Shown piece by piece: positions 1 to 64,000 of a stretch of DNA of 64,000 nt. A program made the position numbers and the translations under genes. The DNA lies in the NCBI GenBank assembly GCA_023091665.1, contig JALJCQ010000012.1, positions 1,426,001 to 1,490,000 of the forward strand, in the 5' to 3' direction. Numbering within the stretch: position 1 is the first letter of the stretch; each line of letters starts with the position of its first letter. This DNA is from Pythium myriotylum (Eukaryota > Oomycota > Peronosporomycetes > Pythiales > Pythiaceae). The notes under the pieces were generated by a model. The model had not been told where the DNA came from. It searched no databases and saw only the letters and a program-made list of their open reading frames with translations.

Positions 1-412
1 CGGCGACAGTCGTCTCATGCTTTGCAACGGCCGCCGACCAACGACCCTTCAACATCCGGTTGGAGGATTCGCGCCGAAACGAGGGAAGCCAGGAGAACGA
101 GAGATGGGTCCGGGTTCCGTTGCTCCATAGGTCGCGGGTCGAGGATACAGAACCCACCCGCGAGACCATGGGTTTTCGGTAAAGTACGCAATCACCGCTC
201 TTCTAAAACCGGATGGATCGCCCCGAGTCTGTTCTTGATGAGCTCTTTGCAGTGAGTGCATTCCAAAGACAAGCACCTGAAAGAAGGAAGCGAGGCCTTC
301 CCTCCAATCAGCGCGCGACGAAGGCGTCAGACAGTGGTCCCTCGGGAGACGGAGTTCCTCGAGAGATACGGCGGCACAGCCTCGTCAGTCCCCGTTCCAA
401 CTCGCTCGCGGC
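1..412. other. Non-coding upstream region
   Basis: I see no convincing gene here. Short open frames exist on both strands but none resembles a known domain. The stretch ends directly at the ATG of the aat-like gene, so it probably holds that gene's promoter and 5' leader. Confidence 0.5.
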
Positions 413-1444
413 ATGACCATGCACAGCGCCGAGGACTCCGGCGCGCTCGCCGCGACCGAGAACATGCACCAGTCCAACGCGGCGGCGCAGCTCCCAGCGG
501 CCACGACTGCGCCGCAGCCGCCGCCGGCCAAGAAGAAACCCGTGCGCAAGACCGACGCCGACTACATCCCGCCGCACCTCGCGCCCTACATGTGCCACTC
601 GCAGGATGACTTCTACCTCGCGCGCTTCTTCGACCCAGTCCTGCTCGCCCACCTCATGTACGAAGGCTTCTTGCCCATCGCGTCTGAGTACCGTGGTCAA
701 TGTTTCTTGCTGCCCAAGCTCCACCGAAAGCGGTGCATTTTGCTGCTCGAGTCGCCCGAACACGTGCCCAAATCGGTCAAGAAACGCGCCAAGAAGTACA
801 AGCTCGTCCTCAATAAAAACTTCGACGGGGTTGTGTCTGGTTGCCATGCCCAGCATGGTATCCCATGGCTTTATCCACCGATTGTCGCTGGCTTCCGCGC
901 GCTTTTTGAGATGGGGACTCAAGGGATCGAGCTGTTTCCTGGCCGGCGCGTGCGTTTCTATAGTGTCGAGCTGCTGGATGTCATGACGAATGAACTTGTT
1001 GCCGGAGAGCTCGGGTACACGGTCGGCAAAGTTTACACCAGTTTGACCGGTTTTAGTAGTGCGAGTGGTGCCGGTACTGTGCAACTCCATGCCCTGAGTA
1101 AACTGCTTTATCTCAGTGGGATGGAAGTGTGGGACCTCGGTATGTCGATGCCGTACAAGATGAGTTTAGGTGCAAGTGACGAGCCGCGAGACATCTTCCT
1201 TCGTCACCTGTATCGCTGGAGAACGAAGGACTGCCTGCTTCATTTGGATGAGGGCGAGGGCGACCTGCAAACTGGCGCACACGTCAAAACTATCTTTGAG
1301 ATTTCTAGGCCAAAGAGTATTGGACGAATTCCAGGCATCCACAGCGATGAGGAAGAGAACGAAGACGACTACGATGATGACTACGATGTGGACGACGATG
1401 TACAGGAAGGCACTCAGCGACTTCATGTCGACGATAATGAGTAA
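413..1444 (+). CDS. aat: Leucyl/phenylalanyl-tRNA--protein transferase (Aat family)
   Basis: Intronless, 343 aa. Family members transfer Leu/Phe from aminoacyl-tRNA to protein N-termini, marking them for degradation. The core runs from about residue 60 to 285: FLPIA, PKLHRKRCIL, the NKNFDGVVSGC block (bacterial counterpart NQAFGRVIEGC), the GIELFPG/ELVAGELGYTVG strand pair, and a C-terminal MSLGASDEPRDIFL that mirrors bacterial SLGAREIPRRDYL. Family identity is clear from these ordered blocks. Unlike typical bacterial proteins of about 230 aa, it has an Ala/Pro-rich N-terminal extension and a highly acidic D/E tail (about residues 310-343). No obvious mitochondrial targeting sequence is seen, because the N-terminus contains acidic residues. 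The ATG was chosen as the first in frame with the conserved core. Whether it acts in the cytosol or an organelle is unknown. Confidence 0.85.
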   Translation: MTMHSAEDSGALAATENMHQSNAAAQLPAATTAPQPPPAKKKPVRKTDADYIPPHLAPYMCHSQDDFYLARFFDPVLLAHLMYEGFLPIASEYRGQCFLLPKLHRKRCILLLESPEHVPKSVKKRAKKYKLVLNKNFDGVVSGCHAQHGIPWLYPPIVAGFRALFEMGTQGIELFPGRRVRFYSVELLDVMTNELVAGELGYTVGKVYTSLTGFSSASGAGTVQLHALSKLLYLSGMEVWDLGMSMPYKMSLGASDEPRDIFLRHLYRWRTKDCLLHLDEGEGDLQTGAHVKTIFEISRPKSIGRIPGIHSDEEENEDDYDDDYDVDDDVQEGTQRLHVDDNE

Positions 1445-1782
1445 CAAGGGACGAGAATGGCGATGTTTTGAGTGCAGGAGTGGTAGGAAGTAGTTAGTGG
1501 TTGTAGGACGACAAGATGCATGGTACGATTAGCATAACGACCACAGATTAGGGTCATCGGCAAAGGAGAGAAAACTTCCGATTTTTTCAGATTCGACGGC
1601 ACATAACGGTGACATACTTACAAGAAGCCGGCTTCTGACAGACTATTGACAAACATGATACTCTCTTGGGTGTTCGCATTCCGTGCCAACTGATATAACA
1701 CCGTACTGTCCTTTCGGATTCTGCCACACAAAAGAGAACATGAGAAACAATTTCCTCGTGAAAGCCAGAGATCAGGGATTAC
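1445..1782. other. Convergent 3' intergenic region
   Basis: Lies between the stop codons of the aat-like gene (+) and the RasGEF gene (-). It is comparatively AT-richer, with no open frame of note, and most likely holds the two 3' UTRs and polyadenylation regions. Confidence 0.5.
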
Positions 1783-4476
1783 TCACGTGTCGAGACGGTG
1801 ACGAATGTGCATCTGGATTTTGCGATCGTGACGCAGAGCACCCTTACCCTTTCTCGAGATGCCGGCTGCGTTGGAGCCGTCGGGAGGAAGGTAGTTCATA
1901 TTTTGGTGTTCCAAAGCCTCACTGATTGCTTTGTACACTTTGCGATACTTTTGCCAGTTGACCAGTCCGTCTTCGATCGACTTCATGGCCTCCTCGATTG
2001 TGAACAAATCCTTCACGAGGATAAATGAGCAAGGTAGACGTGGTTGACCCTCGGCGAGAGCAAATGCCTGGCGATAGTTGCGGTAGTTCTCTTCGGGAGA
2101 ACACACTTGCATGAGCACTTGGTACTTCTCCTGAGAGGCTGCGCTGACGAGTCCCCATGTAGTGTTGAGTTGACGAATGCAGGGTGCAGATAGCCCTGTT
2201 GTGATCTCAAATAGTGAGTTGAAATTATTCAGTTGATAGCATCCATCGGCAGCGTCGATGAACAGCATGATGAGCCGCGCCCTCTCTGCAGCTTGGAGCT
2301 GAGGATGGAGAATCTCGCTCGACACCCATTCGGCTGTTGCGTCGAAGAGCTCGATAATAGCCATCACGTGCGGTGCCTCTTTGTGTTTTGTCTCCCGCGT
2401 CCACGCCTTGTTAGTGAGTTCTCGGCGGTTAATCCGAGAAAAATATCCTTCAGCCTCAATCAGTGTGAGCTGGTCGGCCAACTCCTGAGGAGATACTCCA
2501 GAAAGCGGTTGTATGTTGTCGTAACTCGTTCGAGAGCTGTTTCTGGATGCCGTTAATCTTGCTCGCTGGATTGTATCCTGAATGACGTCCTCGAGCGGAT
2601 TGTGCGGCATCGTGGGATCGGTACTTCCGGTGGTTACGCCACGCATCATCTTCGGGGCAGAAACCATCGGGGATCCTCTTCGGAAAGTTTGCGAAGGGTC
2701 ATCGTTGTAAGATCCACTCTGTAGCATATCGGTGCTACTAGGATACTTCACTTTTGGCTTGAGCATAGAACGATCCTTCTTCGAATCTGAGGAAGATCGA
2801 GTCAATTTCAGTTTTGACATTGCTGAAGAGAGTTTCGACTGTGTTAGATCTGGGCTTCGCTCCGGAGCACGAGATGGAAATGAATCAACAGAGTGGTCTG
2901 ACGCGATCGACGATAGCGAAGTCGACGGGGTCAACATCGGAGGAGGTGGGATGACAAAACTTGCATCAACATTGCTTGACAAGGGAGATGGTGGTGGCGC
3001 GTTCTGCTGGCGAATTAACTGAGACACACTTAGTAGTAGACTTTCTGCATGTTGCCGAATAGAGGCGATTGGTGTTGTGCTTTGAATCTCTTGCAGAAGG
3101 GCAAGCAATTTCCTTTGAGCCCGTCTATCATTTTGCAAGTCCATCTCGATAAAGCCGCTCTCTTTGATCCAAAATTTGATCACACTAAGCAGTCGCATGA
3201 TTGAAACATTTGCCTCCATTCCCGTGTTGATGTCCGACTTTGCCGTCGAGATCGACGTCGAAGTAGAGCTGCGATCATTTTCTTCATCTTTTGTGATTTG
3301 CTCAAGCAGATTTTGCGTCTCCTTCAGCGTGTCTGGGTCCAAACCGCCGCACAATGTGAGCACAGCGGTGTACCGCTTCATCATCTTCTTAACAAAATCG
3401 TAGGGAGAGCAAAAACATCGGTATGTGAGCAGAAACACGTCCCGGAACTCTACATCGTACTGATGCGCATCCGTGAGCCGAGCAATGAGCTTGCCGAGAG
3501 AAGCGTGGGAAATCTCACGCTTGCCTCCGCCAACTCCGCGTCCTGTACTCTCGTACTTGATACGGACTGGTCGGGCCTTGGATCCCTCTTTTCCCGTATC
3601 GGCATCCTTGGACTTGCTTGGCTTTTCGTCACTGCGACCATCGGGATGTACGTCGACGCCGGTTTCATTGACTATCTTTCGGGCTCGTCTTCGCGGCGTA
3701 TCGTCGCCCAATGACGTCGATGAGGCGGTACCACCATTTGCATTATCATAGCGATGTCGAGATGAGTGAGAACCACTACGTGAACGCTCGATCATCGGTG
3801 GCGGGAGGTCAAAGCGCGATGACGACGAAACAGCTGACGAAGATGTTGGATACGCGGACGAGGGCGTCACAGACGCCGACGAGAGTGTTGGAGGGCTCTC
3901 AGCGATCCAACTGCCATTGCCCTCGCGCCGGTCGCTCTCACTGAGTAGACTGTTGTTCGCCTCGCGTCGGTGACTCGAGCCTCCACTGGTGAGGCCGTTC
4001 GTGCTGCCGCTCTGCTGCCGGCGGTGGCTTCCATACGCTGACGCCGACGACGACGAAGACGTGGACTTCGTGCTCATGACAGACGGCGAGCGTTGAGCGC
4101 GGCTGGAAATGGCGCTCCCACCGGACGTGCTGCGGACAATTGAAGGCTTCGCGCTGGACGGGACAGGTTCGTACGACGACGAATAAGGCGGCGGAGGAGG
4201 CGGCGGCGGCGGAGAAGACGCGGATGACGATCCGGCGGCCATGTAGCTGCCGGCAGAGGTACCGTAACTGCTGCTGGGCGGCGGCGCGGCCGGAGGGTCG
4301 CCATTTTGGCCCAGCTGACTGCGCGCGCGGTGTCGTCCGTAGCGACTGTTGCTGTTGCCGTAGGCGAGCACCCCTCGGCTGTCGCCGCGCACGATCGCAG
4401 AAGAAGACGAGGAGACGGAGGACGAGGACACGGCGGACGCCATGGAGGACGTGGAGCCCTCGCGTTCGCGCGGCAT
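1783..4476 (-). CDS. Ras guanine-nucleotide exchange factor (RasGEF_N + CDC25-type RasGEF)
   Basis: 897 aa in one exon. The N-terminal third (about residues 1-300) is Ser-rich and low-complexity. A RasGEF N-terminal motif starts near residue 320 (LGKLIARLTD, DVFLLTYRCF). The CDC25-like catalytic domain lies at about 655-860, with PQELADQLTLIE, a DAADGCYQLNNFNSLFEITT core, the helical hairpin region, and PCSFILVKDLFTIEEA near the end. The family loads Ras-type small GTPases with GTP at membranes. I used the ATG at 4476; the frame stays open slightly further upstream but has no other ATG. The last roughly 15 residues (after GSNAAGISRKG) read into a possible GTAAGG splice donor, so the exact C-terminus is uncertain. 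Confidence 0.85.
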   Translation of the reverse strand: MPREREGSTSSMASAVSSSSVSSSSSAIVRGDSRGVLAYGNSNSRYGRHRARSQLGQNGDPPAAPPPSSSYGTSAGSYMAAGSSSASSPPPPPPPPPYSSSYEPVPSSAKPSIVRSTSGGSAISSRAQRSPSVMSTKSTSSSSSASAYGSHRRQQSGSTNGLTSGGSSHRREANNSLLSESDRREGNGSWIAESPPTLSSASVTPSSAYPTSSSAVSSSSRFDLPPPMIERSRSGSHSSRHRYDNANGGTASSTSLGDDTPRRRARKIVNETGVDVHPDGRSDEKPSKSKDADTGKEGSKARPVRIKYESTGRGVGGGKREISHASLGKLIARLTDAHQYDVEFRDVFLLTYRCFCSPYDFVKKMMKRYTAVLTLCGGLDPDTLKETQNLLEQITKDEENDRSSTSTSISTAKSDINTGMEANVSIMRLLSVIKFWIKESGFIEMDLQNDRRAQRKLLALLQEIQSTTPIASIRQHAESLLLSVSQLIRQQNAPPPSPLSSNVDASFVIPPPPMLTPSTSLSSIASDHSVDSFPSRAPERSPDLTQSKLSSAMSKLKLTRSSSDSKKDRSMLKPKVKYPSSTDMLQSGSYNDDPSQTFRRGSPMVSAPKMMRGVTTGSTDPTMPHNPLEDVIQDTIQRARLTASRNSSRTSYDNIQPLSGVSPQELADQLTLIEAEGYFSRINRRELTNKAWTRETKHKEAPHVMAIIELFDATAEWVSSEILHPQLQAAERARLIMLFIDAADGCYQLNNFNSLFEITTGLSAPCIRQLNTTWGLVSAASQEKYQVLMQVCSPEENYRNYRQAFALAEGQPRLPCSFILVKDLFTIEEAMKSIEDGLVNWQKYRKVYKAISEALEHQNMNYLPPDGSNAAGISRKGKGALRHDRKIQMHIRHRLDT

Positions 4477-4885
4477 CGAGTCGGCAGGGGGTGGTTCGTC
4501 CCCGGTGTGCGATCGCAAGAGTAGGAAGAGAGAGAGAGAGAGTGAGAATCGTAACCCTGGACTCAGGTTACGCGACTATTCTTGTAAATTTCAGAAAGTG
4601 TGATTCAGCAGGGGCCAGTTTCCAGATTGTGCAACAACGGAAAGAAAGCAGCAGAGGGTACATGGACTGTAACCCACGGTGTCAGCGCCGTTGGATTTGC
4701 ATGCTTGTTCGCCGACTCGAACAAGGCCCTCGATGACAGGCTCCGATGCTCATGGATGTGTGTAACGACCCCCGCCGTGGAGGCTGTCCACCGTCATCAC
4801 GGCCTCGGGCAATATTGAAGTAGTTGAAGGCACTATTATCCCGAAGACCTCGACGGAGTGACATTTCCGGATTTATCAAAATTCA
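4477..4885. other. Intergenic region with GA microsatellite
   Basis: Separates the RasGEF start from the glucosidase II beta stop; both genes are on the minus strand. It holds a GA-dinucleotide run near 4528-4546 just upstream of the RasGEF ATG (CT on the coding strand). No coding signal is seen. Confidence 0.5.
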
Positions 4886-7102
4886 TCAATTGGCGGCACC
4901 TTGGGACCAGAATGCGACCTCGGCCTCGGCCTTCGAGAGCACATCAGCAGTGCACGCGACGTGCGACCGCACCTTCATCTCGTACACGCAAGTGGAGGGC
5001 TCGTCGACTGATACAATTTCATTGTTCGCGCCACACTCGATTGTGATCTTGGCCGATCGTTCTGGCCCGTTCCAACATTTCAAGCCTTGAGCGAAGTGCA
5101 TCACGTTGTAGTCGGTCTTCTCTTCGCCACTGACAACGGCCTTCCCCCACGACTCCCACTTTCCCAAGTTTGTATAATCTTGCTTGACGTCTTTGAAGGC
5201 GCACACTTTGTACACATATTTCTGTCAATGAGAACATCAATGAGATTGGACCACCAAGAGCTACAAGGTGCTGAGTTCACGAACCTCAACTTGCTTCTCA
5301 ATGCACTGGTCTTTAAGCGCGTAGAATACGCGATCAGGGCCGTAGTCAAACTCGAGATCGGCGCGATTATTCTCTTTTTCCTTGCGCAGCTTCTCCATGT
5401 CGTCTTCAATCTCCTTGACAACCTTTCGCAATGATTCTGCTTCAGGTAGGGTCAAGTCAAGATCGAGTTGGGGGCTATTCCAGCAGCCAGAAGTTTAGTC
5501 AGCGAGTATCGAGGGACAAATCCACGCTACAGCTTACAATAAATATTGGTACGCGACGATCGGTGCATCCCACACAACGCGACTTCCCCACTCAACCTTC
5601 TTGTACAGATTGTACACCTCCCCATCGCCCAAACGGCGAAACGACGGTGACTGGACAAGCGATTCGTACGACGGTACGCCTTCCACGTACGGCTTCAAAA
5701 TCACGCTGGAAGTTGCGATGTTCCACAACAGTCGGGGAATGTAGAGCACACACTCAATCAACAGGCGAAGAGGTGATGCCACTATGCCTGCCAGAGCGGT
5801 CATACTTCTTTCATAGCCCAAAGGATTCCATTCCACTTACCGATAGCTCGCAGTGCGTACAAACCAATTCGCTTTCGATCTTCAACATCACCGTTGAATA
5901 AAGGCCCAAGGAAGTCCTCGCGGCGCCTTTGATCTGGGGTCCGCGATGATCCCTTCCTACGCATAAACAAAGAGATTGATTTGGTCAGCACATACTCCAA
6001 ACACCCAACAAACTCGCAGGCTCACAACTTTTTGATCGCGTGGTCCATCCGCATGTAGTCCGCGAGGGATAGCTTAGTGCCATCGCTAAGCTCGACCATT
6101 GTGGCCAAGTTATGAGTATTCAGCTCGGCATCTGACTGTGTGGCTGAATGATCAAGATCGTCCGAAGCAGTGCTAACATCCTGTCCAGCGACATCGGAGG
6201 CATCAACTTCTTGAAGCTTCGAGGCTATCTCCGAGTTCACTTTAGGGTTTTCGCAAGTCGTTCCGGTCTCGGAATTCGGAACGCATTCAGTCGCAGCAGC
6301 CGATGCACCAGCATCATCCTTGGATGCCTCGTCACCAGCTGATTGCTTCATTCTCGCAGCTTCTAAGCGCATCTTCTTCTCACGTCTCTCTTCTCGAGCC
6401 TTGTGTACTTCAACGCGATCTTTGAGTGTAGCAAGCGACACCAGCGTTTTGTCCGCCAATGCATCTTTCTCCTTCAGCGCAGCAAAGTGGGTGTGAACAA
6501 TGTTCTTAAGTTCCTCTTCGCGCTTGTTGTAACCCGCCTGGACATCAGCGAGGCGGAGAATCGCCTGTTTCCTGAACTCCGAAGCTTCCTCTGGACACCT
6601 GTTGACGCAGCGAGCTGCACCGACCGCAGTATCCAACTCGTCCGATCCATCGCAACAGTCGCAAACGCCATCGTTTAGTAACGATGTGTGGATCTTGTAA
6701 TGTGTCGATTGCATGTCCGTGAGTCCTCCTACTTGAACGCAGCCTTTTAAAAGTACGTACATGTTTTGGGAAGAAGCCGTCGTTGTGGCAGTAAAACACA
6801 CTCTCCACATGGTGGGAGCAGGCCGTTGTTCCCGGTTCGTCCTTCCCATCGTCGCAATCGCAGTAGTCATCGTTCACGCGAGCAAGAGGGACCTGGCGCT
6901 GGACACCTCCGACAGAACACAAGACCCCGCCCTCGGTGAAGCGCTCCTGGTCCGCTGGTGCGACTCCTCGCACAGCGCCGACCGCGTCCGCCGCATTGAC
7001 TAAGCTAGCGCCAAACGCCGAGGAGGCGACGACCGCCGCGAGCACAGCCGACGCACGCGCGGCTCGTGTCGCCGCCGTTCGCGAATACTCCCCTCGCCCC
7101 AT
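4886..7102 (-). CDS. PRKCSH: Glucosidase II subunit beta
   Basis: Six exons: 7102-6761, 6693-6026, 5956-5841, 5787-5538, 5474-5285, 5221-4886, giving 633 aa. This non-catalytic beta subunit holds the alpha subunit in the ER lumen and recognises mannose during N-glycan trimming. Seen: an N-terminal hydrophobic Ala/Val-rich signal peptide (about residues 10-38); two LDL-receptor-A-like segments with CDCDDGKDEPG and CDCCDGSDE; a long Glu/Lys-rich coiled coil; and a C-terminal MRH-type domain with YKVCAFKDVKQ, GLKCWNGP and STCVYEMKVRSHVAC. The splice joining FFPKH to IHTSLLNDG restores the expected family spacing. No C-terminal HDEL-type signal is present (ends SQGAAN), normal when retention comes via the alpha subunit. 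The start was chosen so that the signal peptide is N-terminal. Confidence 0.9.
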
Positions 7103-7225
7103 TTCCAATTCCAAGATCAGCTTTACGTGGCAAGATGGACGAAAAGGTATTTGTTGATTGGTCAAAATACAGACTTCTATGTGGCCAATCAAAAGCTCTC
7201 TTCAGATGCCGCCTTTTCTCATTCT
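7103..7225. promoter_or_regulatory. Promoter of glucosidase II beta with two CCAAT boxes
   Basis: The 123-bp gap upstream of the glucosidase II beta ATG contains two CCAAT pentamers in opposite orientation (ATTGGTC near 7157 and GGCCAATCA near 7183). These would suit NF-Y binding, known from other eukaryotes. It also holds the 3' end of CFAP77. Function is inferred from sequence only. Confidence 0.4.
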
Positions 7226-8077
7226 TCAGCTGTCGCCGTCGTAGCAATGGGTGTCTCGTGCAGCGGTCGGCTGCGTGCACAGCATGGAGCCAACGTTACG
7301 AAACTTGGACATCTTGAAGATTTCTGTATGGTCCTTCTCCTTCGGCTTGGGATTCACTCGAGTGTCTTTAAGAGTCGAGCTCTTGGTCTCACGAGGATGA
7401 GGTAGTTTCTGCCAGCAAATCGCCATTCTCGTCAGGGTCGCCATGTGCAAAACGAGGCTTTCACGCGTCACGCACCCCCTTAATCTTCATATTGCTCAGA
7501 TCGGGGTAGTCGTCGTTTTCCGATGAGAAATTCGTAAACTTTGCTTGAATCAACGCGGTGAAGTCCTCGGACTCTCTGATAATCACATGTACCCGTTAGC
7601 ATCTCGCTCGAAGGAGCATGAAGAGTAGAGGACAAACTTGGATTTGATGCCATAGACAGTGTCCCCGCTAGGAGTGTATCCAGACTTCCGCTTCACTGGA
7701 GTCTTGACTAAAATCTCGGGATGCTCGACCGCAAACTGGCGCGCCTCCCCGGCTGTGATGTAGCTAGAATCGGATCGTTGTCAATCGACTTGCAACACAT
7801 TGCAACGCTATGTCAATGGCCAAGCTTACCCAGCATTTATTGCTTGCTTGTTCGTCTCGATAAAGCTTCTACCGCATTGTGCGGCTGGTGACGGTGTGGC
7901 GGAGACCCATTTCCCAACGACTTCTCCCGCGTTCTCTGGGTCTCGCGGGAGCGCCAGCCCGTAGACGTGATTCGGGTTCTTCATGTCGGGCAAGTCGACG
8001 CAGGCGCGTTTGACGTGCCCCACTGTGCTCTTGACGATGGTACGCCGCATGGCTTGCGGGGGCAGGTCGTGACTCAT
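7226..8077 (-). CDS. CFAP77: Cilia- and flagella-associated protein 77 (DUF4483)
   Basis: Four exons: 8077-7830, 7763-7638, 7575-7476, 7408-7226, giving 218 aa, a normal length for the family. The family name reflects localisation to axonemal doublet microtubules. Seen: VYGLALPRDPENAGEVVGKW near residue 40, the AINAG-YITAGEAR block spanning the first intron, PSGDTVYGIKSK, and a C-terminal KLPHPRETKSSTL followed by FKMSKFRNVG. All are laid out as in animal and algal CFAP77. Splice sites are supported because each junction restores a conserved block. It supports an organism with motile flagella. It lies head-to-head with NIFK. Confidence 0.8.
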
Positions 8078-8446
8078 CGTGCCTGTGTTCGATTTCTACT
8101 CGCTTCACTACACTGCGTGCAGCTCTGCCGCCCGCCTCTGGTGAAGGTCAAGGCCTCGCAACGTGGCTTCAGAGCCGCGCGAGAGGCGATGAAGCCCAGC
8201 AAACGCATCCGAAGTGCTCCGCAAATAACCGTTCTGATGTTACGAGGCTCAAAAATCAGCTTGGGTTAGTTCTAATGTTGTGGACCACATGCAGTAAGAG
8301 CTGGTTTGGTATACACCTGCATGTCCGGATAATCTATCGGTATCCGGCTCCTCTGAGCGTGTGCTCCAATCGTTTTTGCCTGGGCCAACCACACGAGCAG
8401 CTCCAAACGACACGCCCATCAAGTCCATTCGACACGAGCGACAGCC
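8078..8446. promoter_or_regulatory. Divergent promoter of CFAP77 and NIFK
   Basis: A 369-bp bidirectional intergenic region with no coding signal. It holds an inverted repeat, CCGGATA at 8325-8331 and TATCCGG at 8341-8347 (9-nt spacer), about 100 bp upstream of the NIFK ATG. The arms resemble the TATCGG/CCGATA-type palindromes seen in other promoters of this window. Confidence 0.4.
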
Positions 8447-9163
8447 ATGAGCAAGAAGATCGCGAATAAGCTGGAGAAGCTGCAGGGCGCCGAGTGGGAC
8501 TCGGACAGCGAGGGCGAGGACGCGGCGTCGTTCGAGCAGAACGCCGACTTCGTGGAGCTGGAGGAGGCCAAGCCCAAGGCCGCGAAGAAGCCGAGCGCCG
8601 CCAAGGAGGAGCCGTCGTCGGAGAAACCGCAGCGCAAGGCCGCCGCCGCGAGCAAGAGCGCGAGCAAGGACAAGGGATCGAACGTTATTTATTTGGGGCG
8701 CATCCCGCACGGCTTCTACGAGGACCAGATGCGCGGGTTCTTTCAGCAGTTCGGCACCGTCACGCGCTTGCGTCTTTCGCGCAACAAGCGCACGGGCAAC
8801 TCGAAGCACTACGCGTTTATCGAGTTTGAGGACGCCGAGGTCGCGAATATTGTCGCGAACACCATGAACGGCTACCGCCTTTTCGACCACGTGCTGTCGA
8901 GCCACGTTCTGCCCGCGTCGGCCATCCACGACCGCATGTTTGTTGGTGCCAACAAAACCTTCAAGCCACTGCCGTGGCGACAAATCGCACGCAATGCGCA
9001 TAACGCCGAGCGGACATACGAGCAGACGATCGCGCGGAACAAGCGATTAATCAAGAAGGACGAGGCGAAGCGCCAGGCACTTGAGGCTCTGGGCATTGAT
9101 TTCGACTTCCCTGGCTACAAGGCGCAGGCTCCGGCTAAGCAGCAGCATATTGTGTTCAACTAA
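8447..9163 (+). CDS. NIFK: Nucleolar RRM protein, NIFK/Nop15 family
   Basis: 238 aa, single exon. NIFK (yeast Nop15) is a nucleolar RNA-binding factor required for pre-60S ribosome maturation. One RRM occupies about residues 78-158: RNP2 is VIYLGRIP and RNP1 is KHYAFIEF, followed by NGYRLFDHVLSSHVLP. The continuation, with FKPLPWRQIARNAHN and a basic helix, is characteristic of this family rather than of generic RRM proteins. The N-terminal 75 residues are acidic then Lys/Ala-rich. The C-terminus ends with FDFPGYKAQ. The ATG is the first in frame and sits just after a short leader. Confidence 0.85.
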   Translation: MSKKIANKLEKLQGAEWDSDSEGEDAASFEQNADFVELEEAKPKAAKKPSAAKEEPSSEKPQRKAAAASKSASKDKGSNVIYLGRIPHGFYEDQMRGFFQQFGTVTRLRLSRNKRTGNSKHYAFIEFEDAEVANIVANTMNGYRLFDHVLSSHVLPASAIHDRMFVGANKTFKPLPWRQIARNAHNAERTYEQTIARNKRLIKKDEAKRQALEALGIDFDFPGYKAQAPAKQQHIVFN

Positions 9164-9296
9164 ACTTGCATATATCACGTTCATTACTATGTTACCTACT
9201 TGTAAATAGAGCTGCGAATGTGGGAACTCGATTGCGAATGCCATCATCTCGAAACCAAAATGATGATGAACCTTGTCGCAGATCCGGCCGCAACTC

Positions 9297-10232
9297 CTAT
9301 CTCCTCCGAGTGAAAGACCACTCGTCAAAGCAGCAACCGGGCAAGCCGGTCGTCCCACGCGTGTCGAAGGCCAAGTCGTCATGATCAAAAGGCTCTATCG
9401 TGAGAAGTTTTTCAAGGTCCTGGTCGTCAAAAAGAACACCTTCATCGAGGATCTCTTGCAGGCTCACTTGATACACGGAATCGTAGAAGGATCGTTCGTC
9501 CTCTCGCTCGAGTGGACCGACCGGACGAAGTGTCGGGTCGTTTCGCTGCTCGAGCCACCGCGCGTCCACTTGTTTCTTCACCTTGCGCATACGAGCTCGC
9601 TCCAGTGCAGTGTCTGGCTCTCCGGGGGGAGGTTGCGCAGTGATGAGGCGCTGATTTGCTGGATCCATTCTGGTATACCCCAACTGACGCAGTCGGCTTG
9701 CCTCAGTAGCTGCATACCGGAGTTCTCCTTCGGTTAGCGGCCTCGGTTCCAGCCGCAGATTCTCCACTTGGTGTATGCGATTTTCCAAGGCGAGCGTTGA
9801 GTGAGGCACAATCTCCAGTGCACCTGGATCGGTCACTCCGTCATCCTCGTGGTGTACAAATGCCGCAACACGGTCGCGACTCAAGAAAGCCGGGTTGAGC
9901 CGTTCGGTATCAACTTGGCGCGACCTCAATGGGCGGTGGAGGTGCTCCATCGCTGGAGCCCCGCCATTTGCAGCCCCGCCCCTCACACGAGTGCCGCTTC
10001 TTTCATCTGAGCCTGAGTGTTTCCACCGGCGCAAGGGCTGAGGATGCGGCGTGGGAGGCGGCGACTCGGTTATGACGTCGTCGTCCTCGTGGCTCTGGAC
10101 AACACGCGCGCTCGGCTTGCCCGCTGAGGTGGATCTCGAGCCGGCCAATGAGACGGGCGACGGGCGCGCTTTCGGCCGAGGAAGGGGCGGCATCGAGCCC
10201 AGTTCATCCTCCTCCGCCATGCCCATCGTCAT
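9297..10232 (-). CDS. Unrecognised protein, 311 aa
   Basis: A single-exon gene on the minus strand between the 3' ends of NIFK and XRN2. I do not recognise the family. The N-terminal 100 residues are low-complexity (Pro/Arg/Ser/Asp). From about residue 105 the sequence looks folded or helical: a VAAFVHHEDDGV stretch, LTEGELRYAATEASRLRQLGY, a basic helix ERARMRKVKKQVDARWLEQR, and an acidic C-terminal part with YQVSLQEILDEGVLFDDQDL. No signal peptide or membrane segment is seen. Length and amino-acid bias support a real gene. It may be an oomycete-specific regulatory or scaffold protein, but no function can be assigned. Confidence 0.65.
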   Translation of the reverse strand: MTMGMAEEDELGSMPPLPRPKARPSPVSLAGSRSTSAGKPSARVVQSHEDDDVITESPPPTPHPQPLRRWKHSGSDERSGTRVRGGAANGGAPAMEHLHRPLRSRQVDTERLNPAFLSRDRVAAFVHHEDDGVTDPGALEIVPHSTLALENRIHQVENLRLEPRPLTEGELRYAATEASRLRQLGYTRMDPANQRLITAQPPPGEPDTALERARMRKVKKQVDARWLEQRNDPTLRPVGPLEREDERSFYDSVYQVSLQEILDEGVLFDDQDLEKLLTIEPFDHDDLAFDTRGTTGLPGCCFDEWSFTRRR

Positions 10233-10493
10233 CGATTGTCAATCAGGAAGTGGCAAACAAGGTTCCGTGTCGAAAGACCAAACAAGGGACCATTGTTCCC
10301 GCCAAAAGTGAAAGATTGAGAAAGATTCAAAATGGAGAGCGAGAAATACATGAATGACAAAACCAAAGCAAATGCTTTCTGTTTATTCTCTTGTGGTTTG
10401 TCTCGTGGCTTCTTTTTTTGTTGTCCCTTCCTCGGTCAGTGAGTGATGCATAGACAGTTGACGGGTGGAATCGCCTCGCGATCGTGGCCTGAT

Positions 10494-13400
10494 CTAGCGA
10501 TCGTATCGCCCGCCATGGCCGTGACTTCGGTTGTTCTGTCCACTCGACGAGGACTGTCCAGGCGTTCCGCGCTGCTGATGCATGTTCCGAAGGCCGGCTT
10601 TCAACGCCTCTAGTCCTGGACGCGCAGGAGGCGCACCAGAGGTACTGAATGACTGAGACGGCTGGAGACTTCCACCGAAAGCCGACTGGATGGGAGTGCC
10701 GCGAGATCCGTAGCTGCTGTTGCCAGCACCACCACGGCTATTGTAGCCTGCTCCACCTCCGTAGGACTGGCTAGAATAACCACGGCTGCCACCTTGGTTG
10801 CCGTGGCCACCACCGTAGCTGTTGTTGTTGTAGCCACCGCCACTGCTGTGACCACCTCTGTCACTGGAGCGTCCTCCGTTGTAACCGCCGCCACCATAAC
10901 GATCACTGCCCGAGTTGTTCTGGTAGTTTTGATAGTTGCCGTAGCCAGCTCCACCTCGGTTGCCACTGCTACTGCCACCTTGGTCACCGTACTGGCCGCG
11001 CTTGTTGCGTGGCTCTTGGGAACCCCAATTACCATATCCGTTCGTGAGGTACTGGTTGTATTCACGCCCGCCATTGTTGTTTCCATATCGATCAACATTC
11101 AGGTTATTGTTGGCGTAGCCTTGGCGATTGCCGTTGTGGTTGTTGTGGTTTCGGTTACCGCCATTGTAGCCGCCGCCACCACCACCACCGCCGCGATGTC
11201 GCACGTTAGTGAGATTGGTTGCTCCACCTGCCAGATCGACAATGTTGATGTTGGCTTTACCAAAGAACGGGATGGTAATTTGTCGATCACTGTCCGTAAT
11301 CAGCACTGGATTGGGAACGATCGCCCCATCGAGCAAGCAGCACTTGTGTTCTCTTTTCGGCGGGTTTTTGTACTGAAAGCTGTAGCATTGATTGTTTGGG
11401 ATGTCCACGAGTCGACGCTGGCTCTTCTCTGGGCTTGGGACTACACAGCCAATGGGGAAGTAAACGGACTCGACGTAAAAAAGCGTTCCGCTAAAAGATT
11501 GCGAGATTGTCGGGTTGGCTTGCACCTCAACAAGCTCAGGTGACGGCAACGGATTCGCGACCGGGCACTTTGCGTGAAAGAAAACGAGCTCCTTGCCAAA
11601 TCTTTCGTTCCGCTTCTTCTCGGCTTCTGTCAGCTTGGTATTGCCATCAGCCATTGCATCCAGGAGTCGTTTTTCATCGATAAACGGTAGCAACACAACC
11701 CACAGCCATGGCATCGCTTTCCCGTTCGGATCAACTGGAATATCCTTCGGGTAGAAGTCGATGATTGGGGATTCGGGAGAGGACATTAGCCAGCGGTAAG
11801 GCTTGGGGATGGCGTGACTGCTTCCCTCAGGGAACACGCCCATCAGTTGCTCGAAGGGTCTGAAGGGCATTCCCTCAACAAACTTGATCTGGAAACGATC
11901 AATGTTTCGTAGATCTGAAGCAAACGGGGCATAGTGGAACGGGTAGAACCACTGCCACGACGCACATCCGTCGTAGTAGTATTTCATGACCCAGCACAGA
12001 CCTTCAATATATGTCTGGAACACTTTTTCACGACCACCACCGTGCTCAATATCCTCGGCCTTGAGCTTGTCTGAGTAATAACGAGTCTTCCACCCTGGTT
12101 CACCTAACCGAACGACATCCTGCACTTCCTCACGATACTTCTCAAGCTGCTTCTCCACGGATTCCTTTATTCTTGCTTTCACAGCTTCTTCTGCCGACAT
12201 ACCACCGTACTTCTTGTCGTGATCGATAGTCTCTTTGTCAATCTTGCGCTTCTTGATGATCTCAACGGCACTGTCTTTCGCAGCAGCAGCCGCAAGTTGG
12301 TCCTTCTTTTCGTTCGTCATCCGTTGCTTCCTTCTCCGCTCGTTTTCTTCCTGCTTCAAAGCACGGCGCTGGAAAATGACGTCCTCAACAGCGCCAACCT
12401 CTGCAAGGATAACGTCAACTCGAGAAAGGTTCACCTCTCCACGGTCCGTCAGATAACCCCCAAGAGCTGGTAGGAGTTTCGCGTACACCAAGAGTAAGAA
12501 ATCGAGCGCACCGTCCCGGATATCAAGCGACGGTAAGTGAGGCAGAAAATCGTTTCCAACGAAGAAACAGAGGAACACAAAGTCATCCACGAGGCGCTCG
12601 AAGTCGTACTCGAAAGGCAAAACGCGTGAGAGAGGCTGCAGCATGGAAAAATGTTAGTATGTTTCGACGTCAACCTAAGGGAAAATAACGAACCTCAAAC
12701 TCGATTTGAAGATACTCTCGCAGCGTTGCAATGTGAAGGAACTGGTGAGGTTTCTCTTCGCTGACGACAGCGTCAGCGTCGTGTTCGCCAAACTCGCCAC
12801 GCTTGCGCTTGGAGGTGGGTACACCATTCGCGTCAAGCTTCATATTGTTTTGTTGCTGGCGTTCCTTCTCGAACTTGGCCTTCCCAAAGAGCACTTCCTC
12901 ACGCAGGATCGAGAATTTGGCTTCGTGGGTGGCTAGCCCAAGCATGATCAAATCAGCATCCAGCCCATGGAGTACATGATGTTGATTCGGGTCATACCCT
13001 GGCTGCGCGCGCTGCGTGCGGATGTAGGACATGAGCTTGTGCTCGCCCTCACCAGGACAACCCGCGTCAGAAAACACCACCTACAAGCACCCATATAGCG
13101 TGAGCGCCATTGCATCAACCAAGACAATTCGCAGGCTGCCGTGAAAAGCGTACCTTGATGGATTTCCACGCCGGATTGTTGTTGATACGGTCACGGATGT
13201 AGAAGCGCATGTACTTGGCAAGTTTGGACATGAACTTGGTCCCGGGCGTGATGACGTTCGAGTCCCAGCCTTCCGCCTGCTTTTCCGGGACCTTGTGGCC
13301 CATGGCCCTCATGTACTCGAGCGCCTCCTTCTCGACCTCGACTCGCTGCTCGGCCTCCTGCGCCGAGCGAAAGCGACGCGATCGCTGTTGGTTCATCTTG

Positions 13401-13732
13401 GCGCGCGGTGCGACGCCATCGATTGCGAGATAGAGCACGCGGCGTGGACGCACGGCCGCGAAGAGCCGGTCGACATACGCCATGATGCGGCAGTACATTT
13501 CCTCTTCCGTTCGTGGGGCCTCGCCGTGCTCCGGGTGGCAGCACGGGTGGATGAGACCGTTCATATCGATGTAGAGGTTGTCGATCTCGAAGCCATTCGG
13601 GTTCGGCCCCGTGAGGTCCAGGAGCTCGTAATGGTTTTCGCCCTCGACGACGACGGGGCGCTGCTCGACGCAGTCGACGACGCACTTGGGGTACTTCTCC
13701 TGCACCCAGCGGTAGAACGCGGGGACGCCCAT
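10494..13732 (-). CDS. XRN2: 5'-3' exoribonuclease 2
   Basis: Three exons: 13732-13154, 13080-12694, 12635-10494, giving 1,035 aa. XRN2/Rat1 degrades uncapped nuclear RNA, trims rRNA and promotes transcription termination. Seen: the family N-terminus MGVPAFYRWVQEKYPK; DNLYIDMNGLIHPC; LYLAIDGVAPRAKMNQQRSR; the GWDSNVITPGTKFM block; SDAGCPGEGEHKLMSYIR with catalytic acidic residues; GLDADLIMLGLATHE; and FFVGNDFLPHLPSL. The second half matches XRN2 (EQLMGVFPEGSSHAIP, SPIIDFYPKDIPVD) and the C-terminal 250 residues are a Gly/Asn/Tyr/Arg-rich low-complexity tail with RGG-like repeats. The animal-type CCHC knuckle is not visible. All introns are 58-73 bp. Confidence 0.93.
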
Positions 13733-14114
13733 GGCGGCTGAAGATCGCGCGCGCTCTCTCCGAGGGGGGCTTCCTTCGCGCCGTGTCCGTCCGGCCTTGG
13801 CGGTGGTGTGACCCTGTCGCCCTCTCTTCCAACAAAACGCGACCGTGGTATACGGCGTATACCTGTATACAAAACTGCAACACCGTGACACAACACTTGG
13901 AACAGGCACCCTCCACACTGTGTTGTGTGGTAGTCAGATGCTGTAATGAAGGTATTTATTTTGACCAATCCGGCAGGAGAAGGGCACTCTCTTGAGGGCG
14001 TCTGCGTGGACGGCACCATCGACGCGAGCGGCGGGAGAAGTCGTCGCCGGGTCTCTCGACGGTGCGTCCTGTGGTGTCGCTAGTGGGCGAGTCTCGCGTG
14101 GGAGCGAGTCGGCG
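13733..14114. promoter_or_regulatory. Divergent promoter of XRN2 and the PDZ-UBA gene
   Basis: A 382-bp divergent intergenic region. It carries a 17-bp inverted repeat at 13847-13863 (GGTATACG, one G, CGTATACC), about 115 bp upstream of the XRN2 ATG, with another GTATAC just downstream. A CCAAT box lies near 13968. An open frame upstream of the PDZ-UBA ATG has no ATG of its own. Confidence 0.45.
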
Positions 14115-16148
14115 ATGAGTCAGCTGCACACTCCCGCGTCGCTGTCGCCGTCTCCGGCCGTTGAAAGCGCGAGCGGCGCATCACAAACGCCGGCACTCGC
14201 CAGCCAAACGACGAGTTCGCGCACCGACGGAGCTTCAACGCGGAGACAGGTGGTGATGGCCAAATCGGCGGGAGAGCGGTCGTTCGGCATGACGCTGGAG
14301 CCAGGGCGCGACATGGCCGAGTTTCCGCAGGTGTCCTACGTCTTCCCAAACTCCATCGCGAATCGCTCCGGGTTGCGATCGGGATGGGCGATCGAGCGAA
14401 TCAACGGGATCAGTTTACGAGGCTACTCGATCACAGATGCGGCTAACCTTTTCCGCACTTTGCAGCAGGTATGATTGAGGGCACAGACAGTTTCACGGGC
14501 GTTGATGTCTTACAGTCATTGTCTCTCGTGTCCGCTGACAGGTGGTTCTTGACTTGGATACTCGGACCGAGCGCACGGCCCCAGCAATGCCGACTCAAGT
14601 AAATGGACCAGCTACTGCAGCTCCTCCCCAACGACCTAGAGCTACATTGCCGATGGACCCGGCTGCAACTAGTCTTCTGTCGTCAGCTCCAAGTCTCTCG
14701 TCTCTAGAACCCACTGCGGCGTCGACAACGTCTCCGCCCTCGATAAACACGAATGCTGGCAGCTCTACCACCGAGAGCTCGACCAGAGCGACTGATGCCC
14801 TTGCTCCTTCCAAAATAAGCGCTATACAGAGACTTGAAGTCCCAACCGCAGTTGATACCAACTCGATTGCAAGTCTAACTCAGGCTGCAGCGATTATTGT
14901 TCCTACCTCAGACCCACAACCTTCACATACAACTACGCCTTTGCCGGTCGCATCACATGACAAAGATGCTGCTCAAATTGTACACCAAGCTAACGCGACT
15001 ACAGCAAACCCTCCTCCAGCAGCTGCCGACGGCCAAAATCGGAGCGAACGAAAGCGTGACCGTCCAGACGAAGCCCAAGCGGACACTCACGCTCCTGCAA
15101 CTTCGGCCCCGACTGGTAGAGACTCTCAGCCTCACGTAGGCAGGCGACGTGGGCGTCAGGTCAGACGACGGAGCAATACTCCTCCAGTCGACATGTGGAA
15201 CCCGGAAGACACTCTCGTTTATTATGGTGCGTACAACTCGACGCATCAACTTTTAACACACTGACGGGTATCACTGCTTGGCAGATTCGACTGGGGAAAT
15301 TGAAGTTGTGTCGCCGCAAGCTAGCAGTGGAAGTCGTCGGTCGTCTCGTCAAGCAGAATCCGGAGGCCGTGCGCGACGAAGTCTTACAGTCTCGCGTCTG
15401 ATGACGATGGGATTTACTCAGGAGGATGCCGAGTTGAGTGTTGAGGCGTGTGGGCAAGATCCAGAGAAGTGCATGGTGTGGATTGTGTCTCACTTGGAAG
15501 AGAAGCAGTTCATGAATGATCTGAACAGAGCTTCGATCGAGTCCGAAAACCAGAAGCGAATCGAAGCACAAGAGCAAAAGAAACAGGAGTCTGAAACGCT
15601 TCGCCAGGCGACAGCTTTCACGTCACTGTTCCAAACGGTATGATGTCCCATGTGATTCTCCCGTTTGGCCATACTAACCGGTGAAAATTCAGTCGTACAT
15701 TCTCAGCAGCCACGCCGAGGCTCCACGTTTGAAGGCAATGCTGTCGTCTACAATCGGAGAGGTCGCTGCTGACACGCTCATGAGAACCCTTATGACGAAG
15801 CTCCTGACTGTTGAAAGGAAGGCGATCAGATGGTACAAGGAAGCCTCGCGATGTTACATGCTCGAGCTTGCAGCCCGACTCGAGGCAGGGTATCAGTCTC
15901 ACGATGTCATTACTTGCTGCTCGCGAGTGATGGCGATCGAGCCAGCGGCAGACGCGTGCTCCTTCGTGCGCCTCCTGCAAGAAGAGGAGAAAGAACTGAC
16001 GAAGGCGTTATTCTTCTTACCTGAGAACCACGGTGGTGTGCCTCTTGCCTTCCTTCGAGCCGACGAGTCGATGCATTTCAGCCTCGACGACGACGGTTTC
16101 GAAGTAATTGATCCTGTTCTGCCACCAGCATCGCCTGGGCATGAGTAA
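14115..16148 (+). CDS. PDZ and UBA domain protein
   Basis: Four exons: 14115-14468, 14542-15226, 15285-15637, 15693-16148, giving 615 aa. A PDZ-like domain at about residues 50-118 shows GMTLEPG, VSYVFPNSIANRSGLRSGW and IERINGISLRGYS. A UBA-like domain follows at about 370-405 with LMTMGFTQEDAELSVEACG. A basic/Glu-rich coiled coil (NQKRIEAQEQKKQESE) and a helical C-terminal domain of about 150 residues complete it. The linker between PDZ and UBA is disordered and Thr/Pro/Ala-rich. PDZ domains bind C-terminal peptides and UBA domains bind ubiquitin, so a ubiquitin-linked adaptor role is inferred. No enzyme signature was seen. I do not know a named family with this arrangement. Confidence 0.75.
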
Positions 16149-16255
16149 ATGACTTGATGATGACCAAGGATACGTTTGTAGTGCCTCATATTTATGAGTA
16201 GTTCGGAAGTCTGTGATCTATCCCTTTCGATCTCTGATACTGTGGCCCCACCCAT

Positions 16256-17243
16256 TTAGTTTGGCGTTACGTAAATGCCTTCACCCGCAAACCACATGGC
16301 ATACTCATTGTTCTCTGTCGTAGCACTCACTTGCTGCTGGCCGTTGATAGGGCAGCGTGGACAGTTGGAGTCGTCAAACCGCACACGCCAGTTCGTCGTC
16401 AGCAGTCGTCCTGTGACTGCACTGCGCAGTCGGACGAGAGCGTCGCGCTTCCACAGCCCCTCTCCGTCGCATTTGCCGTCCGCACTACACTGCTGGGACT
16501 CAACGCAGTCCACTACCCAGTTGTCCCCCGCGTCACCTTCTCCAGCGACGCCGAAACCGCTCACCTCGTGGTGCTGCTGAGTAAGTGGTGCACGGAACTC
16601 GTGCGTGTGCAAATTACGACGCGTGGCGACGTGCTCCAATCGAATGGTCGAGCCGCACTGGATTTTGGCACCAAGCGAGCAAGCATTTTCTCCATCCCCT
16701 TCTTTGACAAGCCAGTAGCTATTCGGGTCGTTTCGAGCTCCATGAGCGGTGACCGACTGCTGCCCACTACCGCTTCCGTAGGCGATTTCATGCGAGTGCA
16801 GGCGGAAACGTGTCGGCCCATGAACAAGCTTGATCGTGGAGCCGCATGTGACGAACTCGAACCCAGGCGAATCTGCCGACACAACCCCTCGAATATCAGC
16901 TACTCACTTCGAAATCGAAGCCTGTCTGGCCTTTAAACTCACAAGAAAGCTCCGCAGACGCGTCTTCGCGACACGCCTCCTCGCACGTGAACTCGTGGTG
17001 GTCGCAGTCAACCTCACGCACACGCCTGCGGTCCTCGCACTCGCAGTAGCCTGACAGACCCGACGAGATCTTGGCCGAGCACGACGCGTCGTTGTGCGGC
17101 TCGCGCTCGCCGTGCGGATCGCAGCGAGAGGTCGCGCGCCAGTGGACGCAGTGCGTGGAAGGCGCAGCGCCGACTTCGTACAAGCCGTTGGTGGCCACGG
17201 CGACCAGCGCCGCCGCCGCGAGCGTCGAGAGGATACGTGGCAT
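16256..17243 (-). CDS. SDF2: SDF2-like secreted/ER MIR-domain protein with Cys-rich N-module
   Basis: Two exons, 17243-16943 and 16872-16256, giving 305 aa. SDF2 proteins are ER-luminal factors that work with chaperones and protein O-mannosylation machinery. Seen: an Ala/Val-rich signal peptide (residues 1-27), a Cys-rich module of about 75 residues (CDPHGEREPHNDASC, GYCECEDRRRVREVDC), then three MIR repeats with GFEFVTCGSTIKLVH, RLHSHEIAYGSGSGQQSVT, LEHVATRRNLHTHEF and LRSAVTGRLLTTNW. The splice donor GTGAGTTTA at 16942 restores a perfect frame into the MIR region; the nearer alternative donor does not. No KDEL-type tail is present. The Cys-rich module preceding the MIR domain is not part of animal or plant SDF2 as I know them. 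Confidence 0.85.
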
Positions 17244-17324
17244 CTTCGACCGGAGAGTGCAGCTTTTGCGGAATTATCGAGATCGTCGTTATCAGTAAAC
17301 CGATTCGCAACCGATTGATCATCG

Positions 17325-17345
17325 ATACCGTATGTGCACCGGTAT
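17325..17345. promoter_or_regulatory. Palindromic ATACCG...CGGTAT promoter element
   Basis: Inverted repeat ATACCG (17325-17330) and CGGTAT (17340-17345) lies in the 185-bp divergent gap between the SDF2-like gene and the SDR gene. The same core recurs in other promoters of the window. Function is inferred. Confidence 0.4.
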
Positions 17346-17428
17346 TTTGAGCCAGAGCGCATTGTTCACTGGTCGTAAATGGCTCCACTGGCTGTACGAA
17401 ACACGTCGAGTCCAGTTCCAGAATATCC

Positions 17429-18221
17429 ATGGAAAGCGAGCCGAAGAAACTGAAGACCGACGCCATGGCAGCCAAGACCGTGCTCATCACAGGCGCGAAC
17501 GCGAGGCATCGGCCTCGCGTTCGCGACCCACTACATTAAGAACGGCTGGAAGGTCATCGCGACGGCCCGCAACGTCGAGGCGGCTCACGAGGTGCGATCG
17601 ACTGCTCATCGGATCTGAGTGAACGAATCCTGAATCTCTGGTTACATTGAGCAGCTCAAGGCGCTGGCGCCGTGGAAGTTGCTGTCGCTGGACACGTCGA
17701 ATGAGCAGTCGATTCTCGACGCGGCCAAGGCTCTCGACAACGTTCCGGTGGATCTGCTGCTCAACAACGCGGGCGTGCTCACCTCGAACGGCATCAAGAG
17801 CACCGACAAAGCCGATCTCATGCGCCAGTTCGAGGTCAACGCTGTTGGTCCGTTCCTCATGACGCGAGCGATGCTTCCCAACCTGAAGCTCGCAGTGGCT
17901 GACAAGGGCGAAGCGTTCGTTGTGCAGCTGACGTCGCGCATGGGAAGCATCACCGACAACTCGTCCGGTGGATACTACGGCTATCGGGCGTCAAAGACTG
18001 CTCTCAACATGATTAGCACGAGTCTGGCGATCGACCTGAAGGCCGAAAAGATCGGCGTGCTGCTTCTTCACCCTGGATACGTCGCAACTGAGATGACGGG
18101 CAACCACGGTAACGTCACGCCGACCGACAGCGTTGCGGGACTCACCAAGATCATCGCCAATGCCAAGCTCGAAGATTCGGGTAAATTCACACACTTTCAA
18201 GGAGAAGAGCTCCCCTGGTAG
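17429..18221 (+). CDS. Short-chain dehydrogenase/reductase with one-base frameshift
   Basis: NAD(P)-dependent oxidoreductase of the classical SDR family. Exon 1 (17429-17591) and exon 2 (17655-18221) are joined by a 63-bp intron. The Rossmann N-terminus begins TVLITGAN, but one extra base near 17501 throws the frame. Dropping one base would give the expected GIG motif, followed by LAFATHYIKNGWKVIATARN in the next frame. All later motifs are intact: LLLNNAGVL, a catalytic Ser region (QLTSRMGSI), YxxxK as YGYRASK, and HPGYVATEM. With one base removed, the length is about 240 aa, normal for the family. Because only one base is wrong and nothing else has decayed, a sequencing/assembly error or a very recent mutation is most likely. 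The start could be 17429 or the second ATG at 17465. Confidence 0.75.
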
Positions 18222-18318
18222 ACTGTTAGCATCTCAGGATACGAGACTTGAGCACAGTGAATCTGTTGGGCGCGTTCCTCTTTAAAATCTACGTAACTGG
18301 CTTTTGTCTAGTCGTCGT

Positions 18319-18633
18319 CTACCCTCGCCCAGCAGCGCTCTCGTTCGTGAGGTTTGTCGGTGCACGTGCGAGTGCCTGGAAGCGCTCCATCCGCTCCCTG
18401 AAGAACGGGCTCCTCAGCCGCTGGAGTCGCATCCGCATGCTCGTCACCTCGCCTGCCGAAACCCGAAACGACTTTAGTTCGGAATCAGACGGCGCCAGGT
18501 TCCGTTCTCACGCACCTATCGCGCGCAGCAGCTCGGCCAGCACGCCGTCGACCTCGATGCCGAGCACGCGTAGCTCCTCGTGCGCGTCGCCGAGCGCGTG
18601 CAGCGCCTCGTAGAGAGGCAGAATGGGCACCAT
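18319..18633 (-). CDS. Small two-exon protein, 83 aa
   Basis: Exon 1 18633-18516, exon 2 18452-18319, joined across a 63-bp GTGCGT...CAG intron, giving 83 aa. Neither exon is long enough to stand out alone. The product is a predicted amphipathic helix protein: LYEALHALGDAHEELRVLGI then VDGVLAELLRAI, continuing after the splice as GEVTSMRMRLQRLRSPFF. The heptad-like Leu spacing is reminiscent of small coiled-coil subunits of complexes such as BLOC-1/BORC, but I cannot name a family. It is divergent from the LEKR1-like gene and convergent with the SDR. The model rests on frame conservation and canonical splice signals. Confidence 0.55.
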
Positions 18634-18697
18634 CTCGTCCGCCCTCCTGTTGCCTGGTTTCCCTTTCGTGGCAACGGCAACTTCAACACAGTAGTAA

Positions 18698-18716
18698 ACC
18701 GGTATTTTACCGGTAT
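18698..18716. promoter_or_regulatory. Tandem ACCGGTAT element in divergent promoter
   Basis: Two copies of ACCGGTAT (18698-18705 and 18709-18716) separated by 3 nt. They sit almost midway between the ATGs of the 83-aa gene (18633, -) and the LEKR1-like gene (18787, +). Each copy contains the self-complementary core ACCGGT. Confidence 0.45.
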
Positions 18717-18786
18717 CAAGAATGTTGAAGCTGGCTAAAAATGGCGGTTGCGAGCAGATTAATCCGACGGCCTCAAGCGAGCAACG

Positions 18787-21135
18787 ATGTCCCGGGCGTC
18801 GTGGTCGACGGCGGCGCACGACGACGAGGAGCTACGCGACCCGACCCGCGAAGAGCTCTTCAATGGCCCGACGCGCGAGAAGCTCCCCGTGGAGATCCAG
18901 CAGATGCCCCAGGACGAGACGGCCTGCACGTTCTGCGGTGTGAGCTATTTTGTGTTCTCTGAGGTGCAGGAGCTGCAGACGACGGTCAAGAAGTACAAGC
19001 GGACGTTCCATGTGCGCATTGGGCAGTGTTGCTGTTGCATCTTCCAGTTGAGGCTCACGCTCGTTCACTGGATAGGAGTTCGTGAGGTTCATGGAGCGCG
19101 AGCGCAGGGTCTCGCAGGAGATACGTGCGCAGGTGCAGACGCTTAAGAAGAGCTTCGATGACGAGGCCGCGGCGTTCGCAGCCACAGTGCAACGACTCTC
19201 GGTGGAGAACCAGCAGCTTCGCCGGAACGACGAGCAGCTCACGTCGGAGCTTCAGCTTGCGCGACGTGACATCAGCAGCAAGCAGATGGAACTAATCCAA
19301 TCACAGTCGCAGTTCAGGCTCGCCGAAGAGGAGTGGCGACTGGCAAGTGCACTGACCGACCAGAAGCTTCGTAATGAGATACTTCACTTGTCAAGCGAGC
19401 TCGAGAAGTGCCGACTTCTCACTTCATCACAAGAGACTGCGTTTGCGGCCGACATGGAACGCGAACGAGGCAAAATCCGTCAACTGGAACTTCTCGTGGA
19501 AGTAACACGTGAATCGATGACCTCCGCAGAGAGACAACTACTGACAGAGCGTGACGTGCTCAAACAGCAACTACTGGCAGCAAACGAACTCGTGGAAGCG
19601 AAGAGAGATGTCGCTAAACAACTCGAGAATCAGCTCCGTGCTGTCCAGCAAGAGCTTCAGCGAGTTCTGGCATCCTATGAGAGTGAGCGCACTGAGATCG
19701 CTCGGCTAAACTCAGACATTGCCGCACTTAAACTCCAATTACAGCAAATGGAGAAGACCAAGGCGACTTTAGCCAGTGAATGCGCTGATTTGAAGGACGA
19801 ACTAGATAAGTCGAACGAAATCTCCCGCTCGCTCCGTGCCGACATTGCTACTCTTGAGAAAAGAATCGATGTTAATGTCCGCGACACAGAGAAGTGCAAG
19901 CTAGAGTTTGCACGAGAACTAGAGAAGATTCGAGCTGAGCATGGCCATGCGATTAACCGTATGCAGCGCGAACATCAAAAAAATGTGGAGGAACTTGAAC
20001 GACAGCAGCAGTCCTACATCGAATACTTGCAGAAACAGACGAACGAGGCAGCTGCCTTGAGTACAAGCACTCTCCAACAAGCATTAATAGATACCGAGAG
20101 CAAGCTCCACGATGCTGAGAAACTGGTTTCAAACTTGAAGAGGCAGGCTTTGGAGACTACAGATGAGGTGCAGGTACGGAGGCCGGAGGAAATCAAGAAG
20201 TGAGCATTGTTAAACCTCGAGTTGTCACTGTAGCAACTCCGTCGAAGCCAACAAGACGCGAAGGCTCAACAGCAAACTCTTAAGCGACAGCTGGACGAGA
20301 CAGAGAGTGAAAGGTTGGAGTTAACCGAGGAAGTTGAGCACTTGCAACGTCAGTGCGACGAGCTCAAGGCAAGCATAGCAAATCAGGTTGGTAGAGCTGA
20401 GGCCGACACAAAAGCACGCCTTCAACAAGAATTTGAGGATCAGCGAGTGGTGATGCAAAGAAGACTAGATGGTCTTCAGTCGAAGTATGACCAGCTAAGA
20501 CGTGAGAAAGAGCAGTTCGCGAAACATCATGCCCAGGCTGGCCGAATAAAGTGTCACCCCGAAGACGACTCTGACGAAGATTCGAGGCCACTTTCGCAGC
20601 AGGCATGGGGTGTTGGAGACGGTATACCCCGCACTACCAAAGAGCTGAAGCGCGAGAGATCTCCTCATCTTGGTGGCAATCAAGACCAGCACGATCTCGA
20701 GAAGGTCGTCGAGTCGCTTCGCCGCACGATCGAACACAAAGATAAGGTGGGGTTTGGTTTATTTGTCTATCAGGATTGTTGCTCGTGGCCCGGATTTCAT
20801 CAGCTAGTCGTTATTGGCTGTAGGAAATTGCTCTTCTTCAACAGACTGTTCACAGAGAGTGTTTGGAGCGCACTTCACTGTTGGAGAAAATGCGAAGTGG
20901 GAAGGTTTTACCAGATCTTGTTCCGTCCGTTAGTTCGAGGTGTTCAGGGACAATCGATGCGTCGTTTTCGGGGTCAGTATCGACAACTCGGCCGGAGTCA
21001 ATGGGGACGAACGTGACAGATGCACAAGACAGAGAGGATAGAGATATCCCTGAAGTAGATCCAAACCAGCCCAAGGCATCTCTTTACGAGCGATTACGAC
21101 GAGCTGGGCAGCGCAAGAGTAAGGCTCGAAAGTGA
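18787..21135 (+). CDS. LEKR1-like coiled-coil protein
   Basis: Four exons: 18787-19011, 19076-20173, 20234-20746, 20845-21135, giving 708 aa. The N-terminus has a short conserved segment, LPVEIQQMPQDETACTFCGV, then SYFVFSEVQEL. This closely resembles, from memory, the start of animal LEKR1 (PKEIQ..DETVCKYCGVSYLILHEF) and includes a C-x2-C pair. Most of the rest (about residues 80-570) is one long Leu/Glu/Gln/Lys-rich coiled coil. The C-terminal part is polar and ends SLYERLRRAGQRKSKARK, a basic tail. LEKR1 function is poorly known, so none is assigned. The neighbouring C2CD3/DZIP1 pair and the coiled-coil build would suit a centrosomal or basal-body protein, but that is inference. Confidence 0.7.
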
Positions 21136-21158
21136 TAGCACCATCACCAGAACTTGAT

Positions 21159-24100
21159 TTAGAAATAAGAGTCGTCGCTTTCGTCGTCATTGTCGCTCGT
21201 CTCGTCGTCTTCGTGGTCCTCACCAAGTAAGTTTCTCAAGTTGCCTTGCATAATGCGCGCGATGCGCTCTGTTTCTGTATCTAGGCGGGCAAGCCTACTT
21301 CGAGACTGCTTTGCACGCGCCGACGCCGACAATTCGAGAGCCTTTTCCTCTTGCTCAGCAGTCATGGATCTGCCCAGTCGGTGGGCGAAGGAACTTCCAT
21401 TCGAACTCACTGAGCAGGCAGATTGAGAAAGAGCGAGAGCATCCTCGTACTCTTGCTTGCTGTGGCTTAGTCTCTTGTCCATCTGCGCCATCAAAGTCGA
21501 CTCGTCATCCCACTTCCAGGCCCCCATTGGAGTTGAAGCAGGCGTGGACTCGAGTGGAGCGAACGAATTGACTGCGTAATCTTTATCTCCAACAATAATG
21601 TTGGCTTCTTGGGTGTCGTGGTTTGACATGAGTCGATGGGCTTCGTGGCGTCCAATGCTTGGCGACACCAGGGAAGAACGCTCTTCAGTCTCTCTTGTGA
21701 GTGGCATTTCGCAGGCGTTACTCTGGTCTTTGGCCGCATATAGCCCCTTGATTTCGTTCAGTAATTGCCAAGCGATGTTGAATTTCTCGATTGGCAACAC
21801 GTCGTTGTGATCTGCTGCGTCCGTTTCACGGGTGATAGCATCATCCTGCTTCTCAACACACACACCTCCGTGTGCCATTCGATTGGCTCGCTCAGTTATG
21901 TCGACATTTTCGGTAGGAACACAAATCTCGTTGGACTCTGTCGCAGATTCCTGGGTGGTATCAACCATCGACTCTGTCAGGGTTTGGCAGGCCGAGTCGG
22001 CTGTTTCCAAAGAAATGCGCTTCTCGTGCATCAGAAAAGGCATTCCATTCGGTACTGCCGCTTCAGTAGGCTGGATTGGAAACTCGTCCTCCGTCTGCGT
22101 GAAGGCATCGCATCGAATCCGGAATTGAGTTCGATTTAGGCCATCCGACGTCTCATCTTGACTTGAGTCCTGGTGGTCTGCAATTGGCTGTGCGCACACA
22201 GGGAGAGCATCAGACAAAGGAGAGGGAACTGCTTCTATTCTAACTGGGACTTCTGGGCTTTGTGTTTGTTCACTGTCACCAATCAAGTCGTTGCTGGAGT
22301 CGTCCTTTTCAGTTTGCACAGAATTGGTTGGTGATGCACCTCGCGCATCGAGCAGATCTTCGACATCAATAGGATCTTCAAGCTCCGGAGATGTATGTAC
22401 GAGAGTCACGGTATGGGATTCACGCTCGGTAAACTCAAGACCATCGTTACTTGCGTGGGCGGCACCATGCTCAAGGCGCTCTGTTTGACTTGGCCTCGCA
22501 TCCTCAGACTCCACATCCAGGTCTGCCATTTCACGGGGCTCACCACCTTCTCCACCATGTGAAGCGTCCAAAGCTACGTCCGAGCTCATCACACGATCGT
22601 TTGTTTCGGTCAGATCGCCTTCATGTGGAGAGTGATTCGTTACGCCATCTGTGATCACGAGCTCAACTCGTGATTGAACTGGCGGGCATAACAACGTTAG
22701 GGGAATGTCGACAGTGTTGACTGAGCCCGTCTGCGAACCTTCACCACAAGCTACTAGCTCGCCTCCATCGAGAAGCTCAATATTGTCGACGTCATTGTTG
22801 ACCTCAGATGGACGCAATACTTGAATTTCACCAATTCCCGCTTCAACGGGTTCAGGTGTTTCGTGCCCAGAAGTAGTGGAAATAGCATCCATGGACATTT
22901 TGCCGTTCTCCGAAGCCTCTTCGTTCTCATTAGTAACGGGGTCAATCGCTCTGAGAACGTCCAGGTCGTCCGAAGCATCATTTGGCATATTCGCACTTTC
23001 CGTATCAAGTGCCTCAGCCTCTTCGTCATTCTGGGACAATCGATTTTCCTTAGCACCGAATGTTGGAGAACTCTCAGGGGAGAAATCTAACTCTTCAATC
23101 CCAAGCGATGCCAACGTGATTGGTCTGAAAGCGTCTTCCTCCACTTCAACTTCTTCCAGGATAATCGAGCTTGATTGTGCTTGCCCAATGCTTGTTCCAC
23201 CGTTGATTTCTGGGGACCCAACGAAGTTACCGCTGTTATCATCGCATTCTGACTTCTGGGACCTTTGAGGAGAACCGTGAATTGATGTAACCGTGGTTAA
23301 CTCAGTTGTATCCTGGACAGAATGCTCTTTACTGCAAGCTGAGCTCACGTCTGGGGTGCTGCTTGAGTTCAGACTCGTCGATCTGTGAGAACTACTTGTC
23401 CTCTCGGCCAGTCGTGTCAATCGTTCTTGTATACCCATCGTAGACACCTTAAGACTCTCCACCGTGTCTTCCAGCTGTTCTTTAGGTAGGAGATAATCTT
23501 CGGCGTCATGAATAATAGGCGATAACTCCTGTGGAACTGCGCCGTCAGATACATTAGGCGCAAGAGCTTCATCTGCCAAGCTCGACTGTGTGTCGTTATC
23601 GATCTCAGCACCCTCACAAGCTTGGAGTTTCTCGGCCTCCCGGATGATCAGTTCGTTGTCGTGCTCGATGTACAGGTGAACGCCTAGTCGGCCGGCGAGT
23701 GCTATCATCGACAATGTTTGAAAAGGTCAGACATATCTCGGCTCGAGCAGAAGCGCTGCTAACATCTCTTACCTTCTCCTGTCTTCACCGGAAAAGAGCC
23801 TTGCACACCAGTTGGACGAAACAAGACTGCAGACATCGGGACGGACACGGTTCCGACCTGACTTGGGAAATGGCCATCGTTCACGAACAGCGAAACTTCG
23901 AGATTACTCTCTTGGAGATATGTTACTAGATCGTGGTGGACGATCACAAGCGTATCTCCCTGAGTGATGGATGGGAGTGCTTGCACTCCATTATCATTCA
24001 CCAAAGAGACAGCTTCGAATCGAAATCGTTTATGCCAACGTGAATGCTCATCTTGGAACAGATCGAACTGCTTTCCATGTCGACGTTCCTCAGGATGGAT

Positions 24101-27100
24101 CTCGGTGCCGAGGCAGATCGAAAAACTGAAATCAATAGTGACCGAACCGCATTCAAATGAAGAAGCCTGGATTCCTGTTGTCCGCGATTGGTCGGCTTGG
24201 CGTCTAATCGACGCTAGATGCTCTCGGATAATATCTCGCAAATCCACGATCCGCTGTAAATCTAGACACAAGCGCAGCGATGCTGGCAATAATCTCTCAG
24301 TTCGAGACAGAGATTTGACTGTTGTGAACTCATCTTGGTCTAGTCTTTTCACATGTGGAAGGATCTCGTCAGTTCGGCTGGTTGCTTCTGGCCCAACGAC
24401 ACTCTTACTTTCTCGGAGGAGTTTCAGACGTAATCGCAGCGGCAGAGTGAGCGGAAGAGTTAAGCTTTGGTCAATTGGACTCGCACTATTCCAAACGATG
24501 GGGACGTTCAAGTCTTCCTCCAAGCTGACCACATCCGATTGCCATTCCAAATCAGGGTTAGCTCGGGAGTGGGCCAAGACCGAGTGCAACTCGAGCGCTG
24601 ATACTCCCTGTACGTTAATTTCCTCGTTATTGATTCTTCGAGTGGTGGGATACTGGGGATCGACACGAAGCAACAACACAATATCGTGCAAATCGATCCC
24701 TCTCTTTAGGTCAGATGCCTGGATGGAGTGATAGAAGTATGAGTTCAGCTGGTCATCTTGGGAATCCCACCACAGCGTGAAGCGTGGTCCAGATGCACTG
24801 AGCACCGCAGATGATGATAGTGGGTCTTGGAACCGTAAGTGACCGTGCACTTCACAACCAATCGCACTGCTCTCACCCTTCGGGTAGTGTCGAAGAACTT
24901 CAACGCGGACCTCCAGCCGTGTGATCACATTTTCCACCCGCATCGACGATTGATGAACGTCCACGCCGCCTGATGGCTTGATCGCGGTGGCTCTAGATGA
25001 AGGAGCACTTCGTTTAACGAAGTCTTCTCGGGCTGCGCCACTGCCTGCCGTCGGACGCTCGTTGCGCTCATGATCAATATCCTTGAGCTCCAACTGCTTC
25101 CAGTACCGAAGAGCACGACGAGTGACCCAGCCGCGCACAAGACTCTGAAGTTTCACAACAGCAGTCAAGGTCGACTTGAGATTAAATAACTGCTCTGCGG
25201 AGCCGAATGCCATGCGCACGTGGACCTGGCCATTGACATGATCGTAGAGAGGGTCTACGATAGGGAAATCCTCATCCACCCCTACGAAAGGCACGTCATG
25301 ACTGAGATACCCGACAATCGTTTCCACGTTCCTGCACAAAGATTAGTCGTCGACTTTGAGGCCATTCGATGATTAAATCACGAATCAAATGTGTGCTTAC
25401 CGGATGGAGTTCTTAAATACATGAAGTGGGATCTTCACGATTCCAAGCAGTTTCTCAGTGTTGTGTGTGGGCAGCGCTGTCGAGTGCTCTTGTATCCAGA
25501 CTTCAAGAATCTACATTTGTCGAAAATGTGAGAACAGAAGAGGAGGTCAGAACAGACACGGTCAACCCACCAACAACCCTCTCTCAAGTTTCTCCACGAA
25601 CATCCGTGAAACTTCGACTGGGAAAACGTTCATATGACCAAAACTTGCTCTCAGCCAATCCTGTTCCAACGCGCGTAGTGACGCCTTCGCTGATCGTCTC
25701 AGTTGAAGAGTTGATGGTGATTTTCTAAAGAAAGAGGGTGTCCCATAATCAACTCGCAAGGTGAAGCGCGGACGGTTTACAGGTGAGCTTGCTCCCGTGT
25801 TTACTGCATGTGGGTTGCGAACTAGTGCACGTCCAATGAGAAGTCCAAGGAAGAGGGGCACATCTATCAGTAGATCGAGAGTGCGGGCAAAGGAGCGCGT
25901 AGGTTGGTAGGTCTCGGAGAGGTCACCACGGTCGTCTTCTCTGGAGTGATGCTTACTTCCAAGAGTGTTTTCATCCGGGTCTGAGCCCACCGACGATTTG
26001 GAAACGTTGTTGACCTCTCGATCCCCAGTCGGTGGTGTGTGACTACGGGAGATCGCAAAGCGAAGCCTCAGAGTAATCTTACCAACCGGAGACTCGACCT
26101 TTGGAGGCTTGGTCACCTTGGCCGTTTTTGACGCCGAAGACTCCAAACGCAGCGGTAGGTTCACAACACACTCGCAGTCTCGATTCTCAAACAACTCCTC
26201 CGCTGGTATCTCGGATATCAGATCGATTGTTTGACTGGGCTCTCGTCTCCGTCGTGACGGTGGAGAAGCGTGCTGCGGTTTACACCGCACCCGAAATCGA
26301 AGAGCGTGCTGTTGGAGCTGGAGTCGACTGACGCCACCAGCAACTTCTAAAGGTAGCGTATGGCTGTAACTGGTACGCCACTGGCGCTTTCGCAGCGAGG
26401 AGTTGACGGCGAAAGCCGCGATCCAACGGTCAGCATCACGATTCATAGACTTGTGGAACAAAACGCGGGGATGTTCGTGCGAAACGACAAGCTGGATCGG
26501 GCTGAATCTCGTTGAGACAGATCCCTCGCGAAGTTGGCGTAACCTGTCGATCATCTCCTGTTCCAGTTCCATCGACTCGAAACTTAGCTCCAGGGCGTTG
26601 AACTCACCAAGGGAGACTTCCGGAGTCTGGATCGTCTCTCTCGTAGACGAAGCGGTTTGTACGCTTGGAGAAGGCCGAGATTGTTCTACCTCTTCGAGGA
26701 CTTGTTCCCAGGAGTTGTCTACATCAGCCGTTATTGCCTCGTACGGCGCCATTAACACTTTCATCGTCGTAGGGCTTAGCGATCCCGCGGCCACGCTATC
26801 TACAGCGGACTCAGGAACAACGACTTCTTCCGTGATTGCGGCCGTCATCGAGTGCTGCAGCGCCCTGCCTTTCTCCAACACTTGCTCCAGCCGACTAGTG
26901 ACGACGTTTGCGTTTGGTGTGGAGTGCTCAGCAGCGTCCTCTCCTTCGCGCCGCATTTCACGCCGAGGCATTAAGGACTCGGTGGACGATGAAGAGATCG
27001 AGCTGAATGAGAGTCGTTTCTGCACGTTGCGTTCCGGTTCCTTGCCTGGAAGTCCAATTGTCACGGACGGGTTCACGGAGACTGTAGGCACGGCGGCCGA

Positions 27101-27748
27101 GCTGTTCACCCACTTGAGCGGCGTCGACGCTGTCGAGGATTCGAACCACTCGACCTCCATGTTCACTGTGAGGTAGCCGAGCAGTTCCTTCGTCGCTGCC
27201 GTCGAGTAGATCTCGCACAGCACGTTCGTTCGGCGCAGCGTGTCGATGACGTCGCGCTCGTCGCTATCGCCGGGCGGAAGAGCGAACGCGAAAATGCTGC
27301 GCCCCACTTTTTTCCGTGAGTCTCGGTCGATGACGTCGAAGACGATCTCGCGCATGTCGCGCAGGTAGTCCAGGAGCTGCTGGAGCGGCGCGCACACAGG
27401 ATACCGCATGCGCAGCGCGCTGTCGCCGGCGTCGAGCTCGTCGTCGTCGCTCTCGTCGCTCTCGCCGTCTGCAGCTCGCTTCGACTCGCCCTTCTCGCGG
27501 TCGATGCGCGTCGGCCGGAAGAGCGAGCTGCCGGGGCGATCTTCGCCCCACCACCGCATCCGCACGAGCGCCGAGCGCGGCAGCCTCGTGGCAGAGGCGC
27601 CGGCGTTCTCGGCGACGGCTTCCGCCGCTGAGGACGGGAGGATGTGCGGCACCGAGAGCACGACGGCGCCGCGCGGCGCGCCCGCGACCTTGGGCGGCAG
27701 CGCGCAGCCCGGGAGCACGCGGTAGTCGTCGCCCACGTCCATGGGCAT
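21159..27748 (-). CDS. C2CD3: C2 domain-containing protein 3, centriole elongation regulator
   Basis: Four exons: 27748-25571, 25510-25401, 25331-23773, 23701-21159, giving 2,129 aa. C2CD3 localises to the distal centriole and is needed for distal appendages and ciliogenesis. The N-terminal C2 domain has the diagnostic LVRMRWWGED and SSLFRPT, as in animal C2CD3 (VRLRWWGE, FRP). Several divergent C2-like blocks follow, for example FTLRVDYGTPSFF leading to LLILEVWIQ across intron 1, and IVGYLSHDVPFVG. An IQ motif (VKLQSLVRGWVTRR) lies near residue 820. The C-terminal 800 residues are acidic, Ser/Thr-rich and disordered, with a TQTEDE motif and a final acidic stretch. It is transcribed divergently from DZIP1, and its stop lies 23 bp from the LEKR1-like stop. 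Confidence 0.82.
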
Positions 27749-27883
27749 GGTGGGGAAAATGGCGCGCGGAAGTGACTCGGCACGATTGGGCGAAAGACAA
27801 GATATGCAGCGTTATCGGCCAATCGCCGCGGGCGTCGCCGAGAGCGTCGAGGGTTCCGCGAGGCCAAGTTGAAGGAAAGGGCG
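27749..27883. promoter_or_regulatory. Shared C2CD3/DZIP1 bidirectional promoter
   Basis: Only 135 bp separate the two ATGs. Two CCAAT pentamers in opposite orientation lie within it (ATTGGG near 27785 and GGCCAATCGC near 27818), a common arrangement in NF-Y-dependent bidirectional promoters. No RFX X-box was recognised by eye. Confidence 0.5.
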
Positions 27884-30800
27884 ATGGCGCGGTTCTGCTG
27901 GCGCGAGCGCTCGGAGCGCCTCAACTGGCGGATGCTGCGTGAGCTCCATCTGGGCGACGTCGTGCGACGCGGCGACGCGACGCTGCTGGAGCCCTACGCG
28001 CTCCACCTGACTTTCGCCCGGCTGCCTGTCGTCGCGACCTCGCTCTCGCCCTCGAGGCACGACGCCGTGGACGAGCCGGCGCCCGCTCGAGGCGACGAGA
28101 GCCGCAACGCGTGGTTCATCGTCCGCGTCTTCCAACTCGCCATGGAGTACCTGCTGTTCCTGCGCGCAAGGGATGGGAACGTGGTGGACTCGCTGCGGCA
28201 AGAGCTCCTCGTGTGTGAGAGGTACGCTCCCCCGCGACTCCATCATCCTGACTAGAGGCCCCGACTCGGGACGTTGACGACTGAATGAACCGCTCCAGGG
28301 AGTGCGAGCTGCTCATGGAGCGGGCTAAGAAGTGGAAAGACCGGTCACGAAGTGGTGACAAGCAGGTCGAGAAGCTCCACCAAGTGCTGCAGAATATCGC
28401 CAAGTTGCTCCAGATCGAAGGGTGCGTCGATGGGCATTTGGAGCTCGTTAGCTGTGTCAATACTGAGCTTGTCTACTGAAGAGCTACCTCGAGTGCAGTG
28501 TCGACGATCGAGTCGTTGCTTCGAGATCTGATTCCGAGTGCCTCGCGCCGACCCAACAACCATCGACCAGACCCGAGCGACTCAATTATCGACGAGGCTC
28601 GCGTCTGCTCGCTATGTGGTAAAATGTTTTCTTCGCAAGAGTTCCTAGACAAGCACATCGTGCGGCGCCACCCCGGGGTCGATGTGACCTCTCTCAGTGC
28701 TGCCAACAAGAAGCGCGCCAGACAATCACGGGGACACACCACAGAAGCGAGAGATAACCAAAATGAAGACCAGACTTCCGCAGCGCAAGACTTGAAGAAG
28801 ATGCTCAACACAGTCGCACAGACTTTGCAGGATCACCAGACTCAGCTACGGTCTGTGGCACAAGAGGAAGCAAACAAAATTCACAGTTTGTATGAGCAGC
28901 TCCACATTGAAACCCAGTTGGTAGATGAGACGCGAGCTAAGCGCGCTGCACTTGAGTCGCAGGTGGATGAGCAACGTCGTGAGCTCGAGCGAATCGAAGA
29001 AGAAAAAGAGACGATTACAGAAGAAATGAGGACGATGAAGGAGCAGCTCCAATTTCTGGCTATGCGCAAGAAAATCGAGACGCAGAACGGTGCGACGTTC
29101 TCGTCAACTCAAATAAATGCCACTTACCAGCTGGAGCTCAAACGCCTGGAGGAAACGATTACTGGATTGAAAGAGGCACTTTCTGCGGTGCGGATAGATC
29201 TACAGCGAGCTCATGAAAGCCACAGCGTTCTGCTGATTGAGAAACACGAGCTTGAGTCACAACTACATGAAGCCAGAAACCACGTTCTGCGACTAGAAGC
29301 TAGCTTGCGGCAAGGTGAACAGACTGTGCCACTCACGAAAGTTGATCATGGCGTCCAAACTACAGTTCTGTCAGCTGAGACGTCGATTCAGACTGAAGTA
29401 GTCGTCCAGTCAGAGCCCTCGAGTTCTGTTACAGTTCCTCCTGCTCATAAAGCTGCTGACGAGGTTTCAGTCCAAACGGATCTGGAAGACCGAATAGAAC
29501 GGATAGACTCTACGATGCAGACTGATCCATTAGTATCACCGCCTGTTGAGCCGGCATCACTTGTTCGGAGTCCCACGACTTCGATTGGTGTAGGCGTCGA
29601 CGTGGATTTACTTGCATCTGCAAATGAAGATACCGATACGAGCTTCCACTCGAAATGCAGTGATATCATTGATTTGATCAACAAACGCGCGGAAAGGTGA
29701 GTGTCGTTGGGTCAATGAGTGAGTCGGAGCTTACACGTGCAAACATGGTGCAGGCATGGGCACAAAGAATCTCCACCTACTCGTGCGGAGGAAGAGGCAA
29801 AACCCTATTGCTCACTTCCTCGCCGACGCTACTTGCGTAGTCGGTTTCTACACGATGAAGCGACTGTGAAAGACCAGATCACTACCCACGTGACGAAGCT
29901 TGAACACACTTGTTTGCGTTTCGGAGTCTCTGCCAAGAGTTCCACCCTAGCCAACGAGCATGTCGAAGTCGTCCAAAGAGCATTGCATGCGCATCTCGAA
30001 GTACTCCCAACTGAGGTGCTAAAGCGCATGATTGATATCGAAACTACTGTGAACTCACTCATCCACCAAGAGTGGATGCCTGAGGAGAAATCTCGCCAGC
30101 AAGCGTTGGACCGCCTCATAGGCACGCTTGAAGCCAAGTCTCAGGCTAACCAGGGGCTCGTCCGTCAAGCAATGGCTGCCTTTGCATCTAGAAACGATAG
30201 GGCTGAACGGACCCCTTCGCCCGTGCCTCTAGAAACACTTGATATCGTGGAGAAGGTCAGACCATCCAGCTCTGCAATGCTCGTCGGTCAGGTTCGAACC
30301 AAGCCCAACGAGGAGCTGGAAGGATCCAGAATCCAGGAGGAAACCACTGGGAAAGATCTCGCCAACGAAAGTCCACAACCAGAGACGATGGAGACATCGA
30401 AGTCCAGCGACCGAGACACTGGCGATGGGCATCATGCTTCGCTTTCATCCAGCGATGCCCCGAATGAGCCTATGCTGTCAAGGTCGACCGATCATCCAGG
30501 TGCGCCATCTCCAGAGTCTGTGCAGGAAGTGCGTAGACAAGCGATTGCTGTTAGGTCGGTCAAAGTCTCCGTGTCTCCGAAGTCATCACCACCCAAGCCG
30601 CCACAAATGATAACTTCACCACCCCCTGGATTCACCGAACTGGGAGGGCCCAGGGAGTCTTCGTTGGGTGAGAATGAGACCACGGAGCCAGTATCTGTCT
30701 ACAGTGAAGATGTTTCTCGAACGGAGGGCGAGACGACTGGCGTCGTACCTACTGTTAATTTGCGAAGCCTCGAGGCAGTACCATGCCAGCCAACGCTGCC

Positions 30801-31499
30801 AGCAATGCAGCGAGGGATTACCTCGTTTAGTGACAAGCATCCAGAATCCCAGCTTGGTATCGTTATTCCGTCTCGGTATGATCCGTCGGTTGTACATGTT
30901 CATGGTGTGCGAGACGACGCTGGCACAGATGACATCCATGAGCTTTCAAGCCCGGATTCGCAATGGGGTAGGAGTTTGGGGAAAAGCGATGGGGCTTCGG
31001 AGCAGTCGTTCTCTGCAATAGCTTCGTCTGAGATGTCGTTTGACGCCAGTATCCCCAGCCTTGAGAGCGATAGCTGCAACGATTATCCTCCTAGTGTCAT
31101 CACCTCATCAACTGAACAGCCACCACTGGTAAGCTTTTTGGGGCTCCAATCGAAGCAGAAGAGGCATAACCAACTTGTGTGCTTTCACAGCTGCCGACCA
31201 CTAAACAAAATGACGAGCAAAGAGTACAGGAGCAACTCCAACCAGATGCAGAGGGTATCAGCGAAATCAGAGGTATAGCTCGTGATGAGCTCACATCTGT
31301 TTCCTTCCATCACAATACTAACGATGACGGATTGAAAGGAATCCCATCAATCCGAGAGGAAGGATCCGATTCCGACAAAAGTAGCTCGCCCAGGGAGAAT
31401 TTACCAGATCTTGGACACAGCCCAGTGCAAACGGGCGGCGTCTCTGAAGTGGTGGCGTTCGAAGATGACTCGGATATCGAAGAGGTGATCTTATCGTAG
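27884..31499 (+). CDS. DZIP1: DZIP1/Iguana-like ciliogenesis zinc-finger protein
   Basis: Five exons: 27884-28221, 28299-28421, 28482-29696, 29754-31128, 31191-31499, giving 1,119 aa. DZIP1 acts at the basal body and transition zone in cilium assembly (and in Hedgehog signalling in animals). The N-terminal DZIP domain has the expected basic start then LNWRMLRELHLGDV and FQLAMEYLLFLRA. A C2H2 finger (CSLCGKMF...H-IVRRHPG) lies near residues 193-216 as in animal DZIP1. A long coiled coil spans about 240-400. Residues 443-503 carry four QT motifs (GVQT, SIQT, SVQT, TMQT) resembling dynein light chain LC8 sites. The C-terminal half is mostly disordered with a helical insert (EVVQRALHAHLEVLPTEV), and ends in an acidic tail. 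Confidence 0.85.
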
Positions 31500-31530
31500 T
31501 TGGAGTGCCATTGAACTCTATCGACTCATC

Positions 31531-32473
31531 CTACGTGGCCTTGATACTGCCCATGCCGCCTGCCTGGGCAATGAGTACTTCGGTCTTTTTCTTGTACTTG
31601 TCGTACAGCTCGTCATTCTTGTCGACGCCGACGTCCCCCTTCTTGAACATGACAGCCAAATTGTGGCACGCCGGCGCAAAATTCGCGTCGCAAGCCTTCT
31701 CAAGGTACTTTTTGGCCATCGTCGCGTCTCGCGCGATCGGGTTCTGAGGCGACGAGCTCGAGAGATACATGGAAGCGACCTTGTTGCAGCTATTGGCATC
31801 CTCGCGCTCGCACGCCTCCTTGAAGGCCTCCAGACCTTTCGCAACATTCTGCACCCAGCCGTTAAGCGGGTCAGATACAGTCTTACCGCAGGAAAAAAAA
31901 GGGAGCTTCGTACCTTTTCCCGTCCAAGCCCCTGTGTCAACATGAATCCAAGGTGATGACAACCCTGAGCGTGGCCGCCCTCGCACGATTTCTCTGTCGA
32001 CTGGATGTCAGAGACGCCGCATCTTCCCGCCAGAGTAGATATGAACGCACCAAATAGATTGATCGCTTCCACATCATTCACTTGGACGCCTTTGCCTGCC
32101 ACTAGAACCAGCGAGATCGTCAGCGGCGTGGCCAAGTCTTCCCTCGCGCACGGGGTCGTACGTTTGAGGCGGCCGAGATTGAAGCAGGACGCCGCGTAGT
32201 TGTTCTTGGCGCAGTTGAGCTGGTACATGGCGGCTTGGCGCGCAGAGTCCAGTTGGCGTCAGAGCTTTCTCCGACGACACGGCACGCACGCCAGCACGCA
32301 CCGGCGTCCTTGTAGTTCTTGTCGACGACGGCGAGCCACTCGCCCCAGCTGTGGCACGCGCTGGCGTCGCCCTCGCCGTCGTTGCAGTTGGAGCGGAACT
32401 CGTAGTGGCGCTCCTCCAGCTGCTGGTTCACGCGCTGCACCTCGCTCGGGCTCGCGTCGCTCGCGCGGACCAT
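31531..32473 (-). CDS. COA7: Cytochrome c oxidase assembly factor 7 (Sel1-repeat)
   Basis: Five exons: 32473-32302, 32233-32162, 32095-32051, 31993-31914, 31848-31531, giving 228 aa, almost the length of human COA7 (231). COA7 is a mitochondrial intermembrane-space Sel1-repeat protein needed for respiratory complex IV assembly. Seen: repeats with paired cysteines, HYEFRSNCNDG, AAMYQLNCAKNNYAASCFNLG, INLFEKSCEGGHAQGCHHLG, FKEACEREDANSCNKVA, and YLEKACDANFAPACHNLAVM. The last repeat ends GVDKNDELYDKYKKKTE, as in animal COA7. Introns were placed so each Sel1 repeat is continuous. All are under 70 bp, and one exon is only 45 nt. The gene is convergent with DZIP1 (31-bp gap). Confidence 0.87.
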
Positions 32474-33568
32474 GGCGGATCGATCGGATCGATCGGATCG
32501 AACGGCCGAGATCTCGGGATGACGCCTGTCGATGTTGCCGTGGTGCGCGTGGCCCAAAAACCACTTGTGCCGCATCCGCGGTACACCAGCTGGCGGGTAC
32601 GTCATCGTTACCAACCGGTTCCTAACTGCCCGTGGGGACAGTGCGTGCGTGCGCTCAGTTTCCTTGCGTGTGGAAACTCTCCGGCTCGGTGGGACTCGCC
32701 CGACGTTCGAAGTTTGAGGGGAAATCAGACTCACCTCCTGGTCGATCCATGGATCGCGAAGTGGCCATTTTGCGCGTGGCTCCGCCCGCGGTTTCTTCGA
32801 ACCGATGCGTCGGCACGTCTCGTCAATGCGGGAAGCGCGGAAGAAACGCCGAAAAGAAAACAAAGAAATACAAAGAAATCGACCGCGTCAAGCGTAACGG
32901 ATTTCCTCCCGGCGGCGCTGGTCGCAACGCTGTAGTCGCATCAGTTGGCGACCCAAGATGCTCGCGCAGAGCCACCGATCGTCCCGGCAGCGAGCTGGCT
33001 TTCTCGGGTCTCAACCCATTAGCTACGGTTCCGTCCGGTCTCTGCGCGCGTCGTCGCGTCGTCAGTGTCATGCTTCGAGGTCCACTGCCGTCACTCTGCG
33101 CGGCAGCTGCGACAGAAACCGAGCAGGTGACCACGACGCCCCGCTGAACCAAGACGAACCGCGCGCGCCGCGGAGATGGTCCGCACTCAGATGCGAGCCA
33201 GTGCGGGCGACCCAGACGCCCGCCGCCGCCGCTGGACGCTTCTCTCTCTCTATCCATCTCTCTCTCTCACTTGCCTTCAGCAAGCGCCGTTTCAAGAGCT
33301 ACGCGCACGCTCGTCCTCGCACCGACGACGACGTGCGGTCGTCGCACACATGTCCGAATCGCGCCGATCAGAGCGCTCGGATTCGACTGAAAGTGCGACA
33401 CCAGGACTCAGATGCGGCCGCCTGCGAAAAAATCCGCGAAAAATCGCGATTTGGGCTTCTCGTTTCTCGTTTTCTTTCTTTCTTTTCTTCCAGTCAGCCC
33501 GGCTCCCCTTCCCCTTTTCCTAACCCTCCGGTAAAGTCCGCCACCCACACCCCTTCTCCAACCATCAG

Positions 33569-33601
<33 letters not shown>

Positions 33602-33668
33602 GCCTCGCCGAGCCTGCGCGAGCCGAGCCCCCAATCGCCTTCTTCCCCTTCGACGAGACCGTCTCTAT
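32474..33668. other. Long divergent intergenic region and cyclin 5' leader
   Basis: About 1.2 kb between the COA7 ATG (-) and the preferred WW-cyclin ATG (+). From 32958 onward the + strand stays open in frame with the WW-cyclin gene for 237 codons, beginning at an ATG. Its composition is Ser/Arg/Pro-rich, tracks CT microsatellites and shows no domain, so I treat it as probable 5' UTR rather than protein. A GATCGGATC direct repeat lies near 32478-32502, just upstream of COA7. Confidence 0.5.
33567..33602. repeat. CT microsatellite
   Basis: A (CT)n run interrupted once by TT sits about 65-100 bp upstream of the WW-cyclin ATG. Further short CT runs lie at about 33240-33270. Pyrimidine-rich leaders of this kind are compatible with a core promoter or 5' UTR. 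Confidence 0.7.
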
Positions 33669-35963
33669 ATGTATGACCCCATGAGCAGCGCCGCCGTGCA
33701 GTCGGCGGCCGTCCACGCCGCGGCGCAGCGCTCGCTCGCGCGCCAGAGCGACGCCTTCGTCTCGCGCTCGGCGCAGCGCCAGGCGCAGCAGGGCGCCTAC
33801 TACGCCGCCACGCGGCCCTCGCGCGCCAACTCGCGCGACCGCTCCTTCACCGACTCGACCAGCCACCAGTCGGCCGACAAGGAGCAGGCCATGGCCGCGC
33901 TGCTGCGCCCGCGCGTCACGCGCGTCGTCCACGCGCCCGACCTCGCCTCGCAGCCCTCGCAGCACTACCACCACCACCACCACCACTACCAGCAGCAGCA
34001 GCAGCAGCACCACCACCACCACCACCACTACGCGCCGCGCCACGCGCAGGCCGCCTCGCCCGCGCAGCAGGCGCAGTACTACCACCAGCAGCGCAGCTCG
34101 CTCACGTCGCCGCCGCAGCACCAGCAGCACTACGCGCCGCGGCACCCGCGCGTCGTCTCGCCCGCGCAGCAGCAGCACTACCAGCACCAGAACCACCATA
34201 CCCAGCAGCATAGCCAGCATAACCAGCAGCGACACTCGCTGACGCGCGCCACGTCGCCCGCGCAGCAGCAGCGGCCGCGCCAGGCGATGACGCCGCCGTC
34301 GCCGCCCAAGGAAGAGCCGCCCGTCGAGTGGCGCGTGGCCGTGGACCCCAAGACCAAGCGGCCCTACTACTACCACCCCGTGACGCGCCAGACCACGTGG
34401 AAAAAGCCCCAGGAGCTCGTCGACAAGGAGAAGAAGGAGCGCGCGCAGTTCTTCTCGGCCATGGAGTCCAACATCCGCGCCAAGCTGCGCGAAGGCAACT
34501 GGTTCCGCGACTCGCTCACCTCGCGTCCCGACGATCTCGACGCCATGGCCGAAGAAGAAGACGACGGCGATCTCTCGAGCTCCACGAGCACGAGCAGCCG
34601 CAGCTCCTGGAGCAGCGCGACCACGGCCTCGGTGGCCTCGGGCCCAGCGCTCAAGCCGAGCCGCCACCACCACCAGCAGCAGACCCAGTCGCTCCCCACG
34701 TCGCCCGAAGTCGAGTCCAAGAGCCGCTCCGTGGTCGCGTCGAGCAACCAGGACGACAACGATTTGCTGCTCGCCGCCGCCAAGCCGCCCGTGCTCTTCC
34801 GCACGCTTTCGTCCTACGAGACGCCCGTGGTCGGCGAGACCAAGAAGCTCGTCAACGGCCGCGTCATCGCCGTCCCATCGCCCATCCAAGAACGCGTGCT
34901 GCTTGCAGGCAGAGATGAGCACCTTCCTCGCTCGTCCGATCTTGAAGCCTACACTCGGCCCGACGTGAGCAGCTTGCTCAGCCCGGAGAGCTCGGCCAAG
35001 TCGCCGCCCGACAACCAGAACGGCGAAGGCGCGTCGTCAGTCTCGCGCGGCATCGCCCGCCAGCCGCTGCGACGCCGCTCCAACAGCACGAGCACGATCT
35101 TCGTCCGCATGGGCACGATGAACGCGCCCGACCAGGACACGACGATCCAGTGTGTGGCCACCGTGCTGCGCGCCCACCTCATGGAGGCCCAGGCGGCGCC
35201 GCTGCAAGTGGCTCCGAGGTTCAACAACTTCATCAACCGCCGCGACCAACAGGCCAATGTGATCCCGTCGCTCAAGGAAATCGGCGTCTTCATCAAGCAC
35301 GTCTTCTCTCGGGCACAGATGGAGTCCGAGTGCATCATCATGAGTCTCATCTACGTCGAGCGGCTGCTCAAGGCCACCATGGGCTCGCTTCAACTGCTGC
35401 CAGGCAACTGGCGGTCGATCCTCTTCTGCTCGATGGTCATGGCCTCCAAGGTCTGGGACGACCTCAGCATGTGCAACGCCGACTTCTCCAAGATCTGGCC
35501 CGAACTCTCGCTCAAGGAGATCAACGATCTGGAGCTCGCGTACCTGAGCGCCGTCGAGTACAACGTCCGCGTCTCGGCTGTGTCGTACGCCAAGTACTAC
35601 TTCCACCTGCGCTCCATGTGCGCGTCCATGGGCATGCTCAAGGCCTTCGACGAGAGCGCGCCGCTCAACCTGGACGGCGCGCGCAAGATGCAGGTCCTGT
35701 CGGAGGAGTACCAGGAGCGGTCCAAGCTTCTTCCCGCGCCGTCGCGTCGGCGCAGCGTGACCATCACGACACCGTCGTCGGCTGGCGCAGACGGCCGTAG
35801 TGCCGCCTTTGCGGACGGCGGCGTGGGTCTCAACGGCGCGTCCAAGTGGTCGCCGTCCGCGAGCTTGGAGCAGCTCGTGCAGATGCAGTCGCGCGTCGCT
35901 GGCGGCACGTCGCTGGCGACCATGCATCGCCTCTCGACGTCATCGGCGTCGTCCAAGGCGTAG
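33669..35963 (+). CDS. WW domain plus cyclin (PHO80/cyclin Y-like) protein
   Basis: 764 aa, single exon. The N-terminal 215 residues are low-complexity, with poly-His and poly-Gln runs encoded by CAC/CAG repeats. A WW domain follows at about 218-250 (WRVAVDPKTKRPYYYHP then TTWKKPQEL), with both signature tryptophans and the Tyr block, predicted to bind Pro-rich peptides. A cyclin box lies at about 490-650: TIQCVATVLRAHL, FIKHVFSRAQMESECIIMSL, YVERLL, WRSILFCSMVMASKVWDD and LELAYLSAVEYNVRVS. This is most like PHO80/cyclin Y cyclins that activate Pho85/CDK14-type kinases. Fusion of WW and cyclin in one chain is unusual. The ATG at 33669 is preferred over one 237 codons upstream in frame. Confidence 0.85.
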   Translation: MYDPMSSAAVQSAAVHAAAQRSLARQSDAFVSRSAQRQAQQGAYYAATRPSRANSRDRSFTDSTSHQSADKEQAMAALLRPRVTRVVHAPDLASQPSQHYHHHHHHYQQQQQQHHHHHHHYAPRHAQAASPAQQAQYYHQQRSSLTSPPQHQQHYAPRHPRVVSPAQQQHYQHQNHHTQQHSQHNQQRHSLTRATSPAQQQRPRQAMTPPSPPKEEPPVEWRVAVDPKTKRPYYYHPVTRQTTWKKPQELVDKEKKERAQFFSAMESNIRAKLREGNWFRDSLTSRPDDLDAMAEEEDDGDLSSSTSTSSRSSWSSATTASVASGPALKPSRHHHQQQTQSLPTSPEVESKSRSVVASSNQDDNDLLLAAAKPPVLFRTLSSYETPVVGETKKLVNGRVIAVPSPIQERVLLAGRDEHLPRSSDLEAYTRPDVSSLLSPESSAKSPPDNQNGEGASSVSRGIARQPLRRRSNSTSTIFVRMGTMNAPDQDTTIQCVATVLRAHLMEAQAAPLQVAPRFNNFINRRDQQANVIPSLKEIGVFIKHVFSRAQMESECIIMSLIYVERLLKATMGSLQLLPGNWRSILFCSMVMASKVWDDLSMCNADFSKIWPELSLKEINDLELAYLSAVEYNVRVSAVSYAKYYFHLRSMCASMGMLKAFDESAPLNLDGARKMQVLSEEYQERSKLLPAPSRRRSVTITTPSSAGADGRSAAFADGGVGLNGASKWSPSASLEQLVQMQSRVAGGTSLATMHRLSTSSASSKA

Positions 35964-36221
35964 ATGCTTTTCCCAGTGTTCCCGCCTTCTCCCGTGGTGT
36001 CCAGTGTCCAGTTTCCCATGTTTCCCTCCCCACCCACTTCCCTTCCTGTGGCGTCCAATTCGCAAGTTGTATCAAGATTAGAGCAGGAGCTACGTGGCTA
36101 GTCTCTCTCGCATCTGGTCTCTCTCGTGTGTGTGTTGTAAGAAAGCTGTGAGTACAAACTCTCCATCAGGAACTGTTTCCATCAACCTCATGTCTTCCTG
36201 TCTCTTGTCGAATACAGGTCT

Positions 36222-38429
36222 CTACAGTAGCCCAGCGATGTACTGATGCAACCAAGAGAGCGTCTCTTGCTGAGTTTGTCCCAGCTCGGGCTGGACGGCC
36301 TCGCCCCCTCGCAGTCGAGCCTGGAGTGCAGCCTTGAAGCCAGGATCTTCCAGAACAGCAGCGGAGAGCTCCAGCGAACGGGAAGAAGCTTTGTCGGCGG
36401 CATCAAATGGAGGCGGCGGCAGTGTCGTCGTGGAGCGGAGCTCGTCGTCCTTGTTGGTCGAGTCCAGCGGACCCACGCTCGCTACAGGTGAGTCTTTTTC
36501 CTCTTCGTCTTCGTCTTCTTCTCCCGCGTCCGTCGACTCGCCTACGACGCTCTGCAGCTGCAGGAGCATCCGCTGGAACTCGAGGTTGGCCTTCTCCGCG
36601 ACCGTCGAGTCGGGAGTGTCGCCGTCCTCTTCTTGCTCCTGGGTCTCTTCGTTTGCGTCGGCTTGAGGTGTCGGCGTGGCACTCACCACGGGTGGAGCTG
36701 GTGGAGGCATGAGCTTGATCGGCTTGTAGTCGGGCAGATTCTGTACGAGGACGACCGGGTCGTCAAGTGGCGATGGCGTCGGTGTGTTGCCCGACCCTCG
36801 TCTGTGCTGCTGGGCCAACGCTTTCTTCTTCTCGAGGATGTCGCGACGCATGGCCTCGCGCTGTCTGGCCGCCGCCACTGCTGATGCCGACGTGGGCTTC
36901 TTCCCTCGCTTGAGCACGATGCCGGTGGCCAGAAGAGGAGCTGGAGGTGGTGGGGGAACTGCTGGCTCACTGTCTCGTGCTGCAGGTGCAGGTGCAGGTG
37001 GCGGGGGAGGCAGTGGGGATGCTGCCGCGAGTCTGTTGAGAATCTGCTTGCGCTGGGCTTGCCACTGAGCGTTGAAGGCCGAGACGCGATCTGAGACGTT
37101 GCCATTGGGCGATGGGTCTACTGCTTGAGGCTTTGGTTCCTGCTTGGCAGCCGCGGGCTTCGACTTGTCGACGACAGCAGCCTTGGCTCGCTTCGGTGCC
37201 GCGTCGGCTTTGGCTCGAGCGACCGCCTCTTTCTTCGCGACGAGATCCACTCGCCTCTCATGCGAGGGTTTCTTCGGAGGCGACACGAGTTTCCGAACCG
37301 CCCTTCTCGAGCCGCTCGACTTGAGTGAGTTGCGGCGTACTCCCACAGCAGCTCGCACTCCCTCGTGCTTGTTTCTGGCTTTCGGTGGCTCGTACTGAAT
37401 TGCACGCACGCGAGCCGTTGGTGACTGTGCTACTGGCTTGTTCAGGACGGCCTCGGCTCTGCGGATGATCTCGGGCTGTCTCCTCACGGCTGGAGACGCT
37501 GGAGTCGGTCGCTTGACTGGAGAGACCTCCTGGTTCCTCTGCTGTTGGGCAGGTGGTCGCTGGAAGACGTGGTGGCCATGGAGCACCGTGTGGTTGAGCT
37601 CATCGGCGACGGCTCGCTGCGAAAGGAAGCTCTGGATCCTCTCCAGGAGCACGGGTCGACGGATGAGCTGGTTGACGCTCGGCCGGTCGCGTGGATTCTT
37701 CTGCAACATCTCGCCAACGAGAGCCACGAGCCGTGGGCTGTAGGCTCGTGCGCTGATGGCAGCGTAGCTGCCACTGATGATGTTTTCGAAGAGCTGCCGC
37801 TGGCTTCGGCCGGTGAAGGCGTGTGAGAAGGTCGCAAGCTCGTAGAGCACGCAGCCGAGGCTCCAGACGTCGGTCTTGGCGTTGTACTTCTTGCCGAGGC
37901 AGATCTCGGGCGACGTGTAGTAGGGCGTGCCCGTGAGCGTCTGTGCACACGCGAGTGTGTGGCTAAGCACCGTGGCCACGCCGAAGTCACCAAGCTTGAC
38001 CACGTGGCTCGACGTGAGGAAGATGTTCTCGGGTTTGATGTCGCGATGGATGATCTTTCGGTCATGTAGGTGCTTGAGCGCGAGGCAGCACTGCAGGAAG
38101 AGGTCCAGCAACTCGCTCTCACTGTACGGCGCACGACGGCTCGTGCGGTCAGTGAGCTGCTTTCGCAAGTCGCCACCGTCGGCGAACTCAGTCACAATGC
38201 ACAAGACGTTGGGGGCAGCGAGGAAGCTCTCGCGGCAGCCGATGATGTTGGGATGGTCCAAGGCGGCCAGCAGCCTGGCCTCACGCAGCGCTGTCTGCTG
38301 GTCACGTGGGTCCATGCGGACCTCCTTGATCACATACTTGCGTCCCTGTGGCTCGAGCTTCTTGACGCAGAGGTACGCGCAGCCGAAGCTGCCCTGGCCG
38401 ATCTTCTGGAGCTTGGTGTACTTGTCCAT
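36222..38429 (-). CDS. NIMA-related protein kinase (NEK)
   Basis: 735 aa, single exon. An N-terminal Ser/Thr kinase domain (about residues 4-270) has the glycine loop GQGSFGCAYLC, VAIK-type lysine in YVIKEV, catalytic HRDIKPEN, GDFGVA, activation segment TLTGTPYYTSPEI, DVWSLGCVLYELATF and a RPSVNQLI motif near the end, typical of NEK kinases. All catalytic residues are present. The long C-terminal part is disordered, Pro/Ala/Lys-rich with polyproline runs, and ends in an acidic segment followed by a short amphipathic C-terminus (QQETLSWLHQYIAGLL). NEKs act in mitosis and in flagellar assembly or length control. The subfamily cannot be fixed from sequence by eye. It lies head-to-head (103 bp) with the LRR gene. 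Confidence 0.9.
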   Translation of the reverse strand: MDKYTKLQKIGQGSFGCAYLCVKKLEPQGRKYVIKEVRMDPRDQQTALREARLLAALDHPNIIGCRESFLAAPNVLCIVTEFADGGDLRKQLTDRTSRRAPYSESELLDLFLQCCLALKHLHDRKIIHRDIKPENIFLTSSHVVKLGDFGVATVLSHTLACAQTLTGTPYYTSPEICLGKKYNAKTDVWSLGCVLYELATFSHAFTGRSQRQLFENIISGSYAAISARAYSPRLVALVGEMLQKNPRDRPSVNQLIRRPVLLERIQSFLSQRAVADELNHTVLHGHHVFQRPPAQQQRNQEVSPVKRPTPASPAVRRQPEIIRRAEAVLNKPVAQSPTARVRAIQYEPPKARNKHEGVRAAVGVRRNSLKSSGSRRAVRKLVSPPKKPSHERRVDLVAKKEAVARAKADAAPKRAKAAVVDKSKPAAAKQEPKPQAVDPSPNGNVSDRVSAFNAQWQAQRKQILNRLAAASPLPPPPPAPAPAARDSEPAVPPPPPAPLLATGIVLKRGKKPTSASAVAAARQREAMRRDILEKKKALAQQHRRGSGNTPTPSPLDDPVVLVQNLPDYKPIKLMPPPAPPVVSATPTPQADANEETQEQEEDGDTPDSTVAEKANLEFQRMLLQLQSVVGESTDAGEEDEDEEEKDSPVASVGPLDSTNKDDELRSTTTLPPPPFDAADKASSRSLELSAAVLEDPGFKAALQARLRGGEAVQPELGQTQQETLSWLHQYIAGLL

Positions 38430-38532
38430 GATCGATGGAGTTTTTGTAGGGCCTCACAGCCAGACTCACTCGAAGCAAGTATTTTCAGCCGAGACCCTTC
38501 GAGAAACGGACCATTCCAAGTATGTCGGTGCG

Positions 38533-41500
38533 ATGACCAAGGCCAAGGCGACGCTGGCCTCGCTCGTAGACGAGACGATGACACAGCCATGCGAAATGCC
38601 GTCGCTGGACGTGGACCCCGCCTCGGGGCTCGACCCTGTGCTCTACGCTGGACCCACGAGCCCGAGCAAGAGGCTTTTCCATCGCAAGCCGCCGCATCTC
38701 GACCGAGCGCGCGAGTATGAAGCCCACGCGAAGTCCCATTTGGCCGCACGCGTCACGGTCTCGATGCTTAGCGAACGCCATCGCGAGCGAGAGATCGAGA
38801 AGGAAGAGGCCTTCGAACGAGAAACCAAGCGCGACAAGTTCCGCACAACCTTCGTGGAGACTCGACTCGCGACTTGCGGCCAGCCGACGCTCAACACCAT
38901 GGACGTGCGGATCGCACGCCAGCGAGAGGCCATCGCGAGAAACCAAACGGGAGCCAAGACGAAGCGAGCGACTAGCGTTGAGTCGAGAATCGCCAGCGCG
39001 ATTCGCCAGGCGTACGGCAGTCGCGAGCTCGACCTTAAGGCTCTCGAACTCGTCCATATTCCTTCGCAAGTGTACTCGACGCTGCTGCTTCAGCTCGGGC
39101 GCTTCATCGCTCGCGTTAACGTCAGCCGGAATGCACTCCGTGAGGTCCCTGAGTCGTTCGTGGTCGCATTTCCTCAGGTCAAGAGCGTCAACTACAAGGA
39201 GAACGCGTTGGATCTGCTACCGGAGCGTATGGACAAGCTAACGCACCTCACGGAGCTCAACGCTGAGTGCAATCAACTGCGGAAGCTGCCTCTGCGGCTC
39301 CCGTCAACGCTGCAGAGACTCATTCTCAGCCGCAATCGCCTCGCGCGCGTGCCCCATATCCACTCGCTCATCCACCTCACCGAGCTTGATCTCAGTCACA
39401 ACCACCTGCAGCTACTACCGCCTGGTATGACGTTTCTCGGGAAACTAACGAGGCTCGTCGTGAGTAGCAACCGCCTCGTGACGCTCGCTCTTCTACCGCG
39501 GTTCGTTATCCCAGAGAAGAAGCCCACGAACGACGGCGAGGACGACGGCAGCGATGGAGACGACGACTCTCAGTGGACGAGCGAGAGGATCGAGCTCGAG
39601 CAAAAGAAGTGGCGCGTGGAGACGGATCCACTGACGGGGGAGACAGTGTACTACCACGTTGTTGATCAGAGGGTTTCTCGCGTCAAGCCGAAGTGCTTTC
39701 GCAATATCGTCCCCATGCTCGCGATCGGCAAGACAGCGTCCACTTTGCAGCACAAAAAGACCCATGCGCAGGTTTTGAACGTGTTTCCTGATGGATGGGA
39801 GGTGACACTCGGAGGCGTTTGCATCAACAGACACGACTCGAGCAGCGGTGTGCATGACACCAGGCCTGAGACTGCAGGAATCGACGGTGCGGAACTACAG
39901 TCCATGACGCTGAGCTTCACGCACCACCTCACCGACACGTCCTACATCTCGGTTCCTCCACCGCTGGACAAGTGGGGAGACCTGCACCGCATTCAAAGCC
40001 TCCACTTGGGCGGCAATCAGCTCGTTGGCTTACCATCGTCCATTGTACGCCGTAGTCGTTCGTCAAATTACCTGGAGCGATGGAGCGATTGACTGATCGT
40101 TTTTCGTAGGGCAAACTCGTGTGGCTCAAGCTGCTCGACCTAGAGAACAACAAGATCCTTGCACTGCCCGACACGTTTCACGAGATGGTAGCTCTTGAGA
40201 CCGCCAAGCTCTCGATGAATGCACTCTCGTGGCTGCCGCCGTCGTTCTGTGGGCTGCCCAACCTCACCGAGTGCGTCTTGAAACCCCTACGCCATCTCTA
40301 TGTCTCTCGTCTCTTCTCACGGAAACTCTCCGAACACATGTGGCAGTCTCGACCTGAAGCTCAATCGCTTCGTTGGCCTTCCGGATGAGATTGGCTCGCT
40401 CGCTCGGCTCAGAACGCTTGATCTGAGCTCCAACAATCTCGCGTCACTGCCCAAGAGCATGCTTGCACTGAAAAAGCTAGCGACCTTGCGCCTGCAGGGC
40501 AACCAAACACTAGTCACGAGCGGACTGATAAGGCCCGAGACGCTAGCGAGCGGCGATATCCCACAAGTGTTTTGGCACCTGGACCACCAGCTCATCACCG
40601 AACAGCAGCGCGGTGGCCAATTGCCGCCAGCGTCCAAGTCACAAACTGTTGGCGTCGGCGACGAAGTCTGGTCGACCAATCACCACGTGCACAGGGCGTT
40701 CACCCAGGCCATCGCACGTGCTCAAACGTCGCTCTCGCTCGACTTCCACTGGAAGCATCTCGGGTTCACGCAGTTCCCGACGAGCTTCTTCACGTCGCTG
40801 GACGGCCTGCGCGAATTGCGTCTGTCAGGCCAGCAACTCGAGACCATCCCGGCCGCGTTCTCGCGCGTGTGTGCCTCGCTTCGCATTCTCCAGCTCCGAA
40901 AGAACAAGATCCGGCAGCTCGAAGATGATGTCTTCGACTGCGGGTCTCTCCCCTGCTTGCCGCTCGAAGAACTCGACGTCGAGTACAACCAACTCGAGTC
41001 GCTGCCTGTCTCTATCGGAAATCTCGCGTCTTTGAAAGTGCTCCGTGCGTCCAACAATCGCCTCACCCACCTATTGCCGGAGTCGTTCGCCAAACTCACG
41101 ACTCTTCGAGACCTTCATCTCGCGCACAACCGGTTCTCGCATCCCTCCCCGACCTTCAGCTCGCTCACTGCGCTCGAGCGATTCGACTTGTCGTATAACC
41201 AGCTCGAGACGCTCGCCACCATGACCTTTGTACCACTCCAGAGGCTCACACAGGTTCGTGTGAGCGTCAACGCACTCACTGATCTGCCTGAAGACCTTGC
41301 GCAAGCTCCGATTGAGGAGCTCTTTCTTGCCGGCAACAAGCTTGACTCGCTGCCGAAGACGGTCCTGCTGCTGAAGTCGACGTTGCGCATCCTGCGAATG
41401 CAGAGTAACAAGATCTTGAGGTTGCCGCTGGAGTTTGGCGAGCTTCGAGCATTGGAAGTCGTCGAGGCGGATGGAAACCCGTTTCGGTCGCCTCCGCCAG

Positions 41501-43164
41501 AAATCATGACGCTCGGCATCCGTGCGATCCGCGCCTATCTCCACAAACGCCACCAGCGCGTTGATGAGACTCAGCGGCTACTGCGAACGGCACATTTTGC
41601 ATTCCACGAAGGCGAATTCGCTGAGCCACAGCTTGGCCAGCTGCTCGTTCGAGACCCAACGAACGAAAACGCTGTCAAGGCCCTGCAGTTCCTCACAGAC
41701 AAGCACCTCAAGGCCTACGAGCGCGCCGTGGACAGCTACATCAACGGCGCGTTCTACTTGCTGCCGTCCACGCTGCGAGGCGCTGACCTCGTTACTGAGT
41801 TTCTGCTACAGAAGCAGTTTTATCTCGCTCAGCGCCATCGAGAGAGCGTGCTGCGAGACCTCATGAAGCTATGCGCATTGATCCGTGAGAAAAAATGGCT
41901 AGACAAGGTCGACTTCCGGTACGATCTCGAGCGCCCGTGGGGTCGTCTGGGCGAACTCTGTGGCGTGTATGCTCTAAACCCGCGCGCGTTGTACGACGAT
42001 TCCTCCCAGCTCCCTAGCGTCATGAGCGTCATCAAGAAGCGCGTCTATCATGGTTTCGAGGACGAGGCGTTTGACCACTCGGAGGATGTTGTCTGTGACG
42101 CGATCGAGCACTACGTTGGCGTGTACGGCCCGGTCGGTGTAGTGCACGACGATGTCCCGTTCAAGTGTGGGTGTGAAGATCTGCTGCGCTTCAACAAGAA
42201 GCACGAGCCGTGCTACCGCCCAGGGTGGAGCTTTGTCCAGGTCGTTTACACGCAAGAGGAGGCGGATCGCCGCGTGGGCGACGAGGAAACCGTTCGGACT
42301 GCGCTAGATGCACTGCGACCGCAAGTCGAGACTTTCCTCAAAACCCAGGAGGGGGAGAAGCGATTCCACAAAGAGGTCAAGATTATCAAGGACAATTTAC
42401 GACTAGAGCTGAAGTCCAAGAAGAAACGACTCAAGTTCATGCAGACCAAGTACAAGAAACTGAAAGCAGACTTAGAAAAGGAGAAGAAGCAAGAGGAGCA
42501 AGCGAAGCTTGACATGACAAAGTTGACATTAGCCGAGGTCAATGAGCGTGCTGAGCGCGAAGCCAAGGTCAAGACACTCGGAGAGCGCGTCGAGGACGCT
42601 AAGAAGGAGTATCAGAAGGGCAAAACGCAGCTCGGTCAAGGATATGACGCGTTTTTGGACGACGTCGTCACCCTACTGATCCAAAAGATTGGCGTCGAGG
42701 TTCGCAACCACCTCATCCAGCAGCAGCGCCAGAAGGCCATCGAGTTTGGGCTCCGCCGGCCTTGGGACGGCCCAAATGGTCGTGACTTCGAATTGTACAA
42801 GCAACTCGTACGGCGAAAAATGCTGGGCGACGGGACGATGGAGCAAGAAGATGGTGAAGGAAACACGCCACAAGCTGGCGGGAATCTTGCTGACGACGCA
42901 GCAAGCGACAACAGCGAAATCAGCGATGTCTCGTTCGACGGATATGACGACTTCGTCAGCAATCTTGCCCCTCAAGTTGGAGAGAAGGGCGGTGACGACG
43001 ATGACCTTGATGATGATGATGATGACGGCGAAGAAGACACTGCAGACGAAGCGAGGGCGGCGGCTCTGGCAAATCTCGAGGTGAGCGACGTGAGCGAGGA
43101 TGACGAGGTGCTGGGCTCGGGAGGTAGGAGGAAAGCAGTCGAGTCTGAAGACAGCGATCTATGA
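38533..43164 (+). CDS. Large leucine-rich repeat protein with WW-like segment and coiled coil
   Basis: Three exons: 38533-40044, 40110-40270, 40347-43164, giving 1,496 aa. The N-terminal 150 residues are basic and helical. LRRs of the LxxLxLSxNxLxxLP type run from about residue 175 to 310. A WW-like insert follows (KKWRVETDPLTGETVYYH), then more LRRs until about residue 990; one splice (NLTDLDLKLNRFVGLP) restores a perfect repeat. The remainder holds a helical domain with TPR-like spacing, a Cys/His-containing region (VPFKCGCEDLLRF), a Lys/Glu-rich coiled coil (about 1240-1320) and an acidic tail. No transmembrane segment or signal peptide is seen, so a receptor role is unlikely. Function is unknown; a cytoskeletal or flagellar scaffold is plausible because of its setting. 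Confidence 0.85.
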
Positions 43165-43273
43165 AGCAAGATCCATTGCACACATGAGTGTTCGCAAATG
43201 CGTACATCCATTACACCCGACAACGACTGTATCCACATCCCGGAAAAGTACACTCATTTGGCAAGAAAGCATC

Positions 43274-44959
43274 TTACGTCATGAGCGTCGGGTCAGGCGC
43301 GTAGGTCGGTGGCTGCATCGACGTGTGGTTGTGGTAGTCTCGATGGTAGTGATGGTTCTCTCGCGGCTTCCTTGGCACGCGCATGAGCACTCCATCGATC
43401 ACAGGGTAGCGCTCAGCAAACGAGGGTGTTCGAGGCGTCTGTAGAAGCGTCTGGTACACTGCATCTCGGCGACCGGGAGACTCGTGGAGATGGCGAAACT
43501 GCTTAAAAATCTTCATAGCATACTTGGCGTCGATCACGGGGTCGTGGTCGGCCTCCTATAAAGCCGTTGCGGTTACGACGCCGACATCAAGAATGCGGGA
43601 ATTACACAAACCTGGATGTCATGGCCGAGCAAATACTTGGCGACGTGGCGGAGCGAAAAGAATTTGTACCGGATCGTACCATTCTTCGATTGCATCGGAA
43701 TGCGGAAGAGATCAGCGACGTCGAACGCCTGTTTGTAGTCAGCCTCCTTCTCCAGCCCAAGCCACTCAAGGTCTTTCTTGATGGATTGACCAACAATGAC
43801 ACTGTCGCGTGGCAAAATAGCACGCAGTTCGACTAAAGCTTCATCAAGTTTCGGAGCGCCGATAAGATGGCTACACCACGCTCAATCGCGTCAGCTGATG
43901 AAGATGAAAGCACCCGGAAAATAGCCAGCTCACCTCTCAGTAATACCTGGACAAATCAAACAAAGCAATGTAAGAAAACAAATTTAACGCACCAGTGTGG
44001 CTGGAGTTGCTTACCAGTGAGCTGTGTGAGGTAGCTGAGGATCGGTTTATCCGGTAACACGTAGCGGTCGTAGGCAACGTCTTCATTTTCGTTCACGATT
44101 GCGATCCGCGCGACGTCACGATCACTGCTCGCAAGACAAGACGTCACAACTGTCAGCCAGTTTGTATGAGACCGAGTCGTTCGCGACTCACTCGACGCCA
44201 GGGCCAGTCGCCACGCACTCGACATCGATCGCGAAGAACTGAACGCCACCAGTCAGCACTCGACGCGGCTCTACGAACATCAACGCTCTGGACAAGTCCA
44301 GCCCACATGCAACATACCGGCCCTTCGATGTCGCGCGTGAGCACGGGCATGATCTCGCTGATGACCTCGTAGTTCGACTTCTTGGACGGATTCGCCTGGA
44401 TGTTGAGCTTGCGGCGCGCCTTCGCGATCGCGATGTCCCCACTCGCGGCTGTCGGCGTCGACGAGTTGCTGTGGTTCGTCGGCGTCGTCCCGGCAACGTC
44501 CACGGGGTACCCCGCCGCGTCCAGCGTCTGCAGCGGCAGAGGCGGCGGCGGCATCATCTGCGCGTTCATGTCGATCGGAAAGCCGGCGGCGTCCACCGCG
44601 CCGTAGCCCATGACCATTTGCGGCGGAGGCGCATAGCTCGCCACATGCGCAAACGGACACGAGACGCCGTTGCGGCAGCCGGCCTCCGTGTTGAAGAATC
44701 GGCACGGAGGCGACGCGCCGCTGGCGTACGGGTTGCCTGGACTGTACCCAGTGAGGCCTTGCGAGAGGTCGATGCCGTTGGCGCCTGCAGGTGGCGGTGC
44801 GAGCGACGGCGCCGCTACATTGCCGTACGACTGGTTCCACTGCTGCGGCGAGGGGGATTGGCCGGTCATTCCGGGCTTCTCGTGGCGAAACGTGCACGAA
44901 TCGCCGCGGAGACAGCCGCGCGGCGTGAGGAAGAACTTGCACAAGCCGGACGAGTCCAT
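43274..44959 (-). CDS. CCCH zinc-finger DEDDh 3'-5' exonuclease (REX4/ISG20-like)
   Basis: Six exons: 44959-44318, 44238-44192, 44124-44015, 43946-43934 (13 nt), 43870-43612, 43555-43274, giving 450 aa. Two CCCH fingers, each C-x8-C-x5-C-x3-H, lie at residues 7-26 and about 88-107, separated by Pro/Gly-rich linker. The exonuclease domain follows: ExoI FFAIDVECVATG (Asp and Glu), ExoII GQSIKKDLEWLGL (Asp), ExoIII ADHDPVIDAK (His and Asp). A DEDDh nuclease with all five catalytic residues is therefore present, predicted to degrade RNA or DNA 3'-5'. The 13-nt micro-exon encodes most of GITE and is needed to keep the frame into HLIGAPKLDEALVEL. The C-terminal 40 residues are His/Pro-rich. Confidence 0.82.
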
Positions 44960-45563
44960 TGAGCTGGTGAATGGAGGCAGGGAACCAGAAACCAGTCAAC
45001 GCATGAAGGCCACAAAGGCCAGACGGAAGGAAGGTCCTATATTCACTCACAGAGCGAGTTAGGTGCCGCGGAGGACACCACCGGATTGCGCGCGATCTGT
45101 ACTATCGATAGAGAGGCAATTCGCCGGGGGAATTCGCCTCGTTCACGTCGATACGGCGCCAAGAAGACGGGCTCCACGGGCGTCGTCGGCGCTGCTTGTC
45201 GGTCAACGCGCACGGCTCAAGTTGACTTTTTATCAAAGTGACGTCCAGTGTAATTTACCAGGCTTCTCGGCGGGAAGAAAAGCAGGTTTCAACTGCTGCA
45301 CCGGTATCGATACCGGTGATTGAATAATGACACCCACCAAACAGTGACATATATAGAACCTCCGGAGCTACTATTTACACGTTGGGATCTCGAATCTCTC
45401 TCTTCGACGAGGAACGAATGTGGGCCACCGCAGCTCGGTGGTCTGTCGATGCGCGCGCGCGCACCATTTGGTTGGGCGTGCGCGCTTGCTCGTCGCTGCG
45501 CTCGCTCGCCACGCTCCAGTTGCAAGAACTGACTCCTTTGGCTCTCGCGTGTCCCTCGCGCGA
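44960..45563. other. Intergenic region with 20-bp perfect palindrome
   Basis: Upstream of the exonuclease gene and downstream of LYRM5 (both minus). No convincing coding sequence was seen. It contains the perfect palindrome CACCGGTATCGATACCGGTG at 45299-45318. Confidence 0.6.
45299..45318. promoter_or_regulatory. 20-bp perfect palindrome with ACCGGTAT arms
   Basis: CACCGGTATCGATACCGGTG is identical to its reverse complement. It is the longest perfect member of the ACCGGTAT-type palindromes seen near several promoters here. It lies about 340 bp upstream of the exonuclease ATG. A dimeric DNA-binding protein site is inferred. Confidence 0.5.
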
Positions 45564-45944
45564 CTATGCTACGACGTCTTTGTGTCCCGATACAGTTCCG
45601 GTGGTGTCGCTGTCTCCGTTCTCGTCATTTGCGTGGTCGTGGTTGTCCTCGTGGAGGCCGCGCTCGAGCTCGAGGTTGCGCAGCGCGGTCTGGAGCTCCT
45701 CGGACGTGTACCGGCTGTTGAGCGTGCGGTACTTTTTGAGCTGGATGACGCCGATGAGCTCGCGCACCATCCAGCGGCCCTTCTTGACGGCCTTCTTGAT
45801 CTCCACGGGGTCCGTGAGGTCCTTGTTCTTGAGGAACGCTGCCTTGGCCTTGTCGCGCACGTAGGGAAGCCCCAGCGGGTAGTCGCGGCCCACGAGCAGG
45901 AAGCGCCGGTAGAGATCGCGGACCCGCGGATCCATCACCACCAT
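45564..45944 (-). CDS. ETFRF1: LYR-motif protein, LYRM5/ETFRF1-like
   Basis: 126 aa. LYR proteins of this subgroup act in the mitochondrial matrix; LYRM5/ETFRF1 binds electron transfer flavoprotein and removes its FAD. Seen: the LYR motif in VRDLYRRFLLVGRDYP, then AFLKNKDLTDPVEIKKAVKKGR and LKKYRTLNSRY, which follow animal LYRM5 closely. The C-terminal tail is acidic and Asp/His-rich. An in-frame ATG at 46040 would add 32 residues that are Ser/Thr/Arg-rich with one acidic residue, a plausible mitochondrial presequence. The shorter start is used because LYR proteins usually begin a few residues before the motif. Confidence 0.8.
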   Translation of the reverse strand: MVVMDPRVRDLYRRFLLVGRDYPLGLPYVRDKAKAAFLKNKDLTDPVEIKKAVKKGRWMVRELIGVIQLKKYRTLNSRYTSEELQTALRNLELERGLHEDNHDHANDENGDSDTTGTVSGHKDVVA

Positions 45945-46538
45945 CGTCGAGCTTCGGCTGGTTCGTTGAGTCGCAAGAAAACGCGGCGACTTCAACAACA
46001 GCTGGTCGCGAGAAGTTGCGCAAAGTGTTCCCAGCAACATAAAGGCACCTACCGTGCAACTTCAACAAGATCTCTTCTCCGCCAACCAAAACGTGGCGAC
46101 TGTCTGAATCAGCGAAGTGCGACCTCGCGACCAATTTCTCTGGCTTCTCGCCTTCGTGGCCACGTGTGCCCAGCCTCTTCGTTTCTATTTTAGCCGCCCA
46201 GGAAGAGTGGTTGCTTCTCGTTCGACCCTTCCTTCCTATCGCTAGCCGTTTTCCTGACCTATTGGCGCCGCTTGAATGTGGGAGTCTTTTCAGTGAGCTT
46301 GAAATGGTCCGTTCTCGGCCTCAACCGTCTTTGCTGTCTGTCTTTCTGAACTTGTTACACTGGGCGCCGTACTTGCTGCCTTCTTACTCCACATCTTGCA
46401 CAGCAAGCCACACTAAACTATTTTCTTCCTATTGCTGTCGTCACTATTGTACATGCTGTGAGAGCCTCTCTCCTGCCAGCACGCACAACGGCCATGGCCA
46501 CCGGTCACAACACCGGAGGTCGAGGCTTCGTACATGGA
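45945..46538. other. Intergenic region
   Basis: Lies upstream of LYRM5 and downstream of the CCT-motif gene stop. It may include a 5' coding extension of LYRM5 (45945-46040). No other coding signal or repeat is evident. Confidence 0.4.
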
Positions 46539-48024
46539 TCAAGAGGTTGAGACTGCTGGAGCGCCAAGGCTCACGGCCGTTGGCACTTGCGACGACACTG
46601 CCGGGGTTGTAGACGCCTGCACCATCGCTGTTGCCGCTACAGTAGCTGGAGGCGTCGCCGGCGAAACGGCCGGGACAGAGCTCGTGACCACGGGCTGTAG
46701 CTGAGTAGCTAGCAGTGCCGCAGCCGAAACCGGGGTGACGGAAGCAGGTGGCGTCGCTTTGACTGGAGAGCCAGCACAAGGGGATCCAGTCGAGGAAGGT
46801 GCCGGGCTACCAGCACTGCTGCTGCAGGTCGTGCTGCACGAATCTTCCTCTTTGACCTCGGGCGTGTTCTCGAGTACGCGAACAAACCTGCCCTTAATAC
46901 GTGGGCGGTCATCGGCAAGCTTTTTTCGGCAGTCGTACTTGATGCTCTTCTTCCAAGTACGACTCTTGCGCTTCTCATGGAACTTCTGGATGCGCAATCG
47001 ACGGGCTTCCGGCGAGTAGGAGCCGATCTTCTTCTGAGAATCGACAGCTGACCCTGTCTTCGTCGGGGTCGTGATGTTGAGGACACCTAGACAAAGCTCC
47101 TGCGATGGGATAGAGAGCTTGGACAAGGACGCTCGTGCATCGTCCTTGCGCGTCTCATCAGCAACAGCACCAGCCTTGGATTTGAGCGACGGGCTCATGG
47201 AACCCTTGGCGGATCCAGATGAACGAGATGCATCAACAGCAATGCCACTCTTTGCACTGGACTGCGAGCTCTCGTTGTTGACCTCTTTCTTACCAAAGAG
47301 GATGGCGCGCTTCTTGGCAGAGCTGCTGGTCGGCGATGGAATCGTGAAATTCATCGTGTCAAAGCTCATGAGGAGCTTCTCTGCGTCGTGGCTAGTGGTG
47401 CCAAACGACGGAGGCGGAGTGTCTACACTCAACGTCTCAGCTATTGTACACACAGCAAGAAGCAGCATGAGCACTCCGTGTGATGGTCCAGCGTGCGCGT
47501 TGGGGTGCGAAAGCTCAGCACTAACCAAAGCTTGAGGACATGTCGGAGTCGTCGAAGGAGAGTCCGCTGTGCGGCGACAGGAACGAAGAAGGATCGAAAA
47601 CAAGGTCTTGCACGTCATCTCCGGACGGGATGAACTCGAGCTTGAGTGCGGTCTCGACGTCGTCGTGGGTGACCCAGTCAATGTCTTGGTTGAGGCGATC
47701 GTCAAACTCGAGCGCGCGGAGGTTGTCGTCGCTGACCCACCCGGCGTCGTCCATGTCGTGGTCGCCAGTGTCTTCATCGACGAGGTCGAGGTCGAGGTCT
47801 TCCCCGAGGTCCACGCCCGAGGCGTCGTCCATCTCGATGTCCATGGCAAACGCCGAGACGGCCATGGAGATGGAGGCTGGCGTCGGGATCTTCTTGCGTT
47901 GCGTCGCAATGGAAGATCCCTTGAGCTTGTCTTGCGGCGAGAGACACAAGGAGGACTTGTCGTCGCCGGCAGACTTGCTGAGACTGCTGCTGCTGCTGCT
48001 GGAGGCACTGAGAAGCGTGCTCAT
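46539..48024 (-). CDS. CCT-motif (CONSTANS/TOC1-type) nuclear protein
   Basis: Two exons, 48024-47526 and 47440-46539, giving 466 aa. A CCT motif is clear at about residues 311-355: RRLRIQKFHEKRKSRTWKKS continuing to KYDCRKKLADDRPRIKGRFV. CCT motifs give nuclear localisation and DNA/NF-Y-subunit contact in plants (CONSTANS, TOC1). The N-terminal 165 residues are Ser-rich then strongly acidic with DMDDAGWVSDDNL, resembling an activation domain. The C-terminal 110 residues are Thr/Val/Pro/Ala-rich low-complexity. No B-box or response-regulator domain is present. A transcriptional regulator role is inferred. The ATG at 48024 is the first in frame. Confidence 0.82.
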
Positions 48025-50353
48025 GATGGGAGCCACGCGCCGTGCGGTGAGCAGACGGAGTCGATCGAGACGAGAACGGCGCGAGCGCGTGCCACAGCGT
48101 CGAGCGAGCCGGTCGAGCGTTCCACTAACGTCGATCCGACTGCACGACGGGAGCCTCGCGCGTCCGCCTTCAACGCACAGCGAGCCACGGTGTCTAGCTT
48201 GCGCGAACAGAGAAAGGAGAAGCGGAAGAAGCCGAGACGAGGTGGCGGCTTCCTGTTCTCGCTAGTTGCACTTGCAGTCTACGGGCGACTCCCAAGTCAC
48301 TGGAATGATCGCGCACGGGCTCTTTTTTCCAAATGGAAAAAAACCAACGACGCCAACACACCAACGTTGGTTTTTGCCCAACAAAACGCAAAGCCGACCA
48401 CGGCGGCTGACGGCACAAACAGGATCCGTCTTTTGTCTCGCCGTCGACGATCCTCTCAGCTTCACTATGGGCCATGCTTACGCGCTCGGTGTCACACTGA
48501 GAGACCGTAATACTGGCCCCTGCTAACGGCGCAGAAACGAGCCATTTGGGCCCGCTCGAACGAGGAACCCCGCTGCAACGCGGGACTCGCCAACGAAGCC
48601 GCGGGCGATCCAGCCAGCCACCAACGCGGAACGAGCCGACGACGAGAAATCCCGCCAACAAAAAAGAGGAGATGCTTGCGGATCCGGCGGGGCGACGTCG
48701 AGGACCAATCACTCCGACCGGAAGGGAGTGCTCTTGACGATGCTCGAGGAACGAAGGACGAGGGACCGACGGCCGCTTTATGTGCGCTGGCTGTCATGCA
48801 AGCGCTCGCTGGGCAGCAGCGTTCTTCTCTCCATCCTCTTCTTCTTCTCTCTCGTTGTGGTCACTCTTGCTGTGCTGTCTGTCTCTGGCTCATCATCGCC
48901 CCTTGGCACTCGCACTCTCCACCAAGCAAACCTGATCTATTTTGCCCGAGTACAGTGTATCTACTCTACTGGATATGGAGGCCGCAGGCAGCGAGGCTGC
49001 TTCTCCGCATGGACAGTCGGCGGTCAACTCCCTCTGCTGCAGATGTCCAGCGAGCGGTCCACCTCGCGGCGCAAACACTCGCTTGCCCACGTGGTGATGA
49101 CCACAGGTCAAACCCGCTTGTTCATCCGCCTGAGTCCACCCAAACTCGCTTGTGCAGTCAGTTCAGAACGGCAATGTGACAAGCGCTGACTGCCTCTCTG
49201 AGCTGCTCAATCAGGGCCTCAACACAGAGAGGCGGCTCGGTCGTCTATCTATCAATCTATCAATCTATCCATCCCCCGCGTGGCGAGACACCCCCGCTGC
49301 GCATTGACGAGGCCTTTGGACTCCCAACATTTCACGTACCTTCGCACCCGTCCGCTCTCCATTCCAGCGGTTCAAACTCCTGCTTGGTTCCATGGATTCA
49401 CCCACCTCCAAAGATCCGAAACCGACTGGACCTTCCCGCCAGTTCGCACCTGATACCTACCGGCTTTTACCATTGTTTGCGCTCCCTGAGTTGTTTCGAA
49501 TCAATGGCCCTGCGTGTTGACGCGCGGCTGGACGGCGCGCCACCGCCGCGCGCGAGCCCCGCCTTGTTGCATATCAGACGGCAGCGCGCGCACTGCGCAC
49601 CGCCGTGGGCCGCGCCAAGGCGCCCGCGCGCTCGCCCACGCCGCGTGGCGCGGCGATTTCGCCTGCGAGACTCTGTTGTTCGACGGCTCCGTGGAGGTGC
49701 ATGTCACACAAGTGAGAGTGATCACCTGACCAATCAGGGCCAGGGTTCGATGCCAATCGAATCTTCAGCGCGCGGAAAAGATCCACGGGCTGACGCACGC
49801 GCGTCACGCGGCCAGCTACCAACGAGCAATCACCCAAAGAACCATTTCAACGTCACTCGCACGGGGTTTCCCACCGCGTTGTGGCCGAGGTTGCCTTTCG
49901 TACTTATCAGCAAGGTCTCAGTACGCCTTTCCACCTGGTTTTCTTCGCGCAGAATGGTTCCGGAGAAAACACCGTAATATCCGAGGTGAAGTTGATGGCC
50001 GTCACCATGTGTGGGCGGATTCGCGCGCTGATGCCGCGTTCTGGTCGCTCTCTGTGTCCGCGTCCTACCGAAAAATTCGTCGAGAAGGACGAGCGGCTTC
50101 TCCGCTCTTTTGAGTGAACGGCCGGCCGGACCCAGACGGCCGCTCATGCCGAGGGCTCGGGTCCTCGTGAACCCTTCTCGCACTCTCTCCCTCACTCATT
50201 TACAGGTCGCTCTCCGTGCCCATTCCGCGTCCATTACATCGCCTCGCTTCTATCGCTTTTTCTGCGGAACCCATCCGTCCAGTGGCGTTGCAGAGTCGCG
50301 GTGCAACATCCCGTGGTCCTGCGCTTTCGCCGCCGACGCACTCGCCATCCGCA
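48025..50353. other. 2.3-kb region without a supported gene
   Basis: The largest gap in the window. Open frames on both strands lack recognisable domains. Seen: a tetranucleotide-like TCTATCTATCAATCTATC stretch near 49243-49270; a very GC-rich block at about 49540-49690; and two short stretches that read like coding sequence. One ends DGSVEVHVTQ at a GTGAGA donor near 49710, and another reads FRTYQQGLSTPFHLVFFAQN near 49895-49955. These could be exon relics, but no complete gene model could be built. Confidence 0.5.
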
Positions 50354-52924
50354 ATGGCACAGCCCGCGCCGCTCTCGACGCGCCCCAAGGAGCTCGCGCG
50401 CGGCGCGTCGTCGGGCTCGACCGCCACGCCGACGCGCCGCCGCCACTACGTCGAGATGATGCACCACCGCGCGATGCACCAGGTGAACGAGTGCCTCGCC
50501 GTCTGCCTCCACAGCCCGCGCACCGAGGACAAGTGGACGAGCGTCAAGCGCGACAAGAGCCTCGAGCTCTTCGCGCGCAAGAGCAGCCGGACCCAGTCGG
50601 TCTTCTTCCTCGGCACGAACGAGATCCACTGCGGCTTTGACGAGGTCTACGAGCTGCTCAACTACCAAACGACGCCGCAGTTCCGGCTCATGATGCAGTT
50701 GCTCTACGGACGCAACTTCCGCGACGGCGCGCTCATGTCCACGCATGCTCCTCGCGACTACGACGACGATTATGACGTCACAGACGTCCAGCACAGCGCG
50801 CTCTGGTTCACGCTACAGGCCACGCGCGAGTCGATCGTGGGCAAGGACAACATGCTCTCATTCTTCCAGGCGCTCATGGTGCTCCATCCCGACCGGACGT
50901 TCCTCACGGCCGGAACGTCATCTACACTAGCGAATGCACTGTCAGAGGCCAACGTCAGTGTGGCGTTTGCGCGCCCGAGCGAGAACATCCAGAAGCGCAC
51001 GCTTGCCCTCGCGTGGCTCCCATTCTACCGTTCAGAGGAGATGGCCGAGGTCCAGGAAAGCGTGCGGCTCACGTACACACTGATCGTGGAGGAGGTCGCG
51101 CGCCGTCGGCTGAAGATATCATGCGTCGCGACGTCATTCCGCGACGGAGATGATCTCCATCAGATGCGCTCGTCCTCTGCAGCAAGAACCATCGCCAAGA
51201 GGCTTGTGAATCGGTCGATCTCGAGGCTGGAGACTGCTGTAATCGCGTCCCGCATTAGCGGTCAAACAATTGTCCTGCCTAACCAGTGGGTCAAGAACGA
51301 GGACCGCATGAAGTGTGTCATTTGCTGGAAACCTTTTCACTCCATCATTCGTCGGCGCCACCACTGCCGTTTATGCGGTGAGGTGATCTGTGGCTCTTGC
51401 TGCTCGCTGCGATCCACTCAAGTCGTACGTAACGACCGCAAGCTCGAGAAAGTGCGCGTGTGCCACATGTGCAGCAACCGCGGGGGAGGAGGTATTGGAG
51501 GAGCAAACCACCGCCACCGTCGCAGCAATTCGTTCGTGCTGCTGGCTGAAACCCAAGACGCGTCAGGACCGGCCCAGGGTGCTAGTTCAACAGCTGGGAG
51601 TCTCACTTTCGGCAACGACTCGAGGTCGTGCGTTCCCATCATGGAACCAGAGCGTGGTGACGAGGAAGCCGACGATGATGGCGGTGTCGGGCAGGGCACG
51701 AACGACTCGGCAACAGGAGGCAGCGGATACTTCGGCTACATCGGTGCCATTATGGGCGCGGTGACTTCGTCGAGCAAGAAAATCATCTCTCTCCGGTCAA
51801 TGAGCAGGGCCGACCTCGTTGCTCACTCCAACTCCACGACTTCGTCTTGGAAGCAGAGTGACAGCTCAACCACCTCATCTATACAACGGCCTCCCCGACG
51901 CCGCACTCCAATGGGACCAGCTCCACCTCCCAAGTTTGTTGGAGCTGTGCCGAAGCGCCCGCCACCCCCACTTCCACCCCAACATCCCACGCCATTCTTC
52001 GGCGCGATGATGACTAGGCGTATGCCTCCTTCACCAGCAACTCTTCCGAATCGAAGGCATGCAGAGCAGCTATCAATATCGTTTCTGCACCCATCCGTGA
52101 GTTTCCCGGACCGCATCGACAGCGTCGGCTCCATGTCGATTGTCGCCAACGTCGGCAGCCATGACAGGCTATCAGCCACGGCAAATACCGCGAGCCATGA
52201 GCGCCCTTCAGTACACGTCGCGAGCGAAGATTCTACGAAGATCGAGTTTGAAGATTCTTCCTTTCGCTCGGACATCGCTCGTCGCACATCGATAATGAGC
52301 CTCGGCATGATTGATGATGGTTATCGTACGTCTGATAGTGACTCGAAGGTCACGCCATCAATCGCGACCCCTTCAGAAGTGAAGCTTGACGCAGTTCGTG
52401 AGAACAAACGCCTCAAGCTCATGCGACTCGTCTGTTCGCCGGCATGTACGCTGGTAGACCGAGTCGTTATGCGCGAGTGCTGCGAGGTAGCAGCCAGGGA
52501 ATGTGGTGTGAGGGGCGCTTTCATTGCTCGGATTGAGGAGACGTATGTGGTTTTGGAGCACGTCTACGGTACCACCAGCCTCTCAGCGATCGACCACTAT
52601 CTGCGATCGGACACACCTTGTGACTATGTGCTAGTCAGTCAACCAGGGGACGGACCTTTCTGCGTGTTAAACTGCAGCTCGGATGCGAGGACAAGCAAAA
52701 TGGTGATGGTAAAGGATGTGGGTATGCGATTCTTTGCAGGGGCGAGCATCCTTGTACGTGGCCTGCCCATTGCGTGCCTGTGCGTCTTCAGCGAAGGAGA
52801 TGAAGTCGACGAACGAATGTCTACCGTGTCGATCTCAGAGTACGAGTTCCACGTGTTGGAGACCGCTGCGCAGCGTATTTCATTGGAGTTGGAACGACTT
52901 GTTCACGGAATGGAGATCTCTTAA
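50354..52924 (+). CDS. FYVE zinc-finger protein with START-like N-terminus and GAF-like C-terminus
   Basis: 856 aa, single exon. The FYVE domain at about residues 310-380 has the WxxD-like WVKNED, CVICWKPF, the basic RRRHHCRLCG motif and CGSCC/CHMCS cysteine pairs, so it should bind PtdIns3P on endosomes. The N-terminal 260 residues resemble the START-like lipid-binding region common in oomycete FYVE proteins. A disordered, Ser/Pro-rich middle follows. The last roughly 175 residues look like a GAF domain (LMRLVCSPACTLVDRVVMRE, FFAGASILVRGLPIACLCVF). The family is expanded in oomycetes. The frame is open upstream of the ATG but has no better start. Confidence 0.85.
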   Translation: MAQPAPLSTRPKELARGASSGSTATPTRRRHYVEMMHHRAMHQVNECLAVCLHSPRTEDKWTSVKRDKSLELFARKSSRTQSVFFLGTNEIHCGFDEVYELLNYQTTPQFRLMMQLLYGRNFRDGALMSTHAPRDYDDDYDVTDVQHSALWFTLQATRESIVGKDNMLSFFQALMVLHPDRTFLTAGTSSTLANALSEANVSVAFARPSENIQKRTLALAWLPFYRSEEMAEVQESVRLTYTLIVEEVARRRLKISCVATSFRDGDDLHQMRSSSAARTIAKRLVNRSISRLETAVIASRISGQTIVLPNQWVKNEDRMKCVICWKPFHSIIRRRHHCRLCGEVICGSCCSLRSTQVVRNDRKLEKVRVCHMCSNRGGGGIGGANHRHRRSNSFVLLAETQDASGPAQGASSTAGSLTFGNDSRSCVPIMEPERGDEEADDDGGVGQGTNDSATGGSGYFGYIGAIMGAVTSSSKKIISLRSMSRADLVAHSNSTTSSWKQSDSSTTSSIQRPPRRRTPMGPAPPPKFVGAVPKRPPPPLPPQHPTPFFGAMMTRRMPPSPATLPNRRHAEQLSISFLHPSVSFPDRIDSVGSMSIVANVGSHDRLSATANTASHERPSVHVASEDSTKIEFEDSSFRSDIARRTSIMSLGMIDDGYRTSDSDSKVTPSIATPSEVKLDAVRENKRLKLMRLVCSPACTLVDRVVMRECCEVAARECGVRGAFIARIEETYVVLEHVYGTTSLSAIDHYLRSDTPCDYVLVSQPGDGPFCVLNCSSDARTSKMVMVKDVGMRFFAGASILVRGLPIACLCVFSEGDEVDERMSTVSISEYEFHVLETAAQRISLELERLVHGMEIS

Positions 52925-52948
52925 GCAAAGACAAAACAATTCGACATA

Positions 52949-54568
52949 TCAAATCGGCTCATCGCGTGGCTCCACGAGAATCTCGTTCACGGCAACAAAC
53001 GGCGGTTGCGTGACGGCGTAATGGACGGCTCGGGCGATGTCTTCGGGTTGGAGAACCTGGTAACCTACAGATAAGCATTGTAGATTATGTAAACCATGAG
53101 CTGAAGTGACACTGGACACTCTCGATAGTTGAAATACCTGACGGTGCCCCATACAGCTTCATTGCCTCCTCATCGACACCGCTCATGGTCTGTCCGTGCT
53201 GGACTAGGTCCGTTGCGACATTACCCGGCTAGAACACACACACAAACAGCAGTTAGATCAACAAGAGTGGACATCTTCGCGTGGCCCGTCTACCTGGATA
53301 CTAGTAACGCGAAGCCCAGAACCGACGTTCTCGAGACGAAGTGCCTGGGAGACACCTTCGACGAACATCTTGGAGGCCGAATACACGCCCAATCCAGGAA
53401 AAGTCTTGCGACCAGCGTCAGATGAAATGTTGACGATATGACCCGTCTTGCGCTCTAGCATTCGCGGCAGCACAGCAGCAATTCCGTTGAGCACGCCTTT
53501 GCAGTTGATATCGACGATCTAAAATGCACACGTAAGCTGCCATCGCTCAGATTTGAGGCACGGGTCGCCACTCACACGATCCCACGAGTCTTGATTGACA
53601 TTTCGCAAAAGCTCGAAGGGCATCACACCAGCTGCGTAACAAGCGCGTGAGCAAAATCCAATGATGGGGGGGGGGGGGGGGGTCCGGAAGATACCTACCG
53701 TTGTTTACGAGGATGTCGACATCACCAAACCGAGTGGTGGCAGCCTTGACGAGCTCGTGCAGCTAAGAACGAGCGCTGCATGTCAGCATCTCGACAGTGA
53801 TACGATTGGCAATGGTTCACTACGTACATCGTCACGCTTGGTAACGTCAGTCGCTTTGATGATAACATTGTCGGTGGATCCTGTCGCGGCGGCGATGGCG
53901 TCTCGTACTTCCTGCAACGCCGCCAAGCGACGCGCCCCTAGGGCCACCTTTGCACCACTACTAGCCAGTTTGGTCGCAATTGCAGCGCCGATGCCGCCAG
54001 AAGCCCCAGTGATCACAACGACTTTTCCTTCCAAAGATGTGAGCTCGGTTGAAGCCGACACGACTGCAGGCTTCGTTTCTGTCGCTGATTTCTTCGCCTC
54101 CTTCTTGACCTCTTTATCACTAGCCTTGCGCTTGGATCCGCTGGACGACGTCGGCGGCTTTGCTTCCGCCTTGGCAGGGTTGGGCTGCTGCGGCGATGCG
54201 GGTTTCTCCGTGGCGGCGCCGTCGCCCTCACTTGCCGTGGCCTCTTCGTCCTGCATGGAGCCGGCCGCGATCGCGGCCGCGCCGCTGAGTCCGTCCCAGT
54301 CCTTGTGGCGACTCTTGATGTGCTTCATGGCGTTGGACGTGTTGGAGATGCGGCAGAGCGCCTCCTCCCACTTGGCCGGGTCGTCGCGCGCCTTGACACA
54401 GAGCAGACAGATGTGCGTGAACGTCTTGGTGCCGCGCGCCACGGGCTTCTCGAGCGCGTGCACGCACTCCCACACCACGTGGCGCATGGCGGGCGGCCGG
54501 AAGTGCTTGACCGTCACCGGCAGCCCGTACGCGTCCACCTCCACGCCGTGCCGGAGGGAGCTCGTCAT
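52949..54568 (-). CDS. BED zinc finger fused to short-chain dehydrogenase
   Basis: Six exons: 54568-53828, 53762-53699, 53631-53576, 53518-53294, 53228-53138, 53064-52949, giving 430 aa. The first roughly 85 residues are a BED-type finger: an aromatic VVWECVHAL segment, CLLC, and a C-terminal NTSNAMKHIKSRH. A Lys/Ala/Ser-rich linker follows. A complete classical SDR occupies about 170-430: VVVITGASGGIGAAIA, DVDILVNN-AGVM (split by an intron), NISS serine, YSASK Tyr/Lys pair, PGNVATDL. All catalytic SDR residues are present. The BED finger suggests DNA or chromatin binding, so a nuclear dehydrogenase is inferred. The fusion is carried on a single exon 1 (53828-54568), so it is not an artefact of splice choice. 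Confidence 0.82.
53666..53682. repeat. 17-nt G homopolymer in intron
   Basis: An uninterrupted run of 17 G (poly-C on the transcript) lies inside the second intron of the BED-SDR gene. Such runs are prone to length polymorphism and sequencing error. Confidence 0.9.
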
Positions 54569-54628
54569 GGTCGAGCGAGCAGCTCTTGCAACGGGGAGGA
54601 AAGCTTTTCGAATCGACCGAGAGTTCCA

Positions 54629-54690
54629 GGTTCCAGTTCAGGAACTGGAACCAATACCGTAATACGGTGGCGGAAAGCAAATACGGTATT
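54629..54690. promoter_or_regulatory. Palindrome-rich divergent promoter
   Basis: Within the 133-bp gap between the BED-SDR and dehydroquinase-like ATGs lie a 10-bp inverted repeat, GGTTCCAGTT (54629-54638) and AACTGGAACC (54643-54652) with a 4-nt loop, and next to it three ATACCGT/ATACGGT copies (54654-54690). These are likely protein-binding sites for a shared bidirectional promoter. Confidence 0.5.
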
Positions 54691-54701
54691 AGCAGGGCGA
54701 C

Positions 54702-55725
54702 ATGCTTGGCGCGACCAAGATGAAGAGGGCAGTGGTCTATGCAGGCCGCGTCTCGCGCCTCGTGCGCCGGACGACGCGACCGAGCAGGCGAATCGACGCG
54801 CTGGCGCCCTGCAGATCGAGCGACGTGCGCTTTGCGGCGTCCGAGCGAGGCGGAGGGCTCCCTCGTGGGCTCAACACGAGCAATCCGTTCGAGATCAAAT
54901 TCCACACCGACGACGGCACTCCGCAAGCGGAGTTGAGCGCAGTCTCGACGGACATGGGGACGTTCGAAGATGAGATTGATCTGTTCCACTCGGGTGCGTC
55001 TCCTGTATGGACGCTGCAGTATGGGCATGGTGGAGCTAACAGAGATGCATGCAGAGATGGTTGACGTGTTCGGCTCAGAGCCTGAAGAGTATCGCGACGA
55101 CGGAACTCAACCTGCAAAGGCGCAGTCCAGCACTGACTATAGCTCTTCTGTCGAAGTCACGAGCGCGCAGGTGCAGAGCCAAAGTGACTTGCTTCCACCC
55201 TTGCGAGGCCAAGAGATCGAATCTCCACCTCCTACGCGTCCACGACCTCAGTCGGCGGGAAGTGCATCTATCGTTCTCATCCACGGGCCGTGCACGTATG
55301 TTCACGATGGATGGATTGGATCCAAGGACCGTTGGTCTCCCAAAGAAGTAGCATCCATGGTGAATCGCATCGCGCAGACCCACGGGCTGAGCATCTCGCA
55401 ACACCACTCCAACCACGAAGGTCAGATCCTCGATTGGCTGCTCAATACTTCGCCCGGCGACAAGATCGTGCTTAACTGGAACGGGCGGCTTGCGGACTCA
55501 CCCACTGTGTACCGTGCGCTCGCAAGTATCCGAGCCTTTGTGGTGATACTCGCCCCCTTGGACGTCGAGCTAGGCCCGCTTCCCCCGTCAGTCAAGGGCG
55601 TAATCGCAGGTATGTGAGCTTCTGGTGGCATGTGAGGCTGCTCGGATCTCTCACCATCGCATGGTCTGTGCTGGGCAGGATTCGGAACGCGGTCGTTGGA
55701 CTTGGCCATCCAGGCATGCAAGTGA
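54702..55725 (+). CDS. Type II dehydroquinase-like protein, probable pseudoenzyme
   Basis: Three exons: 54702-54993, 55055-55609, 55679-55725, giving 297 aa. The C-terminal 150 residues follow type II 3-dehydroquinate dehydratase (AroQ): SIVLIHGP, ISQHHSNHEGQILDWLL, KIVLNWNG and a final GVIAGFGTRSLDLAIQ, completed by the last 47-nt exon. Key catalytic features appear lost. The RxxxxY lid (normally GPNLNLLGxREPxxYG) is replaced by GPCTYVHDGWIGSKDRW, the THTS segment reads LADSP, and the HxRExFR segment is absent. The N-terminal 35 residues are Arg-rich and lack acids (MKRAVVYAGRVSRLVRRTTR), suggesting a mitochondrial presequence. The middle is disordered. It is likely not an active dehydroquinase; its role is unknown. 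Confidence 0.75.
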
Positions 55726-56394
55726 AGATAATCTATGGCTCGTCTCCCTGTCAACACTCGCTGTGACTAGCAGTATCTCCTTGACTTGGTTTCTGTATCG
55801 ACATCTCTAGCAAAGCCCACCCGTGAAGCCATCTATCTCGAAGAGACACAATCTGTCTGCCCTTCCCCTCAACGGCAACCCTGAGCAAGACGGAAACAGA
55901 GAAAACCAACCAACGGAAAGGACACGATGTGGGATCCTGGGCGCGCCAGCGACGTCCCAAGAAAAGATAACTTACCGAAACCCCCGTAGCGTTGCCCTGA
56001 AGCGACGTGGCTTGGAGTTCTGCGCTGCAAGTGCAGCTCGTGTCCGTTGGGGGCCGCCAAAACGACTGGAGGGCCGTTGGGGTTGGGTAAACTACCCAAC
56101 AAAGAGCACAAGATCGCGTCTGTAAATAGCCGTTGCGGGTCAGCCGCCCTCTGGCACGAGCTGCAACTTCCCACGCGGCCGAGCAAGGCTCCCCCTCCGC
56201 TTCTTGTGGAAGGTATTTTATTTATATCAGACAGCTATTTGCGCCAAGCCCCTCGAGTCCCGTCCGAACTAAATCGGCTCCTCAAGCGCCAGGCAAGCCG
56301 ACAAGGTGGGTTTCTGTGCAGACAACTCTCCACATCCACGAAGGGCATGCTGACATGGTTAAATGCCGTGCGATAGACCCTTTCCGCAGTTACT
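55726..56394. other. Intergenic region upstream of MADS gene
   Basis: About 670 bp between the dehydroquinase-like stop and the MADS-box ATG, with no supported coding sequence. An AT-rich stretch at about 56211-56228 (TATTTTATTTATAT) is out of character for the GC-rich surroundings and resembles a loose MEF2/CArG-like site. Confidence 0.45.
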
Positions 56395-57900
56395 ATGGGC
56401 CGCAAGAAGATCAAGATCCAGCGCATCGAGGATGACCGCAATCGCCAGGTGACGTTCACCAAGCGCAAGGGGGGGCTTTTCAAGAAGGCCATGGAGCTCT
56501 CCAAACTCTGCGACTGCGAGATCGCGCTGATCGTGTTCGACTCGAACGAGAAGCTGTACCAGTATGCGAGCACGGGCGTGGACCAGATCCTGCTCAAGTA
56601 CACGGAGTATGGCGAGCCATACGAGATGAAGGACAACAACGATGTGAGTGACAGGCTCAGTGAGTAGCTGGACTAGTCCAAATTGCTAATGTGTTACATC
56701 GTGCTATAGTATGAGATCCTCTTTGGAGACAAGAAGAAGCCGAAGGACGCCACTGCCGAACCCCCGGCAAGCGCAAGCGCCAATCTCAAGGCACCTGGGT
56801 CTAGCGGCGGCAATTCCAAGAACAGCAAGGGTGCTACCGCCCACAATGCAATGGCGTTTGGATACAGTGGACTGGAATCTCCGGATGATCGTATGCTGCA
56901 CGGCAATATGCCGGCGAATGCGTCGCTCGGCCTCACAAACGATCCAGACCAATACAAGCTTAACAGCACGCGGAACGACCGGGATCGTCAAGCCAGTGGA
57001 TCCACCGGGAGCAATGGCGCGGCCCCGAAGAAGCGCGTACATCGAAGCTTTCAGCAACTTCTTAAGAAGGATCAGCAATCGTACATCCCGCCGTCGCTCC
57101 CCCTCTATCAGCAGGGTGTAAGTAGCCGTATTGCAAGCATCGTTGCATCTCAAGGACTAACGTGGAAGTGGAATTACTCCGCAGATGGGAATAATGAGTG
57201 GAATGTCGGCCCACCACATGCTGAGCGCCATGCCAAGTCCTCCAAACCTGTCCAGCATTCTTCCCTCGCCAACCAGTAAGGGCTTATTTTGATTGGCGTC
57301 AGCGGGTGTTTTTGTCTAACTCTCTTGCTCGATATAGCGAGCTTGTTGCTCCGCCACGATTTCAGTCCCCAGAATAGCGGCATGTTTGGCTCTCACCACT
57401 ATATGATGGGCCAACACGATCTCGGTGACAAGAACGGGTCGCTGGGTCTTAACCTGATGCCATCTGACTTCGGGCACACCTCCCAGATGAAGCAGCAGCA
57501 GCAGCCATACTACATGACACCGCGAGGATACTCACCGATGGGCAAATCCTCCAGTTATTGTGGAGGATCACCGGTTACATCGCCGCGAAGTAACGATCGC
57601 GACCGTGAGAGGATCCACGATCACGATCTGACTGAAGACAAGAGATCTGCACACCCGGAAGGTCGTCTAGACAGCAACGGAAAGACCACGAGAGATTTTG
57701 GCGAAAACTCCAGCAATTCGAAGGATTCAGTGAAGACCGAACGCCAGCTTGATCGATCGTCAGGTGGCCATGGCGAACGTTTACGAAGCCCTCACTCGGA
57801 CGAGTTGGACGATCTGAATGAAGTGAGGCTGGAGAAGAGGTCTCACTCCGAGTTTGACGACTCGGCACTTGCGCAGAAACGGCAGCGGATCGCTGTGTGA
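56395..57900 (+). CDS. MADS-box transcription factor, MEF2/SRF type
   Basis: Four exons: 56395-56643, 56710-57117, 57185-57275, 57338-57900, giving 436 aa. The MADS domain (residues 1-57) starts [20 protein letters not shown], continues with a [20 protein letters not shown] core and ends [17 protein letters not shown]. It is followed directly by a MEF2-like segment, [14 protein letters not shown], so the protein is closer to MEF2 than to SRF. The remainder is disordered, with Ser/Asn/Gly-rich and Met-rich segments ([15 protein letters not shown]) and a basic/acidic C-terminus containing KRQRIAV. MADS dimers bind CArG/MEF2 boxes. The start is the canonical MGRKK methionine. Confidence 0.9.
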
Positions 57901-58074
57901 GCACCGACTATCGCCTGCTATTGATGCGACTCTCTGCCCGAATAGGGCATCACTCACGCACATTAGATTTTGCGTCGCTGTCATGTAAGTTAGTTGACAC
58001 TACAAGAACGAAAATAATCACTACACCACCACTGAGCTGGGTTTCGTTTGGGTTATCTTTCCAATAATTGATGC

Positions 58075-59208
58075 TTACACCTCGAGTACGGCTTGGGAAA
58101 TCTCTGGCACTGTTTGTAATAAACTTCGCCACTGGTCTTTCGAGAGCGAAATGCCTTTCTTGCCTGGTTTCATCTCACTTCCTTGCTCGTAGTACTCCCG
58201 TAGATCAATTAATACGGCTGTACGAAAGAACCTGATAGTGATTCTTCGCTTAGATGAAAGCTAGTGACAAATAATCATGAGCCGCGGCACGATTGATAGC
58301 AGCAGACCAAACAAACGAACCGTGAAAGCGATAGTTCGTTCTTCGTTCACAGGAATGCGTTCTTTCACGTGTTCCAAACTGTGGCCATCAACGCTATCGT
58401 CTTCCACCAGCCCGATGGCTTCATCAATGGAGCGGGAAAGCCGCATAAGCATCGTCCACTGGTCCAGCGAGAGGGAGATACCTGGAACAAAGCACGTCAA
58501 TATACACTCAAGACACCACCAGGATGCATCCACCTAGCACTCACCCTTCTTGCCGGGCTTGGTGACGCCGTTATCGTCGTAATACTCTCGAATGTCTACG
58601 AGAACCGTCGATTTCCAGCGCCGCACCGTGATGCGACGCTTCGACGAGAGCTGGAACACTCGCTCGTCCTCCGCGCTCGCCACTCGTGTCACACTTGCCG
58701 TATCTGCTTTATGCGCGTTGGTTGTTTGCGAGGCCGTCCGAGCCGCCTCGCGCGCGGTCGTGAAGCCTGTTTTCCCTTGCGGCGGCGACGGCGTCGACTT
58801 GCGTTTGGCGTCTGCGCGTTGCGACGTCTTTTGCTGTTGGGCTTGCTTCAGCGGCGGCGTCTGCTGCTGCGTCTTGCTCGCCGCCAGCCTCGCGAGCGGC
58901 TTGTCGTCCTCCGAGTCTTGCGAGAGCGACGCCACTGGCGCCACGTTCGCTCGAGACGCGTACTGGTTGGAGGCCGCGCGCGCCGCGCCGAACCACGCGC
59001 CGAGCATGGGCTTGTGCGTCGTCGTCGTCGTCGTCGTCATCATTGGCGGCAGCTGCGTGAGCGGCTCGAGCGGCTCGCTGCGCGCGCGCTTCCACGGCGC
59101 CGGCTGCGACGCGGCTCGCCACGAGGCCGGCGCGTCGCCCTCGCGTTCGCTCTCGGCCGAGCGCTTGAGCGGCTTCTCCTTCGCGAGCTGCGACGCGAAC
59201 ATACTCAT
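58075..59208 (-). CDS. Tandem PC4/SUB1 domain protein
   Basis: Three exons: 59208-58545, 58481-58321, 58260-58075, giving 336 aa. PC4 (SUB1) domains bind single-stranded DNA and act as transcription coactivators. The N-terminal 185 residues are disordered, Ala/Ser/Lys/Gln-rich. Domain 1 begins [20 protein letters not shown] and continues [19 protein letters not shown]. Domain 2 is [20 protein letters not shown] with [15 protein letters not shown]. The two are clearly duplicates, and the first intron falls within domain 1 at KPGKKG, while the second falls just before domain 2. Most PC4 proteins carry a single domain, so the tandem arrangement is unusual. The donor of intron 2 is less certain (GTTCGT at 58320 preferred). 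Confidence 0.82.
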
Positions 59209-60065
59209 GCACTCACGAGTTCGGCCGAAAATCGCGCGCGAAAAACCTGAGGAACTGTCCTACATTCATCCCGAGTGCCCTATTGTAGGACACTCTGATC
59301 AGACTCAGATCCATCTCCCCAACTCTTTCGGGGGGAGAAAGAAAGTCCAGGCAGCCTTTTGCCGATTTGCCAGTTGTTTGACAGCTGGCTTTTCTGCCCG
59401 CTCGCCGCTGATTCGATTCGATTCTCGCGATCGATCGGTTTTAAGAGGGCCGACCTTGCCCCCTTTTGAGGAGCTCTTTTTCCACCACCGGAGACGCTCT
59501 TCTATTCGGATGACTAAGCGTGTGCCGCCGTGGCTGCCGATTGGCTCCGTGACGCGCGCCGTTGGTCATTGGCCAATGCGACCGCAATAGGATTCGCCGC
59601 CCGCCCGGCTCGGGGCACTCGGACGGCGACTAAGCAAGCGGCTCGCGCTGGCTGGCGCGCCGACCTCGCCGACCCAGCCTCAGAGCCCTCAGAGCCGACG
59701 GCTTGTCGCCACGAACGAGCGATCCTCGGTCGTCGCGAAGCCGGAGACCCGCTTGACCGCGGCACGCGCCCACTCGACGACCCGAGCGCTGAGATCGCGA
59801 CCAAGTCGTCTGTCGTGCAGGAGTGTGGGTGAGTCCGACTGTCTACACCTGTGGTCGGAGCGCTCGGGAAGTGGGCGGCTGCGTTCCTCTTCTTGACGAG
59901 TTCGCCGTCTTATTCCGCGCGCGTTCCGTTCATCGTCAATCCAGTCGCTCCCCGTCACCTCCAGTCCTTCGGACGGTGGGACTCCCCCCCTACTCTGTGT
60001 CTCTCACTCGCAACCGTTTTATTCTCTTCTGCTGTCGACGTTCAACTAGTGATACCACCGACACA
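59209..60065. promoter_or_regulatory. Divergent promoter of PC4 and bHLH genes
   Basis: An 857-bp divergent region with no supported gene. It carries a cluster of CCAAT boxes near 59540-59580, including the palindrome ATTGGCCAAT (59568-59577) and another ATTGG at about 59540, consistent with NF-Y-type regulation. Confidence 0.45.
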
Positions 60066-61481
60066 ATGGATTTTGACGAGGAGATGTCAAGTCTCCAGAT
60101 CGAAGACCTCGGCGAGTACTTCTTCCCCAACGAGCTCACGAACGACAACTGGAAGGGCTTCTCGCTCGGCTACGGCGACGAGGAAAAGGTCTCGACCACA
60201 TCCACATCCACGGCAAGCACCACCACGAGCGCAGCCATGGCCTCGGCTCTCTCCAAGCCCATCGCGATCAACCGACCCAGCCAGCTCCGCGAGCGGAGTG
60301 GCTCGCTCAGCAACAGCCTCGGCGGCGGCGGCATCAGCCTCGGCAGCATGCTCCACGATCCGTCGCTCATGGTGTCGCCGCCAATGCTCGCACCGACGTT
60401 CTCCGACATGCTCAAGCAGACCAATGGAAGTCTCACTGCTGCAGCGTTGGGCTTCGGGCAGCTCGGCGGCGACTTCTCCTTGACGCCGACTCACTCTCAG
60501 GCAAGTGAGGCCTCTGCAGGTTTGACGACATCGACCACGTCGACGACGGCGACTTCGTCGGCCACCTCATCGCGATCCAAGGACGATGAGCTAATGGATC
60601 TCGCGAACTTCACACTTGAAGGTCGCTTCAACCGAGCTCCACAGGTGGCACCACAGGTCGACAAGAAGCCGCAGCCTGTGCTCATGCAGCGGCCACCCCT
60701 CAACCCTGTGAACAATATGAAGGTTGCTCCGGACGGCAGCAACGCGGCCGCGGTGTGTAAGCGCATTATGGATGAAGATGAAGATGACGATGATGACGAT
60801 GATGAGGACTATGGGAAACGGTCGTCGTCAGGAAACTCAACACCTTCCACAGTCTTTGGAAGCAAGAGAAGGTTTGACATGGTTGAGACGTGTAGTACGG
60901 GAAGCTGCTCCACAATCGCCACACCCAACGAAGACGACCGTGGCTTCCGCAAGAAGTCACGCGAAAAGATGCGACGCCAAGAAGTCAACGTCAAGTTCGA
61001 CGAGCTGATCGATTTGCTAGGGCTCTCAAATCGCGTGCGCAAGAGTGCTATCCTGCAAGAAGCCGTTTCAGCGATCAAAAGCTTGAAGCGAGAGCGTGAT
61101 GAGATGCGGCGAGATCGCGACCGACTACAGCAGGAAGTCAGCAAGCTTGCAACATGTCTCCAATACTCTCATCTCGGCTCCGTCGCTGCGGCCAATGCCG
61201 TTGCGATGTCCCAAGCAGCTCACACAAACACACATTTCCAGCCACTCAATCCGCAAGCACCACTCGCACCGATGAATCCTCATCAAATGCCGGTACGTTT
61301 GCCGCTGTTTTGAGGATTTTGATCGCCTCGAGGTTAATGATGAATTCCGCAGGGACCTGGATGCTTCCCGATCGGCGGAACAAGCTACACAACGCCACTA
61401 GCGCCTGCAGGAGGAGTGTCAACAAGTGTGGCAACGCCTATCGCGCCGAAGGTTCTGAAGTCGGCCGACCTGAAGTCATAA
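60066..61481 (+). CDS. bHLH transcription factor
   Basis: Two exons, 60066-61292 and 61353-61481, giving 451 aa. The basic helix-loop-helix lies at about residues 292-355: FRKKSREKMRRQEVNVKFDE, a LIDLLGLS loop, then RKSAILQEAVSAIKSLKRER, continuing into a short leucine-zipper-like helix (DRLQQEVSKL). Glu in the basic region (KKSREKMRRQE) is consistent with E-box binding. The N-terminal 290 residues are Ser/Thr/Gly-rich with an acidic poly-Asp run just before the basic region. The last exon adds a Pro/Thr-rich tail (GPGCFPIGGTS...). The frame is open upstream of the ATG but contains only non-coding-like sequence. Confidence 0.88.
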
Positions 61482-61628
61482 ACTGATAGTCGCTCTTTTG
61501 TTCAAGTATAGACGTTGTGGTAACTTAGAGACCGTCGCAGTGGATAGCACAAATTCAAACAAAAGTTTCTCGTCCAAATCCAGCGACGATCTCGGTTCAT
61601 TTTGTACAACTGTAGAAGCCAAAAACTG

Positions 61629-64000
61629 CTACGAATCAGCAAAGAAGTGCAGGAACGTTCCCCCGGACTCGCTGATGGACGTTGGAGTCGGGTTGGTGGG
61701 CCTCTGCCCAATGCGCTTCAAATGATTCTCAACCAGTTGACGAGCTACCTGCTGCGTTGACCGAAGTTCTTGGTGGAAAGTACCTCTTCGGCGGGTATCT
61801 TGGCTCAGTGGCCTCGAGTTTGCTCCCGTGTTGGGCATGCTTACGGGTCCAGCACATCGCGGGGCACTGCTCAGAAAGCCAGCACGAGGGCTTGGTTCAG
61901 CCGAGCGATGTGTGGAAGATGCAACGACGAAGTCCTTCTTCTTGGCGTCCCACTGCACTTTGCTGTCGTACATTTTGCTCAGCTGCGAGTTCAGCACTCG
62001 TTGCTCTTCGCGCCGCGCCTTTGTGGCCTCGGCACAACCTGCAAGCTCGATACGAAGCGGGGGCGATGGGAACTGGTGGCTCAGTCGCTCGACGTAGTCT
62101 TTCGCAAGTGTGTCCGAGTGTTCGAAGAGGAACTTGCGCACACAAGTCGACAGCATCTTTGGTGATGAAACCACGCTCAGATCACTTGTAACCAATGCAG
62201 CGTCTTTGAACTCGCGGGGCGTTTGTACCTTGCCACTAGAGAAGAGATTTGCGACTCGAAGATTCGGCAAGAAAGGCGTGCATTCGGTGCCGGTTGGTGG
62301 CGGTTGATCACTTCGTTGAGAAACATTGATGCCATGGGTTTTCACTGCTGCGAATCTTGGTGATTGCGCGGCCGCTGCTTCTAGATCGATACTGTCCAAA
62401 GATTCAGCTTTAGCGTGCTGTCCGAGATCGCTGATGTCGGCGGCCGCTTGGACGTTATGCAGCAATGCGAAATGCGTTTGTTTACGTCTCCTCTCTCGAA
62501 AGGCTACTTCACTTACGCAAATCTGCCGGATCCGCTGGCCGAGCGCCGAGTTATTGCCACCAATAAAAGCGCGCGCATCGCTTTCTCGGAGTACGTACAG
62601 TTCCGCGTGGGCCGATGCGACTGTAGCACTATAATTCAAGCTGGTGGGCGTGCCTTGGGGCTCCAATAACGTCTCCAATGCAATGATCTCGTTCGACACG
62701 ATCGTTTGCAGCTCGATCTTGATATGTGCGACTGTTTTCTTCTTCTTCTTGAGACCACCAAACGCGGAGGGTGGTGAGATGGCTGCTTCCTCTACGGGGT
62801 TGAGAGAGTTCAAATGGTTCGGCACCTCGACGGTCTGGGTCAGCTTTACCACCCCAGAGAGCACGAGGTAGCATTGCCGCAATGCTGGCGAAGTGCTGAG
62901 CTGATTTTCGGTCTGCTCTACTAAAAAAGTGTCTCCGAAATCGAATCGTTTCTTCTGAAGTACGTCGGCGAGAGCCACCAGTTTGTGGCGCTGTAACTCG
63001 CGGAAGAGCGGTAATCGCTGCAAGAAGTTGATTTTCTGAGCCTGTTCGAAGAACTGCATGTGGTACTTGCTCAGCGTGCGCCGGTATATATCGCGGTGGA
63101 GCTCACAGACCTCACACGGACCCACAGCGATAGCAGACGCCGTGCGAGTCGCCTCCTTCGAGAACATCGCCGTCTCTCCAAAGCTGTCTCCTGTTCGGTA
63201 GGTGAAGACACGTCTGCCGAGCTGCGTCCAGTCCACAGGAGTCTTCATGTTTGCTCCGTGAAGTGACGAGAGATTGGCTTTCATCGTCGCGGGCATGCCA
63301 ACAAAGACAGCGACTGTGCCTTGGAAAATGATGTAGAACGTGTCTCCTGTTTCTCCTTCGTAGAAGAGCGACTCGCCGTCCTGGTACGTACGAAACCGAA
63401 GACACCGCATAACCTCGCAGATTGACGCATCATCCACGCTGCGGAACGTCTTTGCCTGCACTTCCTTCGCCCACACTGTCAGCAAATCCAGCTCATCGCG
63501 CGAAAGACGAACGCCGATCTTGTCCAGATTGCGCGGACTTAACACGACCAATTCTTCATCGTGCGGATTTGAAGGCGTGTGAATATCGTGGAGAGCTGCG
63601 AGGCGTTCCGATTCGGCGGCGACGAGGATCCGACGGGCCTCGTGCGTGAGGTCGATGTCGGTGCCAAAGCGAGAGATGTCTCGGGGGCTCATCGTCGACT
63701 CCTTCCATCGGCGAAACCCCGTTGCAATTCGGTAGTTGGTCCATAACGCCAGCACAGCCGACGTCACAAGCGTCACAGCGTCGCCATCATCGCCAGAGTT
63801 GGTTGGTCTGACTACCGAGGCAGAGAGATCCTCGAGACCTTCGTTAATGCTCGGAGCAGCTTCGCTCGGGATCAGCAGTCGCCGGGTGCTCATAGGCTTC
63901 CGCGTCTGTGATCCAAGAAGTGCAGTCGACACACGTCTCGTAGTGGCAGAGTACGATTCCCGCCGTCGAAGCTCTTCGCGAAGCTGCTTGAGTACGCGGC
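61629..64000 (-). CDS. Cyclic nucleotide-binding domain protein (5' end outside window)
   Basis: Partial: the frame remains open to the window edge with helical, charged sequence (VLKQLREELRRRES), so the true start is probably beyond 64000; an internal ATG at 63894 is an alternative. At least 790 aa. A first cNMP-binding domain (about 63,430-63,060) shows DGESLFYEGETGDTFYIIFQ and a phosphate-binding cassette FGETAMFSKEATRTASAIA with Glu and Arg retained. A second one (about 63,030-62,590) is degenerate in its cassette. The C-terminal 300 residues are disordered with Ser/Thr/Arg-rich segments. No kinase domain or membrane segments lie within the window, so it may be a cAMP/cGMP-responsive regulator rather than a channel or kinase. 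Confidence 0.82.
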   Translation of the reverse strand, partial: RVLKQLREELRRRESYSATTRRVSTALLGSQTRKPMSTRRLLIPSEAAPSINEGLEDLSASVVRPTNSGDDGDAVTLVTSAVLALWTNYRIATGFRRWKESTMSPRDISRFGTDIDLTHEARRILVAAESERLAALHDIHTPSNPHDEELVVLSPRNLDKIGVRLSRDELDLLTVWAKEVQAKTFRSVDDASICEVMRCLRFRTYQDGESLFYEGETGDTFYIIFQGTVAVFVGMPATMKANLSSLHGANMKTPVDWTQLGRRVFTYRTGDSFGETAMFSKEATRTASAIAVGPCEVCELHRDIYRRTLSKYHMQFFEQAQKINFLQRLPLFRELQRHKLVALADVLQKKRFDFGDTFLVEQTENQLSTSPALRQCYLVLSGVVKLTQTVEVPNHLNSLNPVEEAAISPPSAFGGLKKKKKTVAHIKIELQTIVSNEIIALETLLEPQGTPTSLNYSATVASAHAELYVLRESDARAFIGGNNSALGQRIRQICVSEVAFRERRRKQTHFALLHNVQAAADISDLGQHAKAESLDSIDLEAAAAQSPRFAAVKTHGINVSQRSDQPPPTGTECTPFLPNLRVANLFSSGKVQTPREFKDAALVTSDLSVVSSPKMLSTCVRKFLFEHSDTLAKDYVERLSHQFPSPPLRIELAGCAEATKARREEQRVLNSQLSKMYDSKVQWDAKKKDFVVASSTHRSAEPSPRAGFLSSAPRCAGPVSMPNTGANSRPLSQDTRRRGTFHQELRSTQQVARQLVENHLKRIGQRPTNPTPTSISESGGTFLHFFADS

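Follow-up and report, generated by a model that had tools for sequence, protein, structure and literature searches.

A gene on the + strand of the 64,000-nucleotide window (the whole stretch of Pythium myriotylum DNA analyzed here), at positions 54702 to 55725, encodes a protein of the type II dehydroquinase (AroQ) fold. Sequence comparison and structure prediction support its assignment as a conserved oomycete pseudoenzyme, with the catalytic residues gone in all comparable relatives. We lean toward a mitochondrial protein that uses the AroQ fold for binding and not for dehydroquinase chemistry.

The gene lies where the original prediction had placed it. It begins with the ATG at 54702, 12 bases 3′ of an in-frame stop at 54690, and its three inferred exons encode 297 amino acids, with the stop codon included in the interval. 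Exon 1 (54702 to 54993) carries the basic, presequence-like segment (residues 1 to 57) and the first part of an acidic block (SNPFEIxF...GTFxDEIDLFH). Exon 2 (55055 to 55609) carries the end of that block (EMxxVFGxxPEE), a variable linker, and most of the AroQ-like domain, and exon 3 (55679 to 55725) carries the domain end (GFGTRSLDLAIQACK) and the stop codon. The protein thus divides into four parts: presequence-like (residues 1 to 57), acidic block (58 to 112), variable linker (113 to 162), and AroQ-like domain (163 to 297; 55249 to 55722, split by intron 2), the last without catalytic residues. Splicing was inferred from sequence and not from transcripts: intron 1 (54994 to 55054; 61 nt, GTGCGT...ATGCAG) from splice signals and the alignment with the Pythium oligandrum protein P0002, and intron 2 (55610 to 55678; 69 nt, GTATGT...GGGCAG) from splice signals. 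Many alternative splice choices, some with longer frames (up to 319 amino acids), were set aside for these two introns because their splice signals are strong, the product aligns over its full length with P0002, and it ends in the GFG...LA motif.

Three lines of evidence agree on the type II dehydroquinase fold that had been proposed. The spliced protein matched the PF01220 (DHquinase_II) profile with 27.8 bits (E value of 2.3e-6), over the curated cutoff of 23.3 and thus not a chance match. When 5.77 billion sequences were searched with a profile built from four family members, PF01220 proteins were picked up from an E value of 2.8e-6. The predicted structure likewise has the flavodoxin-like alpha/beta architecture of a type II dehydroquinase and not some other fold, with lid residues 182 to 192 falling under a pLDDT of 50 in the family-only model. 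Both AroQ motifs named in the original prediction, HSNHEGQILDWLL and GVIAGFG, are present. The score against the TIGR01088 aroQ equivalog model was 23.3 bits, far under the NCBIfam cutoff of 169.85, and a viral fold library gave no match at an E value of ≤0.001.

Protein searches recovered four other family members, making five with the window protein. P0001, a JGI metagenome protein 60% identical to the window protein, is partial, starting inside the acidic block and stopping at GVISGE. P0002 (P. oligandrum Poli38472_003923) is 41% identical and also has a presequence-like N terminus and the acidic block. P0003 (Pythium insidiosum PINS_up001230) is a partial, 165-residue model that stops at LNWNGA, and P0121 (Nothophytophthora sp. 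Chile5 BBJ28_00014899) has 204 residues and shares GPC...W and SNHEG. P0121 is partial in that the middle of the domain is skipped, and Asp replaces the His found in the others before SNHEG. Compared with the window protein, P0121 has a zinc-finger-like N terminus (zf-C2H2_4, 15.8 bits, below the cutoff of 27) in place of the presequence and acidic block; from its sequence, it could be either a real zinc-finger fusion or a gene-model error. Scored against PF01220, P0121 lies over the cutoff (23.8), while P0001 (17.1), P0002 (17.9), and P0003 (22.9) lie under it. Since a third protein search missed P0002 and P0003 despite long identical words in common with the query, and only the best 120 of 261 profile matches were considered, the absence of Phytophthora, Globisporangium, and Saprolegnia from these results is no evidence that they lack the gene. 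A search of prokaryote genomes gave two loci, both alphaproteobacterial, one of which (L019) was translated and looked canonical by eye.

To place the catalytic residues, we numbered positions on the PF01220 protein P0004, which fits what we take to be the usual numbering of the Mycobacterium tuberculosis enzyme; the catalytic roles are likewise those we assume for that enzyme. Compared with AroQ (PF01220 and TIGR01088), Asn12, Arg19, Tyr24, His81, Asp88, Glu99, His101, Arg108, and Arg112 are all lost in the window protein, which adds the presequence-like N terminus and the acidic block. A residue table covered four family members, the fifth relative, P0121, being left out. Asn12 is replaced by Cys and Arg19 by Trp in all four (alignment of the lid is difficult, which makes the Trp approximate but leaves the absence of the Arg firm), and Tyr24 gives way to Lys, Gln, or Ser, again in four of four. 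In the three members that reach far enough, His81 is Ala, Glu99 and His101 are lost, and Arg108 and Arg112 fall in a deletion; the stretch after beta-4 is shortened relative to AroQ. Further changes affect Asp88 (Arg instead), Ser103, and Glu109, while Gly10-Pro11, SNHEG, Asn75, Ser83, Gly123, and Gly127 are kept.

Of 117 comparison proteins, 116 or all 117 retain the same catalytic positions. This set is what remains of the best 120 of 261 profile matches once three family members are set apart, and it is not a random PF01220 sample. Within this set, 38 columns are at least 95% identical; both the window protein and P0002 keep 13 of them, both have changed at 20, and only one of the two has changed at 5. 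Loss of the catalytic Arg/Tyr lid and of the His/Arg motifs, as originally proposed, was therefore borne out in every relative that could be compared, and the Pythium relatives (P. oligandrum and P. insidiosum) have the same losses over the regions covered. The possibility that the catalytic residues persist at shifted positions was checked on alignments read by eye: P0001 and P0002 both have Phe in place of Tyr179, P0002 has Phe in place of Tyr251, and no domain tyrosine is common to the window protein, P0001, and P0002. The residues are thus not merely shifted.

We also searched the genome (58.7 Mb in 55 contigs) for the shikimate pathway. An AROM-type gene places dehydroquinate (DHQ) synthase, EPSP synthase, shikimate kinase, and type I dehydroquinase in a single 1327-residue frame, with a shikimate dehydrogenase frame directly downstream. 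Its type I domain retains the catalytic His, Lys, and a downstream Arg, the His aligning (by counting on the alignment) with position 1179 of AROM chain 6hqv; the catalytic dyad has been described as H1179 of Chaetomium thermophilum AroM and the Lys (PMC9074039). Plasmopara halstedii, like other oomycetes, is reported to use AROM for the pathway (PMC4594904), and the AROM gene region has been depicted in four oomycetes (PMC3130010). No canonical AroQ was found by a PF01220 search that scored the best candidates exon by exon and could let a heavily split gene escape; of 14 control genomes, this search gave family matches in 7, and it missed the window gene itself at an E value of ≤0.001. With P0004 as the query, only the window gene matched (E value of 4.7e-4), again with no canonical AroQ, and no second AroQ-like gene was found with the window protein, P0121, P0002, or P0004 as the query. 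Six weak places (E values of 0.14 to 2.43) were dropped as paralogues, five of them having an internal stop; the one on contig C33, read by eye, showed nothing AroQ-like, and a P0121 match on contig C1 (E value of 4.5e-6) was to the zinc finger and not to the AroQ-like part.

With an intact-looking type I domain in AROM and no canonical AroQ found, the AroQ-like protein appears free from dehydroquinase duty, and it is reasonable to infer that it has taken on other work. The premise behind the original prediction, that fungi and oomycetes make shikimate with an AROM protein containing a type I dehydroquinase, holds for this oomycete, where the AROM gene keeps its His and Lys. It is too broad for fungi, because Candida albicans is reported to rely on the type II dehydroquinase Dqd1 (PMC9074039).

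As for the proposed basic, presequence-like N terminus, the first acidic residue of the window protein is at position 32, and the net charge over residues 1 to 50 is +10. Its best 18-residue helical moment, 0.84, was equalled by 19 of 5,000 shuffles of residues 1 to 45. The signal is weaker in P0002, where the first acidic residue is at position 28, the net charge is +7, and a moment of 0.54 was reached by 497 of 5,000 shuffles. Such a presequence-like N terminus suggests mitochondrial import of the window protein, and unusual enzymes have been reported from oomycete mitochondria (PMC5715807). The acidic block that follows contains a conserved motif, SNPFEIxF...GTFxDEIDLFHxEMxxVFG, within residues 58 to 112. 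By part, identity between the window protein and P0002 is 15 of 57 residues in the presequence, 27 of 55 in the acidic block, 7 of 50 in the linker, and 70 of 135 in the AroQ-like domain. The acidic helix, which is not part of the AroQ-like domain, may serve for docking.

Several features of the neighboring genes were recorded. A divergent neighbor (53783 to 54568, − strand) leaves 133 bp between the two ATGs and holds, in a single frame, a zinc-finger-like BED segment (15.0 bits, below the cutoff of 20.6) and the first part of a short-chain dehydrogenase domain (PF00106, 45.6 bits). Two minus-strand frames (53258 to 53461 and 52949 to 53152) look like later exons, and a run of 17 G's lies on the + strand between the dehydrogenase frames (53666 to 53682). 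The downstream gene (56395 to 56667, + strand) opens with a MADS (SRF-type) DNA-binding domain (PF00319, 90.7 bits). Elsewhere, locus L013 (2048 to 2959, + strand; G000:C1:2387047-2387958) has a BED-like finger just below the cutoff (20.1 bits; cutoff, 20.6) in the same open frame as a 6-pyruvoyl-tetrahydropterin-synthase domain (PF01242, 53.2 bits). Three oomycete finger-like segments are thus joined to metabolic-enzyme folds, namely, those of the window neighbor, L013, and Nothophytophthora P0121.

Conservation around the former active site bears on what the domain now does. Each of the five known proteins has GPC..W and SNHEG, four have HSNHEG and LNWNG, and three have RLADSPT; between the window protein and P. 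oligandrum, LNWNGRLADS and HSNHEG are identical. In a single pairwise comparison of these two proteins, with loops picked by the analyst, 29 of 41 pocket-loop residues were identical, compared to 41 of 88 in the rest of the domain (P = 0.013). Not all of the pocket loops are fixed, conservation being lower in the lid (9 of 15) and in the beta-4 loop (4 of 10). The overall excess of identity in the pocket loops does not look like simple decay and suggests that the pocket binds a new ligand or partner.

The explanation that we favor runs as follows. A type II dehydroquinase would have turned into a pseudoenzyme: the fold is kept in the model, the dehydroquinase residues are gone in all comparable relatives, and the AROM gene with its apparently intact type I domain covers the pathway step. 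Several loops lining the old active site were rewritten and then conserved, from which we infer a ligand- or partner-binding pocket of new specificity and not an empty scaffold. Synthesis with a mitochondrial presequence is probable, and the conserved acidic helix of the protein (GTFxDEIDLFHxEMxxVFG) would dock on another protein. More tentatively, the rebuilt pocket, with Cys at 12, mostly His at 51, and WNGRLAD in the beta-3 loop, might bind or convert a different mitochondrial small molecule, making the protein a lineage-specific sensor or enzyme. On this reading, the same domain would have been fused in another oomycete to a BED/C2H2-like finger, which could couple that ligand to nucleic-acid binding.

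A new enzyme, in which the Cys replacing Asn12, the His replacing Gln51, both Asn residues of LNWNG, and the Arg and Asp of GRLADS catalyze another small-molecule reaction, perhaps in mitochondria, seems doubtful. The conserved pocket-loop residues are polar or ionizable and not inert (Cys in 5 of 5, LNWNG in 4 of 4, and RLADS in 3 of 3 proteins); however, a catalytic arrangement is not readable from sequence, the beta-4 loop that once carried part of catalysis is shortened, and the His becomes Asp in P0121. It is unlikely that the domain is kept purely for its oligomeric fold as a structural subunit, for example, in a lineage-specific mitochondrial complex or ribosome component to which the pocket would be irrelevant. 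Conservation of the acidic helix outside the domain, the presequence-like N terminus, and a predicted fold that is itself well kept would suit such a subunit, but a pocket-free scaffold would not need LNWNGRLADS and HSNHEG to be identical in the window protein and P. oligandrum. Very improbable is a decaying gene, the leftover of a former AroQ made redundant by AROM: the loss of catalytic residues, the redundancy itself, and the small number of family members found would fit, but the frame of the window gene is open with splice sites present, the same replacements recur across species (Cys for Asn12 in five proteins and Ala for His81 in three), and whole blocks are identical between the window protein and P. 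oligandrum. That dehydroquinase activity persists in an unusual active site is scarcely credible. Asn75, SNHEG, and GV(I/L)xG are kept, and the UniRef name of P0002 begins "3-dehydroquinate dehydratase," a name unsupported as a function because the catalytic residues are missing; however, Tyr24, Arg19, His101, Glu99, and Arg112 are all absent, no domain tyrosine is shared, and AROM includes a type I enzyme.

In C. albicans, a eukaryotic type II dehydroquinase, Dqd1, likewise occurs alongside an AROM protein (PMC9074039). The roles there are reported as reversed: Aro1 has a dead type I domain, whereas Dqd1 is active (PMC9074039). In the P. myriotylum genome, His and Lys are retained in the type I domain, and it is the type II relative that is dead. 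Searches of open-access papers, by title and the start of the abstract, found no report of a pseudoenzyme among type II dehydroquinases, in agreement with the original view that no such family had been described. Pseudoenzymes show how a metabolic fold can be turned to other uses. The family identified here looks lineage-specific; it is conserved, and the type I pathway beside it appears to work, the opposite of the situation in Candida.
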